Below are positions 1 through 64,000 of a DNA stretch of 64,000 bases, piece by piece. The stretch's first letter is position 1. Each line of letters opens with the position of its first letter. Below the pieces are notes generated by a model. It ran no database searches and was not told the DNA's origin. It was given only the letters and a program-made list of their open reading frames with translations. The position numbers and the translations under genes were made by a program. The DNA comes from Acidobacteriota bacterium (GTDB taxonomy: Bacteria > Acidobacteriota > Terriglobia > Acidiferrales > UBA7541): the NCBI GenBank assembly GCA_018268785.1, contig JAFDVY010000002.1, positions 1 through 64,000 on the forward strand, read 5' to 3'.

Positions 1-95
1 ACTCCCGTAGGCACGAAGGTGACTTCCCTCGGCCGCGGAATCTTTCGTCTTGATCCTGTTTCGAATTGAGGCCGCGCGATAATTTCAAGCGCATG

Positions 96-1064
96 CTATT
101 TCAGTGCGCCAGCTTTCCGAAGTAAATCTTTCGTCCCCGCCATGCTGATGCGAGAACACTCTTCCGGCGTTCCGCCTCCGCTCCAATGCGTCTCCAGGCT
201 CATCGTTCCCCGATAGCCATCCTTCATCAGAGCTTTGAATTGTTCGACGTAGGCAATCTTTCCCTGTCCCATCGCGGCCCAGCCGAATTTTCCGTCGGCC
301 TTCGTAATCACGTCCTTCAAATGGACGTGCCCGATGCGATTCTTCGGAATCTTTGCGTATCCGTCCGGGAAGGGAACTTCCCCGTCTGCCGCGGCATTTC
401 CCGGATCCCAGTTGAGCACAAAATTCTTCGCTGGAACCGCCGCAAGCAGCCGCGCCGATTCCGCTCCCGTGGACGTATTGCACTCGTATTCGTTTTCAAG
501 CACGAGTACCACGTCCTTCTTGGCAGCCTTGGCGCAAAACTCGCGGATTTTCGCGTCCATTGCATCGCGATACGGCTTGTCGTCTTCCAGTTTCCAGAAG
601 TCGAACATGCGCACCTTGTTCGTGCCAAAGAATCCCGCAATCGCGATGCTCTTCTCCAGCACCTCGTCCTGCTGGTCAAACGTAAAGTTCGCGTTGTAAG
701 CCGATCCCGTTGGGCTGAATTTCGATTTTGCCGCGCCAGGCCAATCCACTTTGAATAGCGGGCTGGCAATGTCCGTGACTCTCAAATCGTATTTCGCAAC
801 AAGCCGTTTCGCTTCCGCGAGTTCCTTATCGCCGAGCCCTAGAATATTTTTCTGCCATAACTCCCGAATCTCGATATTGCTCAGGCCAAATTCATTCACA
901 GCAACTTCTATCGCGTGACCGAAATCCTGCGAGATCTCATCGGTGATTACGGAAAGTTGGAACACGCAGTCCAGCTTAGGCGCTCGCGCCGCGCTCGTCC
1001 ATTTTGGTATTGCCATCGCGCCCGCCGCCAGCCCCGCTTTCTTCAATAGTTCCCGTCGTTTCAT
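96..1064 (-). CDS. Tat-exported sugar phosphate isomerase/epimerase-like TIM barrel protein
   Basis: The 322-residue product starts with a twin-arginine signal (RRELLKKAG, residues 3-11, then an Ala-rich stretch), so it is probably exported folded. The rest matches the AP-endonuclease-2/xylose-isomerase-like TIM barrel family. Putative metal ligands sit at strand ends: E190 in LENEY, D220 in NWDPGN, H246 and H248 in GHVHLKD, and E291 in SLETHW. Such proteins isomerise or epimerise sugars, or act on inositol or hydroxypyruvate; the substrate cannot be told from sequence. It is transcribed away from serC and has no operon partner in view. Family assignment is firm, reaction open. Confidence 0.85.
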   Translation of the reverse strand: MKRRELLKKAGLAAGAMAIPKWTSAARAPKLDCVFQLSVITDEISQDFGHAIEVAVNEFGLSNIEIRELWQKNILGLGDKELAEAKRLVAKYDLRVTDIASPLFKVDWPGAAKSKFSPTGSAYNANFTFDQQDEVLEKSIAIAGFFGTNKVRMFDFWKLEDDKPYRDAMDAKIREFCAKAAKKDVVLVLENEYECNTSTGAESARLLAAVPAKNFVLNWDPGNAAADGEVPFPDGYAKIPKNRIGHVHLKDVITKADGKFGWAAMGQGKIAYVEQFKALMKDGYRGTMSLETHWSGGGTPEECSRISMAGTKDLLRKAGALK

Positions 1065-1182
1065 TGGGCCCCCGCTCCGCGCTCATTCTACCTCCACTTT
1101 TGCATCCTCCGCGGCGTGATATTCTAGAGGGCCGCAACCCTGCTGCCGGCCCTGCAATCCTTCGCCGCTCCGGCTTGCACGC

Positions 1183-1204
1183 AAAAAAAAGGGCCACTGG
1201 CCCC
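1183..1204 (-). terminator. Terminator-like hairpin on the minus strand
   Basis: Read on the minus strand, a GGGGCC-AGT-GGCCC hairpin is followed by eight Ts, the form of an intrinsic terminator. It lies in the divergent gap between the Tat-exported protein gene and serC. There it could stop transcription from serC toward the isomerase gene, or act as a leader attenuator for that gene. On the plus strand the same hairpin lies just before the serC ribosome binding site. Confidence 0.45.
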
Positions 1205-1218
1205 TCTGGAGAAAAAAC

Positions 1219-2337
1219 GTGTCTTCCCTGGTTACCGTTCCTGCCGCAAAACGCGTCTTCAATTTCAACGCGGGCCCCGCTGCCTTGCCGCTCTCCGTCC
1301 TCGAGCGCATTCGCGAAGAGCTGCTCGATTGGCGCGGCTCCGGAATGTCCGTCATGGAAATGAGCCATCGCTCGCCGGAATTCGAAAGTATCAATGCGGC
1401 AGCGGAAGCAGGTTTGCGCAAGCATCTCGCCGTCCCCGACGACTACGCCATCATCTTCGTCCAGGGCGGCGGAAGCATGCAGTTCACTATGGCGCCAATG
1501 AACCTTTGTGTGCCGAACAAGCCTGTGGATCTGATTCACACCGGCACCTGGACCGCAAAAGCCCTTGGGGAATTGAAAAAGGGAATCAATCACCGCATCG
1601 CGGCAACCACCGAACCCGTAAGGTTCACGCGAGTGCCCAGCCAAAGCGAACTCTCTCTCTCCGCTGACGCCTCCTATGTTCACATGTGCACCAACAACAC
1701 CATTGAAGGCACGCAGTTTCACGCCATGCCTATAACCGGTGAAGTTCCTCTGGTCGCCGATATGTCCTCAGACATCGCATCACGCCCTATCGATGTAAGA
1801 AAATTCGGCGTCATCTTTGCCGGCGCGCAGAAAAATCTGGGCCCCAGCGGAGCGACCGTAGTCATCATCCGCAAAGACCTGGCCGAACGCGCAGATAAAA
1901 ATCTGCCGACTCTTCTCCAATACCGTACGCACATCAAGGAGAAGTCGCTATACCACACGCCGCCAACCTTCGCGGTCTATATCATTAGCCTTGTAATGGA
2001 GTGGATCGATTCCCTGGGCGGAATCGCAGCGGTGCAAAAGCGCAACGAAGCCAAGGCAAAGCTGCTCTACGACACCGTCGACGGCAGCAGCGGCTACTTC
2101 AAGTGCCCCGTCGAAAAAGACTCCCGTTCGCTGATGAACGTCGTCTTTCGCATAGCCGGCGGAGACGAAGCCGTAGAAAAGGAATTCGCCAAGCAGGCTG
2201 GAGCTGCGGGACTCGTCGGCACGCCAGGGCATCGCTCGGTCGGCGGGATGCGCATTTCTCTCTACAACGCAGTCGAACTAGCTGCGGTCGAGGCCCTGAC
2301 CGGTTTCATGAAAGAATTCCAGCGCAAACGCGGATAA
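1219..2337 (+). CDS. serC: Phosphoserine aminotransferase
   Basis: Catalyses the PLP-dependent transamination of 3-phosphohydroxypyruvate with glutamate, the second step of serine synthesis; it can also serve the pyridoxine route. The 372-residue length and motifs are typical: N-terminal FNAGPAALP, the glycine-rich VQGGGSMQF, the PLP lysine K205 in GAQKNLGPSG, and the C-terminal GHRSVGGMRISLYNA. Translation most likely starts at GTG, since a GGAG motif lies eight bases upstream and no in-frame ATG is better placed. The next gene follows after 23 bases and may be cotranscribed. serA and serB are not in the window. Confidence 0.95.
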   Translation: MSSLVTVPAAKRVFNFNAGPAALPLSVLERIREELLDWRGSGMSVMEMSHRSPEFESINAAAEAGLRKHLAVPDDYAIIFVQGGGSMQFTMAPMNLCVPNKPVDLIHTGTWTAKALGELKKGINHRIAATTEPVRFTRVPSQSELSLSADASYVHMCTNNTIEGTQFHAMPITGEVPLVADMSSDIASRPIDVRKFGVIFAGAQKNLGPSGATVVIIRKDLAERADKNLPTLLQYRTHIKEKSLYHTPPTFAVYIISLVMEWIDSLGGIAAVQKRNEAKAKLLYDTVDGSSGYFKCPVEKDSRSLMNVVFRIAGGDEAVEKEFAKQAGAAGLVGTPGHRSVGGMRISLYNAVELAAVEALTGFMKEFQRKRG

Positions 2338-2360
2338 CTTTCGAATAGGCACAGAGAATT

Positions 2361-2897
2361 ATGAGCGCCCATAACCTTACAATTTTCATCCACATTTCTT
2401 CCGCGTTGATTTTGTTTTTCGCCTTCGGGATCGAATGGGCCGCAGTCTCGTTTCTTGGCAAAGCCCAGAACGCTGAAGAAGCGGGGCATTGGCTGCGTTT
2501 GGCCAAGCTGGCTCCCATCGTCAACGGACCGGCTCTTCTGGTCGCAATATTATCGGGCGCCTATCTCGCATCACTTAACAGCGCGTTCAAGCAAGGCTGG
2601 GTTTCTGCTTCCTTTATTGGCATCGCCATCGTCGCTGCAATTGGAGGAGCTATCAACGTTCCTAAACTGCGTGCGATCCGGGCGGCGATTCCCAACGGCG
2701 GCCCTTCACTCGCAGCGGCTCTGCAAACAAGAGCGCTGCCTGTCTCAGTCCGTTTGCGAACATTCACAACTCTCGCCATCGTTTTTACGATGGTGACCAA
2801 GCCTCCCTTTGGTCGCTCGCTATTGGAGCTCTTCGCCGGTCTGATTATTGGATTCCTGTTGAGTATCCCCGCGCTCACTCGCAACAAGGCAGCTTAA
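2361..2897 (+). CDS. Small integral membrane protein (DUF2269-like)
   Basis: A 178-residue protein with about four hydrophobic segments (roughly residues 8-30, 52-70, 82-102 and 150-172) joined by short basic loops, and no signal peptide cleavage site. The layout, with His in the first helix (FIHISSAL) and TKPP before the last, resembles the DUF2269 group of bacterial inner membrane proteins, whose function is unknown. It is close behind serC on the same strand, but nothing links the two functionally. A bidirectional terminator lies directly downstream. Confidence 0.7.
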   Translation: MSAHNLTIFIHISSALILFFAFGIEWAAVSFLGKAQNAEEAGHWLRLAKLAPIVNGPALLVAILSGAYLASLNSAFKQGWVSASFIGIAIVAAIGGAINVPKLRAIRAAIPNGGPSLAAALQTRALPVSVRLRTFTTLAIVFTMVTKPPFGRSLLELFAGLIIGFLLSIPALTRNKAA

Positions 2898-2907
2898 TAA
2901 TCGAAAA

Positions 2908-2945
2908 AAGGGCGCCGCTCGCCGTCGAGCCGCGCCCTTCCTTTT
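2908..2945. terminator. Bidirectional intrinsic terminator
   Basis: An AAGGGCGC/GCGCCCTT stem is flanked by A-rich sequence on the left and a T-run on the right. It separates the convergent membrane protein and pirin genes and can end transcription from both sides. Confidence 0.75.
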
Positions 2946-2959
2946 TGACTCACTTTCGT

Positions 2960-3658
2960 TTACGCCAGATCAAACAACAGCACTTCCGCCTCGTCCGCTC
3001 CGACCAGCTCCAGCGTCTTTTCTTTCGAAATCTCCGCGCCGTCGCCCGTCTCGAGCTTCTTCCCGTTCAGCGTCACGCTTCCGCGCGCCACCTGCACGTA
3101 AGCATGCCGTTCCGGTTTTAATGCGTGCTGCACCTTTTCTCCCGCACCAAGAATCGTCGCGTACAAATCGTTGTCCTGCCGGATCTTCACCGAACCATCG
3201 CGTCCATCCGGTGAAACCAGCAAACGCAACTTTCCGCGCTTCTCTTCCGTCGAAAAATATTTCTGGTCGTACGCCGGTTTGTACCCGTTCTTGTCCGGGA
3301 ACATCCAGATCTGATACAGATGCACCGGCTCCGTCTTCGACGCGTTGAACTCGCTGTGCGCGACACCCGTTCCCGCGCTCATGTACTGTACGTCTCCCGG
3401 CTTGATCGTCGAGCCATTCCCCATGCTGTCCTTGTGAGACAGCGCGCCTTCCAGCACGTACGTCACGATTTCCATGTCGCGGTGCGGATGCGTCGGAAAC
3501 CCGCCGCCCCCCGCCACACGATCGTCGTTCATCACGCGCAGCGTCCGAAACTCCACATGCTTCGGATCGAAGTATTCCGCGAACGAAAACGTAAACCGCG
3601 TATTCAGCCAGCCGTGATCGGCATGCCCGCGTTCATTGCTCTTGCGAATCGTAATCAT
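2960..3658 (-). CDS. Pirin family protein (bicupin)
   Basis: A 232-residue pirin/YhaK-type bicupin. The metal-binding residues of the N-terminal cupin are present: H57 and H59 in THPHRDME, H101 and E103 in GVAHSEFN. Conserved context includes the RVMNDDRVA segment and GDVQYMSAGTGVAHSE. Bacterial pirins are iron proteins, some with quercetin 2,3-dioxygenase activity and some acting as redox sensors; the role here is not known. The start ATG follows a strong GGTGGAGG ribosome binding site. Expression is probably high and regulated, because the promoter upstream is perfect consensus with a palindrome in its spacer. Confidence 0.9.
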   Translation of the reverse strand: MITIRKSNERGHADHGWLNTRFTFSFAEYFDPKHVEFRTLRVMNDDRVAGGGGFPTHPHRDMEIVTYVLEGALSHKDSMGNGSTIKPGDVQYMSAGTGVAHSEFNASKTEPVHLYQIWMFPDKNGYKPAYDQKYFSTEEKRGKLRLLVSPDGRDGSVKIRQDNDLYATILGAGEKVQHALKPERHAYVQVARGSVTLNGKKLETGDGAEISKEKTLELVGADEAEVLLFDLA

Positions 3659-3694
3659 CCTCCACCCCCTGGGTCACATCCAACTGACACCCCG

Positions 3695-3723
3695 ATTATA
3701 GTTGTTATAACGACTATTGTCAA
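3695..3723 (-). promoter_or_regulatory. Perfect consensus sigma-70 promoter with operator-like palindrome, for the pirin gene
   Basis: On the minus strand TTGACA and TATAAT are separated by exactly 17 bases, 37 bases before the pirin ATG. The spacer contains a near-perfect 16-base palindrome at 3700-3715 with core GTTATAAC. A repressor bound there would block RNA polymerase, so strong, tightly repressed expression is inferred. No regulator gene is adjacent. Confidence 0.75.
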
Positions 3724-3863
3724 GAGGAATGTTGGGTCGCCCCTATCTCCTTTCCCCTCTTCCCTTTACACCCTTTCCACCCTTTTCCTCACCTGTCCCT
3801 CCCTCCTCTTCGCGCCCTTCCTTCTTTGGTGTAAAGTGAAAGATGGACTGAGGCTCACCATCT

Positions 3864-5204
3864 ATGGATTCCGTCACTTCCACCGCAGAATCGAAAAAGA
3901 CTGCCGTCACCGCGCCCCCCCGCGAAACCGTTACCATCACCGACAATCGCACCGGCAAATCCTACGAGGTTCCCATCACCCACGGCACCATCCGCGCCAT
4001 GGACCTCCGCCAGATCAAAGTCGACGCCAACGATTTCGGCATGATGAGTTACGACCCCGCCTTCAACAACACCGCCTCCTGCATCAGCCGCGTCTCTTAT
4101 ATCGACGGCGACAAAGGCATCCTGCGTTATCGCGGCTATGCCATCGAAGAACTCGCAGAAAAGAGCACCTATCTCGAAACCGCTTATCTCCTCCTTCACG
4201 GCGAGCTTCCCACCGAATCTCAGCTAAAAGACTGGTCCTGGCACATTTCCCATCACACCTTCATCCACGAAAGCATCAAGAAATTTCTCGACGGCTTTCA
4301 TTACGACGCCCATCCCATGGGCATGATGATCTCCACCATCGCCGCGCTTTCTACCTTCTATCACGACGCAAAAGACATCCTGAATCCCGAATCGCGCCGG
4401 AAACAAACGTTTCGCCTCATCGGCAAAATGCCAACCATCGCCGCGTTCGCTTATCGCCACACGCTCGGCATGCCGTTCGTCTATCCTGATAACGACCTCA
4501 GCTACCCTGGCAATTTTCTGAACATGCTTTTTCGCACCACCGAATCGCGCTATCGCCCGAATCCCACACTCGAGCGCGCCCTCGACATTCTCTTCATCCT
4601 CCATGCCGACCACGAACAAAACTGTTCCGCCAACGTTATCCGCGGCGTCGGCAGCTCCCATGTCGATCCCTATTCCGCAACCGCCGCTGCAATCGCCGCC
4701 CTTTACGGCCCGCTTCATGGCGGCGCCAATGAAGAAGTCGTCCGCATGCTCCATGAAATCGGCTCCGTCTCCAAAGTTCCCGATTTCATCAAGCGCGTCA
4801 AAGCCGGCGAAACCAAACTCATGGGCTTTGGCCACCGCATCTACAAGAATTACGATCCGCGCGCCCGCATCATCAAGCGCGTCGCCTACGAAGTCTTCGA
4901 CCTCATGGGCAAGAATCCGCTCCTCGAAATCGCGCTCGAGTGCGAACGCATCGCCCTCGAAGACGAATATTTCGTCAAGCGCAAGCTCTACCCGAACGTG
5001 GACTTCTACACCGGACTCATCTATCAATCCATGGGCTTCCCCATGACCATGTTCCCCGTTCTCTTCGCCATTCCGCGTACTTCCGGCTGGCTCTCGCAGT
5101 GGCAGGAAATGCTGCTCGATCCAGAACAGAAAATCGCGCGCCCGCGCCAGATCTATCTTGGCCATGACGCACGCGGCTACGTGCCGATGGATAAGCGCGG
5201 TTAA
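3864..5204 (+). CDS. gltA: Citrate synthase
   Basis: Condenses oxaloacetate and acetyl-CoA to citrate, the entry of the TCA cycle. The 446-residue chain carries the His-His-Asp catalytic set: H285 in PLHGGANEEV, H324 in GFGHRIYK, and D380 in NVDFYTG. It also has the N-terminal beta-rich segment and the SCISRVSYIDGDKGILRYRGY region of type I hexameric-like enzymes. The first about 25 residues are Ser/Thr/Ala-rich and poorly conserved. The 100 bases upstream are strongly pyrimidine-rich with no clear promoter. sucA, another TCA gene, lies 30 kb away on the other strand. Confidence 0.97.
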   Translation: MDSVTSTAESKKTAVTAPPRETVTITDNRTGKSYEVPITHGTIRAMDLRQIKVDANDFGMMSYDPAFNNTASCISRVSYIDGDKGILRYRGYAIEELAEKSTYLETAYLLLHGELPTESQLKDWSWHISHHTFIHESIKKFLDGFHYDAHPMGMMISTIAALSTFYHDAKDILNPESRRKQTFRLIGKMPTIAAFAYRHTLGMPFVYPDNDLSYPGNFLNMLFRTTESRYRPNPTLERALDILFILHADHEQNCSANVIRGVGSSHVDPYSATAAAIAALYGPLHGGANEEVVRMLHEIGSVSKVPDFIKRVKAGETKLMGFGHRIYKNYDPRARIIKRVAYEVFDLMGKNPLLEIALECERIALEDEYFVKRKLYPNVDFYTGLIYQSMGFPMTMFPVLFAIPRTSGWLSQWQEMLLDPEQKIARPRQIYLGHDARGYVPMDKRG

Positions 5205-5238
5205 CCGCTGTTACAATTCTGGAAAGCTTTCGTGTGGA

Positions 5239-5261
5239 GCGAATCCGCCTCTCGGGTTCGC
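5239..5261 (+). terminator. Stem-loop after gltA
   Basis: A nine-pair stem (GCGAATCCG/CGGGTTCGC, one G-T pair) with a five-base loop lies 35 bases after the gltA stop. It lacks a T-run, so it may stabilise the transcript end rather than terminate by itself. Confidence 0.35.
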
Positions 5262-5307
5262 CAGGCCAATCGTGATTGGATTTGAAACCTTGAATTAAAG
5301 AGGAAGA

Positions 5308-5709
5308 ATGTCTCAGCCTCCCAACACGCCATTGCACGCAGGCCCGCGCCGCCGCAGCCAGCGCGTGCTCATGCAAGTCCCCGTTAAGTTGACTGGCGCG
5401 GACGCGCAAGGGGCCAAATTCGAGGAAGAAACCGAGACTCTCGCCATCAACGCCCACGGCGCCCTCGTCCTGATTCAGGCGCGCCTCACCAGTGGCTCAA
5501 AAATTCAGCTTCAGCACAAACGCACTTCCGAAGAGCAGGAGTGCCACGTTGTGTTTCTCGGGCCCGTTCGCGGCAACAAAGCGGAAATCGGCCTCGAATT
5601 TTCCGCCCCGCGTCCGCAATTCTGGCGCGTTGCCTTCCCGCCCGAAGACTGGTCCCCCAAGAGCCCCGAGTCCCGCACCGTATCGAACACCTGGACCCAG
5701 AAAAAATAA
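5308..5709 (+). CDS. PilZ domain protein
   Basis: A 133-residue cytoplasmic protein that is essentially one PilZ domain. The RRRSQR segment near residue 12 corresponds to the RxxxR c-di-GMP-binding arm. The AINAHGALV segment near residue 49 occupies the place of the D/NxSxxG motif, with H replacing the Ser/small residue, so ligand binding may be weak or altered. The C-terminal part (KAEIGLEFSAP..FWRVAFPPEDW) is typical of PilZ proteins in this phylum. A good ribosome binding site (AGAGGA) precedes the ATG. Probably a c-di-GMP effector; partner unknown. Confidence 0.8.
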   Translation: MSQPPNTPLHAGPRRRSQRVLMQVPVKLTGADAQGAKFEEETETLAINAHGALVLIQARLTSGSKIQLQHKRTSEEQECHVVFLGPVRGNKAEIGLEFSAPRPQFWRVAFPPEDWSPKSPESRTVSNTWTQKK

Positions 5710-5715
5710 CCCCCA

Positions 5716-6495
5716 TCAGTAAGCGTGAAAAAATCCTCTGGACCGCTGCAGAGAGACTTCGATCCCGAACAGCTTTCTTAGGTTCGCTTCAGTCAGGACC
5801 GCTTCCTTAGGGCCGTCCAGAAGGATTCCGCCGCCTCGCAGCAGGATTATCCTCTCCATCTCAGGAATAATTTCATTCACATGGTGCGTCACCAGCAAAA
5901 TCGCCAGCCCGGACTGAGCCAATTCCCGCATCGTATCCCGTAACTGAAATTGCGCCGCAATATCCAAAGCATTGCTCGGCTCATCGAATAGCAGCGTCTT
6001 CGGCTCGTGCACCAGCGCCCGCGCAATTAAAGTCCGCTTCGCTTCTCCGCTCGACATGTGCATCACGCAGCGGTCCGCCAGATGCGAAATTCCCAGCCTC
6101 TCCAAAGCCGCGTCGCTTCGACGCAATAATTCCGTGTCCGGCCGATGATGCGGAAAAATCCGCGTGCTGCTGAAAAACCCGCTGAGCACAACGTCCCGCC
6201 CCGTCGCATCCGTCGTGCACGCCGCCAGCAAATCCGGCGAAACAATCCCCAGCAAATTCCGCAGCTCGAACACATCCCATCGCTCGCGCCCCAGAATCGC
6301 CATCGACGATCCTTCGCGCGCCAGCGGATAGCACTCTCGCGTAATCGTTTTGATCAGCGTGGATTTCCCGCATCCATTCGGCCCCAGGATACAAACGTGC
6401 TCGCCCGTCTCGATCCGCAGCGACACATTTTCCAGCGCGGCGCGTTCTCCGCGCATCACCGTCACACGATTCAGCTCAATCAGCGGCGAACTCAT
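5716..6495 (-). CDS. Orphan ABC transporter ATP-binding protein
   Basis: A 259-residue ABC ATPase with Walker A GPNGCGKST (38-46), a signature written MSSGE (147-151) instead of LSGGQ, Walker B LLFDEP (168-173), and the H-loop histidine H204. It resembles the ModF/YlmA group of soluble ABC ATPases more than a dedicated importer subunit. No permease or binding protein lies nearby, so transport is not established. The 3' end converges with the PilZ gene at a six-base gap. The upstream region holds two terminator hairpins and the candidate RNA gene, so it likely has its own promoter just before the ATG. Confidence 0.8.
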   Translation of the reverse strand: MSSPLIELNRVTVMRGERAALENVSLRIETGEHVCILGPNGCGKSTLIKTITRECYPLAREGSSMAILGRERWDVFELRNLLGIVSPDLLAACTTDATGRDVVLSGFFSSTRIFPHHRPDTELLRRSDAALERLGISHLADRCVMHMSSGEAKRTLIARALVHEPKTLLFDEPSNALDIAAQFQLRDTMRELAQSGLAILLVTHHVNEIIPEMERIILLRGGGILLDGPKEAVLTEANLRKLFGIEVSLQRSRGFFHAY

Positions 6496-6568
6496 GAACT
6501 TGGATTACTCCTCCAGAGCAACTTAGGCGCAAATACGTTCGGCTATCTTACCCAAGCTCCCCTAAAAC

Positions 6569-6592
6569 AAAAAAAGCGCCGTCTCCGGCGCC
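6569..6592 (-). terminator. Intrinsic terminator upstream of the ABC ATPase gene
   Basis: On the minus strand a perfect GCGCCG-GAGA-CGGCGC hairpin is followed by seven Ts and then GTTTT. It lies between the candidate RNA gene and the ABC ATPase start, so it would catch read-through from the RNA gene or end a short second transcript. Confidence 0.65.
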
Positions 6593-6620
6593 ATCGCTAG
6601 CTGGATCGAAAATCGAGGGG

Positions 6621-6674
6621 GGCGGTTTGAATTTCTTGGTTCGTGACACAAAAAACCAAAGATTCAAACCGTCC
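6621..6674. repeat. Long imperfect inverted repeat between two terminators
   Basis: Two arms of about 21 bases share a ten-base perfect outer stem (CGGTTTGAAT/ATTCAAACCG) and an inner stem (TTGGTT/AACCAA) around an A-rich loop. The element fills the gap between the candidate RNA's terminator and the next one. It has no coding potential on either strand. It may be a processing or stability element, or a decayed mobile hairpin. Confidence 0.5.
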
Positions 6675-6677
6675 TGC

Positions 6678-6848
6678 AAAAAAAATAGGAGGCAAAACCT
6701 TTTGGATTTCGCCTCCCGGGGTGGGGTGTTACGGGACGTTGCCCTCAGCAGCCGCGCCTCCCTGCCCTGCCAGGCAGGGGCGCCGCATCACTCGCGTGTT
6801 GCTTTGCCGCATCGCGGTAAGAGACTTACCACCAAAGGGCTCGTCTGT
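6678..6848 (-). ncRNA. Candidate structured non-coding RNA, family not recognised
   Basis: The minus strand carries a promoter, about 130 bases of hairpin-rich sequence without a convincing reading frame, and an intrinsic terminator. From the 5' end: an outer CCC..GGTGG segment that can pair with CCACC..GGG before the terminator; a perfect hairpin GGTAAG-TCT-CTTACC; two direct copies of GATGCGGC; and a long G+C hairpin built on GCGCC..CCTGCC/GGCAGG..GGCGC. The terminator stem GGAGGCGAAATCC/GGTTTTGCCTCC is followed by eight Ts. Size and architecture would fit 6S RNA, but no conserved 6S bubble was recognised. SRP RNA, tmRNA, RNase P and common riboswitch cores were looked for by eye and not found. 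Confidence 0.6.
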
Positions 6849-6854
6849 GAGCGT

Positions 6855-6883
6855 TATGTAGCACCTGGGCTTGCCGCTGTCAA
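6855..6883 (-). promoter_or_regulatory. Promoter of the candidate RNA gene
   Basis: TTGACA and TACATA are 17 bases apart on the minus strand, with TG one base before the -10 box (extended -10). It begins 25 bases beyond the stop of the hybrid kinase gene, so the RNA does not need read-through from that operon. Predicted start is near 6848. Confidence 0.6.
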
Positions 6884-6908
6884 CGCTTATCTGGGTGATA
6901 ACCTTTTC

Positions 6909-9266
6909 CTATGGACCATCCAGCACCTGCCTTACCAGCTTCCCCAAAGCCGTCGGGCTATACGGCTTCTGCAGATATGTCAATTCCGTGCTCGACGCGG
7001 GAAGTCCCGTCGAATCCTGGCTATACCCGCTGGTAAAAATCACCGGAAGCCCTGGGAATCTCTCCAGCAACCGGGTCGACGTGGCTACTCCTCCCAGCTT
7101 GGGCATGACCACATCCAGTACCGCTAGCGCCGGCTTCTCGCGCTCCACAAGTTGCAAAGCCTCTTCTCCGTCCGCTGCCGAGAGCACACGGTATCCCAGA
7201 TTCATCAGCGTGTGCCGCGCCATCTCCCGGATCGATTCGTGGTCCTCGGCAAGCAAGACTAGTTCCGTCCCATGTGGTTGCGAGGCGATCACTGTAACGT
7301 TGAGATTCGCCGCCGCTGGAATTCCTTCACTGGCCGAGGACGGCAAATACACGCGAAATAATGTCCCTTGGCCAACCTCGCTGTATACATGGACGAATCC
7401 CCCGTGCTGCTTCACGATGCCATATACCGAAGCCAGCCCCATCCCTGTGCCTTTTCCAGGCTCCTTGGTCGTAAAGAACGGTTCGAAGATTCGCTCTTTC
7501 GTTTCCGCATCCATTCCAATTCCTGTGTCCGATACCGAAAGCACGGCGTATTTCCCAGGCGCCACGTGCGGATAGAACCGGCAATAGGCATCGTCCAATT
7601 CCACCATCTCCGTTTCGATCAGCAATCTTCCGCCCTTCGGCATGGCATCTCGCGCATTCAGGCACAGGTTCATGATCACCTGTTCGATCTGCGTCGCGTC
7701 CGCCTTGATCGGCTCCAGCGGCACCGTCGTGATTTTCAGCTCGATATCCTCGCTGATTACCCGGTCCAGAAACGTGACCAGTCCGTTCGCAATTCCGTTC
7801 AAATCGATTTGCCGCGGCTGCAGCACCTGTCTCCTGGCAAATGCAAGCAGTTCCCGCGTCAGCGCAGCCGCTCGTTCCCCCTGCTCCCTGATTTTAGTGA
7901 ACCGATCCGCAACCTGTGGATTCGCGCTGCTTTGGTCGTACCCAATTTCCGCCCAGCCCAGAATCGCCCCGATCACATTGTTAAAATCGTGCGCAATTCC
8001 TCCCGCCAGTTGTCCGATCGCTTCGAATTTCTGCGCCTGCACCAGTTGTCTTTCCATTGCGCGTAATTCCGTAATGTCTTCTGCGATTAGTTCGAATTCC
8101 GGCTCGCCCTCTTTGCGTTTTGTCTTTCTCATTTGCAGCCGTACACTGACAAATCCTCCATCGAGCCTCCTCCATTCTGCTTCAGTATCGCGCACTTGCC
8201 CGGCTTGCTGGCAGGACTGGAAAAGTTTTGCGTGCTGCTCCGGAAATCGGAAAATGTCCCGGAACAGATGCAAGCCGCGCAACTGTTGCATCGTGTCGCA
8301 ACCCAAAATTCGCAATAACGCGGGGTTTGCGTCGAGGAAGTCGCCGTCTGCATTCAGCCGGCAGATTCCATACGAAGAGTTCTCCACCAAGTCCCGGTTT
8401 CTCTCTTCGGAGTCTTGCAGTGCCCGCTCGGCTTGTTCCCGCTCGGTAAGGTCCACCATCATCACACACGCCGCTTTTTTCCCTCCCAGCGGTTCGGGCA
8501 GGGGGAAAAAACTCGCCAGGTAGTAGCGCGTTTCAAAGGGCGGAGCCGCCCGGCGGACCCTTGCCTCCAGGTTCAGAACGGGTTCTCCGGTTTCAAACAC
8601 CCGTCTGTAGATATGCTCCGATTCTCTGGCAGCTTCCGGCACAAGTTCGTAGAGCGATCTTCCAACGTGGCTTTCCGCTGTGATCCCGTGATTCTTCGCC
8701 ATCGCGTCGTTTACCCGCAAAAAATTCAGTTGTTCGTCCAGGACGGCGAAACACACCGGCGTCGTCCTGTAAAGCAGGTCCAGCTCCGTGAATTGTTCTC
8801 TTGCTTTCGCTTCGCTCTCTGCCAGCGCATTCATGGCCGTTGCCGCATCTTCCCGCAGCCTCTTTTCCTGCAAGGATCGCGCTATCGCCAGTGGCAGCCG
8901 TTCCAGATGGCCTTTCAGAACGTAGTCGCTGATCCCTTGCTTGATACATTCCACCGCGGCTTCTTCGCCCAACGTTCCCGTCACCAGCACAAACGGGATG
9001 TCTCGTCGCGAATCCCGCAAATATACAAACGCGTCCCGTCCCGTCCAATCCGGCAGCCGGTAGTCGGACAGAATCAGGTCGAAGCTCTCCTCTTCCAGTG
9101 CCCGTATGAATTCCAGCCGGTTCCTTGCGAATCTCGGCTCAAGGACGATTCCGTTGCTCCGCAAATGATGCAGGATCAGTTCCGCGTCGCTCCCCGCATC
9201 TTCCAGAAGCAAGGCGCGCAGGGAAATCGCCGTGTCGGATGTCGTAATCGTGGCCCGGGTCGTCAT
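6909..9266 (-). CDS. Hybrid histidine kinase (REC-PAS-PAS-HisKA-HATPase-REC)
   Basis: A 785-residue soluble kinase. Domains in order: N-terminal receiver (about 16-135, phospho-acceptor D68 in LILSDYRLP), PAS (about 160-275), PAS (about 285-400), HisKA with H426 in GGIAHDFNN, an HATPase_c domain with DTGIGM and GKGTGMGLA boxes, and a C-terminal receiver (acceptor D718 in VLDVVMP). No membrane segment is present, so it senses an internal signal or receives phosphate at its N-terminal receiver from another kinase. It is the last gene of a four-gene signalling operon and starts four bases after the single-domain receiver gene. The HDFNN-type kinase is common in phosphorelays. Confidence 0.92.
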   Translation of the reverse strand: MTTRATITTSDTAISLRALLLEDAGSDAELILHHLRSNGIVLEPRFARNRLEFIRALEEESFDLILSDYRLPDWTGRDAFVYLRDSRRDIPFVLVTGTLGEEAAVECIKQGISDYVLKGHLERLPLAIARSLQEKRLREDAATAMNALAESEAKAREQFTELDLLYRTTPVCFAVLDEQLNFLRVNDAMAKNHGITAESHVGRSLYELVPEAARESEHIYRRVFETGEPVLNLEARVRRAAPPFETRYYLASFFPLPEPLGGKKAACVMMVDLTEREQAERALQDSEERNRDLVENSSYGICRLNADGDFLDANPALLRILGCDTMQQLRGLHLFRDIFRFPEQHAKLFQSCQQAGQVRDTEAEWRRLDGGFVSVRLQMRKTKRKEGEPEFELIAEDITELRAMERQLVQAQKFEAIGQLAGGIAHDFNNVIGAILGWAEIGYDQSSANPQVADRFTKIREQGERAAALTRELLAFARRQVLQPRQIDLNGIANGLVTFLDRVISEDIELKITTVPLEPIKADATQIEQVIMNLCLNARDAMPKGGRLLIETEMVELDDAYCRFYPHVAPGKYAVLSVSDTGIGMDAETKERIFEPFFTTKEPGKGTGMGLASVYGIVKQHGGFVHVYSEVGQGTLFRVYLPSSASEGIPAAANLNVTVIASQPHGTELVLLAEDHESIREMARHTLMNLGYRVLSAADGEEALQLVEREKPALAVLDVVMPKLGGVATSTRLLERFPGLPVIFTSGYSQDSTGLPASSTELTYLQKPYSPTALGKLVRQVLDGP

Positions 9267-9270
9267 CGCC

Positions 9271-9741
9271 TCACCCTGCGCTGCCAGACGCGCATGCAGT
9301 CCATTGCGGCGTGCGATTCACCTTCAGCCAGTACTGGCCTAGCTGTTTCACCGCGTCCTGGAATTTGCCCAGGTCCACAGGCTTCTGCACATAGCTGTTT
9401 GCACCCAACTGGTAACATTCCGTCAAATCGCGCTCGTGATCGGAAGAAGTGAGCACGATCACCGGGATGCAGCGCGTCCGGTCGTTGCCTCGGATCGCTT
9501 TTAGCACTGCATGCCCGCTCACCCGCGGCAATTGCAGGTCCAGCAACACTATATGTGGGCCGCCCTTCGCTACTTCTGTTCCGGTCGCAACGGCGGCAAA
9601 CAGGATTTCCAGCGCCTCCGCTCCGTCTCGGGCTAAGAGGATCTTGTTTGCCAATCCCTCCTTTCGCAGAGACCGCGTCGTCAGCTCTGCATCCCCCGGA
9701 TCGTCTTCGACTAACAGAATTTCCAGTTCTCTGGTGTTCAT
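9271..9741 (-). CDS. Single-domain response regulator (Rcp1/CheY-like)
   Basis: A 156-residue lone receiver with acidic pocket VEDD (11-14), phospho-acceptor D68 in IVLLDLQLP, the TSS switch residue region, and lysine in VQKPVDL. The inserted GTEVAKGGPHIV segment before the acceptor strand is typical of the Rcp1-like receivers that serve phytochrome-type or CHASE3 kinases. It has no output domain, so it likely shuttles phosphate between the CHASE3 kinase, whose gene it overlaps by four bases (ATGA), and the hybrid kinase just downstream. Confidence 0.92.
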   Translation of the reverse strand: MNTRELEILLVEDDPGDAELTTRSLRKEGLANKILLARDGAEALEILFAAVATGTEVAKGGPHIVLLDLQLPRVSGHAVLKAIRGNDRTRCIPVIVLTSSDHERDLTECYQLGANSYVQKPVDLGKFQDAVKQLGQYWLKVNRTPQWTACASGSAG

Positions 9742-11291
9742 GCTTTCGCTCCGATCGACTCAGTCTCAATCCGTCTATGCATACCGCTTTGCTTTAGCGT
9801 GAGGTAAAAGGTCGCACCGTAGTCGGGTTTCGATTCGGCCCAGACCTTGCCTCCGTGCTTTTGGACAATTCTCGATACGATCGCCAGGCCGATTCCCGTT
9901 CCTTCAAATTCGTCTTGCCGGTGCAGCCGCTGAAACACTCCGAATAGCTTGTCCGCGTAATGGGGATCGAATCCGGCGCCGTTGTCCTTCACAAAAACGG
10001 TCGCCCAGGTTCCTTCGTCTTTTCCGGCAATCTCCACCACCGCTGGATTTCTGTACTTTGTGAATTTCAGCGCGTTCGAAATCAAGTTGGTGAACACTTG
10101 GCGCAGCAGTCCGGGATCTGCCTCAACCTCGGGCAACTCTCCGATTCGCCAGACGATTTCCCGCTTTCCCTCCGCTTCGGAATATTCCTTTTTCAGTTGT
10201 TCCACCATCTCGCGCAGCGAAACTCTTCTGCGCTTTACTTCTTGCCGCCCTAGCCGGGATAGCTCCATCAAATCGTCTACAAGCACGGACATCTGCGCCG
10301 CCGCCCGCCGGATTCTTTGCAAATGCTGGCGTGCTTCCTCGGACAGCTGCGGTCCGGCTTCTTCTTCCAGAATCTTCGAAAAACCGTCCATGTGCCGCAG
10401 CGGTGCGCGCAAATCGTGGGACACCGAATAGTTGAACGATTCCAGTTCGTGATTCGTTTCTTCTAATTCCCTTGTCCTTTCCGCGACTCTCTCTTCGAGT
10501 TCTGCATTGAGCCGCTTCATCGCTTCCTCCGCCCTGTTTCGCGCGGCGATCTGCAGATGTAAGTCCTCCATGGTGTGTCCCAGTTCAGCTCGCTGCTGAT
10601 CCAGTTCCGTGCCCATCAACTCCCTCGCCTTCATCAGCCCAGCCTCGATTTTCGCTCGCGCCAATATTTCCCTTTGAATGTAATGGCCGCTGATCATTAG
10701 CCCTGCACAACCCAGTGTTCCGGTGACCAGTAAAATGACCAGAGTCCATCTCGCATTCTTTTCCACCACTTCCGTGCGCTGCAGAAACAGGTTTCTTTCG
10801 GTGTTTTCGAATTGATCGAGCAAACCCTGTATTCTGCTGTCGGGAAAAGAGATCGGTTTCATGTTCTGCGGTTTCCCGCTCTTCGCTGCTGCTTGTGCTT
10901 CATCCAGCGCTTGGTCCAGCGCAACGAGTTGGGCCTGAATCGTCTCATCCGCTTCCCGTAGCAGCCCGTTTTGCCCCGGATTGTCGGCAGTTAGAAATCG
11001 CAGCTGAACGATGCTCTCCGTCAGCCTGGTGCGCTCCGCGCGGTAGCGGTCGAGCAAATCCGCTCGGGGAGACGCCCGGTATGCCCACAAGTAGTTGTGC
11101 AGCCGCATCCGGCAAAGCCTCACCGTCGCGGCCTCGCTAAGCACTTTTTGCGCGTGCGCCACCCATCCGATCATCGTGTGCGTTTGAGAAGCGGTCCGCA
11201 CCCCCACAAATACCCCGGCAAGCAAAAGCAAAACCAGGAAAATTCCCGCTTCGATTAAGCGTTTTCGGAATTGCAGCGCTCGTTGCATCAT
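9738..11291 (-). CDS. CHASE3 sensor histidine kinase
   Basis: A 517-residue membrane kinase. One membrane segment at about residues 13-31 and a second at about 182-202 enclose an extracytoplasmic CHASE3 domain. A coiled coil (about 215-285) links to HisKA, with H292 in YSVSHDLRAPLRH, and an HATPase_c domain (NALKFTKYRNP, DNGAGFDP, GTGIGLAI). The SHDLRAPL phosphorylation box is of the phytochrome/bacteriophytochrome-like class, which commonly pairs with Rcp1-like receivers such as the one directly downstream. Four-base overlaps join it to both neighbouring genes, so translation is likely coupled. Confidence 0.92.
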   Translation of the reverse strand: MMQRALQFRKRLIEAGIFLVLLLLAGVFVGVRTASQTHTMIGWVAHAQKVLSEAATVRLCRMRLHNYLWAYRASPRADLLDRYRAERTRLTESIVQLRFLTADNPGQNGLLREADETIQAQLVALDQALDEAQAAAKSGKPQNMKPISFPDSRIQGLLDQFENTERNLFLQRTEVVEKNARWTLVILLVTGTLGCAGLMISGHYIQREILARAKIEAGLMKARELMGTELDQQRAELGHTMEDLHLQIAARNRAEEAMKRLNAELEERVAERTRELEETNHELESFNYSVSHDLRAPLRHMDGFSKILEEEAGPQLSEEARQHLQRIRRAAAQMSVLVDDLMELSRLGRQEVKRRRVSLREMVEQLKKEYSEAEGKREIVWRIGELPEVEADPGLLRQVFTNLISNALKFTKYRNPAVVEIAGKDEGTWATVFVKDNGAGFDPHYADKLFGVFQRLHRQDEFEGTGIGLAIVSRIVQKHGGKVWAESKPDYGATFYLTLKQSGMHRRIETESIGAKA

Positions 11292-12232
11292 GCCGCACCC
11301 CTCTCGCCGGCTTCATTTTGGACAGCAAATCCCGGCATCGCTCCCAATAGGCCGCTCAGTATGGGTTCCACCGCCTCGAAGAACGTCCGTTGCTCTCTTG
11401 CGGACCAGCACGCCGCATCCATCGCCAGTTCGATCGTCCCCCATGGCGCCCGAGAATGGTTCAATGCAGTGCGTCGCGCTTCAAGTCTCTGCCTGATTAT
11501 GGCCACGCTCGGCTCTGCGGCATCCGCTGCCAGTACCGCGAATTCTGCCGGTCCAAGCCGGGCGATCAAATCGGTTCTTCGGAAACTTGCTCTCAGTAAG
11601 TCTGCGGTTTCCTTGATCGCGCTCTCGCCACAGGATGGCCCGAATTCTTTTTCCAGTTCTCGCAAATTCTTTATGGACACCGCCAGCAGGACTACCTGGC
11701 CTCCCGTTCTCTGTGCTCCGTGTACGTGCTTGGCGGTGAGTGCCCGGAATCCGTCCGCGTTATAGAGGCCCGTCAGTGAATCGCGCAGCAAATCCGCAAG
11801 CCCGGAAACTGTGTTTCGTTCGAGCGCCGTTTTCAAAACCCGCTCCAGCGTTTTCGCGTCAGCGACGTCCTTCAGCAAGAAATCCAGAGCGCCTTCCCGC
11901 AAACTCTCTTCCGCTTTCGGTTTATCAGCGGAAGTCGCCAGCGTGATCAGCGGCAGGCTCGGCGCGGCGCGATGCACCGCGCGAACCGTGGCCAGCGCGT
12001 CCTGTCCCGACGATGCAAGCTCCAGAAATAAGACTTCAGGTCCTACCAGCTGAATGGTCGGAAGAAGAATGGACATTGTGGAAACAGTTGTGAGTTGCAG
12101 CGAAGATTCTTCATCGGGAAAAAGCGAACGCAGCAGTCGCGATATATTTTGCGGATCGGACTCCGCGATCAGCACTCGCAATTTCTGCCCGGGACTCGCG
12201 GCGCTCGGGGACAACTTGTGCGTTGCGCTCAT
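11288..12232 (-). CDS. Response-regulator-like protein with pseudo-receiver and degenerate GGDEF domain
   Basis: Numbered from the chosen ATG, which has AGAGGA eight bases upstream (a longer in-frame start 60 bases before lacks one), the protein has 314 residues. Residues 18-140 form a receiver fold in which the phospho-acceptor Asp is Glu (E71 in LFLELASSG) while K121 is kept. Residues 150-255 form a GGDEF domain (DSLTGLYNADGF) whose active-site motif is GPAEF (227-231). The inhibitory-site RxxD (R218-D221) is intact and correctly spaced. It is thus probably not a cyclase but could bind c-di-GMP. It heads the signalling operon and overlaps the kinase gene by four bases. Confidence 0.85.
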   Translation of the reverse strand: MSATHKLSPSAASPGQKLRVLIAESDPQNISRLLRSLFPDEESSLQLTTVSTMSILLPTIQLVGPEVLFLELASSGQDALATVRAVHRAAPSLPLITLATSADKPKAEESLREGALDFLLKDVADAKTLERVLKTALERNTVSGLADLLRDSLTGLYNADGFRALTAKHVHGAQRTGGQVVLLAVSIKNLRELEKEFGPSCGESAIKETADLLRASFRRTDLIARLGPAEFAVLAADAAEPSVAIIRQRLEARRTALNHSRAPWGTIELAMDAACWSAREQRTFFEAVEPILSGLLGAMPGFAVQNEAGERGAA

Positions 12233-12430
12233 CGCTTTTCCTCTCCGCGCGGCGTGATAAAACGGTTCGCCGGCGACGCGCGAGGATTGCAATTTCTCGC
12301 TCGCATTGCTGGCGTCGCTGGCGCTTCTTTTGTTTTCGCGACTGGAGAGGACAGTCTTCTGGACTAAGAAAAGAAGGGGTTCTTGTATTGTCGCGCGGGA
12401 ATTTCGAGTGTCAAGAAGTGGTTCGTAAAG

Positions 12431-13411
12431 TTAACTAGTCTTTTCGGAGGATGAGAATTGTCTAAGAATCAGGGCGAATAATCCGGCGATTAGTCCGCCG
12501 AAAATTACAATTCCTTCCCAGACCAGGCCGGCCGCGAGAACGAGCGCGCCGGGCGCACCGAACGGAGATAGCAGCGCGACGAGCGCAGCTTCGCGTACTC
12601 CGATTCCGCCTTGCGTAAGCGGAAGAACCGCGGCGAGCTTCGCGAGCGGCCACGCAAAAAGCCAGACGCGCAGAGGAAGCGTAAGTCCGCAGGAAATCGC
12701 CAGCAGTGCGGTGAGTACGAGAAATGTAAATTGGATGAGCGTTCCCGTGAGCCAGCCCGCGATGAGGACCACCGGCCGCCGCTTCACGGAACGTAATGCA
12801 AATCGCAACCGCACAATGAGGCGCCGCAATTTCCATGAGCTGCGCTTCACGACAACCCGGCAAATCGCGTAAAGAAGGGCAAGCCCGGCAAGCCCGGCGG
12901 CAACAAGAAGCAGCAGATAGTGGATCGCTCTTTCTCTCCAAGCCAGGGGAAGCGAACCGGGAAGAAGAGACAATCCAATGGTGACCAGTGTGGCTTGCGC
13001 GGCGACGTCGAGCAATCTGTCGGCGAGATTTCCAGCCAGGACTGCCGCGGGGCGAGGAGAGTTTTGGAGGCCGACCGCGAGACGAATCGCATCGCCGCCG
13101 ACGATGGAAGGAAGGAAGAGCGTTCCGAAGAGCCCGCCGAAATAACATTGCGCGCTGGTGGCGAGATCGAGCGAGGCGCCTGCTGCGTTGACGACCATTC
13201 GCCATTTCAAGACGCCGACGCAATGGGCGCAGAGATAGAGGAAAAGGATGATGAGGAATCTTGCGGGGGGAATTCTTGCGATTGCGGTGCGAAGCGTTGC
13301 GAACGGAAGAAAATGAAAAAGAACAGCGAGGACCAAAAGCGCTGCGGCCCAGCGCAGTGCAATGAAAAGCCATCCGCGAGTGCTGCTGACCGGCTGGCGG
13401 GCTCCTTTCAT
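12431..13411 (-). CDS. YbhN/LPG-synthase-type flippase-like membrane protein
   Basis: A 326-residue protein with about eight membrane segments and the hallmarks of the UPF0104 family (lysylphosphatidylglycerol synthase membrane region): FFGGLFGTLFLPSIVGGDAIR near residue 90, a basic loop RSVKRRPVV, and PLTQGGIGVREAALV near residue 265. Family members move lipids or lipid-linked intermediates across the membrane; this one lacks the cytosolic aminoacyl transferase domain. It overlaps the pterin dehydratase gene upstream by four bases, implying a shared transcript without an evident shared pathway. Confidence 0.85.
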   Translation of the reverse strand: MKGARQPVSSTRGWLFIALRWAAALLVLAVLFHFLPFATLRTAIARIPPARFLIILFLYLCAHCVGVLKWRMVVNAAGASLDLATSAQCYFGGLFGTLFLPSIVGGDAIRLAVGLQNSPRPAAVLAGNLADRLLDVAAQATLVTIGLSLLPGSLPLAWRERAIHYLLLLVAAGLAGLALLYAICRVVVKRSSWKLRRLIVRLRFALRSVKRRPVVLIAGWLTGTLIQFTFLVLTALLAISCGLTLPLRVWLFAWPLAKLAAVLPLTQGGIGVREAALVALLSPFGAPGALVLAAGLVWEGIVIFGGLIAGLFALILRQFSSSEKTS

Positions 13412-13728
13412 GAGCCGGAGGACTGTTGCTTCGCGAGAGCGCCGGAGAAAACGTCTTCGACCTTTTCGGCGAGCACGAAATCGAGATCGCTGATGCCTTT
13501 GACGCTGTGTGTGACGAGGTCGATGACGACTCTATTCCAGACGTTGAACCATTCGGGATGATGGTTCATGGATTCGGCGATGAGCGCGATGCGAGTCATG
13601 TTACCGAAGGCGGCCACGAAATCCTTACATTCGTATTCGCGATGAAGTTTTCCGTTTTGCACTTTCCAGCCGGGGAGTCTTGTCATTAACTTTGAAATTT
13701 CGTCGTCGGTGAGTTTGCGTGCATGCAT
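13408..13728 (-). CDS. phhB: 4a-hydroxytetrahydrobiopterin dehydratase
   Basis: A 106-residue pterin-4a-carbinolamine dehydratase. It regenerates the pterin cofactor of aromatic amino acid hydroxylases; in some bacteria the fold serves molybdopterin metabolism instead. The catalytic histidine cluster is seen in AESMNHHPEWFNVW, followed by LVTHSVKGISDLDF, and the length is normal for the family. No phenylalanine hydroxylase gene is in the window. It is the first gene of a two-gene unit with the flippase-like gene (ATGA overlap). Confidence 0.93.
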   Translation of the reverse strand: MHARKLTDDEISKLMTRLPGWKVQNGKLHREYECKDFVAAFGNMTRIALIAESMNHHPEWFNVWNRVVIDLVTHSVKGISDLDFVLAEKVEDVFSGALAKQQSSGS

Positions 13729-13794
13729 GAAAGTCCTCCACGATTTGAGCCTTGGCCCGGTGCTGGCGTTTCTATGTTACGCGTGTCCGCACCG

Positions 13795-13814
13795 CACGGC
13801 CAAGAATGGCCGTG
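13795..13814. repeat. Short palindromic element (CACGGCCA-AGAA-TGGCCGTG)
   Basis: A perfect eight-pair hairpin with a four-base purine loop in the divergent gap between phhB and the DapB-like gene. Related hairpins with purine tetraloops occur at 53280, 58750 and 60155, always outside genes, suggesting a dispersed repeat family. Confidence 0.5.
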
Positions 13815-13848
13815 GCGCAAATGGCTTACCGGTTGAGCCACTACGGCG

Positions 13849-13877
13849 TTGCGAGCTTTGCCAGAATCCATTATCTT
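13849..13877 (+). promoter_or_regulatory. Candidate promoter of the DapB-like gene
   Basis: TTGCGA and TATCTT are 17 bases apart (four of six matches each), 64 bases before the GTG start. A palindrome, ATCTTAGAAGAT, overlaps the -10 box and could be an operator. Confidence 0.4.
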
Positions 13878-13903
13878 AGAAGATTCCTTTGCAACTAAAA
13901 TGC

Positions 13904-13923
13904 GCGGTGTGCGCCCACACCGC
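13904..13923 (+). promoter_or_regulatory. Leader hairpin before the DapB-like gene
   Basis: A perfect GCGGTGTG-CGCC-CACACCGC stem-loop ends 17 bases before the start codon, just upstream of the GGCGGAG ribosome binding site. It may tune translation or mRNA stability. Confidence 0.4.
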
Positions 13924-13940
13924 AAAGGCGGAGAACTCCG

Positions 13941-14954
13941 GTGAAGAAGAAGATCAGAGCAATTCAGTATGGTATCGGACCGATTGGCGCTTCGATTGTG
14001 AAATTGCTGCGCGAAAAGCAGTCCATTGAAATTATTGGCGCGATCGATACCGATCCCGCCAAGGTGGGGCGCGATTTGGGCGAAGTCGTTGGCGCGAGCG
14101 ATGCTCCGTGGGGCGTGAAAGTTTCCGCGGATGCGGCGGAAGTGCTGGGACTGGCTGCGGACGTCGTGATGCACACGACTTCGTCTTCGCTTCCGAAGGT
14201 GATGGACCAGTTGCTGGCGTGCCTCGAAGCCGAATCGTGCGTGGTTTCGACTTGCGAAGAGCTTTCCTACCCATACCGGACGTATCCGGAACTGTCGGCG
14301 AAGCTGGATACGGCGGCGAAAGAATGGGGCGTGGCGCTGGTTGGCACAGGTGTGAATCCGGGATTCGTGATGGACAAGCTGGCGATCACGCTGGGAGCAG
14401 TCTCGCAGCGGATCGATCATGCGAAGGCGCTGCGAATTGTGGATGCGTCGAAGAGGCGTTTGCCGCTGCAGAAAAAGATCGGCGCCGGATTGAGTGTAGA
14501 AGAATTTCGCGCTCGGGTGAAAGAAGGAACGATCAAGCACGTGGGATTGCCGGAATCGGTCGCGATGGTCGCAGACAGTTTGGGGCTTGCGGTAGACGAA
14601 ATTACCGAGACGATTGAGCCGAAGGTCGCTACAGAAAAAGTGGTGACGGAGTTTTTGAGCGTTGAGCCGGGACAGGCAGCTGGCGTGCATCAGATTGCCC
14701 GCGGTCTTGCCGGCGGCAAGGAACTGATTTACATGGAGCTGCAGATGTACGTCGGCGCGAAGGATCCGGCGGATACGATCACGTTGACCGGTCATCCGAA
14801 TATTTCGCTGACGATTCCGGGCGGTTCGCACGGAGACATTGCTACCGCAAGCGTGGCGGTCAACTCGATTCCGGTGATTTTGAGTTCGCCGGCGGGATTG
14901 CGAACTTCGCGCGATCTGCCAATTGGCTTTTTCGCCCCGACAGCCAAACCCTGA
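13941..14954 (+). CDS. DapB-like NAD(P)-dependent dehydrogenase (2,4-diaminopentanoate dehydrogenase type)
   Basis: A 337-residue protein with an N-terminal Rossmann fold (YGIGPIGASIVKLL at 9-22, acidic residue in AIDTDPAKVG) and a dihydrodipicolinate-reductase-like C-terminal domain. The family includes 2,4-diaminopentanoate dehydrogenase and many unassigned acidobacterial paralogues. It is longer than true DapB (about 270 residues) and lacks its GRHG-type substrate motif, so lysine synthesis is unlikely. Central motifs are VVSTCEELSYPY and GTGVNPGFVMDKL. Start is GTG with a GGCGGAG ribosome binding site. Substrate unknown. Confidence 0.75.
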   Translation: MKKKIRAIQYGIGPIGASIVKLLREKQSIEIIGAIDTDPAKVGRDLGEVVGASDAPWGVKVSADAAEVLGLAADVVMHTTSSSLPKVMDQLLACLEAESCVVSTCEELSYPYRTYPELSAKLDTAAKEWGVALVGTGVNPGFVMDKLAITLGAVSQRIDHAKALRIVDASKRRLPLQKKIGAGLSVEEFRARVKEGTIKHVGLPESVAMVADSLGLAVDEITETIEPKVATEKVVTEFLSVEPGQAAGVHQIARGLAGGKELIYMELQMYVGAKDPADTITLTGHPNISLTIPGGSHGDIATASVAVNSIPVILSSPAGLRTSRDLPIGFFAPTAKP

Positions 14955-15233
14955 AAAAGTAGTAAGGATGCAATGAGGTAAGGAAGCTAGGACTTCCTGC
15001 GCGCGGAGAGGTGTGCGCGGAGCTGAGGCATCCTCTCTCCCCTTTTTCCTGTAAGTATGGGAAATAAAGAACTTGTGCCAAAGGGAGGTGGGCAGTAGTC
15101 GCGCATTCATGCACACATGGACAGGGAACCGCTCGGATTGGTACAGACCGGTGTTTTTGTTAGGCAGCAAAGTGGAAAGGAGAGTTAGCGAGGACTAGCG
15201 GGATATAGAATATCGGTTGAAAAGAGAACGTGT
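14955..15233. other. Intergenic region without a recognised gene
   Basis: About 280 bases between two plus-strand genes. There is a weak AGGAAG/CTTCCT stem near 14981 and an A+T-rich stretch (GGATATAGAATATCGG) about 25 bases before the hydrolase start that could hold a -10 box. No RNA gene or conserved reading frame was seen. Confidence 0.4.
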
Positions 15234-15935
15234 ATGAATACGGCGAAAGAGTTGCGATTGGCAGTGGAAGGGACTGGACCACCATCCGGGGCGGGCGCGA
15301 GCGCGGAAGTTTCGGCGATATTGGTGCGGCCGGAGAAGGCGAAGTGGATGCTCGTGCTGGGGCATGGAGCGGGCGCGGGGATGCGGCATGTTTTTATGGA
15401 AGCGCTGTCTGAGGTGTTGGCTGGCGTGGGTGTAGCTACGCTTCGCTACCAGTTTCCTTACATGGAAGAGCGAAGAAAAGCGCCGGATCGGCCGGCGGTT
15501 TTGATGGCAACGGTTGCGTCTGCGGTGCACGCGGCTGCGAAAGCGGCTCCGGATTTGCCTTTGCTGGCGGGAGGGAAATCGATGGGCGGGCGGATGAGTT
15601 CACAGGCGGCGGCCGAGGGGAAGCTGGAAGGAGCGCGTGGGTTGGTGTTTTTTGGTTTCCCTTTGCATCCGCCCAAGCAACCGGGGACAAAGCGGGCGGA
15701 ACATCTGGCGAAAGTGAATGTGCCGATGCTGTTTCTGCAAGGGACGCGGGACGATCTAGCGGATTTGAACTTATTGAAGCCGATTTGCAAGAAACTGGGG
15801 AAGCGCGCGACGCTGCATGTGATTGAGACGGCGGATCATTCGTTTCATGTGCTGAAAAAGTCGGGGCGGAGCGATGCGGAAGTGTTGCGCGAATTGGCGG
15901 AGACTACCGCAGAGTGGGGGAAAGGACTAGGGTGA
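15234..15935 (+). CDS. Alpha/beta hydrolase (KANL3/Tex30 or dienelactone-hydrolase-like)
   Basis: A 233-residue hydrolase-fold protein. The nucleophile elbow is GGKSMGG near residue 117, the acid is in FLQGTRDDLAD near residue 170, and the histidine is in TADHSFHV near residue 203. The oxyanion-side motif GHGAGAGMRH follows the second strand. This pattern matches the KANL3/Tex30 group of small alpha/beta hydrolases found in bacteria, whose substrates are unknown. No signal peptide. The cupin gene follows after six bases, so they are probably cotranscribed. Confidence 0.8.
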   Translation: MNTAKELRLAVEGTGPPSGAGASAEVSAILVRPEKAKWMLVLGHGAGAGMRHVFMEALSEVLAGVGVATLRYQFPYMEERRKAPDRPAVLMATVASAVHAAAKAAPDLPLLAGGKSMGGRMSSQAAAEGKLEGARGLVFFGFPLHPPKQPGTKRAEHLAKVNVPMLFLQGTRDDLADLNLLKPICKKLGKRATLHVIETADHSFHVLKKSGRSDAEVLRELAETTAEWGKGLG

Positions 15936-15941
15936 ATCAAA

Positions 15942-16304
15942 ATGATCGACGTGGTTCTTAAGCGGTTTGAGAAGCCGGATGAGACGAGAGCTTTCGAAAA
16001 AGGGAAATTTGAACTCGTACATCTAGGAGGAATGACCATAGGCCGCGCGACTTATGAACCCGGCTGGAAATGGTCGGTGCACGTTGGCGCGGCGACGGGA
16101 GCTAAGTCGTGCATGGTTGAGCATGTGGGAATGGTGGTTTCAGGCTGCGCTACGGCGGCGATGGATGACGGCCGTGTAATTGAGATGAAAACGGGGGACC
16201 TCTTTTATATCGGGCCTGGGCATGATAGCTGGGTGGTTGGAGATGAGCCGTATGTTTCTCTTCATTTCATGGGCGCAGAAAAATACGCAGCAGGCAAGAA
16301 ATAG
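15942..16304 (+). CDS. Cupin domain protein
   Basis: A 120-residue single-domain cupin with two hydrophobic beta motifs: GRATYEPGWKWSVHVG (first) and GDLFYIGPGHDSWVVGDEP (second). Only one metal-type histidine is seen per motif, so a catalytic metal is uncertain and a binding or regulatory role is as likely. It directly follows the alpha/beta hydrolase gene. Similar stand-alone cupins are widespread in soil bacteria with no assigned role. Confidence 0.8.
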   Translation: MIDVVLKRFEKPDETRAFEKGKFELVHLGGMTIGRATYEPGWKWSVHVGAATGAKSCMVEHVGMVVSGCATAAMDDGRVIEMKTGDLFYIGPGHDSWVVGDEPYVSLHFMGAEKYAAGKK

Positions 16305-16451
16305 GAAAAAAGAAGCGAACCCGGACCTGGTGGAATGAAAAAGCAATGACAATGCCGCCATTGAGGGTGGCTATGCAAGCTCAAACCGTGAATCAGGATG
16401 AGAATGTCGCAATTTGGCGAAGCCATGCAAACGCAAGTCGTGGGCAGAAGA

Positions 16452-17327
16452 TCATTTTTTCCAGAAGCGCATGACTCCGGCGTAATCGAGGTCTTCGGTA
16501 GTGGAACCTTTGACGTAGCTGTAGGTTTCTCGTGCGGCGGCGGTGGCAGGGAGTGCGACGCCGATTTGATTGGCGAGGTCCAGTGCGAGGCTGATGTCTT
16601 TGTGCATGAGACGAAGCGGAAAGCTAGGTTTGAAATCGCCGCTGAGCATGGAGGGGGCTTTGATGTCGAGAATTCCTGCGCGTGCCATGGAGGATTGCAT
16701 GACTTCGACGAGCTTTTCTCCGGGGAGGCCTGCGCGCTGCACGAGAGCAAGGGCTTCGGCGAAGGCTTGCACTTCTACGGCGAGAAGTGAGTTCATGGCG
16801 AGCTTGATGGTCTGGCCGGCGCCGTTCGGGCCGAGGTGAAAAAGTTTCTTGCCCATGGCATTGAGGACGGGCTTGGCGGCTTCGAGCGTCGCGGCTTCGC
16901 CGCCGATCATGAAAACGAGCTCGCCCTTTTCGGCGCCCCACGTACCGCCCGTGACGGGCGCGTCGAGGAAGCGAATTCCCGCTTGCGCGGATGCAGCGGC
17001 GATTTTTCGCGCTAGGGCTGGCGATACGGTGCTTGAGTCAATGTAGATGCTTCCCTTTTTGAGGGCGGGAAACGCGGAGTTTGCGCCGGAGTTCCAGAGG
17101 ACTTCTTCGAGCGCCGGCGGATCGCTGACGATGGTGATGAGGACGTCGGAGGAAGCAGCCACTTCGCGCGGCGATGCGGCCAGTTTTGCTCCAGCGGCAA
17201 CCAGAGAATTTGCGCGCGAGGCAGTGCGGTTCCAAACGGTGAGCGGGAAACCGGCTTTGAGAAGGTTGTGGCCCATGGGATTGCCCATAAGACCGAGACC
17301 AATGAGTCCAACGGCGGGTTGCGACAC
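16452..17327 (-). CDS. 3-hydroxyisobutyrate dehydrogenase-family NAD(P) oxidoreductase
   Basis: A 291-residue beta-hydroxyacid dehydrogenase. The N-terminal GLIGLGLMGNPMGHNL binds the dinucleotide, with N31/R32 (WNRT) following the second strand as in NADP-preferring members. The substrate motif is DAPVTGGTWGAEKGEL near residue 123, and the catalytic lysine lies in GAGQTIKLAMNSLL near residue 173. The family covers 3-hydroxyisobutyrate, tartronate semialdehyde and glyoxylate/succinic semialdehyde reductases; context does not decide among them. It stands alone on the minus strand. Confidence 0.88.
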   Translation of the reverse strand: MSQPAVGLIGLGLMGNPMGHNLLKAGFPLTVWNRTASRANSLVAAGAKLAASPREVAASSDVLITIVSDPPALEEVLWNSGANSAFPALKKGSIYIDSSTVSPALARKIAAASAQAGIRFLDAPVTGGTWGAEKGELVFMIGGEAATLEAAKPVLNAMGKKLFHLGPNGAGQTIKLAMNSLLAVEVQAFAEALALVQRAGLPGEKLVEVMQSSMARAGILDIKAPSMLSGDFKPSFPLRLMHKDISLALDLANQIGVALPATAAARETYSYVKGSTTEDLDYAGVMRFWKK

Positions 17328-17435
17328 GGCGATTCCTCCAAGAATGAAAAGGAAGATTGTAGCGGAAAAGGGTCGCTTAAAAATCAGGAAGAAGATTTGG
17401 CACGGAAGGCAGAAGAGAAAATCAGGGCCGCGAGA

Positions 17436-17795
17436 TCAGGCCAGTTTAGCGCCGCGGACGAAAGGGATAGCGGCGACCGCACCTCCCGCGGCGGCAGCTT
17501 TCGCTTTGGAGTCCGGTGAATTTGCGTTCAATTCGGCCGCTTCAGCGGAAAGCTTCTCGAGAAGAGGATCGCGAACGCCTGCGGATTCGGAAGGAAGTTC
17601 GTCAATGCGAATGATGTATTGGTAGGGGACTTCCCAGCGGAAAGTTTTTTGGTCGCCGCGCTGCTCGAAGCGCTGTTCAAGGAAGATGGAGCGGCCGGAA
17701 TCGGCTACGAACACCCCGGAAGCAGGCAGGCAAATATCGCCAGCGCGATAGTGGACTTCTACCTTGCGCCCGAGAAAGGCTGAGTAGCGGGCCAT
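17436..17795 (-). CDS. Hypothetical protein, conserved style, function unknown
   Basis: The chosen start (MARYSAFLGRKVEV) gives 119 residues; a longer in-frame start 117 bases upstream would add an unconvincing low-complexity tail. The N-terminal half is predicted all-beta (GRKVEVHYRAGDICLPASGV, FLEQRFEQRGDQKTFRWEVPYQYIIRI), like a small barrel, and the C-terminal tail is Ala-rich with a Pro-Phe-Val segment. No family was recognised. The ribosome binding site is weak. Confidence 0.5.
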   Translation of the reverse strand: MARYSAFLGRKVEVHYRAGDICLPASGVFVADSGRSIFLEQRFEQRGDQKTFRWEVPYQYIIRIDELPSESAGVRDPLLEKLSAEAAELNANSPDSKAKAAAAGGAVAAIPFVRGAKLA

Positions 17796-18006
17796 ACTGA
17801 GAGTTTCGACAGCAAAAGTACCCCGGTCAATAGTACGGAAGGTTGGCAAAGGGTGCAGTATGTGGAAATTGTGTGCGGAGTTTTTTTCTTTGTAGCACAA
17901 AAATATTCGCAACGGCTTCGCTGACCTTTTTGTATGCTACGCAAGTTTGTCGGCCATTCAGGCCGTTTATTCCCCACTTGATGGTGGAATAGGAGCTTTG
18001 GGGGAT

Positions 18007-18318
18007 TTAATGATGCGGGGCGGAGAACGCAGCCGGCCCGGACATGTGCACGATCGCGTAGGCGACTACGAGACTGAGCAAAACCACGATGATCACATTG
18101 CTGATGCGCCGTATGGCACGGCGGCGGCGGATGTAGTCCCGCGGCATTGCAGGAAAAATGCCCCAAGAATGAGAGGACCGCACCACCTGGTTCCTATCGT
18201 GGCCTTTAGGGGTTTTCGACGATGCCTCAAACCCAAGTAACTGGAAAAGGTTGCCGATCGCAGCACGAAAAAAGCCTCGCGGAGAAGGGGAAGCAGAGAC
18301 ACGAGCAGTTGCGGACAT
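18007..18318 (-). CDS. Small single-pass membrane protein, hypothetical
   Basis: A 103-residue reading frame whose start (MSATARVSAS) is supported by a GAGGTGG ribosome binding site eight bases upstream. It has a basic patch (RDYIRRRRAIRRIS, about 60-74) directly followed by one membrane helix (NVIIVVLLSLVVAYAIVHM, about 75-93) and a short outside tail, the layout of an inward-N tail-anchored protein. A shorter product starting at the internal MPRDY is possible but has no ribosome binding site. No family recognised. Confidence 0.45.
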   Translation of the reverse strand: MSATARVSASPSPRGFFRAAIGNLFQLLGFEASSKTPKGHDRNQVVRSSHSWGIFPAMPRDYIRRRRAIRRISNVIIVVLLSLVVAYAIVHMSGPAAFSAPHH

Positions 18319-18568
18319 GACGCCCACCTCAAGATTTATTCATGGAACGCGGCTGGCATGGCTACCGGGCAGAATGCAGGACTTGCTGGGTGGGTCCGCG
18401 GATGAGAGGTTACTGCCCGATACTTGTTCCCACACGAGTGTACCAAAGAACCCCGCGGGCGAGTGGACCCAAATTGAGGTTTGCGGGATTCTCTGAAGAG
18501 AGAGTTCGTATCCAGCCAGCAGTAAGGCTTAAGTATATTCCGCGGCGGAGCGAGCGGTTGTGAAGCGC

Positions 18569-18596
18569 TTGACATTTTCGCGCGTCAGAATATTGT
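18569..18596 (+). promoter_or_regulatory. Promoter of the exported amidohydrolase gene
   Basis: TTGACA and TATTGT are separated by 16 bases, ending 43 bases before the chosen ATG. The 310-base gap upstream (18319-18568) shows no gene. Confidence 0.65.
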
Positions 18597-18639
18597 GGGC
18601 GATTCGGTTGCAGGTAAAGTTGGAACTGAGGTGAGCAGA

Positions 18640-19965
18640 ATGGGCAGGATGCGAATTGGAGCGGCAATTCTTTGTGCAATATTTCTGACGTTTTCGGCGC
18701 AAGCGCAGCAGAAAATGGAAGGCAAGAGCTATGTTCTGAAGGCCGCACGGATGTTCGACGGGAAGAGCAACAGCGTGACTTCCCCGGGCGTGATCGTGGT
18801 AACCGATGGGAAAATTGCCGGCGTTGGTGCGGGAGCACCGATTCCCATGGGCGCAGAGACCATCGATCTGGGCGACGCAACGCTGCTGCCAGGTTTCATT
18901 GATGCGCACACGCACCTGACCATGATGTACAGCGACGATTATGCACGGGCGGCCCTGGACAATCTGCGCAAGCCCATACCGGAAATGGCGCTGGACGCCA
19001 GCGTGAACGCGCGAGTCACGTTGCTGGCAGGTTTTACCACGGTGCGCGACGTGGGCTCCGCTCACTTTCTGGATGCCGGCCTGCGAAACGCAATTAACCG
19101 CGGCGTTGTGCCGGGACCGCGGATGTTGGTCGCCGTTCATGCAATCGGAGCGACAGGAGGACACTGCGACGAAACGGGATACCGCGAAGGCGCTCTGGGG
19201 CCGGAGACGGGGCCAGAGGTCGGGGTCGTGAATGGCGCGGATGAAGCGCGGCGCGCGGTACGGCTGGCACACAAATATGGCGCTACAGTGATCAAAACTT
19301 GCGCGACGGGCGGTGTACTTTCGATGGCGGATGCCGTGGATACTCCGCAACTGACGCAAGCGGAATTGGACGCAATTGTGGATGAGGCGCACGCTTTGCG
19401 TCTGAAGACAGCGGCACACGCCCATGGCAACGAAGGGGCCAAGCGCGCGGTGCTGGCCGGAATCGACTCGATCGAACACGGATCGTTCCTGCAGGACGAT
19501 ACGCTGCAATTGATGAAACAGAAAGGCACCTACTATGTGCCGACGTTGATGGCGGTGCAGGGACTTTCCGAGCAAATTGCGAATGGCGTGGCGATTCCTC
19601 CGGCGATTCGCGTAAAGGCAGACGCGGCGATTGCTTCTGTGCGCAAGACTTTTGCGAAAGCGGTGACGATGGGCGTGAAAATCGGCCTGGGTACGGATGC
19701 GGCCGTATATCCGCATGGGAGAAATGCGGAAGAGTTTCACCAGATGGTGGACCTGGGGATGAAGCCGATTGATGCGCTGAAGGCGGGGACCTCAAACGAC
19801 GCGGAGTTATTGGGACTCGCGGACAAGATTGGCACCCTCGAGAACGGCAAGCTTGCGGATGTCGTCGCCGTGCCGGGCGATCCTTCCCAGAACATTCGCG
19901 CGACCGAGCATGTGCTCTTTGTGATGAAAGAAGGAACAATCTACAAAAACGAATCAAAGAACTAG
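18640..19965 (+). CDS. Exported amidohydrolase (imidazolonepropionase/prolidase-like)
   Basis: From the ATG with GAGGTG six bases upstream the product has 441 residues and an N-terminal signal peptide (MGRMRIGAAILCAIFLTFSA, cut after AQA). It belongs to the metal-dependent amidohydrolase superfamily: HxH in DAHTHLTMM, metal lysine region in GATVIKTCATGG, histidines in AAHAHGNEG and IEHGSFL, and the aspartate in LGTDAAVYPHG. Members of this secreted subgroup are annotated as Xaa-Pro dipeptidase or imidazolonepropionase-like enzymes; the real substrate is likely a peptide or cyclic amide. A DinB-like gene follows after 17 bases on the same strand. Confidence 0.88.
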   Translation: MGRMRIGAAILCAIFLTFSAQAQQKMEGKSYVLKAARMFDGKSNSVTSPGVIVVTDGKIAGVGAGAPIPMGAETIDLGDATLLPGFIDAHTHLTMMYSDDYARAALDNLRKPIPEMALDASVNARVTLLAGFTTVRDVGSAHFLDAGLRNAINRGVVPGPRMLVAVHAIGATGGHCDETGYREGALGPETGPEVGVVNGADEARRAVRLAHKYGATVIKTCATGGVLSMADAVDTPQLTQAELDAIVDEAHALRLKTAAHAHGNEGAKRAVLAGIDSIEHGSFLQDDTLQLMKQKGTYYVPTLMAVQGLSEQIANGVAIPPAIRVKADAAIASVRKTFAKAVTMGVKIGLGTDAAVYPHGRNAEEFHQMVDLGMKPIDALKAGTSNDAELLGLADKIGTLENGKLADVVAVPGDPSQNIRATEHVLFVMKEGTIYKNESKN

Positions 19966-19982
19966 GCGGAGCGCGAAAACAC

Positions 19983-20447
19983 ATGGGGGATCTTGCACAA
20001 ACGATTGCCGAAGATCTGGCGGCGTACTACGAGATGGTGCGCGAGCGCGTGCACCGTTGGGCCGGCGATTTAACTACGGAACAGCTCTGGCGCAAACCCT
20101 ACCCTTACGGAAACAGTGTCGGCCACCTGATTCTGCATTTGACAGGAAACCTGAGCTACTACATCGGGGCGCGCGTGGCAGAAACGGGATACGTGCGCAA
20201 TCGGGACCTGGAATTCACGGAAACCAAGCCGATCCCAAAAGAAGAAGTGTTCGCTGCGTTCGATCGCACGATTGCGATGGTTGTGGACACAATCCGAAGG
20301 CAGAAACCGGAAGACTGGTTGAAATCGTACTCCGCGGAACGGGAGCCCGAGGCGAGAGAGCGATTCAACATTTTCCTGCGCTCCGCGGGGCACGCCTACC
20401 ACCACGTCGGGCAAATCATTTATTTGGTGAACGAGCTCAAAAAGTGA
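19983..20447 (+). CDS. DinB-like four-helix protein
   Basis: A 154-residue protein of the DinB/YfiT-like metal-binding four-helix bundle family. Candidate metal histidines are H48 in VGHLILHLTGN and the pair in GHAYHHVGQI near residue 138, at the positions expected for the family. Members act as thiol-dependent S-transferases (bacillithiol or mycothiol) or have unknown roles in stress. It follows the amidohydrolase gene with a short gap and probably shares its transcript. Confidence 0.82.
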   Translation: MGDLAQTIAEDLAAYYEMVRERVHRWAGDLTTEQLWRKPYPYGNSVGHLILHLTGNLSYYIGARVAETGYVRNRDLEFTETKPIPKEEVFAAFDRTIAMVVDTIRRQKPEDWLKSYSAEREPEARERFNIFLRSAGHAYHHVGQIIYLVNELKK

Positions 20448-20454
20448 GAAGCGC

Positions 20455-22236
20455 CTAAGCCTGCAGATTGTAGCGGGAAGTGGCCAAGCGATAGAGCCGG
20501 CGCCAAAGCACGCGATTAATAAGCACGACTATCGTAGCCATGATCAGCGTGGCCGCGAGCAAGACATCAAAGCTGCCGGAATCGCTGGCCCGGCTGATGG
20601 CGCTGCCGAGGCCCGGTGTCGAAAGAATTTTTCCCTGAAAATGAAAATATTCCGCGACGATGCTGGCGTTCCACGCGCCGCCGGACGCGGTAAGCAAGCC
20701 CGTGACAAGATACGGAAAAATTCCGGGCAGAATCAGGCGGCGCCAGCGATCCCATTTCGAAAAGCGAAAAATCTGCGCAACTTCCTTCAAATCGGTGGGA
20801 AGCGCCATGGCACCGGCGATAACGTTGAAGAGGATGTACCACTGTGTGCCCAGCAACATTAAGAGAAGCGCGGAAGCTTCCATTCCGCCCCGCAGGCGGA
20901 GGAGAACCAGCAAAATCACGGGAAAGAGCGCCGTGGCGGGAATCGAAGCGGCTATCTGAACGATGGGCTGCGCGATACGCGCGAGGCGGGGGTTCGACCC
21001 GATGGCGACGCCAGCGGGCACGGTCCAGAGCGCTCCAAGAAGAAGCGAAACATTTACTCGCAGAAAGGTGAGGCCGGCGGATTTCGCAAGGTGTGAGTAG
21101 TCTGCGCGGCTTAGATTGGCGAGTTCGCGTCCACCCTGGATGGAAGCGTAGGCCATGGCTACAAACACGACGACTCCAAGCAAGATCATCAGCCAGCGGC
21201 GCGAAGGAACGCGAGCAGGAGCAGCGAGAGAGCGGGCGACTCGGGAAGCTGCGGCGAACGTTACAGTAAGCCATCCAAAGACGGGCGCGGCCACTGCGCG
21301 ATAGACGCGGATCGCAAAGGAAGCCCGGCCCAGCAAATTCACAATGGAAAAAGCCTGCGACTTGCCGCTTTCAACCTGCTCAAACTTGAATTTGTCAGCC
21401 CAGGCGATGATGGGCCGCCATACAAGTTGATCGAGCAGCACAACGACTCCGATCATTGCGGCAACGCCCCACAAAATGGAGCGCGTGTCTCCGTTGCTCG
21501 CCGCGGTTTGCAGAAACGAACCGAGCCCGGGGAGACGAAAATCGCGGTCGCCCAGGACAAACATTTCGCATGCCATGAGAAAAAACCAGCCGCCTGCGAC
21601 CGACATCATGGAATTCCAAACGAGGCCAATGGTGGAAAACGGAAGGTCGAGTTCGGCGAAACGCTGCCAGCGCGTGAAGCGGAAAATGATGGCAGCTTCC
21701 CGCAGTTCGCGCGGCTGCGTTTTCAGGGAAGAATAAAAACTGAACGCGATGTTCCAGACTTGCCCGGTGAAAATGAGCAGGATGGAACCAAGTTCGACGC
21801 CAAGCTGGCGGCGCGGAAAAAGCGCGACCATGGCGAGCATGACGCCGGGAAGAAAACTTAAGACAGGAATGGATTGAAGGATGTCCAGCAGCGGGACTAG
21901 AACAAGTTCCGCGCGGCGCGAGCGCGCAGCCAAATAGCCGTATGCGAGCGCAAAGACGAGGCTCAGAGCATAAGCAATTCCGAGGCGAATGAGGGAATAC
22001 AACGCATAAAGAGGGAGTATGCGGGGGCTCTGCGAAATTTCGACGTGTGGATTTACCGGCCCAAGCCACGCACGGCTGATGGAATAGATGCCGTAAATCG
22101 CCACGGCCACGAAAAGAAAGACGGCGACGTCAATCACCATGGCGAAAGGCCAGCGCGCGCCCGCGGGGCGAATGCCAGCCGGCGGAATCGCAGCGCTGTG
22201 CTTGGCGGGAAGCTGGAGAAAAGGCACGGAGATCAA
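20455..22236 (-). CDS. Fused double permease of a NitT/TauT-type ABC transporter
   Basis: A 593-residue membrane protein containing two complete binding-protein-dependent permease domains in one chain, each with about six helices. Both carry the cytoplasmic EAA-type loop: ELREAAIIFRFTRWQRFAELDLP in the first half and DLKEVAQIFRFSKWDRWRRLILP in the second. Fusion of two SsuC/NrtB-like permeases gives a pseudo-homodimeric channel. Its ATPase gene lies directly upstream with a four-base overlap. No periplasmic binding protein is near, so substrate (nitrate, taurine, bicarbonate, metal or other) is undetermined. Confidence 0.88.
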   Translation of the reverse strand: MISVPFLQLPAKHSAAIPPAGIRPAGARWPFAMVIDVAVFLFVAVAIYGIYSISRAWLGPVNPHVEISQSPRILPLYALYSLIRLGIAYALSLVFALAYGYLAARSRRAELVLVPLLDILQSIPVLSFLPGVMLAMVALFPRRQLGVELGSILLIFTGQVWNIAFSFYSSLKTQPRELREAAIIFRFTRWQRFAELDLPFSTIGLVWNSMMSVAGGWFFLMACEMFVLGDRDFRLPGLGSFLQTAASNGDTRSILWGVAAMIGVVVLLDQLVWRPIIAWADKFKFEQVESGKSQAFSIVNLLGRASFAIRVYRAVAAPVFGWLTVTFAAASRVARSLAAPARVPSRRWLMILLGVVVFVAMAYASIQGGRELANLSRADYSHLAKSAGLTFLRVNVSLLLGALWTVPAGVAIGSNPRLARIAQPIVQIAASIPATALFPVILLVLLRLRGGMEASALLLMLLGTQWYILFNVIAGAMALPTDLKEVAQIFRFSKWDRWRRLILPGIFPYLVTGLLTASGGAWNASIVAEYFHFQGKILSTPGLGSAISRASDSGSFDVLLAATLIMATIVVLINRVLWRRLYRLATSRYNLQA

Positions 22237-23549
22237 GCCTCCGTGAGCGTCAGCTTGCCTGTGGCGGCGTCGTAGTCAAAGAGTTCAGCGTAGCGACCCC
22301 ATTGGATCGCTGTCTCGAGCTGGCGGCGCGCTTCATCGTCACTGAAATGCTCGTCCAGAATGTCGAGAAAGAAATCAGAAGAAAGAGTGCGGTCGGCTTT
22401 TGCTTTGAGGGATTGCTCCATCTGGCGGAGCAACGGAATATTTGCCAGCGCGGCCTTCCGAAAAATCATTTTCCGTTCTTGAATGTCGGCCCGGGCGAAC
22501 GCCAGCCCTTCGGGCGTGATTTGCGCGTCGCCTTCTTCCACTTTCAGGGAGCCGAGCAAAACGGCTGTATCCACGGTAGGAAGAAGCGCGTCAACTTCCA
22601 GACTGAGATCGTCGGCAAGTTTGTGCAAATCGGCCCGGCCGCCTTGATCAGCGAGAATTTCCAGCAGTCCAGCCATCCCTCCGGGCCGCGTGTGCGGAAG
22701 CATGATGACTTTGCGCTGCCGAGTTGTGGCTGGTTCTGCGGGCGTGCCGGAGGCGGAATCTTCCGCGTCAGGGCTGGTAAGAGCGCGATAGATTGCGTCC
22801 ACCAGTTCTACGAACTGCGGCATCTTGTGGTCGCGCGGATGTGAAAGCTTCACGGAGAAATCCGCGCGGATCTTTGCGGGGTTGCGACCGAGCACGATGA
22901 TCCGGTCTGCGAGGAAAACGGCTTCGTCAATATTGTGAGTGACGATAAAAATCGCGCGAGTGGGGAATTTGTGGTCGAGCCAAAGCTCCAGAATTTCGCC
23001 GCGCAGCGTTTCTGCGGTAAGAACGTCCAGCGCGGAAAAGGGTTCATCCATGAAGAGGACTTCCGGCTCGACGACGAGAGCGCGGGCGACTCCCACGCGT
23101 TGCTTCATGCCGCCGGAAAGCTCCTTCGGATAGGCCGACTCGAAGCCATCGAGACCCACGGCGTCAATAATTCGCAGCGCTCGCTTGTGGCGCTCCATGG
23201 GAGCCATTCCTCGCGCTTCGAGCGGCGCTTCGACGTTTTCCAGAACGGTGAGCCAGGGGAATAACGCGAAACTCTGAAAAACGATGGAAACATTTGGCGC
23301 GTCGCCTTGCACCGGCTGGCCATGCCAGTACACACCTCCGGCGGAAGCGGGGGAAAGACCTGTCAGCATGCGCAGCAACGTTGACTTGCCACAGCCACTG
23401 GGGCCGAGCAGGGCAACGATTTGTCCGGGATAGATCGCCAAATCGATCGGCGAAACCACCTGAACGCGGCTACCATCCGCCTGCGCGTAGAACTTCTCCA
23501 GCTTGCGAGCTTCGATGATAGGCGCCAAAGTTGTTTCCGCGGTGGCCAT
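22233..23549 (-). CDS. NitT/TauT-type ABC ATPase with AAA-associated C-terminal domain
   Basis: A 438-residue ATPase: Walker [10 protein letters not shown] near residue 53, signature LSGGMKQRVGVARAL near 144, Walker B EVLFMDEPFSALD near 167, and H-loop in IVTHNIDEAV. Residues from about 290 on form an extra domain (GGMAGLLEILADQGGRADLHKLADDL ... FFLDILDEHFS) of the AAA-associated type that follows some nitrate/sulfonate ABC ATPases and may sense nucleotide or regulate the pump. It is cotranscribed and translationally coupled with the fused permease. Confidence 0.9.
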   Translation of the reverse strand: MATAETTLAPIIEARKLEKFYAQADGSRVQVVSPIDLAIYPGQIVALLGPSGCGKSTLLRMLTGLSPASAGGVYWHGQPVQGDAPNVSIVFQSFALFPWLTVLENVEAPLEARGMAPMERHKRALRIIDAVGLDGFESAYPKELSGGMKQRVGVARALVVEPEVLFMDEPFSALDVLTAETLRGEILELWLDHKFPTRAIFIVTHNIDEAVFLADRIIVLGRNPAKIRADFSVKLSHPRDHKMPQFVELVDAIYRALTSPDAEDSASGTPAEPATTRQRKVIMLPHTRPGGMAGLLEILADQGGRADLHKLADDLSLEVDALLPTVDTAVLLGSLKVEEGDAQITPEGLAFARADIQERKMIFRKAALANIPLLRQMEQSLKAKADRTLSSDFFLDILDEHFSDDEARRQLETAIQWGRYAELFDYDAATGKLTLTEA

Positions 23550-23646
23550 AAGCTTGGGTATTATCGCTCACACGCTTGAGCGGATGACAGAGCAGAATGG
23601 TGAAATTTGAAAAAATCTTGCAGTGCTCCATTAAAATGCCCCCTCG

Positions 23647-25353
23647 ATGATTGAACAAACGGAACCATCCGCAGCGCAGGTCGGAAATGGATCCCGCGCA
23701 TGGCTAGGGGCTGGTCTTGTTTCGCTAGCCACCGCGTTAGCCATTCTCGCCCCGTTTTTTTGGCTCGGTACCGCGTCGGGGCACGACATTCAATTTCACA
23801 TTTCGTCGTGGCTGGATGCGGCCGGGCAGTGGAAAGAGGGAATTCTCTTCCCTCGCTGGACGGAATGGGCAAATTACGGCTTCGGCGAACCGCGATTCAT
23901 CTTTTATCCGCCGCTTTCGTGGATATTTGGCGCCGGGCTTGGCAGCGTGTTGCCCTGGACTTGGATTCCGGCGGTTTTTGTCCTGTGTGTGCAAACTTTC
24001 GCAGGAATCTCGGCGTTCGCTCTCGCACGCCGGTTTACTTCGGGTTATTCGCCCGCGCTTCTGGGCGCGGTCGCATACGCCGCGAATCCTTACGCTCTGC
24101 TGGTGATCTACACCCGCAGCGACTACGCGGAATTGCTGGCGACCTCGTTTTATCCGCTGCTTTTCCTCTTTGCGCTGCAGCTATGCGGATTCCTGGAAAG
24201 CGATTCACAGCCGCGCAGAAGCATTTTCTGGTGCGGATTTTTTTTCGCCGCCGTTTGGCTTTCCAATGCTCCAGCAGGCGTCCTGGCCAGCTATAGTCTG
24301 GCCCTGCTCTTCTTGTGGGCTGCACTCCGGCAGAAAAGCCTGCTGCCATTGGTGCGAGGAGGGTTTGGACTCGCACTTGGGCTAGGATTGGCCGCGTTCT
24401 ACATTATTCCCGCCGCGTATGAACAACGGTGGGTGAATATTTACGGCGCGCTCGCAACCGGCCTGGCGCCATCGGACAATTTTCTCTTCGCAATAACGGC
24501 GGACCCCGAGCACGATGCATTCAACCGTATTGCATCGTATATCGCAGTGTTGCTGATGCTTTGGGCGCTTGCCGCGGCGTTTGCCGTTTGGCGCAAGAAA
24601 GACATCCGACAAGGAAGTGCGACTCCGCTACGCGCGTATTGGGCGATGGGTGTGTTGGCGGTTGTTGCGAGCGCGATGATGACGCCAGCTACGGCTCTGC
24701 TTTGGAACTATTTGCCGAAACTGCGATTCGTGCAGTTTCCGTGGCGCTGGACGGTCGTTTTAGCGGTTGCGGTGGCGATTGCTACAGCACTTGCCGCTAC
24801 CCGACGCGCGCTCGTCTGGTGGATCGTGCTTGCTTGTGTTTTGAGCGCGACTGGCGCGTATCTGGTCCGGCACACCTGGTGGGATTCTGAGGACGTAAAC
24901 GCCGTGAAAACGGCCGTGGACAGCGGCGCAGGATTCGAAGGCACGGATGAATACGATCCGCTGGGCGACGATCGCACGGACGTCCCGCAAAACCAGCCGC
25001 AAGCGTCTCTCATCACGGATGACGAAGCCGATCCGCTTCCTTCGGGTGATCTGCGAGTAATTCGTTGGACAGCGGAGCAGCGCATCGTGGTAGCGCGAGT
25101 GCCACACCCGGCAGTGCTCCGCTTGCGATTGCTGCATCACCCCGCGTGGGCCGTCACGCTAAACGGAAAGCCGGCGCAGACCGGGCGCACAAACTCCTAT
25201 GATGCAATTCTCGTTTATTTGCCGGCCGGAGAATCCCGCGTTGAAGCTCGTTTCACACGCACCGCAGACCGCGTTGCTGGCGGCTGGGTGTCCATATTCG
25301 CCGCGGCGATTGCCGGATTGCTGTTTGGCTTTTCGAAGCGGCGCGATACGTAG
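23647..25353 (+). CDS. Polytopic membrane protein, PTPS-related/glycosyltransferase-like
   Basis: A 568-residue protein with about eleven membrane helices and a C-terminal soluble beta-rich domain (about 470-545) before a last helix. The first loop contains GHDIQFHISSWLDAAGQWKEG, and SYSPALLGAVAYAANPYALLVIYTRSDYAELLA-like segments follow, as in the bacterial 6-pyruvoyl-tetrahydropterin-synthase-related membrane family (a GT-C-like fold with the first-loop Asp). Likely a lipid-linked sugar transferase or a surface polymer protein; unproven. No Shine-Dalgarno motif precedes the ATG, and a -10-like TAAAAT lies nine bases before it, so the mRNA may be nearly leaderless. Confidence 0.75.
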   Translation: MIEQTEPSAAQVGNGSRAWLGAGLVSLATALAILAPFFWLGTASGHDIQFHISSWLDAAGQWKEGILFPRWTEWANYGFGEPRFIFYPPLSWIFGAGLGSVLPWTWIPAVFVLCVQTFAGISAFALARRFTSGYSPALLGAVAYAANPYALLVIYTRSDYAELLATSFYPLLFLFALQLCGFLESDSQPRRSIFWCGFFFAAVWLSNAPAGVLASYSLALLFLWAALRQKSLLPLVRGGFGLALGLGLAAFYIIPAAYEQRWVNIYGALATGLAPSDNFLFAITADPEHDAFNRIASYIAVLLMLWALAAAFAVWRKKDIRQGSATPLRAYWAMGVLAVVASAMMTPATALLWNYLPKLRFVQFPWRWTVVLAVAVAIATALAATRRALVWWIVLACVLSATGAYLVRHTWWDSEDVNAVKTAVDSGAGFEGTDEYDPLGDDRTDVPQNQPQASLITDDEADPLPSGDLRVIRWTAEQRIVVARVPHPAVLRLRLLHHPAWAVTLNGKPAQTGRTNSYDAILVYLPAGESRVEARFTRTADRVAGGWVSIFAAAIAGLLFGFSKRRDT

Positions 25354-25356
25354 CGC

Positions 25357-26022
25357 TTAGCGGCGGTCTACGGTCGGATGGCGAACGTCTTCGCCCTGCA
25401 CAAGATAAATCACATCTTCGGCGATATTCGTGGCGTGGTCGCCGATGCGTTCCAAATTTTTCGCAACGAGAATCAGTTCGAATGCCGGGAACACCACGCT
25501 CGAATCGCCCATCATATAGGTCAACAATTCGCGAAAAATCTGGTCGCGGTAATGATCTACTTTGTCGTCGCTGGCGAGGACCTTGCGGGCAAGCTCCACA
25601 TCGCGCCGCACCACTGCGTTCAGCGCATCGCGCACCATTTCCTCGGCCACTTCGCTCATGCGCGGCAAATCCACATAGGGCTTTACCCGTGGGTGGCGCA
25701 GAATGCGCAGCGAACCTTGCGCGATGTTCACCGCCTGATCGCCGATGCGCTCGAGATCATTGTTGATGCGCGAAACGGCCAGGACAAAGCGCAAATCCAT
25801 GGCCATCAGTTGATGCAGCGCAAGCAACTGCACGACGCGATCGTCAATCTCCATCTGCAATTCGTTGATTGCGTCTTCTTCATCGAGCACGTGCTTCGCA
25901 AGCTGCTCATCCGAATCCAAAACCGCGTGCACAGCCTGATGGACGGCGCGCTCAGCCAGGCTGCCCATCCAGAGCAGCCTCTCTTTCAGTTCGTTCAAAT
26001 CTCGTTCAAAATGGCGTTCCAT
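25357..26022 (-). CDS. phoU: Phosphate transport regulator PhoU (copy 1)
   Basis: A 221-residue protein made of two PhoU three-helix repeats. Each carries the metal-cluster motif: DLERIGDQAVNIAQG near residue 90 and NLERIGDHATNIAEDVIY near residue 193. PhoU links the Pst transporter to the PhoR kinase and keeps the Pho regulon off when phosphate is plentiful. It is the last gene of the pst operon, 54 bases after pstB. A second phoU lies upstream of pstS. Confidence 0.96.
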   Translation of the reverse strand: MERHFERDLNELKERLLWMGSLAERAVHQAVHAVLDSDEQLAKHVLDEEDAINELQMEIDDRVVQLLALHQLMAMDLRFVLAVSRINNDLERIGDQAVNIAQGSLRILRHPRVKPYVDLPRMSEVAEEMVRDALNAVVRRDVELARKVLASDDKVDHYRDQIFRELLTYMMGDSSVVFPAFELILVAKNLERIGDHATNIAEDVIYLVQGEDVRHPTVDRR

Positions 26023-26076
26023 TTACGACCTCACCCTCAGGCGTTCAAGCGGCATAGTCTCTTCATTCAAACGAAC

Positions 26077-26901
26077 TCATCCAAACCTTCCGGTAATGTA
26101 CGCTTCGGTGCGCGGATCGGTCGGCGTTGTGAACATGTGCGGCGTCGGGCTGAATTCCACGAGCTGCCCCATCAGCAAGAATGCCGTGTAATCGCTCACG
26201 CGTGCCGCTTGCTGCATGTTGTGCGTGACGATGACGATCGTGCAGAGATCCTTCAACTGCACCAGGAGCTCTTCGATTTTTGCGGTGCTGATCGGGTCAA
26301 GAGCGGAGCAAGGCTCATCGAGCAGCAGGACTTCCGGTTCAACCGCCAGGCCACGCGCAATGCAAAGGCGCTGCTGCTGGCCGCCGGAAAGTTCATAAGC
26401 CGACTTGTGCAGGTGATCCTTCACTTCGTCCCAAAGTGCGGCGTGGCGAAGACTCTTTTCCACAGCATCCGCAATCGGCAATTTCGATCCGTTAATCCTC
26501 AATCCGTACGCCACATTGTCAAAAATCGATTTCGGAAACGGATTCGGCCGTTGAAAAACCATGCCGACTCGCCGGCGAAGCAAAGTCACATCCTGCGAAA
26601 GGATGTTTTGCCCATCGAGCAGAATTTCTCCTTGCAACCGCGCACCGCGAACCGTTTCGTGCATGCGGTTGAACGTGCGGAGCAGAGTGGATTTGCCGCA
26701 ACCGGAAGGGCCAATGAGCGCCGTAACCTTGCCGGCCGCGATTCCCATGTTGATGTCATAGAGCGTTTGCTTTTGCCCGTAGAAGAAATTGACTCTGCTG
26801 ACGTTCATCCGCATTGTCGGGGGCGCGGCGGCTTCGCGTCCCTGCGTTATTGTGGATGGATTGACGTTTACGGACACAGCCTGCCTCACGGATGCATGCA
26901 T
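26077..26901 (-). CDS. pstB: Phosphate ABC transporter ATP-binding protein
   Basis: The chosen ATG ([10 protein letters not shown]) has GAGGTAGG just upstream and lies five bases from the pstA stop, giving 274 residues; the frame stays open further up inside pstA but that part is not protein-like. Motifs are full: Walker [11 protein letters not shown]-loop, signature [15 protein letters not shown], Walker [17 protein letters not shown], and H-loop [13 protein letters not shown]. The first 30 residues are a non-conserved extension. It energises the PstCA channel. Confidence 0.96.
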
Positions 26902-26906
26902 TATTC

Positions 26907-27755
26907 CTACCTCAAAACAGTCCCGCCGCGGGACAAAATCGAACGGGCAACTATGTTCACAATCAGGATCAGCGCAAGCAATACGAGACCCGCCGCCCAC
27001 GCCTGGCGGTGCCAATCGTCGTAAGGTGAAATCGCGTAGTTGAAAATCATGACCGGCAGCGATGCGGTCGGTTCCCCGAGACCATGACTCCAATATCGAT
27101 TGCCGAACGCGGTGAAGAGCAACGGGGCGGTTTCCCCCGCGACGCGCGCCAGGGCCAGCAAAATCGCTGTCATGATGCCGCGGTAAGCTGAGGGCACGAC
27201 GACGGACATGATCGTGCGCCATTTACTGGCGCCCAGAGCCATGGATCCCTCGCGTAAAGCGCGCGGAACTCCATGGAGGAATTCTTCCGTGCTGCGCAAC
27301 GTGATGGGAATCATCATCAAGCCCAGGGCGAACGCCCCGGCAAACGCCGAAAAATGCTTAAAGGGCAGCACCGTGAGGGCGTACGCAAAGATCCCGATTA
27401 CGATCGAAGGCACCCCGTTCAACAAATCCGCGGCATAGCGGACAACGAATGCAATGGCGGAGTTGCTGAATTCAGAAAGATAGATTCCCCCGAAAAACCC
27501 AATTGGCACGCCAAACAGAGAGGCGAGCAGAAGCAGCTTTGCGCTGCCAACGATGGCGTTCGCCATACCGCCGCCCAATTCCCCGACCGGGGCGGGCAGC
27601 TTGGTAAAAAAATTCCAGTTGATCGAGGCCCCGCCGTTGTAGACAAGATAGCCGAGAATAAAGAAAAGCACAGACACGGCGACGACCGCGCAGACACCCG
27701 TCATCGTCAGCATGAAGTTGCTGACAAACTTTCTCCACCGCAGCCGGGGGTTCAT
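26907..27755 (-). CDS. pstA: Phosphate ABC transporter permease PstA
   Basis: A 282-residue permease with six predicted helices and the EAA loop [21 protein letters not shown] near residue 180. The N-terminal [15 protein letters not shown] and the segment GGIYLSEFS are standard for PstA. It overlaps the pstC tail by four bases (ATGA) and precedes pstB by five, in the usual order. Intact, unlike its partner pstC. Confidence 0.95.
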
Positions 27756-28725
27756 GTTTGCCCCATTCCGCTGCCTTTTTGCGCGGTTAGAACGAGCAAC
27801 AAACGCGCGAAGCCGTTCAGGATAAATGTGAGAAGAAACAGAACAAGGCCCAATTCGATCAGCGCCTGCAGATGGATTTGGCCCGTGGCCTCGGTAAATT
27901 CATTGGCAATGACTGCGGCAATGGAATAGCCCGGAGACAACAGAGAAGTATTCACTACCGGGCTGTTGCCGATGACCATGGTGACAGCCATGGTTTCGCC
28001 CAGCGCGCGTGCCAACGCCAGAAAAATCGAGCCCATAATCCCGCCGCGACTTTCCATGTGGATTCCCAGCGCGTCGATCCAAGAGCCAGGGCTGCTTCCC
28101 TCTGGTCGCGAGGTACGGACAATAGGACTTCGCGCGAAACGGAAATGATATAGGGAATAACCATGATGGCCAGGACGATGCCAGCTGTGAGAAAACCAAC
28201 GCCGTAAGCGGGTCCTTTAAAGAGGGGCAAAAAGCCAAGAGAGTGCTTCAGGGCGGGCTGGATATAGACCCTCATCAGAGGCACGACGATGAATACGCCG
28301 AGCAAGCCGTAAATCACGCTGGGAACCGCGGCCAATAAGTCGATGAAGAACTGCAGGGTATCCGAAATCTTTTGTGGGGCGAGTTCAGCAAGGAAAATCG
28401 CGGCGCCGATGCCCAGCGGAACAGCGATGAGCAAGGACACCGCCGCGGTGACGAGCGTCCCGTAGATAAAGGGCAGTGCCCCAAATTCTTCGGCAATCGG
28501 ATCCCATACTTGGGTAACCAAAAAGCTGAGGCCGAACTTATGCCGCGTGATGCTGGAATCGTGCCAAAGCTGTAAGACGAGCAGGACGGTAATCAGCACG
28601 ACGCTGGCCGCAAACAAGAACGTGATTATTCGCGCGATTTCGTCGCCGTTTCTGAAGCGCGAAAGGAATGAGCGCGAGCCCTCTGCGGGGCCCGCGCTCG
28701 GTACCGTTGTTGTTGAGGTTGCCAC
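27752..28725 (-). pseudogene. pstC: Phosphate ABC transporter permease PstC, frameshifted
   Basis: Two overlapping frames together make one PstC. The first, from 28725, gives the N-terminal region through the start of the EAA loop (QREAALALGSTRWESTWKV), then degenerates into Trp/Arg-rich nonsense. The second, readable from about 28050, resumes with RGGIMGSIFLALARALGETMAV and runs to the normal C-terminus overlapping pstA. Against family members the residues between WKV and RGGIM (the V-L-P-x-A part of the loop) are missing. This implies a deletion of about 13-16 bases near 28046-28050, not a single miscalled base. An ATG at 28057 could restart translation in the second frame. Transport would be lost unless the sequence is in error or the halves complement each other. 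Confidence 0.85.
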
Positions 28726-28731
28726 TGTCGT

Positions 28732-29760
28732 CTACTGAATCGATCCGATTGCCTTCAGTTCTTTCGCCACTACTTCCTTCGGAAGCTTGGCGTACTTGAG
28801 ATCCTCGTTGAATTTCTGCCCGTCGGTGATCGCCCATTTCAGAAATCCCTTGATGGCGTCCCGCTTTGCAGCGTCTGAAATCCTTGATGGAATCAAAAGC
28901 CATGTAAACGTGGAGATCGGATATGCATTTTTCCCGGGCGCATTTGTGATTGAAACGCGAAAATCGTCCGGGATGTTCTTGGCAGCGCCCGCCGCTGCTT
29001 CGCTGACGCCGGCAAGGTCCGCTTTGAGGAAAACGCCCTCCGCATTCTTCACTGCCCCATAGGCAATGTTGTTGTTCGCGGCGTAGATCAATTCAACGTA
29101 ACCGATGGAATATGGCGTTTGTTTCACAAGGCCGGTTACACCTTCATTGCCCTTTCCACCGAGGCCTACGGGCCAATTCACTGAGGTGCCCTTGCTCACC
29201 TTGTTCTTCCAATCCTCGCTGACCTTCGAAAGGTAATCGGTAAAGACGTAAGTCGTGCCGCTGCCGTCCGAGCGGTGCACGACTACAATGTCTTCAGTCG
29301 GCAGGTTCACGCCCTTGTTCGGGCCGGCGATTGCCGGGTCATTCCACTTGGTAATCCGGCCGAGGAAGATTCCAGCCAGCGCTTCCGGGGTGAAATTGAG
29401 GGAAGCGTTCACGTTGGGAATGTTGTAGGTGGGGACAACCGCGCCCAACACGGTCGGAAAGTGCAGGATGCCGCTGCCATGCTTGTCGCTGTATGCCTTG
29501 AGCTGCTCGTCGCTCATCGGTCCGTCGGATGCGCCAAAATCAACGGTTCCGTCCGTTGCCTGTTTGATTCCTGCGCCTGAGCCGACCGATTGATAGTTGA
29601 TGGCAATGCCCGGATTTGCTTTGTGATATTCGTCGAACCACTTCGAATAAATCGGGTTGGGAAATGTTGCACCCGCGCCGTTGATCAGGAGTGCGTTCTG
29701 CGCCAGGACGATTCCGCCGAGGGCTAGAACAACCAGGAGCAATCCTGTTAGACGTTTCAT
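28732..29760 (-). CDS. pstS: Phosphate-binding protein PstS
   Basis: A 342-residue periplasmic binding protein with a signal peptide (MKRLTGLLLVVLALGGIVLA, no lipobox cysteine). Phosphate-binding motifs are present: GAGATFPNPIYSKW at the mature start, QSVGSGAGIKQ, DFGASDGPMSDEQL, and HRSDGSGTTYVFTDYLS. It is first in the pst operon and ends six bases before pstC. The ATG has a GTGGAG ribosome binding site. A Pho-box-like repeat lies 59 bases upstream. Confidence 0.97.
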   Translation of the reverse strand: MKRLTGLLLVVLALGGIVLAQNALLINGAGATFPNPIYSKWFDEYHKANPGIAINYQSVGSGAGIKQATDGTVDFGASDGPMSDEQLKAYSDKHGSGILHFPTVLGAVVPTYNIPNVNASLNFTPEALAGIFLGRITKWNDPAIAGPNKGVNLPTEDIVVVHRSDGSGTTYVFTDYLSKVSEDWKNKVSKGTSVNWPVGLGGKGNEGVTGLVKQTPYSIGYVELIYAANNNIAYGAVKNAEGVFLKADLAGVSEAAAGAAKNIPDDFRVSITNAPGKNAYPISTFTWLLIPSRISDAAKRDAIKGFLKWAITDGQKFNEDLKYAKLPKEVVAKELKAIGSIQ

Positions 29761-29818
29761 AGATTATTCTCCACTCGAAACTTGTAGTGAATTGACACAG
29801 CTCAGTCTGGGTGGCGGT

Positions 29819-29836
29819 TGTTACAGCCGTGTTACA
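29819..29836 (-). promoter_or_regulatory. Pho-box-like direct repeat upstream of pstS
   Basis: Two copies of TGTAACA (minus strand) recur with exact 11-base periodicity, the spacing of PhoB half-sites (TGTCATA-like). This fits PhoB control of the pst operon, with phoB itself encoded upstream. Confidence 0.6.
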
Positions 29837-29942
29837 ATTCATTCATAGTTGAATAAATCTGAACTAGCTCTAAATCGTCGTAACTTCCAGTCATCGGCTT
29901 TATTTTCAATTATTTACGGGAATTAGCACGCCAGAGAGGAGA

Positions 29943-29975
29943 TGGGGATCGCCGCCAGGGGTGCGCCGATCCCCA
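29943..29975. terminator. Strong hairpin between phoU2 and pstS
   Basis: A perfect nine-pair stem (TGGGGATCG/CGATCCCCA) follows the phoU2 stop. It lacks a T-run, so it may be a factor-dependent terminator or mRNA-stabilising element separating the regulatory and transport halves of the cluster. Confidence 0.45.
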
Positions 29976-29997
29976 AGGTAGGTTACTTCACAGAAGT

Positions 29998-30795
29998 TCA
30001 AGCGCGGGTAGTATCTCTGGCAATATTCACACCCGAATGAAGCTCGTATGAATTCTCCGTAATGTCCGGGGCTTGTTGATCTGCCTCTGCGGATACTTCG
30101 GGGCTGACAACGTGTCCGCGTCCATGACGCACGTCAAGACCGCGCACCCAATAAATAATGTCCTCGGCAATGTTTGTCGCGTGATCCGCGATTCGTTCGA
30201 GATGCCGTGTGGCCAGCACGAACTGAAGCCCGGAACTCACTTGTGACGCCTGCTGCGTCATGTTCTCCATTAATTTTTCGAAAATCGCGTCGCGGTAATT
30301 GTCCACCACATCATCGCTCTCTAAAACCACCGCCGCCATTTTCGCGTTGCGGAAGATCAGCGCGCCAAGACTGCGGCTGACCATCGCGCGAACGGCCGCG
30401 GCCATCGGCGCAAGCTCTTCCGGAAGCTGTGCTCCGGGCATTTCGCGAAGAGAGACTGCGCGCTGGGCCAGGTTCACCGCAAGATCGCCGATTCGTTCCA
30501 GATCGTTTGTAATTTTCAGGGCGGACACAATTAACCGCAGCTCATCGTCCGAGTATGAGCCGCGGCGCAACAGTCTCACTGCGTGCTCATCAATCACGAT
30601 TTCCATCTCATTGATTCGAGGTTCAAGCAGGAACACTTCGCTCGGCAGAGACGCTGTTCGCGGATTTTCAAGACTCACAATGGAATCCAGCGCGCGGTTC
30701 ATGGCGCTCTCCACCGTGCGCGTCATCGAAATCAGATAGTTGACTAGCGTTTCGTAAAGGACCGTTTCTGTAAGGGACGACGTGGCGGCGGCCAT
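29998..30795 (-). CDS. PhoU-family regulator (copy 2)
   Basis: From the ATG with GAGGA seven bases upstream the protein has 265 residues: a PhoU double repeat with DLERIGDLAVNLAQR near residue 90 and HLERIADHATNIAEDIIYWV near residue 193. A 40-residue C-terminal tail is not part of the family core. It lies between phoR and pstS, whereas the other phoU ends the pst operon. Two divergent copies suggest split roles, for example one for kinase control and one for transport control. The reading frame could start 63 bases earlier, but that part looks non-coding. Confidence 0.9.
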   Translation of the reverse strand: MAAATSSLTETVLYETLVNYLISMTRTVESAMNRALDSIVSLENPRTASLPSEVFLLEPRINEMEIVIDEHAVRLLRRGSYSDDELRLIVSALKITNDLERIGDLAVNLAQRAVSLREMPGAQLPEELAPMAAAVRAMVSRSLGALIFRNAKMAAVVLESDDVVDNYRDAIFEKLMENMTQQASQVSSGLQFVLATRHLERIADHATNIAEDIIYWVRGLDVRHGRGHVVSPEVSAEADQQAPDITENSYELHSGVNIARDTTRA

Positions 30796-30901
30796 TCGTT
30801 TTCCTCGCTTGGCGGGAAGCTTGCACACTCCTCCGGCTAGGAGAACTCTACTGAACATTGGTTACAAGAAATTCAAACAGGGATGAATATGCGGAAATAT
30901 T

Positions 30902-32722
30902 TCAGTTGGAGCGGCCGTTCGTCCGAGAGCGCGGACCCGGCCGTTCCGCATCGAAAACCGGAACCGAGAAGTGAAATTGCGACCCGTTGCCGACTTCGCT
31001 TTCCACCCAAAGCTTGCCGCCGTGCGCTTCCATCAGATGTTTCGCAATGGAGAGCCCCAGCCCTGTACCGCCGACTTCCCGCGAACGTGCCACGTCCACG
31101 CGATAAAACCGTTCAAAAATACGCGACTGGTCCGCTTCGGGAATGCCAATGCCTGTATCGGAAACCGTTATCACCACTTCGGAATCTCTTGCTTCCGCGC
31201 TGACCATGATCTGTCCGCCCGCAGGCGTATATTGAATCGCGTTGTCGATCAGGTTCTGCAACACTTCCGTCAGGCGGCGACGGTCGCCCGCGATTTCCGG
31301 AATGTTTTTTCCAAGATTCACGGATAGGCGCAGATCTTTTTCTTTTGCGCGCGGCTGCGCGGTCTCAATGCAGCTTGTTATGAGCTGCTCCACCGGCAAT
31401 TTTCGGATTTCCAGCTCCAGCCGGTCCGCATCCATCTTCGAAAGCATCAGCAAATCTTCCGTGAGCCGCGCCAGACGCCGCGAATGTTCCACGATTATTT
31501 TCAGGAATCGGTCCCGGTTCTGCGGATCGTTCATCGCCCCGGCCAGCAGCGTTTCTGAAAATCCTTGAATCGCCGTCAGAGGCGTGCGAAATTCATGCGA
31601 CACATTCGCCACAAAATCGCGCCTCACACGCTCGAGCTTCCGCAAATCCGTAATGTCGTGCAGCACAATCACGGCGCCGTTTGCCTCTGTCGCGCGAACC
31701 GCTGCAATGGTGGCCGCAAAAAAATGCTGCCGCAGCGTTCCCGTGACGATTTCCGATTCAACGCGCGGCTCGCCCGCCAGCACCTTCCGCACAGCCTCAA
31801 TCAATTCGGTTTGGCGAACGACTTCCACCAGCCCGCTGCCGGGCCGGGGCGGCACATCCAATCCAAGAATGGACGCAAAGCTGGGATTCGAAAACAGCAC
31901 GCGTTCGCCCGCGTTTACGACCGCCACGCCTTCCACCATGCTTCCGAGAATCGCTGAGGAAAGATTTCGCTCCTCGGTAAGGGTGCGTATCGTCTCGTTC
32001 AGTCGCGCCGCCGTCTGATTCAGCGAAGCTCCCAGCGAATCCAGCGCGTCGCCGGAACTTCCCGTGGGTTCCGCGTGAAAATCGCCTTCCGCCACTCGCT
32101 TTGAAAAAACAGTCAGTCGATCTACTCGATTTGTAAAACTGCGCGACACCAGCAAAGTAACCCCGCCGAGAATCATCAGCAGCGAAATCGAAGCAAGCCA
32201 AAGAGTATTGCGAAAATCGGAAACCACGGACGTTACTGTCTCGAGCGGAAGGGCGAACCGCAGCAACACCGGCTGTTCTGCTGCCGTTTGCTGGCGGACC
32301 GCATAGTACAAAAGGTCGCTGTTGATCGTGACGCTGTGGCGAATCGAATGGCCCGTCCCCTGTGCCAGGGCATCGATTACTTCCGGACGTTTCGCATGAT
32401 TTTCCATCGTCTGCGGATCCGATTGCGAATCCGCAAGGACAAGTCCTTGCTGGGTGATTACCGTAACGCGCGCGCCGCTTGCCTGCATTCGCTTTATCCA
32501 CGCATGCAAGCCATCGATTTCTTCGCTCTTGGAAGGCGGCAGGGAGGAGAGAACCGGAGCTTGCGCCTGGCCAACACCGGCTATCGCTTTCAGTTGTTCC
32601 ATGACCGCGCGCTCGGAATCCCGCCGCAGCGCGCGCTCCGCGGAAATATCCACGCCAATGAGCGCCACCAGCAGCAGCGTCAGAAACGTCAGAGCGAGTT
32701 TCCAGAATAAGTTAAGCCGCAC
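30902..32722 (-). CDS. phoR: Phosphate regulon sensor kinase PhoR-like
   Basis: A 606-residue membrane kinase: helix about 8-28, periplasmic domain to about 185, helix about 188-208, HAMP (FTNRVDRLTVFSKRVAEGDF), PAS (about 265-370), HisKA with the phospho-acceptor in FVANVSHEFRTPLT, and HATPase_c (DNAIQYTPAGG, DTGIGIP, GGTGLGLSI). A substantial periplasmic sensor distinguishes it from E. coli PhoR and is normal outside the Enterobacteria. Its start overlaps phoB by 11 bases, so the pair is translationally coupled. With phoU and pst genes adjacent, phosphate sensing is well supported. Confidence 0.93.
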   Translation of the reverse strand: MRLNLFWKLALTFLTLLLVALIGVDISAERALRRDSERAVMEQLKAIAGVGQAQAPVLSSLPPSKSEEIDGLHAWIKRMQASGARVTVITQQGLVLADSQSDPQTMENHAKRPEVIDALAQGTGHSIRHSVTINSDLLYYAVRQQTAAEQPVLLRFALPLETVTSVVSDFRNTLWLASISLLMILGGVTLLVSRSFTNRVDRLTVFSKRVAEGDFHAEPTGSSGDALDSLGASLNQTAARLNETIRTLTEERNLSSAILGSMVEGVAVVNAGERVLFSNPSFASILGLDVPPRPGSGLVEVVRQTELIEAVRKVLAGEPRVESEIVTGTLRQHFFAATIAAVRATEANGAVIVLHDITDLRKLERVRRDFVANVSHEFRTPLTAIQGFSETLLAGAMNDPQNRDRFLKIIVEHSRRLARLTEDLLMLSKMDADRLELEIRKLPVEQLITSCIETAQPRAKEKDLRLSVNLGKNIPEIAGDRRRLTEVLQNLIDNAIQYTPAGGQIMVSAEARDSEVVITVSDTGIGIPEADQSRIFERFYRVDVARSREVGGTGLGLSIAKHLMEAHGGKLWVESEVGNGSQFHFSVPVFDAERPGPRSRTNGRSN

Positions 32723-33407
32723 GGGTTTCGAACAAGTACCCCGCGCCGCGAACCGTCTTCAGATGGACGGGATTTTCCGGATCGGTTTCGATTTTTTCCC
32801 GCAACCGCCTCACGTAAACGTCCACGCTGCGCGGCGTCACGAAACGATCCGTGCCCCAAACGGCATCCAGAAGCTGGTCTCGCGTAAAAACGCGATTCGG
32901 ACGCGAAGCAAGATAGTAAAGCAGCCGGAATTCTAACGTACTCAGCGGCACCGGCTTGCCCGAATGATTCACGCGATACGACGCCGGATCGATTGCCAGC
33001 TTGCCCACCTCAATCGTTCGCGGCGAATCCGCGGGCGGCTCGGCGCGACGCAGCAGCGCCTTGACGCGCGCAATCAATTCGCGCGGACTGAACGGCTTGG
33101 TGACGTAATCGTCCGCGCCCATTTCAAGGCCCACCACGCGATCGGCTTCTTCTCCGCGCGCGGTCAGCATCAATATGGGAAGGCGATTGAGCGCCTCATC
33201 CTTGCGGACTTCCCGGCAAATATCCAGCCCGGAAAGTTTCGGCAGCATGAGGTCAAGCAACAGCAAATCCGGAGGCGATTTCTTCAAAGTGCTCAAGCCA
33301 GTAGACCCGTCATGGGAAGAGCTGACTTGGAACCCTTCGTTCGCGAGGTTATAGCGGACAAGCTCGACGATATCGCGGTCGTCTTCGATGATCAGAATCT
33401 TTTTCAT
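32712..33407 (-). CDS. phoB: Phosphate response regulator PhoB-like
   Basis: An OmpR/PhoB-class regulator of 231 residues from the chosen ATG (MKKILIIEDDRD). The receiver has the acidic pair at 9-10, acceptor D52 in LLLLDLMLPKLSG, and the lysine in YVTKPFSPREL. The C-terminal winged helix (about 130-229) ends with RSVDVYVRRLREKIETDP and VRGAGYLF. A longer in-frame start exists 132 bases upstream but adds sequence foreign to the family. Expected target: the TGTAACA repeat before pstS. Confidence 0.95.
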   Translation of the reverse strand: MKKILIIEDDRDIVELVRYNLANEGFQVSSSHDGSTGLSTLKKSPPDLLLLDLMLPKLSGLDICREVRKDEALNRLPILMLTARGEEADRVVGLEMGADDYVTKPFSPRELIARVKALLRRAEPPADSPRTIEVGKLAIDPASYRVNHSGKPVPLSTLEFRLLYYLASRPNRVFTRDQLLDAVWGTDRFVTPRSVDVYVRRLREKIETDPENPVHLKTVRGAGYLFETRAA

Positions 33408-33648
33408 TTGAACCGCTTTACGGTCACCCGGAAGTGAAGCAGGGCGGACCGCCTGCCGGCTTGGCGTCAGTGTATCGTAGGAATTCGCGTTCCGGTAGGC
33501 AGCCGGCGTTCCGGTCGTGCCATGAACATTTCTTAACACACCCGTGAGTATTGCAAACCTTCGGTAACAAAAGGTTTACATGAATGTGAATGAATGATGA
33601 ACAAAAGTACTGGGCGTTGCAGCGGTGCTGCGCTCCGGCAGAGTGGCG

Positions 33649-36189
33649 TTATTGGGCGTTTGTAGTCGTAAATGCCAGAGATAGCAGTGTTTTTTGCTCG
33701 AGTTCGTGGGCTTTTGCGGAGCCCGTCGCCGGGCTAGCGCTCGCTGAGCGTTTCACCGAACGAATACTTAACCCTCGCGCATGAGCGATTTGCGTCAGGC
33801 GCGGCATCACATAGAAAAACGGTCCCATATTTCGCGGCTCTTCCTGAACCCAAACGATTTCCCTCGCGTTCGGATGGGCATCGAGTGCGGCGCCAATTTC
33901 GTGGCGCGGCAACGGGTAAAGTTGATCCAGGAAAAAGATGGCTGTAGTTGCATCCTTGCGGCGTTTGCGCTCCGCTTTCAATTCGTGCCCGACTTTACCG
34001 CTCGCTATCAAAATGCGTTTTGCGTCCATCACTTCGCGGTCAGGGACCAGTTGCAAGAACTTCGGCTGTGTCAATTCTTCAATCGAAGAGCTTGCATCGG
34101 GATGCCGCAACATGCTCTTCGGCGTGAAGACAACCAGCGGCTTGCGCCACGGCCGCCGCGCTTGTCGCCGCAACATATGGAAATACTGGGCGGCACTCGA
34201 AGGCTGGCACACTTGGATGTTCTCTTCCGCGGCCAACTGCAAATACCGTTCCAGCCGTGCGCTCGAATGTTCCGGCCCCTGCCCTTCATATCCATGCGGC
34301 AAGAGCAGCACAATGCCCGCCGGCAAGTCCCACTTGTCCTCGCCCGCACTGATAAATTGATCGATGATCACTTGCGCGCCGTTCGCAAAATCGCCGAACT
34401 GCGCTTCCCACAAAACGAGCGCCTCAGGAAAATCGCGGCTGAAGCCATATTCGAATCCAAGGCAGCCCGCCTCGGACAGCGACGAATTGTGAATCTCGCA
34501 AAATGGCTTTGCCGCCGCGCTGTTTGCAATCGCAGCCAGTGGCACGTGGCCCCATTCGTTCACAGTATCGATCAAAACCGCGTGCCGTTGATTGAAAGTC
34601 CCCCGCTGCGAATCCTGCCCCGTCAATCGCAACGGCGTGCCTTCCTCCAACAACGAGCCGAACGCCAGCGCTTCCGCAAATCCGTAGTCCAGCGCGCGCT
34701 TGCCGTGGCCCATCTCCGCGCGCTGTTCGAGCAGCTTCACAATCTTGGGGTGGACGTGGAACCCTTGTGGCACGCGCACCAGTGCGTCCGTAATTTCGCC
34801 CAGTTTCTCCAGTGAAAGCCCAGTCTCCACGTCATATTCCGGCTTGAACGCGCCGCGGTGATACGCAGACCAATACTTCGGCAGTTGCCGCAGGTGTGGA
34901 ATCTTCTTCAGTTGTCCCGCTTTGACTTGCTCCGTCTCGTACTCCGCCCGTACCGATTCCATCGTCTTCGTTGCATCAATCCCGGTGCGCTCTGCATAAA
35001 TCTTCCAAAGCTGCGGATGATTCTTGATGCGTTCATACAGCAACGGTTGCGTGATCGTCGGATCATCCACTTCGCTGTGCCCGTGCCGGCGGTAACCGAT
35101 CAAATCCACGACGACATCGCTGCCAAACGTCGCGCGATACTCCGCCGCCATGCGGCCCACGCGCACAACCGCATCCGGGTCTTCTGCATTCACATGGAAT
35201 ATCGGAATGTTCTGCCGCTTCGCCAAATCCGCCGCAAACCGCGAGGAATGTTCCTGAATGGGTCGCGTCGTGAATCCAATCAAATTGTTCACGATGATGT
35301 GAATGCTTCCGCCCACGGTGTAGGCGTCCAGGTCGGCCAAGTTCATCGTCTCCGCCCAAATACCTTGTCCTGCAAACGCCGCGTCGCCATGCATGATGAT
35401 CGGCACAACCTTGTTCGTCACATCGCGGTCGAACCCGCCCTCAAACCGTGTCAGCTTCGCGCGCACCCGCCCCATCGCCACTGGATCTACTGCTTCCAAA
35501 TGGCTCGGATTCGAAACCAGGTGAATCTCAATCTCTTTGCCTTCCGCCGTCTTGTAAACTCCCGTCGCGCCGATGTGATACTTCACGTCGCCGGCCCCAA
35601 GCACGCTGCGCGGGTCCACATCCTCAAATCCGGCCACCACTTCATGCGGGGTTTTACACGCCGTGTGCACCATCACGTTCAAACGCCCGCGATGGCTCAT
35701 CGCCATCACGCACTCCACAGCGCCGTGCTCGCCGGCCGTGTCCAGCATCGCGTCCAATAGCGGAATCAGCGAAGTATTGCCCTCAAGTGAAAATCGCTTC
35801 GTGCCCAAATAGCGCGCCTGCAAAACGTTTTCGAAGAGGTCGGCGCGCACCAACCGTTCCAAAACCTTCTGCTGATTTACAACCGGCTGCTCGCCTTCCA
35901 TGCGCTCGGTAATCCAACGCCGTCGCTCCGGCTGGCCCAGGTGCATGAAGTCCACGCCGGTTGTTCCGCAGTAGAGTGCTCGCGCCTCGTCGGCAATTTC
36001 TCCGGTAAAATCCAGATCCGGTGATTCCAGCGGTTTCAAAAATCCGAGAGGGTCAAGATTCGCCTGCAAATATCCCCAGCGGCGAAACGCTTCAAAAATC
36101 CGTTCGCGGTCCGCTCCATTTGCGGCCTTCTTTTGCGCTTTTGTGGGTTTTGCGCCGCGCTCGGCATCGAGCGTCGTACGGTGTGCCAT
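33649..36189 (-). CDS. sucA: 2-oxoglutarate dehydrogenase E1 component
   Basis: Thiamine-diphosphate decarboxylase that starts the 2-oxoglutarate dehydrogenase reaction of the TCA cycle. The chosen ATG (MAHRTTLDAERG) has GGAAGG eight bases upstream, giving 846 residues. That is shorter than the about 930 of E. coli because the N-terminal E2-binding segment is reduced. Recognisable motifs: RWGYLQANLDPLG, MSHRGRLNVM, the diphosphate/Mg motif GDAAFAGQGIWAETMN, QYHHGE-type region replaced by PHGYEGQGPEHSSAR, and the C-terminal KRSASASPATGSAKAHE. E2 (sucB) and E3 are not in the window. The gene ends 240 bases before phoB on the same strand. Confidence 0.95.
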   Translation of the reverse strand: MAHRTTLDAERGAKPTKAQKKAANGADRERIFEAFRRWGYLQANLDPLGFLKPLESPDLDFTGEIADEARALYCGTTGVDFMHLGQPERRRWITERMEGEQPVVNQQKVLERLVRADLFENVLQARYLGTKRFSLEGNTSLIPLLDAMLDTAGEHGAVECVMAMSHRGRLNVMVHTACKTPHEVVAGFEDVDPRSVLGAGDVKYHIGATGVYKTAEGKEIEIHLVSNPSHLEAVDPVAMGRVRAKLTRFEGGFDRDVTNKVVPIIMHGDAAFAGQGIWAETMNLADLDAYTVGGSIHIIVNNLIGFTTRPIQEHSSRFAADLAKRQNIPIFHVNAEDPDAVVRVGRMAAEYRATFGSDVVVDLIGYRRHGHSEVDDPTITQPLLYERIKNHPQLWKIYAERTGIDATKTMESVRAEYETEQVKAGQLKKIPHLRQLPKYWSAYHRGAFKPEYDVETGLSLEKLGEITDALVRVPQGFHVHPKIVKLLEQRAEMGHGKRALDYGFAEALAFGSLLEEGTPLRLTGQDSQRGTFNQRHAVLIDTVNEWGHVPLAAIANSAAAKPFCEIHNSSLSEAGCLGFEYGFSRDFPEALVLWEAQFGDFANGAQVIIDQFISAGEDKWDLPAGIVLLLPHGYEGQGPEHSSARLERYLQLAAEENIQVCQPSSAAQYFHMLRRQARRPWRKPLVVFTPKSMLRHPDASSSIEELTQPKFLQLVPDREVMDAKRILIASGKVGHELKAERKRRKDATTAIFFLDQLYPLPRHEIGAALDAHPNAREIVWVQEEPRNMGPFFYVMPRLTQIAHARGLSIRSVKRSASASPATGSAKAHELEQKTLLSLAFTTTNAQ

Positions 36190-36368
36190 GGGGTCAGCCT
36201 TCCAACACTTCATTTTGCCATAGAACTCGAAACCCTGCCGGTCTGCCACTCTTGCCGCGGCAACATCGGTAAATACGCCAAGATCAGTATCCGTGGACCA
36301 AAACTCCACCAATTTGGAGCTTTTCTCCCGTTTTGCAGGCCGCACACTTCCCTTGCTGAGAACTCAAA

Positions 36369-36843
36369 ATGTCGGATTTCTGTGTGAAAAAAGCGGCGCT
36401 AGAAGATTGGGCCAGCGCTTATCGCATTGTCATCGAATATTACGATACGGCGGAAGTCGTCGCACGCGACACGGAGGCACAATTTCGCGCCGAATATTTC
36501 GGCGAGCGAAGGGGAGTTTGGCTGGCTTTGTATCGATGACAAAGTTGTCGGCTGCATCGCCTTGCGAGAGTTGCATCCAGCTGATCACAGCGGCGAAATC
36601 AAGCGCATGTATGTTCAGCCCGCCTATCGCAAACTTGGAATCGCTCAAGCGCTGCTCAGTGCGCTCGAATCCTTTGCTGCGCGCGCCGGCTACAAATGGC
36701 TCTATCTCGATTCGGCCGCCGGGATGGACACCGCCATCCGTTTCTACCAGAAAAACGATTACGATCCCTGCCCGCGCTACAACGACAATCCGCAGGCCAT
36801 CATTTTCTTGTGCAAGGGCCTCGCCCAGGCCGCCGAGCTATAA
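36369..36843 (+). pseudogene. GNAT family acetyltransferase, frameshifted
   Basis: The ATG at 36369 opens a frame with a typical GNAT N-terminus (MSDFCVKKAALEDWASAYRI) that stops at 36537. The +1 frame then carries the conserved core: DDKVVGCIALREL, acetyl-CoA loop region KRMYVQPAYRKLGIAQALLSAL, and LYLDSAAGMDTAIRFYQKNDY. Skipping one base near 36534 joins them into a smooth 157-residue protein (VWLALY + DDKVVGC). A one-base insertion, real or a sequencing error, is the simplest explanation. Substrate unknown. The 3' end overlaps the convergent acyltransferase gene by six bases. Confidence 0.7.
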
Positions 36844-39375
36844 ATCGGCGACAATTTCCTGTAATCGCCGCGCGATCTCTTCCGGCGCTGTTTCAGATGG
36901 AAAGGAAATCGCCGCTCCGGCGTGCACTTTGATCTCTCCCCAATGCGCCAGCCGTCGCCGCTCTCGCTTCATTCCCCAAACTCCATCTAACCGCATCGGA
37001 ACAATCGGCAATCGCAAATTCTGAGCCAGCAATCCAATACCGGACTGGAACGGCGCCATGCGTCCATCTTCCGAATTGTTCACTTCTCCTTCCGGAAAAA
37101 TCAGCACGCTGTATCCGCGATCCACAGATTCCCCGGCAAATCGGAAGCTCTCGCGAAATCCAGAAAGCTGCGGCAACGGAAACACATTGAACAGACCAGT
37201 CACCAGAAAATACCCAGCCTGATATCCCAACCGCTTCACAAAAAACCATTCGCGCGGGGGCTTGCGCATGCGCATCAGGGATTCCCCACCCATGGCAATC
37301 GCAAGACGGTGCCGGAATCGCGGCGGCAGCGCCATCAAAATCAATCCAATATCCGCGCGCCGCGTGATGTGATTAGAAATCACTATCACCGGACCTTGGA
37401 CGTTCTCTAGATTTTCCCGGCCAACAATGCGCGGATGCCCCAGAATCTTCGTCGCCGGCCACACCAGCGCGTAGTAAATTGCCAACCGAATCCATCGCAC
37501 GATTTCAATCTGCGCCCATCGCGGATACTTGTAGTCGCTTCGTTTCGCCGCCGGCTTGCGCAGCAATCTCTGCACATCCTCCACGGTCTTGGCTTCGGCA
37601 AACGCCGTCTCATTCAACTCCACGCTGTATTTTGCCTCCACCGCGGACAGCAGCTCGACGCGGTCCAGCGAACTCAGCGATTCCAGTTTTCCTCCCTCTG
37701 GCACAGAAAATCCCAGCCCGGCTAAGAAATCGGCGCTTGCCAACCTGTGCCTTCCCGGATCGAGCAAGTCCGGAAGTCGAGCTGCAATCTCCGCCAGTCT
37801 TGGTTTGCCCGTGGACGTCCGCGGAAAATCCGCCTCTGGCCAAACCACCCACCGCCGTATTCGCTGATACTCCGCCAATAATCGATTCGCTTGCGCAACT
37901 GCGTGCGCGCACTCCTCCTCGGTTTGCGCCGCGGTCCGCGCCCGATTGTCGCCAATCGTTTGCGGCAGAATCACCGCGCACGGCTCCATATCGCTTCCAC
38001 TCTGAATCGGCAACACCACGCAATCGCGAACCTGCTTATACTGCCGAAGCCTCTCTTCCAGATCTTCCGGATAAATGTTCAATCCGGCCGGCGTCACGAT
38101 CACGCTTTTCTTCCGCCCACGAAAGCGCAAATTCCCGTCCGCGTCCAGCTCCCCAACGTCTCCCGTTTTCAACCACGCCGATTCGTCCGCCGCGCTGACT
38201 CGCCCGTCTTCCCAATATCCGGCGGACACATTCGCGCCGCGCACCAGAATCTCTCCATCTTCAGCCAGCTTGAATTCGCGCCCGGGCAGAATCTTTCCAA
38301 CGCTTCCTTCCGCCGCGCGAAACGGGTGATTCAAGCTGATCAACGATGCCGTCTCCGTCATCCCATACCCTTGCACCACGGCAAATCCTAGCTTCTTGAA
38401 AAATAGTTCCGTTTCCGCCGAAAGCGCCGCGCCTCCGCAAATGAACGCCCAGAATCGCCAGCCAAACATCCGGTGAATGCGGCGAAAAATCCACGCCCGC
38501 TTCCAGAACTTCCGGCCTTCGGCTTTCTTCTTTGCCGCTTCAAACCACGTCTGCCATCCGCGCCCCGTAATTTCCCGTTCAATGGCGCCGCGCAACGCGT
38601 CCAACATTCTTGGCACGGCGATCACCGCGGTTGCTTTCTCTTTCTTGATCGTTCGCAAAATCTCCGAAGGATTATTCGAAGACTCAAACACCACCGTTGC
38701 TCCCAGCAGCGGCGGCACAAACAACGTCATAAACTGCCCAAACACATGGCTCAGCGGCACCAGCGAAACAAATCGCAGCGGATGCAGCCACCGCTCGTAT
38801 TTCCTGTACTCCTCAATCCCTTTTTCAATCGGCTCCAGGTTCGCCAGGAAATTCCCGTGCGTCAGCACCACACCCCGCGGCTCTGCGGTCGTCCCCGACG
38901 TGTACAAAATCTCCGCTATCGCATTTCGCGGCCCAGCGCTGCTCGTAACATTTGCTTCTCTGACTCGCGCGGTCTTTGGCATCGGCTCTGTTTCATCAAA
39001 AAAAAGCGCCGGTATCTCTAGGTTGAACTCGGCCAATCCACGCTCCTGCAAAATCAATTTCACTCCCGCGTTCCCGATCGCTTTCCGTGCAAACTCTGCG
39101 TTCGCGGCTGCGTCCATTGGCACCGCAATCGCTCCGCGTAACTGAATCGCCCAAAAGCACGCAATCCATTCCGCCGAATTCGCTCCCCACAAAAGCACGC
39201 GATCGCCTGCCTCTATCCCCCTCTCCGCTAGCAACTTGCTCCAAGCCAGCGCGTTCGCACGCAGCTCCGCATATGTCCGCTTTTCCCGCCGATACCCGCG
39301 CCTCTGCACGACAGCCGCATCGCCGCCAAATCGGGCAAAGCATTCCATCAAGCCGGCAAGATCCGTTCTTTGCAT
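36838..39375 (-). CDS. Three-domain acyl-activating/acyltransferase protein (Aas-like, with carrier domain)
   Basis: From the internal ATG MQRTDLAGLM the protein has 845 residues. Domains: an AMP-binding ligase (about 15-500; YTSGTTAEPRGVVLTHG, GYGMTETASL, KTGDVGELDADG), a short acyl-carrier-like helical domain (about 515-600; LSSLDRVELLSAVEAKY, with Ser-Leu-Asp at the prosthetic-group position), and a PlsC-type acyltransferase (about 630-845; NHITRRADIG, IFPEGEVNNSEDG, IVPMRLDGVW). It likely activates a fatty acid and passes it to a lysolipid or glycerol-phosphate acceptor, in the manner of E. coli Aas. The acyltransferase motif has H-X5-D rather than H-X4-D. No Shine-Dalgarno is obvious, so the start is uncertain; the frame extends 44 codons upstream. 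Confidence 0.85.
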   Translation of the reverse strand: MQRTDLAGLMECFARFGGDAAVVQRRGYRREKRTYAELRANALAWSKLLAERGIEAGDRVLLWGANSAEWIACFWAIQLRGAIAVPMDAAANAEFARKAIGNAGVKLILQERGLAEFNLEIPALFFDETEPMPKTARVREANVTSSAGPRNAIAEILYTSGTTAEPRGVVLTHGNFLANLEPIEKGIEEYRKYERWLHPLRFVSLVPLSHVFGQFMTLFVPPLLGATVVFESSNNPSEILRTIKKEKATAVIAVPRMLDALRGAIEREITGRGWQTWFEAAKKKAEGRKFWKRAWIFRRIHRMFGWRFWAFICGGAALSAETELFFKKLGFAVVQGYGMTETASLISLNHPFRAAEGSVGKILPGREFKLAEDGEILVRGANVSAGYWEDGRVSAADESAWLKTGDVGELDADGNLRFRGRKKSVIVTPAGLNIYPEDLEERLRQYKQVRDCVVLPIQSGSDMEPCAVILPQTIGDNRARTAAQTEEECAHAVAQANRLLAEYQRIRRWVVWPEADFPRTSTGKPRLAEIAARLPDLLDPGRHRLASADFLAGLGFSVPEGGKLESLSSLDRVELLSAVEAKYSVELNETAFAEAKTVEDVQRLLRKPAAKRSDYKYPRWAQIEIVRWIRLAIYYALVWPATKILGHPRIVGRENLENVQGPVIVISNHITRRADIGLILMALPPRFRHRLAIAMGGESLMRMRKPPREWFFVKRLGYQAGYFLVTGLFNVFPLPQLSGFRESFRFAGESVDRGYSVLIFPEGEVNNSEDGRMAPFQSGIGLLAQNLRLPIVPMRLDGVWGMKRERRRLAHWGEIKVHAGAAISFPSETAPEEIARRLQEIVADL

Positions 39376-39531
39376 AGGAGAATCACGCTGATGGTACGCC
39401 AAAGTTAGCCTGGCGGGCCCAACCCCTATTTCTGCTTCGCTTTGCATCGCAGTAGGACTATTGCAAACGCAATGCCACGTAACCTCGGCACGGAGTAACC
39501 AAATCACTCAACTTGCGTCTTAAGATAGGCT

Positions 39532-40386
39532 ATGCGTCCAATCCTTGTTATCGGCGGAACTGGCACGGTCGGCCGTCAGGTCGTTTTGCAACTGCTGCAG
39601 CGCGGTGCAAGGGTCCGGGTGCTGGCGCGCAACCCGGAGAAAGCACAATTTCCTCCTCGGGTCGAAGTAGTCCACGGTGATCTTACAGTTCCGTATACCC
39701 TCGACGCCGCCTTAGACGGCGCCGGGGCAGTCTTCTTGGTTTGGGTGGCCCCACCATCCGCAGCCATTCCGGCTTTAGAAAAAATCACGAAAAAAGCCGG
39801 CAAGATTGCATTTCTTTCTGCACCCCTCAAGACTCCTCATCCTTTGTTCCAACAGCCCAACCTCGCCAGAAGTCTTGCTTTGCAAATCGAACAGTTCATC
39901 GCGTCATCTGGAACCCCTTGGACTTTCCTGCGCCCGGGAATGTTCGCCGCTAATGCCATCGAGTGGTGGGGCGAACAGATTCGCGGAAGCGATCCAATAC
40001 GGTGGCCTTATCTCTCGGTTCCAACAGCTCCCATCGACGAACTGGACATAGCCGCTATTGCAGCCCGCGCTCTCACAGAAGATGGTCACGACGGCGCCGA
40101 GTACGTCATCACTGGACCCCAATCTCTCACTCAATTCGAACAAATCTCTTTAATCGGCTCCGTGGTCGAACGCTCCCTGCACATCGAAGAACTCAGCCCG
40201 GAGGATGCGAGACGCGAGTTACTCCCCGCCTTCCCTCGGCCCGTCGTTAACATGCTGCTCGAAGCCTGGGCCGCGGCGAGTGGGCAGCCGGCATTCGTTT
40301 CATCAACCTTTCAGCAAATCATGGGCAGGGCCCCGCGCACTTTACTTCAGTGGGCTAAGGACAACGTGAAATCGTTCCAACCATAG
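39532..40386 (+). CDS. NmrA/YtfG-like NAD(P)H-binding protein
   Basis: A 284-residue atypical short-chain dehydrogenase fold. The nucleotide motif is VIGGTGTVGRQVV (5-17), R33/R36 follow the second strand, HGDLTVPYTLDAAL lies near residue 49, and SSGTPWTFLRPGMFAANA forms the usual NmrA loop without a catalytic YxxxK. Members reduce quinones (YtfG type) or sense NADP (NmrA type). Divergent from the acyltransferase gene; the 156-base gap between them shows no clear promoter. Confidence 0.88.
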   Translation: MRPILVIGGTGTVGRQVVLQLLQRGARVRVLARNPEKAQFPPRVEVVHGDLTVPYTLDAALDGAGAVFLVWVAPPSAAIPALEKITKKAGKIAFLSAPLKTPHPLFQQPNLARSLALQIEQFIASSGTPWTFLRPGMFAANAIEWWGEQIRGSDPIRWPYLSVPTAPIDELDIAAIAARALTEDGHDGAEYVITGPQSLTQFEQISLIGSVVERSLHIEELSPEDARRELLPAFPRPVVNMLLEAWAAASGQPAFVSSTFQQIMGRAPRTLLQWAKDNVKSFQP

Positions 40387-40536
40387 CTCGTAGTGCTCTC
40401 CATTGCCCCGTGCCACGAAGAAACTTCACGTACTTCTAAGAAAAGCCGATGTCAGCAATCGCTACATTCTCGGTTACAATAGAAGAGCTGGGGAGCCTGC
40501 GGATTCCCCTGTCAAATCCAAGCAGCAGAGGCAAGA

Positions 40537-41664
40537 ATGCCGGTACCTGTTTCTCAGGCGTTTACGGTCGCTACCTACGTCCTCAAGCAAAAACTTGCTG
40601 GCCGCAAACGCTACCCGTTCGTCTTGATGCTCGAGCCGCTTTTCCGCTGCAATCTCGCCTGCGCCGGCTGCGGCAAAATCCAGTATCCCGCGCATATTCT
40701 CAAGCAGGAACTCACTCCCGAAGAGTGCTTCAAAGCCGTCGATGAGTGCGGCACGCCCATGGTCTCGATCCCCGGGGGCGAACCGCTTATGCACTCGCAA
40801 ATCGACAAAATCGTCGAAGGCCTGGTCGCGCGCAAAAAATACATCTACCTCTGCACCAATGCCCTCCTGCTCAAGGAAAAACTCGATCTCTTCAAGCCCA
40901 GCAAATATCTGACTTTTTCCGTCCACGTCGACGGCCAGCGCGACCATCACGATTTCTCTGTCTGCCGCGAGGGCGGGTACGACCAGGCTCTCGAAGGCAT
41001 TCGCGAAGCCGTCAAGCGCGGCTTCCGCGTCACCACCAACACCACGCTCTTCGACGGTGCCGATCCCAAGTCCGTCCGCGCCTTCTTCGATGAAATGATG
41101 GACCTCGGCGTCGAAGGCATGATGCTGTCGCCAGGCTATTCCTACGAAAAAGCGCCGGACCAAAAACATTTTCTCGGCAAGGCACGAACGCGCCGCCTCT
41201 TCCGTGCGATTCTGTCCAACCGCAAAAAATCCTGGCAATTCAATCAGTCGCCGCTCTTCCTTGAAATGCTCATGGGCAAGCGCAATTACGCCTGCACTCC
41301 CTGGGGCATGCCCACGTACAACATTTTCGGCTGGCAAAAACCCTGCTACTTACTGCAAGACGGGTACGCCGACTCATTCCAGGAACTCCTCGACGCCACC
41401 GAGTGGCAAAATTACGGCACCGAATCCGGCAATCCCAAGTGCGCCAATTGCATGGTTCACAGCGGTTACGAAGCTTCAGCCGTTGACCACACTTTCGGCG
41501 GTCTCGGCGGCCTCTGGCAAACCGTAAAAGCCATGTTCAACACGAACTATGCCGATCCCGACGCCGTCACCCTCTTGAACGAGCCCGTTCAACCTGTTCA
41601 CGCCTTCAATCCGCTCGTCCAGATCGAATCTTCCAAAACACAAATGGAACAGACCCGCGCATGA
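40537..41664 (+). CDS. hpnH: Adenosyl-hopene transferase HpnH (radical SAM)
   Basis: A 375-residue radical SAM enzyme that adds adenosine from SAM to diploptene, the first step of making extended C35 hopanoids. The cluster motif is [10 protein letters not shown] (Cys at about 39, 43, 46), preceded by [11 protein letters not shown]. Family-specific segments follow: [63 protein letters not shown], and [15 protein letters not shown] with additional cysteines. No other hopanoid gene (shc, hpnG) is in the window. The stop overlaps the next start by four bases. Confidence 0.95.
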
Positions 41665-42110
41665 GCATTCCGCAACATATGAACCCGCACGTCGAACCCG
41701 GCGCGGGAACGTTCGATCCCGATCAACTCGAAGTCGCTCCGGGACGTCAGCGCGAAGCCGTCGAAGGCTGGATTCCCGAGCTCGCCACCGAGGCCGAACT
41801 CCGCGACGCCCTTGAAAAAGCATTCGACTATCGCGGCGACGTTACCCTCACAAAGAAAGACGGTGCCAAACTCGAAGGCTACATCTTCGATCGCATCACT
41901 GGCGCGACCCTTCAGTCCTCCTTTGTTCGCGTTCTCCCCAAAGACGGCACAGGCCGCCTGAAAATCGCCTATTCCGAAATCGCTGCCCTCGCGTTTTCCG
42001 GCCGCGACCCTGCTGCCGGCAAGAGCTGGGAGGCTTGGGTTAAGAAATATTGGGAAAAGAAGGCGGCGGGTGGTCCCGGTGCCAGCCTTCATCCCGAATC
42101 TCTCGAATAG
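41661..42110 (+). CDS. Hypothetical protein co-translated with hpnH
   Basis: A 149-residue soluble protein whose ATG overlaps the hpnH stop (ATGA), so it is almost surely made together with HpnH. The middle (about 52-118) is predicted beta-rich, with [24 protein letters not shown] and [16 protein letters not shown], resembling a small SH3/Sm-like barrel. The C-terminus is basic and Trp-rich ([13 protein letters not shown]). No named family was recognised. A chaperone, scaffold or membrane-docking role in hopanoid maturation is an inference from context only. Confidence 0.75.
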
Positions 42111-42433
42111 CCTCCTTTTCGCTTCTACTTGGTTAACTCTTTTATTTTCAGTATTTTAAATAGCTAACCCGCCGTCGGAACCCGTGGACTTTTGTCCCCT
42201 CCTGTGGTACTCTTAATACTGGCATTTGTTGTTCTTGTGCTACTTCTTGATGGCCGTAACAGGCTGTAAGCTAACCGCTTACATCGTTTTTGTCATCGAA
42301 CAGCAAGAGGACGTCCCGGCACCTTCCCCGTAAGCTGACTGCCAGTTGACGGAATCTGGAGCAAGGACCAAGACAGCAAGGCAATTTCAAGTTGGCCCGG
42401 CTCGCCCGGCGTCACGCACGAGGGGAATGTCCA
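42111..42433 (+). promoter_or_regulatory. Long upstream region of the cold-shock gene
   Basis: About 320 bases without a protein gene. A weak promoter (TTGTCC, 16 bases, TAATAC at 42192-42219) would give a leader of about 210 bases. Within it lie a GTAAGC/GCTTAC hairpin (42267-42283) and further short inverted repeats. Cold-shock genes often carry long, temperature-responsive leaders, so a thermosensing 5' UTR is plausible but not shown. Confidence 0.35.
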
Positions 42434-42637
42434 GTGAAGGAACAAGGCACAGTAAAGTGGTTTAACGCGTCAAAGGGTTTCGGCTTCATCCAGCGGCAAA
42501 CCGGAGAAGATGTTTTCGTTCATTTCTCGGCAATCACCATGGAAGGCTATAAGTCCTTGAATGAGGGCCAGGCAGTCGAGTTTGAAGTCAAAAAGGGCCC
42601 AAAGGGCTTGCAGGCGGAAAACGTAACAGCCCTTTAA
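42434..42637 (+). CDS. Cold-shock protein (CspA family)
   Basis: A 67-residue single cold-shock domain starting at GTG ([11 protein letters not shown]), nine bases after AGGGGA; upstream in-frame codons belong to no conserved protein. RNP-1 (KGFGFIQR) and RNP-2 (DVFVHFSAI) are intact, with the single-strand nucleic acid binding aromatics. It acts as an RNA chaperone or antiterminator in cold or growth adaptation. The small basic-tail protein gene follows by 90 bases with no terminator between, so they are likely cotranscribed. Confidence 0.95.
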
Positions 42638-42727
42638 TCTGTGCGACAGCGGCTGGCGCAGCGCAAGCCGCTATCTTCGAACGGGTTTCGAAACACGATT
42701 TTTCAGCGAGCGGCCAAGGAGGCAATT

Positions 42728-42982
42728 GTGCAAGTAATGCAGGAAGGTCAGACCATCAAGCACGACGTGTACGGGCTCGGAATCGTAACTTCATCCGACC
42801 AGGAGCGCACCGCAGTAGATTTTGACGATCACGGCGCTAAGCTCTTCGTCACCAGTATTATGACCGCGGAACTCATCGGCGAAGCTCCTGCCGTCCCGCC
42901 CAAGACCAAGCGTCGCCGCAAGGCCTCCACTGCAGCCAAAGCTATAAAGAAGGCGGCGGCCGCGGCAGCAAAAGCGTCCTGA
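42728..42982 (+). CDS. Small Tudor-like barrel protein with Lys/Ala tail
   Basis: An 84-residue product from GTG, chosen because AAGGAGG lies five bases upstream. The first about 50 residues (GQTIKHDVYGLGIVTSSD, TAVDFDDHGAKLFVTSIM) match the G-x-x-V-x-H-x-x-FG-x-G-x-V pattern of the small barrel at the C-terminus of UvrD/PcrA helicases and of CarD-like RNA polymerase-binding modules. The rest is a histone-H1-like basic tail (KTKRRRKASTAAKAIKKAAA). It probably binds nucleic acid or polymerase. It sits behind the cold-shock gene and before a strong terminator. Confidence 0.7.
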   Translation: MQVMQEGQTIKHDVYGLGIVTSSDQERTAVDFDDHGAKLFVTSIMTAELIGEAPAVPPKTKRRRKASTAAKAIKKAAAAAAKAS

Positions 42983-43008
42983 ATTCTTTATCCACACGGA
43001 TCGAAAAA

Positions 43009-43042
43009 GCCCCTGCGCCAAACGCTCAGGGGCTTTTTTTTC
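43009..43042 (+). terminator. Intrinsic terminator of the cold-shock unit
   Basis: A GCCCCTG/CAGGGGC stem with an 11-base loop is followed by nine Ts, and preceded by five As, so it also works in reverse. It ends the cold-shock/Tudor-like transcript. Confidence 0.85.
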
Positions 43043-43496
43043 GCATAACTCTCTGGCGTAATCAGACGCGGATAGTTCTCCCCTCTTGATTCTCAGTCTG
43101 GCTCTCGAAACAGATTCTATAGCTTCTAAGTTCTGGCCTGCTTTGGCAGGCGGCTATTCAGCGTCCTCGGTGTGGTTCTTGCGATCCTTTCGGCTCTCTT
43201 ACTTTCCCTTCACCATGCTGTGCGCAAAAACACCCGGGTGCCACCCATTCGTCCAACCCCTCCGCTTGCCTCGCTCCTTCCTTACCTCTTTGCTTCGTTA
43301 CCTCGTTGCTTCTTTTCCTCAGGAATGAAATGATTATCCGGTTCACCCAGAGCGGATTTGCGGTTCAGCGGCCAGTCAACGCCACGCGAACGGCCTGCAT
43401 CAGACCTCTTCATTGGCCTGGGGATATCGGACATTGCGGTTTTGGAATGGCGCCTCGGCTCCCCGCCGTGCGCGCGGTTCAAGAGAGGGACGTTTC
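43043..43496. other. Intergenic region upstream of the TIG/PD40 lipoprotein gene
   Basis: About 450 bases without a convincing gene. It contains a CACCCGGGTG palindrome near 43224 and a long pyrimidine-rich run (about 43253-43322). No consensus promoter was identified. Confidence 0.35.
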
Positions 43497-45002
43497 ATGA
43501 AGCGGTTTGGGACAGCTTTGGCTGCTGTCGCGCTGGTGGCGCTTTGTGCCACAGCCGGCTGCAACGACTATGGCAACACCTTTCAAGGCAATACTGGGGC
43601 GCTGCTCACCTCTCTTTCGCCGGCAAACATCCCTGCTGTCGCGGCCGGTGGTCCCGATCTGACTCTCACTGTGATCGGGGCCGGCTTCGTCGCCAAGACT
43701 GTCGTCCAATGGGACGGGAAAAGTCTCGTGACAAACGTGACGCTGGACGTGAATAACAACGTCACAAAGGTGACCGCGACTGTCCCCGCGGCTTTGCTTG
43801 CCACCCCTGGGCGCCATTTCGTCAATACGCTCAATCCCTCCACAAACAAACAGGACAACGGCCTTTCCAACACTCTCGCGTTTATCGTCACCGTGCCGGC
43901 GAATCCGGCACCTGTGCTCACATCGATTTCGCCCACGATTGCGGCGCCCGGGAGCGGTGACGTGACCCTCACTGCCACCGGTTCCAGCTTCGTGAAGAAC
44001 ACCGCGACTGGATCCCCGGTGAATGGTTCCATAGTGCAGTGGAACACGGGCACATCAGTCACGCAGCTCAGCACTACGTTTGGGTCTGCAACCAGCCTGA
44101 CCGCAACTGTCCCGGCGAGTTTGCTCACGACGCAAGGTTGCGTGAGCGTGACCGTCTTTACCGGCCCGGCCGTCGATCCCAACAATCCGCAGGGAAATGG
44201 CGGTGGCGGTACAAGTTCATCGCAAACCTTCACGATTTCCACCATCGCGAATTTTTGCCCCGCAGCGTCGCAGTCGCAAGCGGCCTTGGCTGTCGCGGAA
44301 GAAACGCCAGCGGTCAGCGCTGACGGGCGCTTTGTCGCCTACACCGCCCAATCCGGAACTCATTCGCAAATCTTTCTTCGCGACACCTGCGAAGGCGCAG
44401 CGACAGATTGCAAGGCGCAAACAAATTTGCTTTCCGCCGCGCAAGACAGCACAGAAGGAAATGCGGACAGCCACAATCCCTCCATCAGTTCCGACGGGCG
44501 CTTCATCGCGTTCGGCTCCTCTGCGACGAACCTCGCTGCGGAAACCCCTGACGGTAAGCAGATTTTCCTGCGCGATACCTGCCACGGCGCTGCGTCCGGC
44601 TGCAAACCGCAAACGCAATTGGTTTCCGTGGATCCCAGCGGCCAACTGAGCGCAACCGACAATTTGTTGCCTTCGATTAGTTCCTCGGGACGGTTCATCG
44701 CGTTTCTGTCGGTGAAATCGTCAACGGCAAAAACTACTGCGGGGCAAATGAACAATGGCGTTCGCCAGGTTTTTGTTCGTGACACTTGCCTCGGCGCCCA
44801 GTCCGGCTGCACGCCAAGAACGATGCGTATCTCCACGCAGCCCGGAGATGAAAACACCGTCGGAGGAAAACCCGCCGGCCCCGCCGTCAGCGGCACGGGC
44901 GCTGCCGTCGGAATTACAGACAATCATTCCGCGACAAGGTTCACGCACTCGGTCACAATCGACGACCGCGTTTTTCTGGCCATCACAAAAAATCAAAATT
45001 AG
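43497..45002 (+). CDS. Surface lipoprotein with IPT/TIG and PD40-like repeats
   Basis: From the ATG with GAGAGGGA seven bases upstream the protein has 501 residues. A lipoprotein signal ends at the lipobox ATAGC (acylated C22). Two IPT/TIG Ig-like domains follow (about 32-125 and 130-245), both with the L-T-V-x-G-x-G-F / V-Q-W-N-G consensus. After that come three WD40-like beta-propeller blades of PD40 type, recognisable by repeated SADGRFVAY, SSDGRFIAF, SSSGRFIAF, each with QIFLRDTC and a Cys pair suggesting disulfides. A full propeller needs more blades, so it may be partial or oligomeric. Likely an outer-surface adhesion or polymer-binding protein. Confidence 0.8.
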   Translation: MKRFGTALAAVALVALCATAGCNDYGNTFQGNTGALLTSLSPANIPAVAAGGPDLTLTVIGAGFVAKTVVQWDGKSLVTNVTLDVNNNVTKVTATVPAALLATPGRHFVNTLNPSTNKQDNGLSNTLAFIVTVPANPAPVLTSISPTIAAPGSGDVTLTATGSSFVKNTATGSPVNGSIVQWNTGTSVTQLSTTFGSATSLTATVPASLLTTQGCVSVTVFTGPAVDPNNPQGNGGGGTSSSQTFTISTIANFCPAASQSQAALAVAEETPAVSADGRFVAYTAQSGTHSQIFLRDTCEGAATDCKAQTNLLSAAQDSTEGNADSHNPSISSDGRFIAFGSSATNLAAETPDGKQIFLRDTCHGAASGCKPQTQLVSVDPSGQLSATDNLLPSISSSGRFIAFLSVKSSTAKTTAGQMNNGVRQVFVRDTCLGAQSGCTPRTMRISTQPGDENTVGGKPAGPAVSGTGAAVGITDNHSATRFTHSVTIDDRVFLAITKNQN

Positions 45003-45011
45003 TTCTAGGAA

Positions 45012-45683
45012 TCAGGGCTGCGGCGGTTGCGATATAGACTGATCTGGCGGCGATTGTGCAGGCGCGGACGAATCCGCCGGAGCGGTCGTGGTAGCAGGCG
45101 ATGGAGAGGAAACTTCGTCCGGCTGGATCGCGCCGGGCTGGTCAAAACGAATCAGGGAAATTTGAACGCCGCGCGCGTTGGGAATCAGAGTAACGATTCT
45201 GGCAAGCCCGTTGCGATCCGCGGCAAATGCAACCGTCGACTCGGACACTTTAAGTTGCTTAAAAATCTCGGGCATGAGCGATTCGCCCGGCCCGCGGCGT
45301 TTGAATTCGGCCGTCAAATGCTCCTGGTACCAATGATCCACCAGGTCGGGATCGTCGTCAGCCTGATAGACCGTGCGTGTTATTCCGCTCTTCGCCTCTT
45401 GCGCTTCCTTGAGAGCTTCATGCTGGTCGGGAATGACGAGAGAGCCCGTTGGATAAACCGGCAGAATCGGCCCAATCTGTTTTTCTCGCTCGATGCGTAG
45501 GCTACCGAGCGGCGTGTGCATGGTCTTGCCGTCGTTGCTGGACACGAGACCCGCGCTGCGCATCACGCGCCCGGCGAGGAAAAAACTGCCGCCGAGCAGG
45601 ACACCCATTGCGCCGAACAAACCCACGGTCATCCAGAGCAGAGACTTGGAGGAATAGGAATTTCCGGTTACGCCATCGGCCAC
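45012..45683 (-). CDS. Single-pass membrane-anchored protein, hypothetical
   Basis: The GTG start is chosen for its GGGAGAAG ribosome binding site and gives 223 residues; a TTG 63 bases earlier is possible. One membrane helix (LLWMTVGLFGAMGVLLGGSFFLAG, about 15-38) is followed by an outside domain (about 60-185). That domain has YPTGSLVIPD, a YQADDDPDLVDHWYQEHL segment like those in proteins monitoring small-molecule or lipid ratios, and a Pro/Ser/Ala-rich tail. No family was recognised. It converges with the lipoprotein gene at a nine-base gap. Confidence 0.6.
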   Translation of the reverse strand: MADGVTGNSYSSKSLLWMTVGLFGAMGVLLGGSFFLAGRVMRSAGLVSSNDGKTMHTPLGSLRIEREKQIGPILPVYPTGSLVIPDQHEALKEAQEAKSGITRTVYQADDDPDLVDHWYQEHLTAEFKRRGPGESLMPEIFKQLKVSESTVAFAADRNGLARIVTLIPNARGVQISLIRFDQPGAIQPDEVSSPSPATTTAPADSSAPAQSPPDQSISQPPQP

Positions 45684-45996
45684 GACGCACTTCTCCCAGG
45701 CCTGCGGATTGCAGGGCCAAGAGTAAGTTTCGCAGATGTTTGACAAGCACGGGCGGGGCCGACAAGGGCCTGTGTTCTAGTAATTCCTGACCTTTAGGAC
45801 AGGCTCCGTTCTCTGAGAGAAAGATGCCGGCCGGAGGCAAGCTGTACAAAAATAAAGGCTTCCCATGCGAACTATCTGGAACTTACCGGGTTTGAAGTTG
45901 CCTTGCAGTTATCTCCTGCCACTCTCGCCGGATGCGCGTCGATAAACTTCCGACAGAACTCTCTCTTTTCTCCAACTTGTGATAGGGTTTCACCTC

Positions 45997-46224
45997 ATGA
46001 AGCGATTCATTCTGGTGCTCGGCATCCTCCTGATGCTCGCCGGCGTTGTCGGTCTGGTCCATCCCCGCTTCACATACAATTCTACCGAAGAAGTCGCCAA
46101 GCTCGGCCCCATGCAAGCCAATGTCACCCGCGAGAAAGCCGTCGAAATGCCCCTCGCTCTCTCCATCCTTCTTCTTGCCACGGGCATTGGCCTCGCCATC
46201 TTCGGCGTCAAAGGCAAATCGTAA
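45997..46224 (+). CDS. Small two-helix membrane protein (DUF3185-like)
   Basis: A 75-residue protein with two helices (about 4-22 and 51-69) separated by a polar loop (HPRFTYNSTEEVAKLG). The pattern, with V-G-L-V-H-P after the first helix and the basic C-terminus FGVKGKS, fits the DUF3185 group of unknown function. The ATG is chosen over an upstream in-frame GTG because GATAGGG is properly spaced from it. Confidence 0.65.
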   Translation: MKRFILVLGILLMLAGVVGLVHPRFTYNSTEEVAKLGPMQANVTREKAVEMPLALSILLLATGIGLAIFGVKGKS

Positions 46225-46299
46225 CTGCTTCAAATAGCCGGATGCCATTCCTCGGGCGATTTGTGCCGGGCATCTGCTTTTTCTTTATTCCGTGTAGTG

Positions 46300-46317
46300 G
46301 CCGGTCTTTAGACCGGC
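46300..46317. repeat. Perfect palindrome between DUF3185-like gene and lipA
   Basis: GCCGGTCT-TT-AGACCGGC, an eight-pair stem with a two-base loop, lies between two convergent genes. No T-run follows. It could serve as a weak two-way terminator or be a dispersed repeat. Confidence 0.45.
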
Positions 46318-46332
46318 TCTTCTCCGAAGCTC

Positions 46333-47253
46333 TTACTTAACCGCGTTTTCCGCCTGATCAAACGCGTGATAGGACGACCGCACCAGCGGGCCCGATTCGA
46401 CATGCTTAAATCCCATCCGCTCGCCGGCCACTTTGTATTCCGCAAATTCATCGGGATGCACATACCGCACAATCGGCAAATGTTCGCGCGTAGGCTGCAA
46501 ATATTGACCGAGCGTCAGAATGTCCGTGCCCTGTTCCGCTAGTTCATGCATCGTGGAAAGTACTTCGCTCTTTTCTTCGCCAAGTCCGAGCATCAATCCC
46601 GTTTTCGTCGGCACGTCGGGATGCGTCTGCTTGGCGCGTTTCAAGAGTTCCAGAGAGCGCTCGTAGACTGCGCCTTTGCGCACCTGGCGATAGAGCCGCG
46701 GCACGGTTTCCGTATTGTGATTCAGCACGTCAGGCTTCACGGAAAGCACCGTGTTCAGGTTGTCCCAATTCCCGCGAAAATCGGGAATTAAGACTTCCAC
46801 CTTGCAGCCGGGAACCCGATTCCGAATCTCGGTTATGGTCCGCGCAAAAATCGCGGAGCCACCATCGGCCTGGTCGTCGCGATTCACGCTGGTAACCACC
46901 GCATAGCGCAATCCCATCCGAGCCACAGCTTCAGCCACGCGGAGCGGCTCGTCTTCATCCGGCGGACCAACCGGTTTACCCGAAGGTACCGCGCAAAAAC
47001 CGCAAGCGCGCGTGCAGATGTCTCCCAGGATCATGAAGGTAGCCGTGCCATGCTCCCAGCACTCGCCCATGTTCGGGCAACGGGCGCTCTCGCACACCGT
47101 GTGCAGGTCCAGCGTCCGCATCGTGCGCTTCAATTCCTGGTACCGCTCCCCGCCAAAGAACTTCACGCGCAGCCAATCCGGCCGCGGATGAGCCCCCGGC
47201 GAAGGCACCATCGGCGCCTGCGGATTGGAGATGATGTTGAAAGGAGAGGCCAC
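46333..47253 (-). CDS. lipA: Lipoyl synthase
   Basis: Radical SAM enzyme that inserts two sulfurs into protein-bound octanoyl groups to make the lipoyl cofactor of 2-oxoacid dehydrogenases, such as the complex of SucA encoded in this window. Both clusters are present: auxiliary cysteines in [12 protein letters not shown] and the radical SAM cysteines in CTRACGFC. Downstream are [23 protein letters not shown] and [11 protein letters not shown]. The start is uncertain: GTG (VASPFNII, 306 residues) is given here, a TTG lies 48 bases upstream, and neither has a strong ribosome binding site. lipB is not nearby. Confidence 0.95.
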
Positions 47254-47319
47254 GGTTAGCTCTGAACCTTTAATTTTACGCTTGGTTGAGCATGGAGACA
47301 AATGATGCTAACTAAAGAA

Positions 47320-47664
47320 TTAAACCAAACCGAGACAGATGCGAACCTGCTCTTCGACACTTGCCATCGTTTGTGTGTATAGCGTTCCTAATGCTGGATA
47401 ACGAAGGAAGGATTTCTCTAAAGTGTTCACTTGGTCGCATTTGGCCCAGCAGTCAAAATGCAAATTGGCATCGCCTTTCTTGACAGGAACTCGGACACTG
47501 AAGTTTCTGTGTTGGACGGTTGTCAAAGGGACAAGGCAAACATCCAAAGCGAATTTGTTCAGCGCGTCAACGGAGAGAATGATGCCTGGGCGAGGTTTAT
47601 CTAGCTCAACAATATAGACCTCGCCCCGGCGGGGATACCAGTTGGCTGGAGGAGCTGCCATCAA
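47320..47664 (-). CDS. MazF/PemK-family toxin
   Basis: A 114-residue endoribonuclease toxin of the MazF fold: N-terminal RRGEVYIVELDKPRPGIILS (strand-loop with the catalytic Arg in KPRP), VCLVPLTTVQ (catalytic Thr region), CDQVNTLEKSFL, and C-terminal VEEQVRICLGL. These enzymes cut single-stranded mRNA at short motifs and slow growth. Its ATG overlaps the antitoxin stop by four bases, the standard antitoxin-first order. Confidence 0.88.
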   Translation of the reverse strand: MMAAPPANWYPRRGEVYIVELDKPRPGIILSVDALNKFALDVCLVPLTTVQHRNFSVRVPVKKGDANLHFDCWAKCDQVNTLEKSFLRYPALGTLYTQTMASVEEQVRICLGLV

Positions 47665-47897
47665 TCCCTGCCGAAAGTGCGGATGGAAGCTTTTTGCATC
47701 GCTTTGGACTCGGCCCGATTCGACTCGGAAACGGCGTAAAACTGCCTCGCTTCCGCTTCCAGCCTTTCGTGTTGCTCCTCAAGGATTGCGCGGCGCAACA
47801 ATTCGTTAACTCGATCGCTGGCGGAACGCTTGCCTTTGGTTTCCTCGACGTAGTTACTGATATCGGGCTCGATAGTAAAACTCTTAGAGAGTCTCAT
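47661..47897 (-). CDS. Ribbon-helix-helix antitoxin of the MazF pair
   Basis: A 78-residue protein with an N-terminal RHH motif (FTIEPDISNYVEETKGKRSASDRVNELLRRAI): a beta strand, then two helices, enough for dimeric DNA binding. The charged C-terminal half (about 42-78) would wrap and neutralise the toxin. It is directly preceded by a strong promoter, so autorepression is expected. Confidence 0.8.
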   Translation of the reverse strand: MRLSKSFTIEPDISNYVEETKGKRSASDRVNELLRRAILEEQHERLEAEARQFYAVSESNRAESKAMQKASIRTFGRD

Positions 47898-47918
47898 AGG
47901 TTGTCTCGTGTAATAGAT

Positions 47919-47947
47919 AAGATATAATATGCGATGTCTAATGTCAA
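47919..47947 (-). promoter_or_regulatory. Promoter of the MazF-type toxin-antitoxin operon
   Basis: TTGACA and TATCTT are 17 bases apart on the minus strand, 22 bases before the antitoxin ATG. The A+T-rich ATATTATATC overlap offers sites for RHH autorepression. Confidence 0.65.
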
Positions 47948-48420
47948 GAACGAGTTTGTACCTCGGACGCCCGGCTTTTCTTCGTCGCGAATCGCAGCAA
48001 CGCAGCTGAGCGGGGTTCTGCTCTGGATTGAGCCGGAGGATGGCCTCACCATTGCCCCGTTTGCAGAGGGCGCCAGCTTTCTCATCTCGTAATCGTTTCT
48101 AAATCAGTAACACATCATTTCAAAAAGTACAGCTGCACCAAATCCGTCACTTCGCTCAATTGTTTTCAATCAAAATTTGTTCTACGTTTTTGCATGAGTA
48201 TTCGATCTTCATCGCTTCCTGCCCGCTACCTCGTCATTCGCGCCGCCGCTGGCTGCCTTCCTTCAAAGCCAAACGCCGAACTCTTAACTCATTCCTTTTC
48301 ACACTCATCCAAACGCCTCATCCTGCAACCCTTTTCTTTTGATACTCATGCAAATGCCCCGGGGGTGGCATATGCCTTTACCCCTAATCTCTTCTCCAAA
48401 AACATACAAGGACAAGAAAA
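47948..48420. other. Intergenic region without a recognised gene
   Basis: About 470 bases. Short frames on both strands are not protein-like enough to call. Near 48357 there is a GGGGGTGGCA segment related to one near 43224 (opposite orientation). The last bases (ACAAGGACAAGAAAA) supply a weak ribosome binding site for the next gene. Confidence 0.35.
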
Positions 48421-48849
48421 ATGAACGTCGAAACCGCTAACTCCAATCCCAGCAACAACGCCGCCCGTTGCGCGCACCAATTCGAGAACGGCACTCGTTG
48501 CCGCCTTCCCGTGCTCGCTGCGGACTCCGCCTTCTGTCCGCGCCACGCCCGCCTCGGCCAGAATCAACCCGTCGAGGAAGACTTCCGCGAAAAACTCCTC
48601 AAGAACTCCCAGGATTTTCAAACCGCCCAAGGCATCAACTTCGCCCTCGGTAATCTCTATGACCTCGTCGCCCAAAACCGCATCTCCACCCGCCGCGCCG
48701 CCGTCCTCGCTTACATCAACAGCCTTCTTCTCCGAACCCTCCCTGCCATCGACTACGACCGCCAAAACAAAATCACGGACCCGCGTAAGACCTCCGCGCT
48801 CAATGACTCTTTTCTCGGAGACCTCGATCCAACAAAGAAACCGTCATGA
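48421..48849 (+). CDS. Hypothetical protein with N-terminal Cys/His zinc-knuckle-like motif
   Basis: A 142-residue protein. Residues 17-41 hold C-x-H-x6-G-T-R-C-R-x-P and F-C-x-R-H, a Cys2-His2-like arrangement that could bind zinc; it resembles short domains that mark basic nucleic-acid-binding bacterial proteins. The remainder is helical (about 50-115), with a segment NFALGNLYDLVAQNRISTRRAAVLAYINSLLLRT. No family name could be assigned. The helical half resembles proteins found repeatedly in acidobacterial genomes, so a lineage-specific family is likely. Confidence 0.65.
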   Translation: MNVETANSNPSNNAARCAHQFENGTRCRLPVLAADSAFCPRHARLGQNQPVEEDFREKLLKNSQDFQTAQGINFALGNLYDLVAQNRISTRRAAVLAYINSLLLRTLPAIDYDRQNKITDPRKTSALNDSFLGDLDPTKKPS

Positions 48850-48935
48850 ATCGAACATTCAACTTTGCCAAGGGAATGTGGACGGAAAGAAAATCAAAAT
48901 TGCAGGTGGCCGCAAATTGCGGCCGCCTCCGCAAA

Positions 48936-49211
48936 CTAAACCGGGCTGCGGGAGGAGCGAACGAAATCGCGGAGGACTGTTACGTTGGGACCGTACACGC
49001 CGATGCGGCCGGCATCCACGGGCAGCCCAAGTTTTTCCGCTTGTTCAAGATCCACGCCGGCGTCATCGAGTTCGGACAAACTAAAACCCTGCGCGGGCAG
49101 CACTCGATTCAGTCCCGTCGGATAAACAGGGCGCGGCGGGCGGTGACGGCGCCACGGGCGGCGCGCTATTTCGTAGAACTGCTGCCAATCGCGTTTGTGC
49201 CAAGTGGTCAT
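48936..49211 (-). CDS. Small protein with a ribosomal L13e-like helical motif
   Basis: A 91-residue basic protein. The C-terminal half, GFSLSELDDAGVDLEQAEKL followed by GLPVDAGRIGV, reproduces the G-F-(T/S)-L-x-E-L-x-x-A-G-(I/V)-x-x-x-x-A-x-x-(L/I)-G-(I/L)-x-V-D pattern of eukaryotic ribosomal protein L13e, which is also found in scattered bacterial proteins. The N-terminal half (RRPWRRHRPPRPVYP) is Arg/Pro-rich and RNA-binding-like. A longer frame on the opposite strand covers this region but has no protein-like features, so this strand is preferred. Confidence 0.6.
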   Translation of the reverse strand: MTTWHKRDWQQFYEIARRPWRRHRPPRPVYPTGLNRVLPAQGFSLSELDDAGVDLEQAEKLGLPVDAGRIGVYGPNVTVLRDFVRSSRSPV

Positions 49212-49553
49212 GCTGTTCTTCGCGTCTCGTCTTCTGCCTTATCTATGCCTTTGCTGCTACCACGTTGCTTCCTAGGCGTTGGATGCAGCAGGTACCAAAA
49301 AGGTTCATTGGCCTTGCAGCAGCTTTGCACCAACCCTGCCTTGCGGCGGGGAGCCACACGGGCCGCACTACTGGCGGAGACGATACGATATATTCCCGCC
49401 GCCAAGCTATTTTCCTCGCCTACTGTTTCAAACACGTTACGGGGGCATTTGTTGCGCGCTCCGAAGTGCGCTCCGCCTGGGCGGGGGCAGGCTCCGGCAG
49501 GTGGGTACGAAAACGGAGCTATGCTAGGCTGAGCTGAGTGGGACGCTGCAAGA
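49212..49553. other. Intergenic region upstream of thiI
   Basis: About 340 bases between the divergent L13e-like and thiI genes. The centre is G+C-rich with short inverted repeats (for example GCGCTCC..GTGCGCTCC near 49458). No consensus promoter or RNA gene was recognised. Confidence 0.35.
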
Positions 49554-50825
49554 ATGGAAACGCCGGCACACATTGTCGTTCATTATCACGAGCTCTGGCT
49601 GAAGCTCGGAAACCGGCATTTTTTTTTGCACCAGTTGCGGCGGGCGATGCAGAGAGCGCTGGAAGGAATTCGTGTGGCGCGGATTACTCAGCCTGGCGAC
49701 CGTTATTTGATCGAACTGGAAGATACGGCTGAGACCGAGCTGGCGATTCGCCGGCTGCAGCAGGTGTTTGGGATTTCGCACATCGCGGTAGCTCGCCGAG
49801 TGGATTGGAGCCACAGAAAATCCGAAGACATTTTGCCGCGACTTTTTGAAACGGCGTGGGAAGAAATTCGCACAGAGAAATTTGCCACGTTTGCGGTGCG
49901 CGCAAAGCGCAGCGACAAGCGTTTTCCGCACACGGGAATGTTCCTCGAGCGGGAAATCGGCGGGATGTTGTTCGACAAGCTGGAAGCCGAGGGACGCCAT
50001 CCAAAAGTGGATCTGGATCATCCCGATCTGACTTGCCGCATCGAAGTGACGCGCGGGCCTGTGCTCATCTATGCGCGCCGAATTGCGGGCCCGGGCGGAT
50101 TGCCAACAAGCACTGCCGGTCGGCTGACTTGTTTGCTGAGCGGCGGATTCGACTCCGCAGTCGCGGCATACAAAATGATGAAGCGCGGCGCGCACATGAG
50201 CTTCGTGCATTTCTGGGGCGGCGGCGCCGAGCCAGGCGAGAATTCCATGTACGTGGCGCGGCGGCTGGTTGAAAAGCTAACCCCGTGGCAAAGCACCGCA
50301 CACTTGTACCTGGTGCCTTTTGAGCCGTTGCAACGGCAAATTGTTGCGCGCGCGGATGAATCGCTGCGCACGCTGCTTTACCGGCGATTGATGCTGCGCA
50401 TTGCGGAACGAATCGCTCTGCGGGAAAAATCGAAAGGACTCGTGACAGGCGACAGCCTGGGACAAGTGGCTTCGCAAACCTTGCAGAATTTGCAATCGGT
50501 CGGCTCGATCGCGCGGCTGCCGATTTACCGGCCGCTCGCCGGCGACGACAAGCTCGAGATTCAAGGTCTCGCGGCGAAAATCGGGACGTATGAAATTTCT
50601 TCGGAGCGTTTCCACGATTGCTGCGCGATTTTTCAGCCGAAATCGCCGGCGCTGTTTGCAACCAGCGAGGAGCTCGACCAAGCCGAAGGACAATACGACG
50701 CACAGTCGCTGGTTGAAGAAGGATTGCGGGGTGTTTCGCTGGAGAGATTTCGTTACAGGCAGGGTTCCGTAGAAAGAAGCATGGCCAAACGCAGACCTAC
50801 GGTAGATCACCTTTCCAAGGGGTAA
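49554..50825 (+). CDS. thiI: tRNA 4-thiouridine synthase
   Basis: A 423-residue sulfurtransferase that adenylates U8 of tRNA and receives persulfide sulfur; it can also feed thiamine thiazole synthesis. Domains: N-terminal ferredoxin-like segment (HYHELWLKLGNRHFF), THUMP (about 75-180), and the PP-loop ATPase with LLSGGFDSAVAA at about residue 192. The segment HDCCAIFQPKSP near residue 358 supplies vicinal cysteines where short ThiI proteins have them. The rhodanese domain of E. coli ThiI is absent, which is usual outside Enterobacteria. Confidence 0.94.
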   Translation: METPAHIVVHYHELWLKLGNRHFFLHQLRRAMQRALEGIRVARITQPGDRYLIELEDTAETELAIRRLQQVFGISHIAVARRVDWSHRKSEDILPRLFETAWEEIRTEKFATFAVRAKRSDKRFPHTGMFLEREIGGMLFDKLEAEGRHPKVDLDHPDLTCRIEVTRGPVLIYARRIAGPGGLPTSTAGRLTCLLSGGFDSAVAAYKMMKRGAHMSFVHFWGGGAEPGENSMYVARRLVEKLTPWQSTAHLYLVPFEPLQRQIVARADESLRTLLYRRLMLRIAERIALREKSKGLVTGDSLGQVASQTLQNLQSVGSIARLPIYRPLAGDDKLEIQGLAAKIGTYEISSERFHDCCAIFQPKSPALFATSEELDQAEGQYDAQSLVEEGLRGVSLERFRYRQGSVERSMAKRRPTVDHLSKG

Positions 50826-50876
50826 GACAGGGCGAACCGGGCGGTCCGCCCTCCAAGAAGTCAAAGAGCGGACTGG

Positions 50877-51278
50877 CTACCAGCGATTGCCGCGGTCGCC
50901 TCTATCTCCGCGATCCCCGCGATCGCCGCCACGGCCACCCCCGCCGCCGCGACCACCGCCACCGCCGTGGCCGCCACGACCGCCGCCGTAACCGCCACGG
51001 CCACCGCCGCCACCCCCGCCGCCGCGTTCCGTTTGCGGCCGCGCTTCGTTGACCACGAGGTTGCGTCCGCCGAAATTTTGGCCGTTCATGGTGTTGACGG
51101 CGCGGTCGGCTTCTTCGTCATTGGAAATTTCGACGAAAGCGAAACCGCGCGATTGTCCCGTGAAACGATCGCGGATGAGGTTTACTGCGGAGGGATTGAC
51201 ACCCGCCTGCGAGAAAAATTCGTGCAGGCTATCCTCCGTCGCGGAAAACGGAAGATTACCAACGTAGAGCTTCTTCAC
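50877..51278 (-). CDS. RRM-type RNA-binding protein with glycine-rich tail
   Basis: A 133-residue protein: one RNA recognition motif (2-82) with RNP-2 KLYVGNL and RNP-1 RGFAFVEI, then a Gly/Arg tail (about 86-133) ending in four RGD-type repeats. The build equals that of cyanobacterial Rbp and plant glycine-rich cold-responsive proteins. It probably binds mRNA as a chaperone, with the tail aiding RNA contact or condensation. The tail DNA is a simple-repeat tract prone to length change. It converges with thiI. Confidence 0.93.
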   Translation of the reverse strand: MKKLYVGNLPFSATEDSLHEFFSQAGVNPSAVNLIRDRFTGQSRGFAFVEISNDEEADRAVNTMNGQNFGGRNLVVNEARPQTERGGGGGGGGRGGYGGGRGGHGGGGGRGGGGGRGGDRGDRGDRGDRGNRW

Positions 51279-51452
51279 TTACCGACTCCTTCTGCCCGGA
51301 ACTCACATACCAGTCGCGGAGCGCGCTGAAGAAACAGCAACCATCACGGGCAGACGACAAACGTATCCACCGCGGGGACGGACCTTGCTTCAGCGGTCAG
51401 TTGCATGGTCTCGGAAATTGACTGGTTTTGCAATGAATATTCTCCTAGCAAA

Positions 51453-51506
51453 GGGCGCTCGGAAAGGAAGAGGTTCTCCGTGCGAGGAGTGGAGAAGAGA
51501 GCGCCC
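51453..51506. promoter_or_regulatory. Two-tier stem-loop between RRM and acyl-CoA ligase genes
   Basis: An outer perfect stem GGGCGCTC/GAGCGCCC encloses an inner TTCTCC/GGAGAA stem. It lies in the divergent 294-base gap, 66 bases before the ligase ATG and 175 bases before the RRM ATG. It could be a leader element of either gene; no known riboswitch core was recognised. Confidence 0.4.
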
Positions 51507-51572
51507 GCGCCGAGTGCACCGCGCGGGAATTGGTGTTAGGATGCGCACAATTTTGGACCCACCGAGGTTTTG

Positions 51573-53222
51573 ATGCTTGGAACGATGATGGATTTTCCGC
51601 TGACGCTCCAGCACGTCTTCGAGCGCAACAGCAAGATTTTTCCGCGAGTAGAAATCGCGTCGCGGCTGCCGGACCGCTCGATTGCGCGGACGTGCTGGGG
51701 AACGGTTCATCAAAGAGCGCGGCAGCTTTCTTCAGCGCTCATCAAATTGGGGATGAAACCGGGAGACCGCGTGGCTTCGATGATGTGGAATCATTCGGGG
51801 CATCTCGAAGCGTTTTCCGGAGTGCCTTGCGCGGGCGGGATTCTGCACACGCTGAATTTGCGATTGCATGCGCAGGAAATTGCCGCAATTGCCCGGCATG
51901 CGGAGGACCGGTTCTTGCTCGTGGACGACGTGCTGCTGCCGGTGCTGGAGAAATTTCGCGCGGAAGCGCCGTTTGAGAAAATCATCGTTGTGCCGTATGG
52001 GTGCGGGACAGTACCGGATGGATTTTTGAATTACGAAGAGCTGCTAGCCGAAGCGCCATCGGAATTTTCGTATCCGCAGATCGATGAGAATGATGGCGCG
52101 GCAATGTGCTTTACGTCGGGCACGACGGGATGTTCGAAGGGCGTGGTGTATTCGCACCGGGCGCTGGTGCTTCATTCCTTTGCGGAAGCGATGGCGGATT
52201 CGATGGGGATCAGCCATCAAGACACGGTGCTTCCGGTCGCGCCGATGTTTCATGCGAATGCGTGGGGATTGCCGTACACGTGCGCTATGGTTGGCGCACG
52301 CTTGATTTTGCCGGGGCCGAATGTGGACGCGGAAAGCGTGCTGGACTTGATGGCGCAAGAGAGAGTGACGTTTGCCAGCGGCGTACCCACGGTTTGGCTT
52401 GGTGTGCTGCAAGCACTCGAAGCCAATCCAGGGAGATGGAAATTTGCGAAACCTATCCGGCTTGCGTGCGGGGGATCCGCGCCACCGGAGCAACTGATTC
52501 GAGGGTTGGAAAACTTTGGCATTCACCTGATTCATTTATGGGGAATGACGGAGACGACTCCGCTGGCGACGCTCGGTATGCTGAAGAGGCACATGCTCGA
52601 TTGGCCCGAAGACAGGCAGTATGAAGCTAGATGCAAACAGGGATGGGCGGGACCGTTTGTCGAGTTGCGCGTGATGCGGCGTGCGGATTTCTCGCCGGGT
52701 GAACCGATGCCGGAAGGGGTGGAGTGTCCGTGGGACGGCATAACGCCCGGTGAACTAGAGATTCGCGGGCCGTGGATAGCTTCGCAGTATTACAACGCGC
52801 CGGAACAGGGTCATCGCTGGACGAGCGACGGATGGTTTCGTACGGGAGATGTGGCGACGATCGATGAAGAAGGGTATGTGCGATTGATCGACCGGGCGAA
52901 GGATTTGGTGAAGTCCGGCGGAGAATGGATCAGTTCGGTTGATCTGGAAAATTGTCTGATGGGACATCCGGCGGTGAAAGAAGCGTGTGTAGTGGGGCTG
53001 CCGCATCCGAAATGGCAGGAGCGGCCGCTGGCGGCGGTGGTACTGAAACCTGCCCATGAGGCGACAGCAGAAGAATTGCGAAAACATTTGGCGGTGACTT
53101 TTGCGAAGTGGCAACTGCCGGATGCGATTGTGTTTGTGGAGGCGATTCCGCGGACGAGCGTGGGAAAGTTCAAAAAGACGGAGTTGCGGGAGCAGTTTGC
53201 GAATTGGAATTGGACACAGTGA
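51573..53222 (+). CDS. Long/medium-chain fatty acyl-CoA ligase
   Basis: A 549-residue AMP-forming ligase (FadD/AlkK-like). Motifs: P-loop CFTSGTTGCSKGVVYSH near residue 178, LPVAPMFHANAWGLPY, WGMTETTPLA near 325, RTGDVATIDEEGYV, RAKDLVKSGGEWISSVDLE, and the C-terminal lysine in PRTSVGKFKK. The ATG is taken as start (CGAGG upstream); a TTG lies one codon earlier. This subgroup activates medium- to long-chain fatty acids for beta-oxidation. No beta-oxidation genes adjoin it. Confidence 0.92.
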   Translation: MLGTMMDFPLTLQHVFERNSKIFPRVEIASRLPDRSIARTCWGTVHQRARQLSSALIKLGMKPGDRVASMMWNHSGHLEAFSGVPCAGGILHTLNLRLHAQEIAAIARHAEDRFLLVDDVLLPVLEKFRAEAPFEKIIVVPYGCGTVPDGFLNYEELLAEAPSEFSYPQIDENDGAAMCFTSGTTGCSKGVVYSHRALVLHSFAEAMADSMGISHQDTVLPVAPMFHANAWGLPYTCAMVGARLILPGPNVDAESVLDLMAQERVTFASGVPTVWLGVLQALEANPGRWKFAKPIRLACGGSAPPEQLIRGLENFGIHLIHLWGMTETTPLATLGMLKRHMLDWPEDRQYEARCKQGWAGPFVELRVMRRADFSPGEPMPEGVECPWDGITPGELEIRGPWIASQYYNAPEQGHRWTSDGWFRTGDVATIDEEGYVRLIDRAKDLVKSGGEWISSVDLENCLMGHPAVKEACVVGLPHPKWQERPLAAVVLKPAHEATAEELRKHLAVTFAKWQLPDAIVFVEAIPRTSVGKFKKTELREQFANWNWTQ

Positions 53223-53279
53223 GCATAGGCTTTAAGTTGGCAACGAATCGCGCTTCGATTTGAGCCAGTGGTCGTAAGA

Positions 53280-53301
53280 GCACAGCCAGGAATGGCTGTG
53301 C
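53280..53301. repeat. Short palindromic element (GCACAGCCA-GGAA-TGGCTGTGC)
   Basis: A perfect nine-pair hairpin with a GNRA-type loop in the gap between the convergent ligase and TlpA-like genes. It shares the core AGCCAGGARTGGCT with the element at 60155. Confidence 0.55.
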
Positions 53302-53322
53302 CACATTCGGAAATTCAAGAAA

Positions 53323-54360
53323 CTATTTTGAGGCAGTGGCCGGCGATTGCAATTCATGCGCGCGTGCAATCAGCTTCTTCAGCTTGCCTTCGATTGAAGC
53401 GTCTCCAACATGTTCTTCCTGAAGGACTCCGTCGGCGTCCACCGTGAACGTGTGCGGGATGGCGCGGACGCCAAACATTCTTGCGATGGGGCCGGTGAAG
53501 CCGCCATCGTAATACTGCGGCCAGGTCATTTCGTGTTTTTCGATGAACTCTCTCCACTCGTGTTCGTTGTTATCCAAGCTGACGCTGAGAACAACGAGCG
53601 GCTCGTCTTTGAATTTTTTGGCGACTTGCTGAATGTGCGGCAGGGCTTCGCGGCATGGGCCGCACCATGTGGCCCAGAAGTCGAGCAGAACGACTTTGCC
53701 TTGCAGGCCGTCCATGGAGATTTTGCGGCCGTCCGCGGTGGTGACACTGAAGTTAGGAACCATTCTGGCGCGGGCCAGCTCTGGACGATCGATGAATCTT
53801 ACGGCTCGCTGGCGCTGAGGATCGTCGGCGGGGCGGGCCTTGATGAATTGCTCGAAGCGGGATTTTGCGGCATCGTCCTGACCAATGCTGGCAAGCGCCA
53901 TGCCATCCAAAAAGATCGCATCCGGAAAATTTGACGCGGCGGCGAGGGCTTTGCCGATTTCGTCGTGAGCATGTGAAAAATATTCGTCCTTGTGTTTTTC
54001 TTTGCCTTCATCCACGAGAGCAACCGCATATTGATAGTGGGCCAACGCGATGTCTTTCGCTTCCTTCGCATCCGCGATCATTTCCGCCGCACCAAGTTCC
54101 GCCGTTTTCCATTCGCTGAGTTCGATTCCATATTTCACCATTTGGCGCTGGCACGCTTTGCAATGACCGCCGTCCTGTTTGTCGGCCTTTTTGAAATCGT
54201 CGAGGGCAAACGACAAGTCACGGCGAGATTTTGATTCTTCAACCGCGTGGGCATAAGTCTTTTTGGCTTTTTCGTCGGCCGGGCCCTCGGATTTCTCCTG
54301 AGCAAGGGCCGGCGCTGCTGAAAAGAGTGCGAGCAAGAGACAAGCAGAGATGACGCGCAT
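53323..54360 (-). CDS. TlpA-like thioredoxin-fold protein with TPR-like N-terminal region
   Basis: A 345-residue exported protein: signal peptide (MRVISACLLLALFSAAPALA, cut after ALA), a helical region (about 30-190) resembling TPR repeats with a CKAC pair, then a TlpA/ResA-type thioredoxin domain with WATWCGPC near residue 225 and cis-proline RAIPHTF. It likely reduces disulfides in the periplasm. The ATG has GGAGG seven bases upstream. The frame runs 650 bases further upstream through the SDR gene, but that part is Arg/His-rich antisense-like sequence and is not included. Confidence 0.9.
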   Translation of the reverse strand: MRVISACLLLALFSAAPALAQEKSEGPADEKAKKTYAHAVEESKSRRDLSFALDDFKKADKQDGGHCKACQRQMVKYGIELSEWKTAELGAAEMIADAKEAKDIALAHYQYAVALVDEGKEKHKDEYFSHAHDEIGKALAAASNFPDAIFLDGMALASIGQDDAAKSRFEQFIKARPADDPQRQRAVRFIDRPELARARMVPNFSVTTADGRKISMDGLQGKVVLLDFWATWCGPCREALPHIQQVAKKFKDEPLVVLSVSLDNNEHEWREFIEKHEMTWPQYYDGGFTGPIARMFGVRAIPHTFTVDADGVLQEEHVGDASIEGKLKKLIARAHELQSPATASK

Positions 54361-54425
54361 AAATGGCCTCCACGGGGCGGTATTGGAGCTTGCACTTATG
54401 TTAGTGCTAAATGGAGAAGAGTCAA

Positions 54426-55220
54426 CTAACCGGGATACATATCGTTTTGAATAGGTAGCATGGAGCCGCCGGCGTCGACGTTGAGAACGGCGGCGGTGAC
54501 TTGAGCGGACTCGTCGCTGAGGAGAAAGACGGCGGCGTAAGCGGCGTCTTGCACGGTTTGCATACGGCCGAAGGGCAGGCGCTTCCCCGCGTTTTGCAAA
54601 TCTTGCGCGGTGCGGCCTTCTCCTTTTTGGATAGTGAGTTCGCCTTCGGTGGCGATCCAGCCGGGAATAATGTAATTCACGCGAATGCGGTCTGGAGCGA
54701 GCGCCCCGGCGAGAGTGCGGGTCATGGAGAGCAAACCGCCTTTTGCGGCGGCGTAAGCGACGAGATTGGGGAGGCCCTGGATACCGTTGATGGAGCCCAT
54801 GTTGACGATGCTGCCGCCTCTTGCTGCGCGCAAATATGGGACGGCGAATTTGGTTATGTAAAATGCGCTGCGGAGATTCACCTGCATCACTTTTTCCCAA
54901 AGTTCGGTGGTGGTTTCTTCGAGGCGGGCGCGGGGAAACCAGCCGGCGTTGTTGACGAGGCCGTTGAGCTTGCCGAAATTTTTGATGGCTGCTTCGACCA
55001 GCGCAGAGCAATGAGCTTCGTCAGTCAGATCCGCGGGTTGGAAGATTGCCTGGTTGCCTTCGGCGCGGATTTTTGCAGCGGCTTTTTCACCGCGCTCTTT
55101 TTGGATGTCGCCGAGAACAACGGAAGCGCCTTCGGCGGCGGCCATGCGAGCACATTCGAAGCCGATGCCTTGGGCGGCACCGGTGACGAGGACGACTTTT
55201 CCTGTTAGCCGCTGACTCAT
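54426..55220 (-). CDS. Short-chain dehydrogenase/reductase
   Basis: A 264-residue classical SDR: cofactor motif TGAAQGIGFECARM, D-type acid in VVLGDIQKERG (NAD preference), NNAGW, catalytic Ser in MGSINGIQG, and YAAAKGG (Y-x-x-x-K). The C-terminus VLNVDAGGSMLP is the common VDGG variant. The ATG has a GGAGGGGAGGA ribosome binding site. Substrate unknown; the ParE-type pair directly upstream is unrelated. Confidence 0.9.
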   Translation of the reverse strand: MSQRLTGKVVLVTGAAQGIGFECARMAAAEGASVVLGDIQKERGEKAAAKIRAEGNQAIFQPADLTDEAHCSALVEAAIKNFGKLNGLVNNAGWFPRARLEETTTELWEKVMQVNLRSAFYITKFAVPYLRAARGGSIVNMGSINGIQGLPNLVAYAAAKGGLLSMTRTLAGALAPDRIRVNYIIPGWIATEGELTIQKGEGRTAQDLQNAGKRLPFGRMQTVQDAAYAAVFLLSDESAQVTAAVLNVDAGGSMLPIQNDMYPG

Positions 55221-55288
55221 TCCTCCCCTCCTACGGTATTCCCAGCCGCGGACGCAGGCTCTTCGAAGTACAGAGTAAACAAGAGTGC

Positions 55289-55609
55289 CTACGCTACCGA
55301 CTTTTTGCAAAGGGCGCGGCTATTTTTCGAATCACTCGGGCCACTTCTGGCGGCGTGAAAAACGCGCAGGATTTCCAAGACCCCGCCGCGCACGCGGTAG
55401 GGTATGACATAAGGCGTACCGGAAACCACAAGTTCCCGCGTGCCGGGAACTCTTCCCGTTCTACCCATGGCTGGATGGCGAGCGAGGCGGTCGACGGCGG
55501 CAAATACTGCTGTGACTGTTCTGACCGCGACCGCTGGATTGTCAGTGGCGATGTATTGGGCTTCTTTTTCCAGATTGGCCAGAGCGCGGCTCAGCCATCT
55601 AACGCGCAC
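55289..55609 (-). CDS. ParE/RelE-family toxin
   Basis: A 106-residue ParE-like toxin: N-terminal RVRWLSRALANLEKEAQYIA helix hairpin, then RLARHPAMGRTGRVPGTREL and the beta sheet VVSGTPYVIPYRVRGGVLEI with the C-terminal LRVFHAARS that ends in the family's conserved H-x-x-R. ParE toxins poison gyrase; RelE relatives cut mRNA. The gene overlaps its antitoxin by 11 bases. The last about 15 residues are an unusual extension. Confidence 0.88.
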   Translation of the reverse strand: MRVRWLSRALANLEKEAQYIATDNPAVAVRTVTAVFAAVDRLARHPAMGRTGRVPGTRELVVSGTPYVIPYRVRGGVLEILRVFHAARSGPSDSKNSRALCKKSVA

Positions 55610-55847
55610 GCGTGGCCCATTTCTTTCGCATACGCTTCACTTCGGTGTCGGAAGCGAACTCTCCGCGATCCGCTTCAGCGATCGCTTTCCTGATTTCCTC
55701 GACCTGCCACTCGTTGAGCGTCAGATATTCGCGAATCGCTTCGGCGGCCAGATAGGAACGGGAGCGTTTTGTGGCTTTGGATAACTTTTCGAGGCGATTA
55801 CAGTCACGCTGGTCGAGGCGCAAGGTCAGGATTTTCGAGCTTCCCAT
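55599..55847 (-). CDS. Ribbon-helix-helix antitoxin of the ParE pair
   Basis: An 82-residue CopG/ParD-like antitoxin from the ATG with GAGGT eight bases upstream. The RHH motif is KILTLRLDQRDCNRLEKLSK followed by RSRSYLAAEAIREYL, and the C-terminal part (EEIRKAIAEADRGEFASDTEV) has the toxin-binding helix typical of ParD/RelB fusions. A palindrome 28 bases upstream is a candidate autoregulatory operator. Confidence 0.87.
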   Translation of the reverse strand: MGSSKILTLRLDQRDCNRLEKLSKATKRSRSYLAAEAIREYLTLNEWQVEEIRKAIAEADRGEFASDTEVKRMRKKWATRAR

Positions 55848-55874
55848 GTTGATGACCTCATACAAACAAATACA

Positions 55875-55885
55875 TTGTAATACAA
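55875..55885. promoter_or_regulatory. Candidate operator of the ParE-type operon
   Basis: Perfect palindrome TTGTA-A-TACAA in A+T-rich sequence just upstream of the antitoxin gene, where RHH antitoxins usually bind. Confidence 0.4.
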
Positions 55886-55987
55886 AGCGCGATGGAAATG
55901 AGATGGAAGAACTCATGGTCGCAGTCTGATCGAAATGCTGGGCTAAAACCGCAGCGCTACATTAAGACCCTCGGAACGCGAATGGCG

Positions 55988-57202
55988 TCAGGTGCGGTAG
56001 GAGGCGTTGATGCGGACGTATTCGGCTGTGAAGTCGCAGGTCCAGTATTTCGCGGAAGCGGGGCCCGCATGGAGGTGCATGACGATGGGAACGTGATCTG
56101 CTAGGAGCTTGTTGCTGGCGGCGCGTTCGTTGAAGTCGAGCGGCTGGCCGCGTTTGAGCACTTTGATTCCGGCCATGGTGATTTCGACGAGAGAAGGATC
56201 GAATTTGACGCCAGAGCGGCCGGCGGCGGCGAAGATGCGGCCCCAATTGGGATCGCCACCGGCGAAGGCGGTTTTTACCAGAGGAGAAGTCGCGATGGTT
56301 TCGGCAATTTTTTTCGCGGCGAATTCGGTTTTGGCACCGCGGACTTCAATTTCGATGACGCGCTGGGCGCCTTCGCCATCGGCAACGATTTGTTGGGCGA
56401 GAGAGCCGCAGACCGCTTCGAGGGCGGTGGTGAATTGACGATGGGCTTTGGAGCCGTTTGCGATGGCAGGAGCGCCTGCTGCGCCGTTGGCGAGGACCAA
56501 AAGAGTGTCGTTGGTGGAGGTGTCACCGTCGACGGAGACAGCGTTGAAGGTGCGACTGGTTACGTCGCGAAGAGTTTTCTGAAGGAGCGAAGGAGAAACA
56601 TTGGCGTCCGTGGCGACGAAAGCGAGCGTGGTGGCCATGTTGGGATGAATCATGCCTGCGCCTTTGGCGCAGCCGATGAGATGGATGCGTTTGCCGGACA
56701 TGCGGAAGGAGGCGGAGGCGGTTTTGGGGCGCGTGTCCGTGGTGCAGATGGCGAGAGAGAGTTCGGCGAAGGAGCGAGCGGAGGCGCGGCGATTGCGGGC
56801 AAGCATGGGGAGAGCGCGGAGAATTTTTTCGACGGGAAGCTGGACGCCGATAACTCCGGTGGAGCAGACGACGACTTCGTGAGGCGCAAGGGCGAGGCGG
56901 CGGGACGTTTCTTCGACGGTGCGGAGAGAAGCGAGATCACCTTGGGTGCCAGTGGCGCAATTGGCGTTTCCTGCATTGACGACGACGGCGCGCATGCGGC
57001 CTTTGGATTCAGCCAGATGCTTTTTTGAGAGGGTGACGGGAGCAGCGACGACCAGATTTTGCGTGAAGACAGCGGCGGCGGATGCGGGGAGGTCGCTGGA
57101 AAGAATGGCGAGATCGAGCGCGCCAGTTTTTTTGAGACCACAGGCGGTGGCGGCGAAGCGGAAACCTTTGGGGAGAGCGGCTTCGGTGGGAGGGTGGGTC
57201 AT
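55988..57202 (-). CDS. argJ: Glutamate N-acetyltransferase / amino-acid acetyltransferase
   Basis: Transfers the acetyl group from N-acetylornithine to glutamate, and possibly from acetyl-CoA to glutamate, recycling acetyl in arginine synthesis. The 404-residue precursor self-cleaves before the nucleophilic Thr in MIHPNMATTLAFVATDA; here the usual ATMLAF is ATTLAF. Other motifs are VVVNAGNANCATG, CSTGVIGVQLP, SVDGDTSTNDT, GGDPNWGRIFAAAGRSG and the C-terminal SYRT. Its ATG overlaps the argH stop by one base, so the two are coupled. Last gene of the arg cluster. Confidence 0.96.
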   Translation of the reverse strand: MTHPPTEAALPKGFRFAATACGLKKTGALDLAILSSDLPASAAAVFTQNLVVAAPVTLSKKHLAESKGRMRAVVVNAGNANCATGTQGDLASLRTVEETSRRLALAPHEVVVCSTGVIGVQLPVEKILRALPMLARNRRASARSFAELSLAICTTDTRPKTASASFRMSGKRIHLIGCAKGAGMIHPNMATTLAFVATDANVSPSLLQKTLRDVTSRTFNAVSVDGDTSTNDTLLVLANGAAGAPAIANGSKAHRQFTTALEAVCGSLAQQIVADGEGAQRVIEIEVRGAKTEFAAKKIAETIATSPLVKTAFAGGDPNWGRIFAAAGRSGVKFDPSLVEITMAGIKVLKRGQPLDFNERAASNKLLADHVPIVMHLHAGPASAKYWTCDFTAEYVRINASYRT

Positions 57203-58635
57203 CAGATTGCAATCCCGCTAAAGATTTCGTCACCCCAATCCCGGTCATCGAGTGCAGCCAAGGCTTTTTTGACTTGCTCGGGGGAAGTCCCCCCAGGAAC
57301 ATTCTTGGCGGCAAGGGCCGCCGTGAGAGTCAATGATTGCTTCAAGTCTTCACTAAATGCTGTTGAGAATTTCCGCAATTCGGATAGCGGGAGTTCGGTC
57401 CAAGTGATTCTCTGCCCTTCGGCTTCTTTCAATACTTTGCCAACGATGTCATGCGCCTGACGGAAGGGAACACCTTTGCGGACAAGATAGTCAGCGGCTT
57501 CTGTGGCGAGAAGAGCTGGATCACTGGCAGAGGCGAGCAGTCTCTGCTCATTGAATCTGGTTGTGAAGAGAGCGCTGGCGGCAACGAGAACCATCTCGGT
57601 GACTTGATCGTGCGCGTCGAAGAGAATTTCTTTGTCTTCCTGCAAGTCACGTTGATAACTCGTTGGAAGTCCCTTTAGTGTTGTAAGCAGACCGACAAGA
57701 GCTGCATTGATACGTCCACTTTTGCCACGAATGAGCTCCCAGCAGTCGGGATTCTTCTTTTGAGGCATGAGGCTACTGCCTGTGGAGAATTCGTCGGGAA
57801 GAATTGCATAGGCAAATTCCTGTGAAGCAAAGATCACGAGGTCTTCAGCCAACCGGGAGAGATGCGTAGCGACCCCGGTGAGAGCGAACAGGTAATCGAG
57901 AGCGAAATCCCGGTCACTCACAGCGTCCAAGCTGTTGGCTGTAATTCGGGTGAAACCCAATTCTGCGGCAACCAAACGACGATCAATGCCCAAAGAATTT
58001 CCGGCCAACGCTCCTGATCCCATTGGGCAGACATTTGCTCCTTCGGCGGCAAGGCGTAGCTTCCTGATGTCTCTCAGAAACGCTTCAGCGTGGGCCAAGA
58101 AGAAATGTGCCAGAAGAATTGGTTGGGCGTGCTGCATGTGCGTCATGCCAGCCATTGGGACGACGTTGTCGAGAGCGACGTTGGCTTGGATCGAGAGCAT
58201 TTCAATCAAAGCTCTGACAGCCGCTTCAGTTTCGCTGGCGGCATCCATGATGAAGAGACGGAAGTCGGTGGCGACGAGTTCGTTGCGGCTGCGGCCGGTG
58301 TGGAGCTTCCAGCCGAGTGGGCCGAGTTCTTCGACAAGAGCCTTTTCGACGAAATGGTGGACGTCTTCGGCGTCTGCGCCGGTTTTTTCGAGCCACGCAT
58401 GATCGTTTTCTGCGCGTTCTTCGATTTTGTCGAGGGCGGCGAGCGTTTGCTTTACTTCATTAGCTGAGAAAATTCCGATTGGTTCCAGGGCTTTGGCCCA
58501 GGCGCGATCGACTGCGATTTCGTAAGGGAGCAAGCGGCGATCGAACGCGAAGGAGCGCTGGAAGGAGTCGAAGCGCGCGTCGGGGGCTTTATCGAAGCGG
58601 CCGCCCCAGAGTTTGGTGTCTTTGCGGTCAGTCAT
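57202..58635 (-). CDS. argH: Argininosuccinate lyase
   Basis: Cleaves argininosuccinate to arginine and fumarate, the final step. The 477-residue chain starts KLWGGRFDKAPDARFDSFQRS and carries the superfamily signature GSSLMPQKKNPD (about 281-292), the catalytic histidine in THMQHAQP, and SRNELVATDFRLF. It lies between argG and argJ in the cluster. A 215-base gap to argG holds a hairpin, so argH may have extra control. Confidence 0.97.
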   Translation of the reverse strand: MTDRKDTKLWGGRFDKAPDARFDSFQRSFAFDRRLLPYEIAVDRAWAKALEPIGIFSANEVKQTLAALDKIEERAENDHAWLEKTGADAEDVHHFVEKALVEELGPLGWKLHTGRSRNELVATDFRLFIMDAASETEAAVRALIEMLSIQANVALDNVVPMAGMTHMQHAQPILLAHFFLAHAEAFLRDIRKLRLAAEGANVCPMGSGALAGNSLGIDRRLVAAELGFTRITANSLDAVSDRDFALDYLFALTGVATHLSRLAEDLVIFASQEFAYAILPDEFSTGSSLMPQKKNPDCWELIRGKSGRINAALVGLLTTLKGLPTSYQRDLQEDKEILFDAHDQVTEMVLVAASALFTTRFNEQRLLASASDPALLATEAADYLVRKGVPFRQAHDIVGKVLKEAEGQRITWTELPLSELRKFSTAFSEDLKQSLTLTAALAAKNVPGGTSPEQVKKALAALDDRDWGDEIFSGIAI

Positions 58636-58749
58636 GAGGAGAAAGTTTTCAGTTCTAAGTTTTTAGTTTTAAGTTTCAGAAAAAGCAAAGAGTGGTTGCT
58701 TGAGTCGCCGCACCTTGAGAGGCGAGCCGCAACGGTTGAGGTCCTTCGC

Positions 58750-58769
58750 CCCGGTGCAGGAGCACCGGG
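58750..58769. repeat. Hairpin between argG and argH (CCCGGTGC-AGGA-GCACCGGG)
   Basis: A perfect eight-pair stem with a purine tetraloop in the only sizeable gap of the distal arg cluster (58636-58850). It has no T-run. It belongs by form to the same group as the palindromes at 13795, 53280 and 60155. Confidence 0.5.
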
Positions 58770-58850
58770 ACAGAGGATGACAAACGCGTGGGGAACGCCA
58801 AGATTGGCGGCAACCCGCAGGTCAACAAGCCTTCCGTTGCGCGCGAACAC

Positions 58851-60074
58851 TTAGGAGTTACCGCCTTCGGCTTTGGCTTTGGGGCGGACGGTGATGGGGA
58901 GCGCGAAGAGATTGATGAAGCCCTCGGCGTCCTTGGGGTTATAGCGGCCCATGGTGAAGCTGGCCAAGTCGGCGCGATAGAGCGAAAAGGGCGACTTGCG
59001 GCTGGTGACGTTGAGCGAGCCCTTCCAGAGTTTTAGGCCGACGGAACCGGTGACGCGCTCCTGGGAAACGCTGAAGAAGCCGTCGAGGGCCTGACGCTGC
59101 GTGGAGAACCAGACGCCGTTGTAGACAAGTTCGGCATAGCGAACGGAGAGCGATTGCTGGAGGTGCGCGGTTTCGCGATCGACGGTGAGGCGTTCGAGTT
59201 CGCGATGCGCGGTGACGAGCAGAGTGCCGCCGGGAGTTTCGTATGCGCCGCGGGACTTCATGCCGACGAGGCGATTTTCGACGAGGTCGGTGCGGCCGAC
59301 GCCGTGGCGCGCGGCGATTTCATTGAGAGTGTTTAGAAGATCGACGGGACCGAGTTTTGTGCCGTTGACGGAGACCGGCGTGCCGGATTCGAAACCGATT
59401 TCAACTTCTTCGGCTTTGTCCGGGGCTTTTTCGGGCGATGTAGTCCACTGCCACATGGCTTCGCTGGGAGCGTTGGCGGGATCTTCGAGTTCGCCGCCTT
59501 CGTGGCTGAGATGCCAGATGTTGCGGTCGCGGCTATAGATATTTTTTTTGCTCTGCTCGATGGGCACGTTGTGCTTTTCGGCGTAGGCGATGGCGTCTTC
59601 GCGGGAGTCGATATCCCATTCGCGCCACGGCGCGATGATCTGGACGCTGGGTGCGATGGCTTTGTAGGCGAGTTCGAAACGAACCTGATCGTTGCCCTTG
59701 CCGGTGCAACCGTGAGAAAGACCATCGGCGCCGAGCTTGAGCGCGATTTCGGCCTGGCGCTTGGCGATGACCGGGCGCGCCATGGAAGTGCCGAGGAGAT
59801 AGGTGTGTTCGTAGACGGCGCCGGCGCGGAGCGTAGGCCAAATGAAGTCGCGGACAAATTCCTCGCGGAGATCTTCGATCGTGGCGGAAGATGCTCCGGT
59901 GGCGAGCGCTTTTTTGTGGGCAGCCTGGAGATCTTCCTGCTGGCCGACGTCGCCGATCATGGCGATGACTTCGCAGCCGTAGTTTTCCTTGAGCCAGGGA
60001 ATGATGATGCTGGTGTCGAGCCCGCCGGAGTAAGCGAGAACGACTTTTTTGGGTTTTGGAGCGGTTCTGTTCAC
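58851..60074 (-). CDS. argG: Argininosuccinate synthase
   Basis: Joins citrulline and aspartate with ATP. The GTG start ([10 protein letters not shown]) is chosen for the AGAGG five bases upstream and gives 407 residues; an ATG 48 bases earlier is possible but out of family. The P-loop is [15 protein letters not shown] near residue 15, followed by [23 protein letters not shown] and [15 protein letters not shown]. The sequence fits the common short bacterial class. It lies between argF and argH. Confidence 0.97.
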
Positions 60075-60154
60075 AATGCCTCTTTCACAGTTTGAGATAG
60101 TGCGTAGTCTATCAATTTGCAAAACTCTTCGGGCCGAGCCTTTACTTTCTTTGT

Positions 60155-60174
60155 CGCAGCCAGGAGTGGCTACG
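60155..60174. repeat. Short palindromic element between argF and argG
   Basis: The core AGCCA-GGAG-TGGCT with one mismatched outer pair matches the element at 53280. It lies in the gap before argG, where it may act on the cluster's mRNA. Confidence 0.45.
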
Positions 60175-60196
60175 CTACCTTCGTTGCAACGAGTTC

Positions 60197-61144
60197 CTAG
60201 CGATAGAGCGTATGCAGAATCGCTTTTTGAACGTACATGCGATTTTCGGACTGATCGAGCACGACGGAGCGCGAGCCATCGAGAATTTCATTGGTGACTT
60301 CGTAACCGCGATGCGCGGGCAGACAGTGCATAAAAACGGAATCGCGCCCGGCGAGGGCCATGAGCTTGCGATTGACCTGATAGGGCTTGAAGACTTCCTT
60401 GCGGACTTTTTCTTCGGCTTCGAAACCCATGCTGGTCCAGGAATCGGTGTAGACGGCCTGGACGTCTTCGACAGCTTCGCGCGGGTCGGCGAAGAGTTCG
60501 ATTTTGGCTTTGGTTTCTTTTGCGACGCGCCTGGAGTCGGCGGTGACGTCGGCATCGGGGGCGTAATTTTCCGGAGTGGCGATGCGAAGAGTCACACCGA
60601 GACGCGCGGCAAGATACATGAGCGAGTGGCAAACGTTGTTGCCGTCGCCGACATAAGCGAGTTTGAGGCCTTTGAGGTTGCCGAATTTTTCTTCGAGCGT
60701 GAAGAAATCGGCGAGCGCCTGGCATGGATGGAATTTGTCAGAGAGAGCGTTGACGACGGGAATTTCCGTGGTGGCGGCCATTTCGTCGAGGACGCGCTGT
60801 TCGTAGACGCGGGCAACGATGCCCTGCACCCAACGTTCGAGGTTGCGGGCGACATCGGCGATGGATTCGCGTTCGCCGAGACGAGCTTGCGTGTGGTCGA
60901 GGAAAACGACATGGCCGCCCATGCTTTGAATGCCGACTTCGAAGGTGACGCGGGTGCGGAGCGAGGGTTTTTCAAAAATGAGTGCGAGGAATTTGCCGCG
61001 CAACGTGTCGGCGTAGCTCGCGGGATTGGCTTTGATGTCCGCAGTGATGGCGAGAAGTTCTCGCGTGTGCGCCGGGCTCCATTCCGCACCCGTGAGCAGA
61101 TCGTTCGGGGCCAAAACTGGCGCTGCCAGAGTAGTTGTTGCCAT
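60197..61144 (-). CDS. argF: Ornithine carbamoyltransferase
   Basis: Makes citrulline from ornithine and carbamoyl phosphate. The 315-residue chain has the carbamoyl-phosphate motif [14 protein letters not shown] (S-x-R-T-R, with Leu in place of the usual Thr, seen also in other bacterial enzymes), [12 protein letters not shown], the ornithine loop DSWTSMGFE, and [12 protein letters not shown]. The segment [15 protein letters not shown] is ordinary for the family. The gene is 9 bases after argD. Confidence 0.95.
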
Positions 61145-61153
61145 TTTCTTGCG

Positions 61154-62443
61154 TTACCTCGCTGCGGTGTGAGCCGCGAGCCGCGCCGTTTCCGTCGCAG
61201 CCATAGATTTAGAAACGTGACCCAGGACTTCTTCGAAGATTTGGAGAAATTCCTTGACTTGCTTCGCCGTGATGATGAAGGCGGGAAGAAGGCGCAGCGT
61301 GAATTCGTGAGTGCAATTGATGAGCAGGCCGCGGTTCATGGCTTCGGCGACGAAGGGAGAGCCGTCAACAGCGAGTTCGACGCCGATCATGAGGCCTTCT
61401 CCGCGGACTTCCTTGATAAAGGGGAATTTTGCGGCAAGTTTTTCGATTCCGGCGCGAAGCTCTGTGCCGCGAGCGGCGGCGTTGGCTAGAACTTTTGTTT
61501 TATCGAGAACTTTCAGAAATTCGAGGGCGACGGCGCAGATCATGGGGCCGCCGCCGAACGTTGTGCCGTGAACGCCGGGACTGACGCGCGCGGCTATAGC
61601 TTCGGAGGCCAGGATCGCGCCGAGTGGCAGTCCGGCCGCCAATGGTTTTGCGACGGCGACCAGGTCTGGTTTTGAGGAAAATTTTTGATAGGCGAAGTAG
61701 CGGCCGGTGCGACCGAGACCGCATTGGATTTCGTCGGCGATGAGCAGAGCGTCGTGTTGCCTGGTCAGAGCGCGAGCACGATTCCAGAACGCTTCGCTGA
61801 CTGGATGGATACCGCCTTCGCCCTGGATTGTTTCGAGAATCACAGCGCAGACATTTTTATCGAATTTGGATTCGAGGTCGGCGATGTTGTTGAATTTGAC
61901 GAATTCGACTCCGGGAACGAGTGGCGCGAAAGGCAAACGGTATTTTTCCGTGGCAGTGATGCTGACGGCGCCGAAGGTGCGGCCGTGGAAAGAGTGTTCA
62001 AGCGCGAGGATGCGGTGCCTGGGATTTGCAAAAGTGATTGGCGCATCCGCGGGGCGCGAATAGAGACGTGCGAGCTTTAGACAGCCCTCAATGGCTTCCG
62101 CGCCGCTGTTAGAGAAGAAGACGCGATCCATGCCGGAGATTTCGGCGAGCTTTTTGGCGAGCGGGCCTTGAAATTCGTTGTGGAAGAGATTGGAAAGATG
62201 GATTGCCCGGGCAGACTCGCGGCGAATCACTTTGACGATGTTGGGATGAGCGTGGCCGAGACCGTTGACGGCGATGCCACCGAGAAAATCGAGATAGCGC
62301 TTGCCGTTGGAATCGAAAACATAGGTGCCGCGACCGCGAGTAAAGACGAGCGGCTGGCGTTTGTAAGTAGGGAGAAGAAATTTCTCCGCGTCGGCGAGGG
62401 CAGCTGGCGTAACTTTTTTACGAATTTTGGCGGCGTGTTTCAT
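61154..62443 (-). CDS. argD: Acetylornithine aminotransferase
   Basis: PLP enzyme converting N-acetylglutamate semialdehyde and glutamate to N-acetylornithine; it may also act in lysine synthesis. The 429-residue class III aminotransferase has YLDFLGGIAVNGLGHAHP, FFSNSGAEAIEGCLKLAR, IADEIQCGLGRTGRYF and the PLP lysine in LVAVAKPLAAGLPLG, where the usual AKGLGGG is AKPLAAG. FGGGPMICAVALEF follows. It starts five bases after the argB stop. The N-terminus is about 20 residues longer than usual and basic. Confidence 0.94.
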   Translation of the reverse strand: MKHAAKIRKKVTPAALADAEKFLLPTYKRQPLVFTRGRGTYVFDSNGKRYLDFLGGIAVNGLGHAHPNIVKVIRRESARAIHLSNLFHNEFQGPLAKKLAEISGMDRVFFSNSGAEAIEGCLKLARLYSRPADAPITFANPRHRILALEHSFHGRTFGAVSITATEKYRLPFAPLVPGVEFVKFNNIADLESKFDKNVCAVILETIQGEGGIHPVSEAFWNRARALTRQHDALLIADEIQCGLGRTGRYFAYQKFSSKPDLVAVAKPLAAGLPLGAILASEAIAARVSPGVHGTTFGGGPMICAVALEFLKVLDKTKVLANAAARGTELRAGIEKLAAKFPFIKEVRGEGLMIGVELAVDGSPFVAEAMNRGLLINCTHEFTLRLLPAFIITAKQVKEFLQIFEEVLGHVSKSMAATETARLAAHTAAR

Positions 62444-62447
62444 TTGG

Positions 62448-63281
62448 TTATGCGGCGGAAAGCGCGGCAGGTTCGCGCAGAATTCGGGTGCCAGGGATGG
62501 GGCTGAACGGAGCGGAATTCGATTCCGCAGCGCGCATTGCGGCGAGGAGAGCGCCGGGTTCAGTGCCGCCGACGATGTGGACTCCTTTGACGCCGCCTTC
62601 GAGGGCGCGCTTTGCGGCTTCGAGTTTGAGAATCATGCCGCCGGAAACGGTGCGATTTTGCACGAGCGCTTCAATTTCCTGTTCCGCGATGGCGGAAATC
62701 ACTTTTTCGCCGTCGAGGACACCAGCGACATCGGTGAGATAGATGAGCTGATCGGCGCCGAGATATTCGGCACAGGCGGCTGCCATGTGATCGGCGTTGA
62801 TGTTGTAGAGCTCGTTGTCCGGTCCGATGCCGAGACAGGCGGCTACGGGGACAAAGTTGCTGCGCCAGAGCGATTCGATGAGAGACGTGTTTACTCCGGT
62901 GAGGTAGCCGACGAAACCGAGACCGCCGGCAATTTCATTGTGAACGAGGGGTTCGGCGCGGAAGGCCTGGGCGTCAGCCGCGGAAATTCCGATGGCGGGT
63001 TGGCCCGCGGCGGAGATTGCGGCGGAAAGCTGTTTGTTCAACAGGCCGGCGAAAACCATTACGGCGACATCACGCGTTTCACGGTCGGTGACACGGAGCC
63101 CTTTGACGAATTTGCTTTCGATGCCGAGGCGGTTGAGGGTGGAAGTGAAACTACGGCCGCCCCCATGCACGACGAGGATTTCGTGACCTTGTTTCGCGAG
63201 GGAAGCGACCTGCGCGGAGAGTTCGCGCACGACGGAATCGCTTTCCAGTAAAGCACCAGCGAATTTGATGACAAGTTTCAT
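62448..63281 (-). CDS. argB: Acetylglutamate kinase
   Basis: Phosphorylates N-acetylglutamate, usually the feedback-controlled step. From the ATG that overlaps the argC stop the protein has 277 residues. Motifs: N-terminal lysine in VIKFAGALL (in place of IKYGGNAM), VHGGGRSFT, ADHMAAACAEYLGADQLIYLTDVAGV, and VSGGMILKLEAAKRAL. It lacks the N-terminal kinked helix of arginine-inhibited hexameric enzymes, so arginine sensitivity is doubtful. The frame extends 90 bases into argC but that part is not conserved. Confidence 0.95.
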   Translation of the reverse strand: MKLVIKFAGALLESDSVVRELSAQVASLAKQGHEILVVHGGGRSFTSTLNRLGIESKFVKGLRVTDRETRDVAVMVFAGLLNKQLSAAISAAGQPAIGISAADAQAFRAEPLVHNEIAGGLGFVGYLTGVNTSLIESLWRSNFVPVAACLGIGPDNELYNINADHMAAACAEYLGADQLIYLTDVAGVLDGEKVISAIAEQEIEALVQNRTVSGGMILKLEAAKRALEGGVKGVHIVGGTEPGALLAAMRAAESNSAPFSPIPGTRILREPAALSAA

Positions 63282-64000
63282 TGCAGTCCTGTGTTCTCCT
63301 CGAGTTTCAGAAGATGGTTGAAATTTTGAACGGCCTGGCCCGCTGCACCTTTGCCGAGATTGTCGAGACAAGAGACGGCGATGAGCTTGCGACCGGTAGG
63401 ATCGAGCGCGAAGCCGATGTCGGCAAAATTGGTGTGAGCGACGTGCTGGATCTCGGGGAGCGTGTCAGCCTTCCAGATGCGAACCATGGGGCGGCCGGCA
63501 TAGGTCCTGCGATAAACGGCTTCGATGGCTTCCGGCGTTTGCGGCTCAGAGAACGTGGCGTAGATAGTGGAAAGGATACCGCGAGCAATGGGCAGCAGGT
63601 GCGTGGTGAAGGTAAGCTGCGATTCGGCGAGGCCAGTTTGTTCGACAATTTCCGGCGTGTGGCGGTGCGAAAAGAGATTGTAGGCTTTGAAGTTTTCATC
63701 GAGCTCGGAGAAATGGAGGTCGCGGCGAAGCTCTTTGCCTGCGCCGGTGGCTCCGGATTTGCAGTCGGCTACGACCGTGGAATTCGATTCCAGCAAACCC
63801 GCGTCGACGAGCGGACGAACAGCGAGGATGACGCAGGTGGCGTAGCAACCCGGGTTCGCGACGAGTTGCGCAGTTTTAAGTTCAGTGGAATAAAACTCCG
63901 GCAGACCGTAGACGGCGGAATCGAGCCATGCGGCGTGGGGCGCGGGGAGCTTGTACCAGGATTGAAAGACCGCGGCATCGCGGAAACGAAATGCGCCGCT
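63278..64000 (-). CDS. argC: N-acetyl-gamma-glutamyl-phosphate reductase, 5' part beyond the window
   Basis: The C-terminal 240 residues of ArgC; the start and NADP-binding domain lie past the right edge. The catalytic cysteine is in VANPGCYATCVILAV, with AVYGLPEFYS before it and DCKSGATGAGKEL after, where the usual AKSG is CKSG. The C-terminal RIWKADTLPEIQHVAHTNFAD and the catalytic histidine in FTTHLLPIARG are present. The stop overlaps the argB ATG (ATGA), so the two enzymes for consecutive steps are coupled. It is the first known gene of the cluster, and any promoter would lie outside. Confidence 0.96.
   Translation of the reverse strand, partial: SGAFRFRDAAVFQSWYKLPAPHAAWLDSAVYGLPEFYSTELKTAQLVANPGCYATCVILAVRPLVDAGLLESNSTVVADCKSGATGAGKELRRDLHFSELDENFKAYNLFSHRHTPEIVEQTGLAESQLTFTTHLLPIARGILSTIYATFSEPQTPEAIEAVYRRTYAGRPMVRIWKADTLPEIQHVAHTNFADIGFALDPTGRKLIAVSCLDNLGKGAAGQAVQNFNHLLKLEENTGLQ

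Follow-up and report, generated by a model that had tools for sequence, protein, structure and literature searches.

Background

Small RNAs with C-rich pairing sequences have been described in two distant groups of bacteria. In Xanthomonas, sX13 is an abundant stand-alone sRNA of 115 nt which carries C-rich apical loops in three stem-loops, and represses mRNAs with G-rich motifs near the start codon, Hfq not being needed (PMC3771888). In Staphylococcus, the Fur-regulated IsrR has three C-rich regions, conserved and single-stranded, which pair at Shine-Dalgarno sequences; the RNA ends in its own, poorly conserved terminator (PMC9410917). No sRNA report for the order considered here was found in the literature searched for Acidoferrales and sRNA.

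Here, we describe a locus on the minus strand (6678-6883) of a 64,000-nt stretch of DNA, referred to as the window, from a genome of Candidatus Acidiferrales (Acidobacteriota). The first-pass annotation of this DNA had proposed a free-standing structured RNA gene of unknown family. Conservation and covariation strongly support this proposal, as does the lack of any Rfam match, and we regard it as almost certain that the locus holds a real, new and free-standing small-RNA gene. The RNA family is new to Rfam, but of a familiar type.

Promoter, terminator and distribution of the RNA gene

The annotated promoter, TTGACA and TACATA separated by a 17-nt spacer, was confirmed in the sequence (-35 at 6883-6878, TACATA at 6860-6855, minus strand) and is conserved among relatives, in which the exact TTGACA copies stand 16-17 nt ahead of a -10 according to script-scored spacing. 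The simple promoter scan missed it because the -10 has no T at position 6. Judged from the sequence, this is a strong, sigma-70-like promoter and the RNA gene's own, and transcription would be expected to start near 6849. Between the -10 and the terminator stem lie about 130 folded bases. The terminator with its T8, likewise annotated before, was found again both by sequence reading and by a terminator scan, with a 13-bp stem at 6717-6687 and T8 at 6685-6678. Its 3' arm CACCUCCUUU is similar to the tail of 16S rRNA; a role as an anti-Shine-Dalgarno mimic was considered and rejected, since the GCCUCCU of the window is replaced by GCGCUCCC in genus g5, where the changes are compensated, and therefore it is the stem that is conserved rather than the sequence. 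The features of the locus are collected in Table 1.

Table 1. Features of the small-RNA locus in the window.
Feature	Position	Strand	Evidence
-35 element TTGACA	6878..6883	-	read from sequence; exact in 65/67 relatives
Extended -10 TGC-TACATA	6855..6863	-	read from sequence; TGnTA conserved throughout genus
RNA gene, ~170 nt	6678..6849	-	relatives in 67/89 family genomes; noncoding; conserved vs flanks
Closing helix P1, 5' strand GACGAGCCCUUU	6834..6845	-	9/11 pairs changed on both sides, model-fitted alignment
GGTAAGTCTCTTACC hairpin (GGTAAG/CTTACC)	6816..6830	-	this form shared with L003 and L005 alone (28 genus sequences)
Helix P4 hairpin, CCUGCCUGGCAGGGCAGG core	6760..6780	-	near-invariant; most conserved 5'-domain part in genus
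Closing helix P1, 3' strand GAGGGCAACGUC	6735..6746	-	9/11 pairs changed on both sides, model-fitted alignment
C-rich linker GUAACACCCCACCCC, proposed seed	6718..6732	-	conserved, 8 genera; predicted unpaired 0.97
Intrinsic terminator GGGAGGCGAAAUCC-loop-GGUUUUGCCUCC + U8	6678..6717	-	8/14 pairs covary, 52 relatives

A bare-DNA search of the 89 genomes of the window's family gave 37 matches, and a covariance model built from 28 of these extended the relatives to 67 genomes of eight genera, with essentially a single copy in each. The RNA is near-universal within the window's genus, and the covariance-model search, which covered 399 genomes in total, did not match it in the other ~310 genomes of the class sample. 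A second model, representing the 3' module, agreed with this distribution; in genera g2, g4, g6, g7 and g8, as well as part of the g11 genomes, the 3' module is missing or has diverged too far. Signs of a wider family beyond the order were sought and dismissed: the best matches of the 3'-module model that were inspected are ordinary mRNA terminators or chance, and the non-acidobacterial matches of a collection pattern scan look like chance as well, about 45 being expected by a rough estimate. There was no plasmid match for the locus. Across 27 genus loci, the median pairwise identity of promoter and RNA is 0.80, while that of the flanks (150 bases per side) is 0.60 and 0.59, against 0.59 for shuffled DNA.

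Other terminator-associated elements were observed in the relatives. At L278-L281, L285 and L287-L292 (~1400-1580, oriented), the 3'-UTR of a gene ending ...DEKWRKYLFY contains a conserved element, GGACACACCCCGGGAAG or something closely similar, together with a terminator; these loci belong to genera g2, g4, g7 and g11 of the same family, and the element could be a second, 3'-UTR-derived RNA. Near position 1500 of L284, L293 and L295, from two genera, a GCAAC-CCCCACCCC-like tract precedes the terminator hairpin, and the gene ahead of these terminators resembles phoU (ERIADHATNIAEDIIFWVRGLDVRHGRA, judged by eye).

Fold and covariation

As annotated, the RNA folds strongly, with an energy of -77.8 kcal/mol compared with -62.1 +/- 4.6 in dinucleotide shuffles (z = -3.4). 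The folds predicted across the genus mostly agree: P1 encloses P2 (GGUGGU/GCCGCC) and a three-way junction with P3 and P4, followed by the C-rich linker and the terminator, and the junction makes up the 5' two thirds of the RNA. Covariation analysis, one of the checks named in the first-pass annotation, was run on genus alignments, and the helices covary. MAFFT, blind to structure, gave an alignment in which 90% of cells pair, versus 46-51% when the structure is slid. Eight pairs are changed on both sides there, a number equalled by 22 of 500 shuffles and by some slid versions and thus not clearly above the controls; taken alone, this alignment is therefore modest evidence. The model-fitted alignment of 33 sequences, which leans towards the structure, has 30 of 56 pairs changed on both sides, whereas its shuffles reach 10.9 +/- 2.3 (none of 500 attains 30) and its slid versions at most 17. 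In the same alignment P4, laid out as CCUGCC-UGGC-AGGGCAGG, has 95.7% of its cells paired and 8 of 11 pairs changed on both sides. The terminator stem covaries independently (Table 1). The predicted three-way-junction fold and the terminator are supported by covariation in these alignments.

The earlier claim that the outer 5' and 3' segments pair was right, as P1 covaries. Two details of that reading are present in the window but are unimportant, as they lack conservation and are not what defines the RNA. Of the 27 other genus sequences, just two share the GGTAAG/CTTACC hairpin in this form; the remaining ones put these bases into helices P2 and P3, and a variant fold around P2/P3 may be adopted by the window copy and two relatives. 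The duplicated octamer GATGCGGC (6782-6789 and 6806-6813) is likewise there, yet it is not conserved.

A conserved C-rich linker behind a changing 5' domain

Between genera, the linker and the terminator are the best conserved part of the RNA. Genera g3, g5 and g9-g13 have a different or much shorter 5' domain, with transcripts of ~105-190 nt, and what is kept is the promoter, the C-rich linker GCAACAnCCCCACCCACCCC and the GGGAGG terminator. The linker is predicted to be unpaired, at 0.97 in the window RNA and a median of 0.83 in 65 relatives, compared with 0.31 for the 5' domains. It is predicted to be partly to mostly paired in genera g3 and g5 and partly paired in g11, and in these three genera the predicted pairing joins GUGG/GGUGG of the 5' part to CCAC of the linker. 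We also asked about C-rich tracts as a general terminator feature and discarded the idea; none was seen at terminators that the model had not picked (a small test on mixed bins).

The exposed, conserved linker and the precedents of sX13 and IsrR led us to propose that the RNA is probably a trans-acting antisense sRNA with the linker as its seed. What characterizes a C-rich sRNA of this kind, an independent promoter with an intrinsic terminator and a conserved C-rich motif that is unpaired according to predicted pairing, is found here. In the proposed mechanism, a single-copy gene would give, from its own promoter, a stable noncoding RNA of ~170 nt ended by the intrinsic terminator. The single-stranded linker would pair with G-rich stretches at or near the ribosome-binding sites of several mRNAs and block their translation, and the 5' domain may give the RNA stability or bind a protein. 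We infer expression, RNA-RNA pairing, repression and targets of the window RNA from these features. In 36 genus genomes, with RNA genes set aside, perfect 12-base complements of the linker were not commoner than those of a reversed control, in a search that covered long perfect complements only, real seeds being of 7-9 bases.

Canonical Hfq was not detected in the window's genus, whose sole matches are divergent and Hfq-like, near the Pfam cut-off (G000:C314:9387-9530 and relatives, 22-29 bits). Canonical Hfq, at 80-90 bits, is encoded in G165, G254 and G297, from two other families of the order.

Alternative readings

A divergent housekeeping RNA (6S or SRP RNA), or the known Acido-1 RNA, would agree with the size and the near-universal single copy in the genus, but this identity is scarcely credible. 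The comparison with 4227 Rfam families, including 6S RNA (RF00013), gave no match at the locus, near it or in relatives, and RF00013 did not match window 6400-7100 even at E 10. A separate 6S candidate lies in the same genome (G000:C111:50002-50218, RF00013 E 7e-5, below cut-off), and among 61 sampled genomes of the family, 47 give an RF00013 match, above the cut-off in 31; the suggestion of a divergent 6S RNA was thereby refuted. SRP RNA (RF00169) was rejected on the same grounds, its gene being found at G000:C78:4367-4465, and Acido-1 (RF01686) matched neither the locus nor any sampled family genome. A chance Rfam match to mir-3047 (E 0.0002, far below cut-off) is due to a long and almost perfect inverted repeat, GGCGGTTTGAATTTCTTGGTT...AACCAAAGATTCAAACCG, at window 6619-6677; this repeat separates the RNA gene from the ABC gene and may be what is left of a mobile repeat. 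Equally hard to credit is a short mRNA for a small protein: some copies contain short ORFs, but these are chance, no ORF is common to the genus copies, and 94% of the pairwise indels at the genus loci are not multiples of three. The gene context bears on whether the RNA might be a cis-acting leader or attenuator, in which a conditional terminator would control the downstream ABC ATPase gene in response to a signal sensed by the 5' domain. By Pfam domains, the upstream gene encodes a PAS hybrid histidine kinase, a neighbour that the window shares with many, not all, genera, and the downstream gene of the window is a lone ABC ATPase gene. The order of promoter, fold and terminator is compatible with an attenuator, and of the 28 genus loci retrieved first, 25 have the ABC gene after the RNA in the same orientation. 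Yet other genes, one on the opposite strand, displace it in L104 and L105, it does not adjoin the RNA in L065, L066 and L070, and in other genera the neighbour is not an ABC gene and the next gene often runs the opposite way. Moreover, the minus strand of the window has another terminator-like hairpin (6592-6575), downstream of the RNA gene and ahead of the ABC ATPase start. With no constant downstream gene, the RNA stands alone and is not a leader, a role we consider very improbable; the previously suggested links to the ABC ATPase and to the signalling operon proved to be positional only.

The main rival of the antisense reading is protein titration, in which a KH, cold-shock or Sm-like protein would be bound by the C-rich linker or by the junction, with no mRNA pairing. 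The strong conservation of the linker, for which no complementary target was found, and the 5' fold, which is large and conserved within the window's genus, speak for such a role. However, the 5' domain differs from genus to genus, and each RNA offers one C-rich site, while RNA sponges usually carry repeated binding sites; on balance, we find titration unlikely. The turnover of the 5' domain and the pairing predicted in g3, g5 and g11 could also be read as a free-standing RNA switch, whose fast-changing 5' domain would sense a genus-specific signal and hide or free an invariant C-rich seed. We hold this model to be improbable; if true, evolution would be swapping sensors on a fixed regulatory tail.

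Significance and comparison with known systems

The RNA family is missing from Rfam and has members in eight genera of a soil order that is abundant and for the most part uncultured. Should the antisense action that we favour be true, the RNA would open a way into post-transcriptional control in bacteria whose only Hfq-like protein found is divergent, and would exemplify an sRNA in which the 5' domain is exchanged and the seed and terminator stay fixed.

Acido-1 (RF01686) is, like the window RNA, a noncoding RNA known from Acidobacteria, but its model has 64 positions, it belongs to other families of the class and no sampled genome of the window's own family has it. With 6S RNA (RF00013), the window RNA shares size, single copy and a closing helix, and differs from it in lacking an RF00013 match and in coexisting with a 6S candidate elsewhere in the genome. 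The likeness to sX13 lies in the stand-alone gene and the exposed C-rich motif, the exposure being predicted for the window RNA. In contrast to sX13, the window RNA has one C-rich linker, placed beside the terminator and after a three-way junction; it comes from another phylum, and homology is not claimed. In turn, IsrR and the window RNA both have a conserved C-rich sequence, predicted to be single-stranded in the window RNA as it is in IsrR, and their own terminator, yet the terminator is poorly conserved in IsrR, whereas terminator and linker are the best conserved elements of the window RNA.
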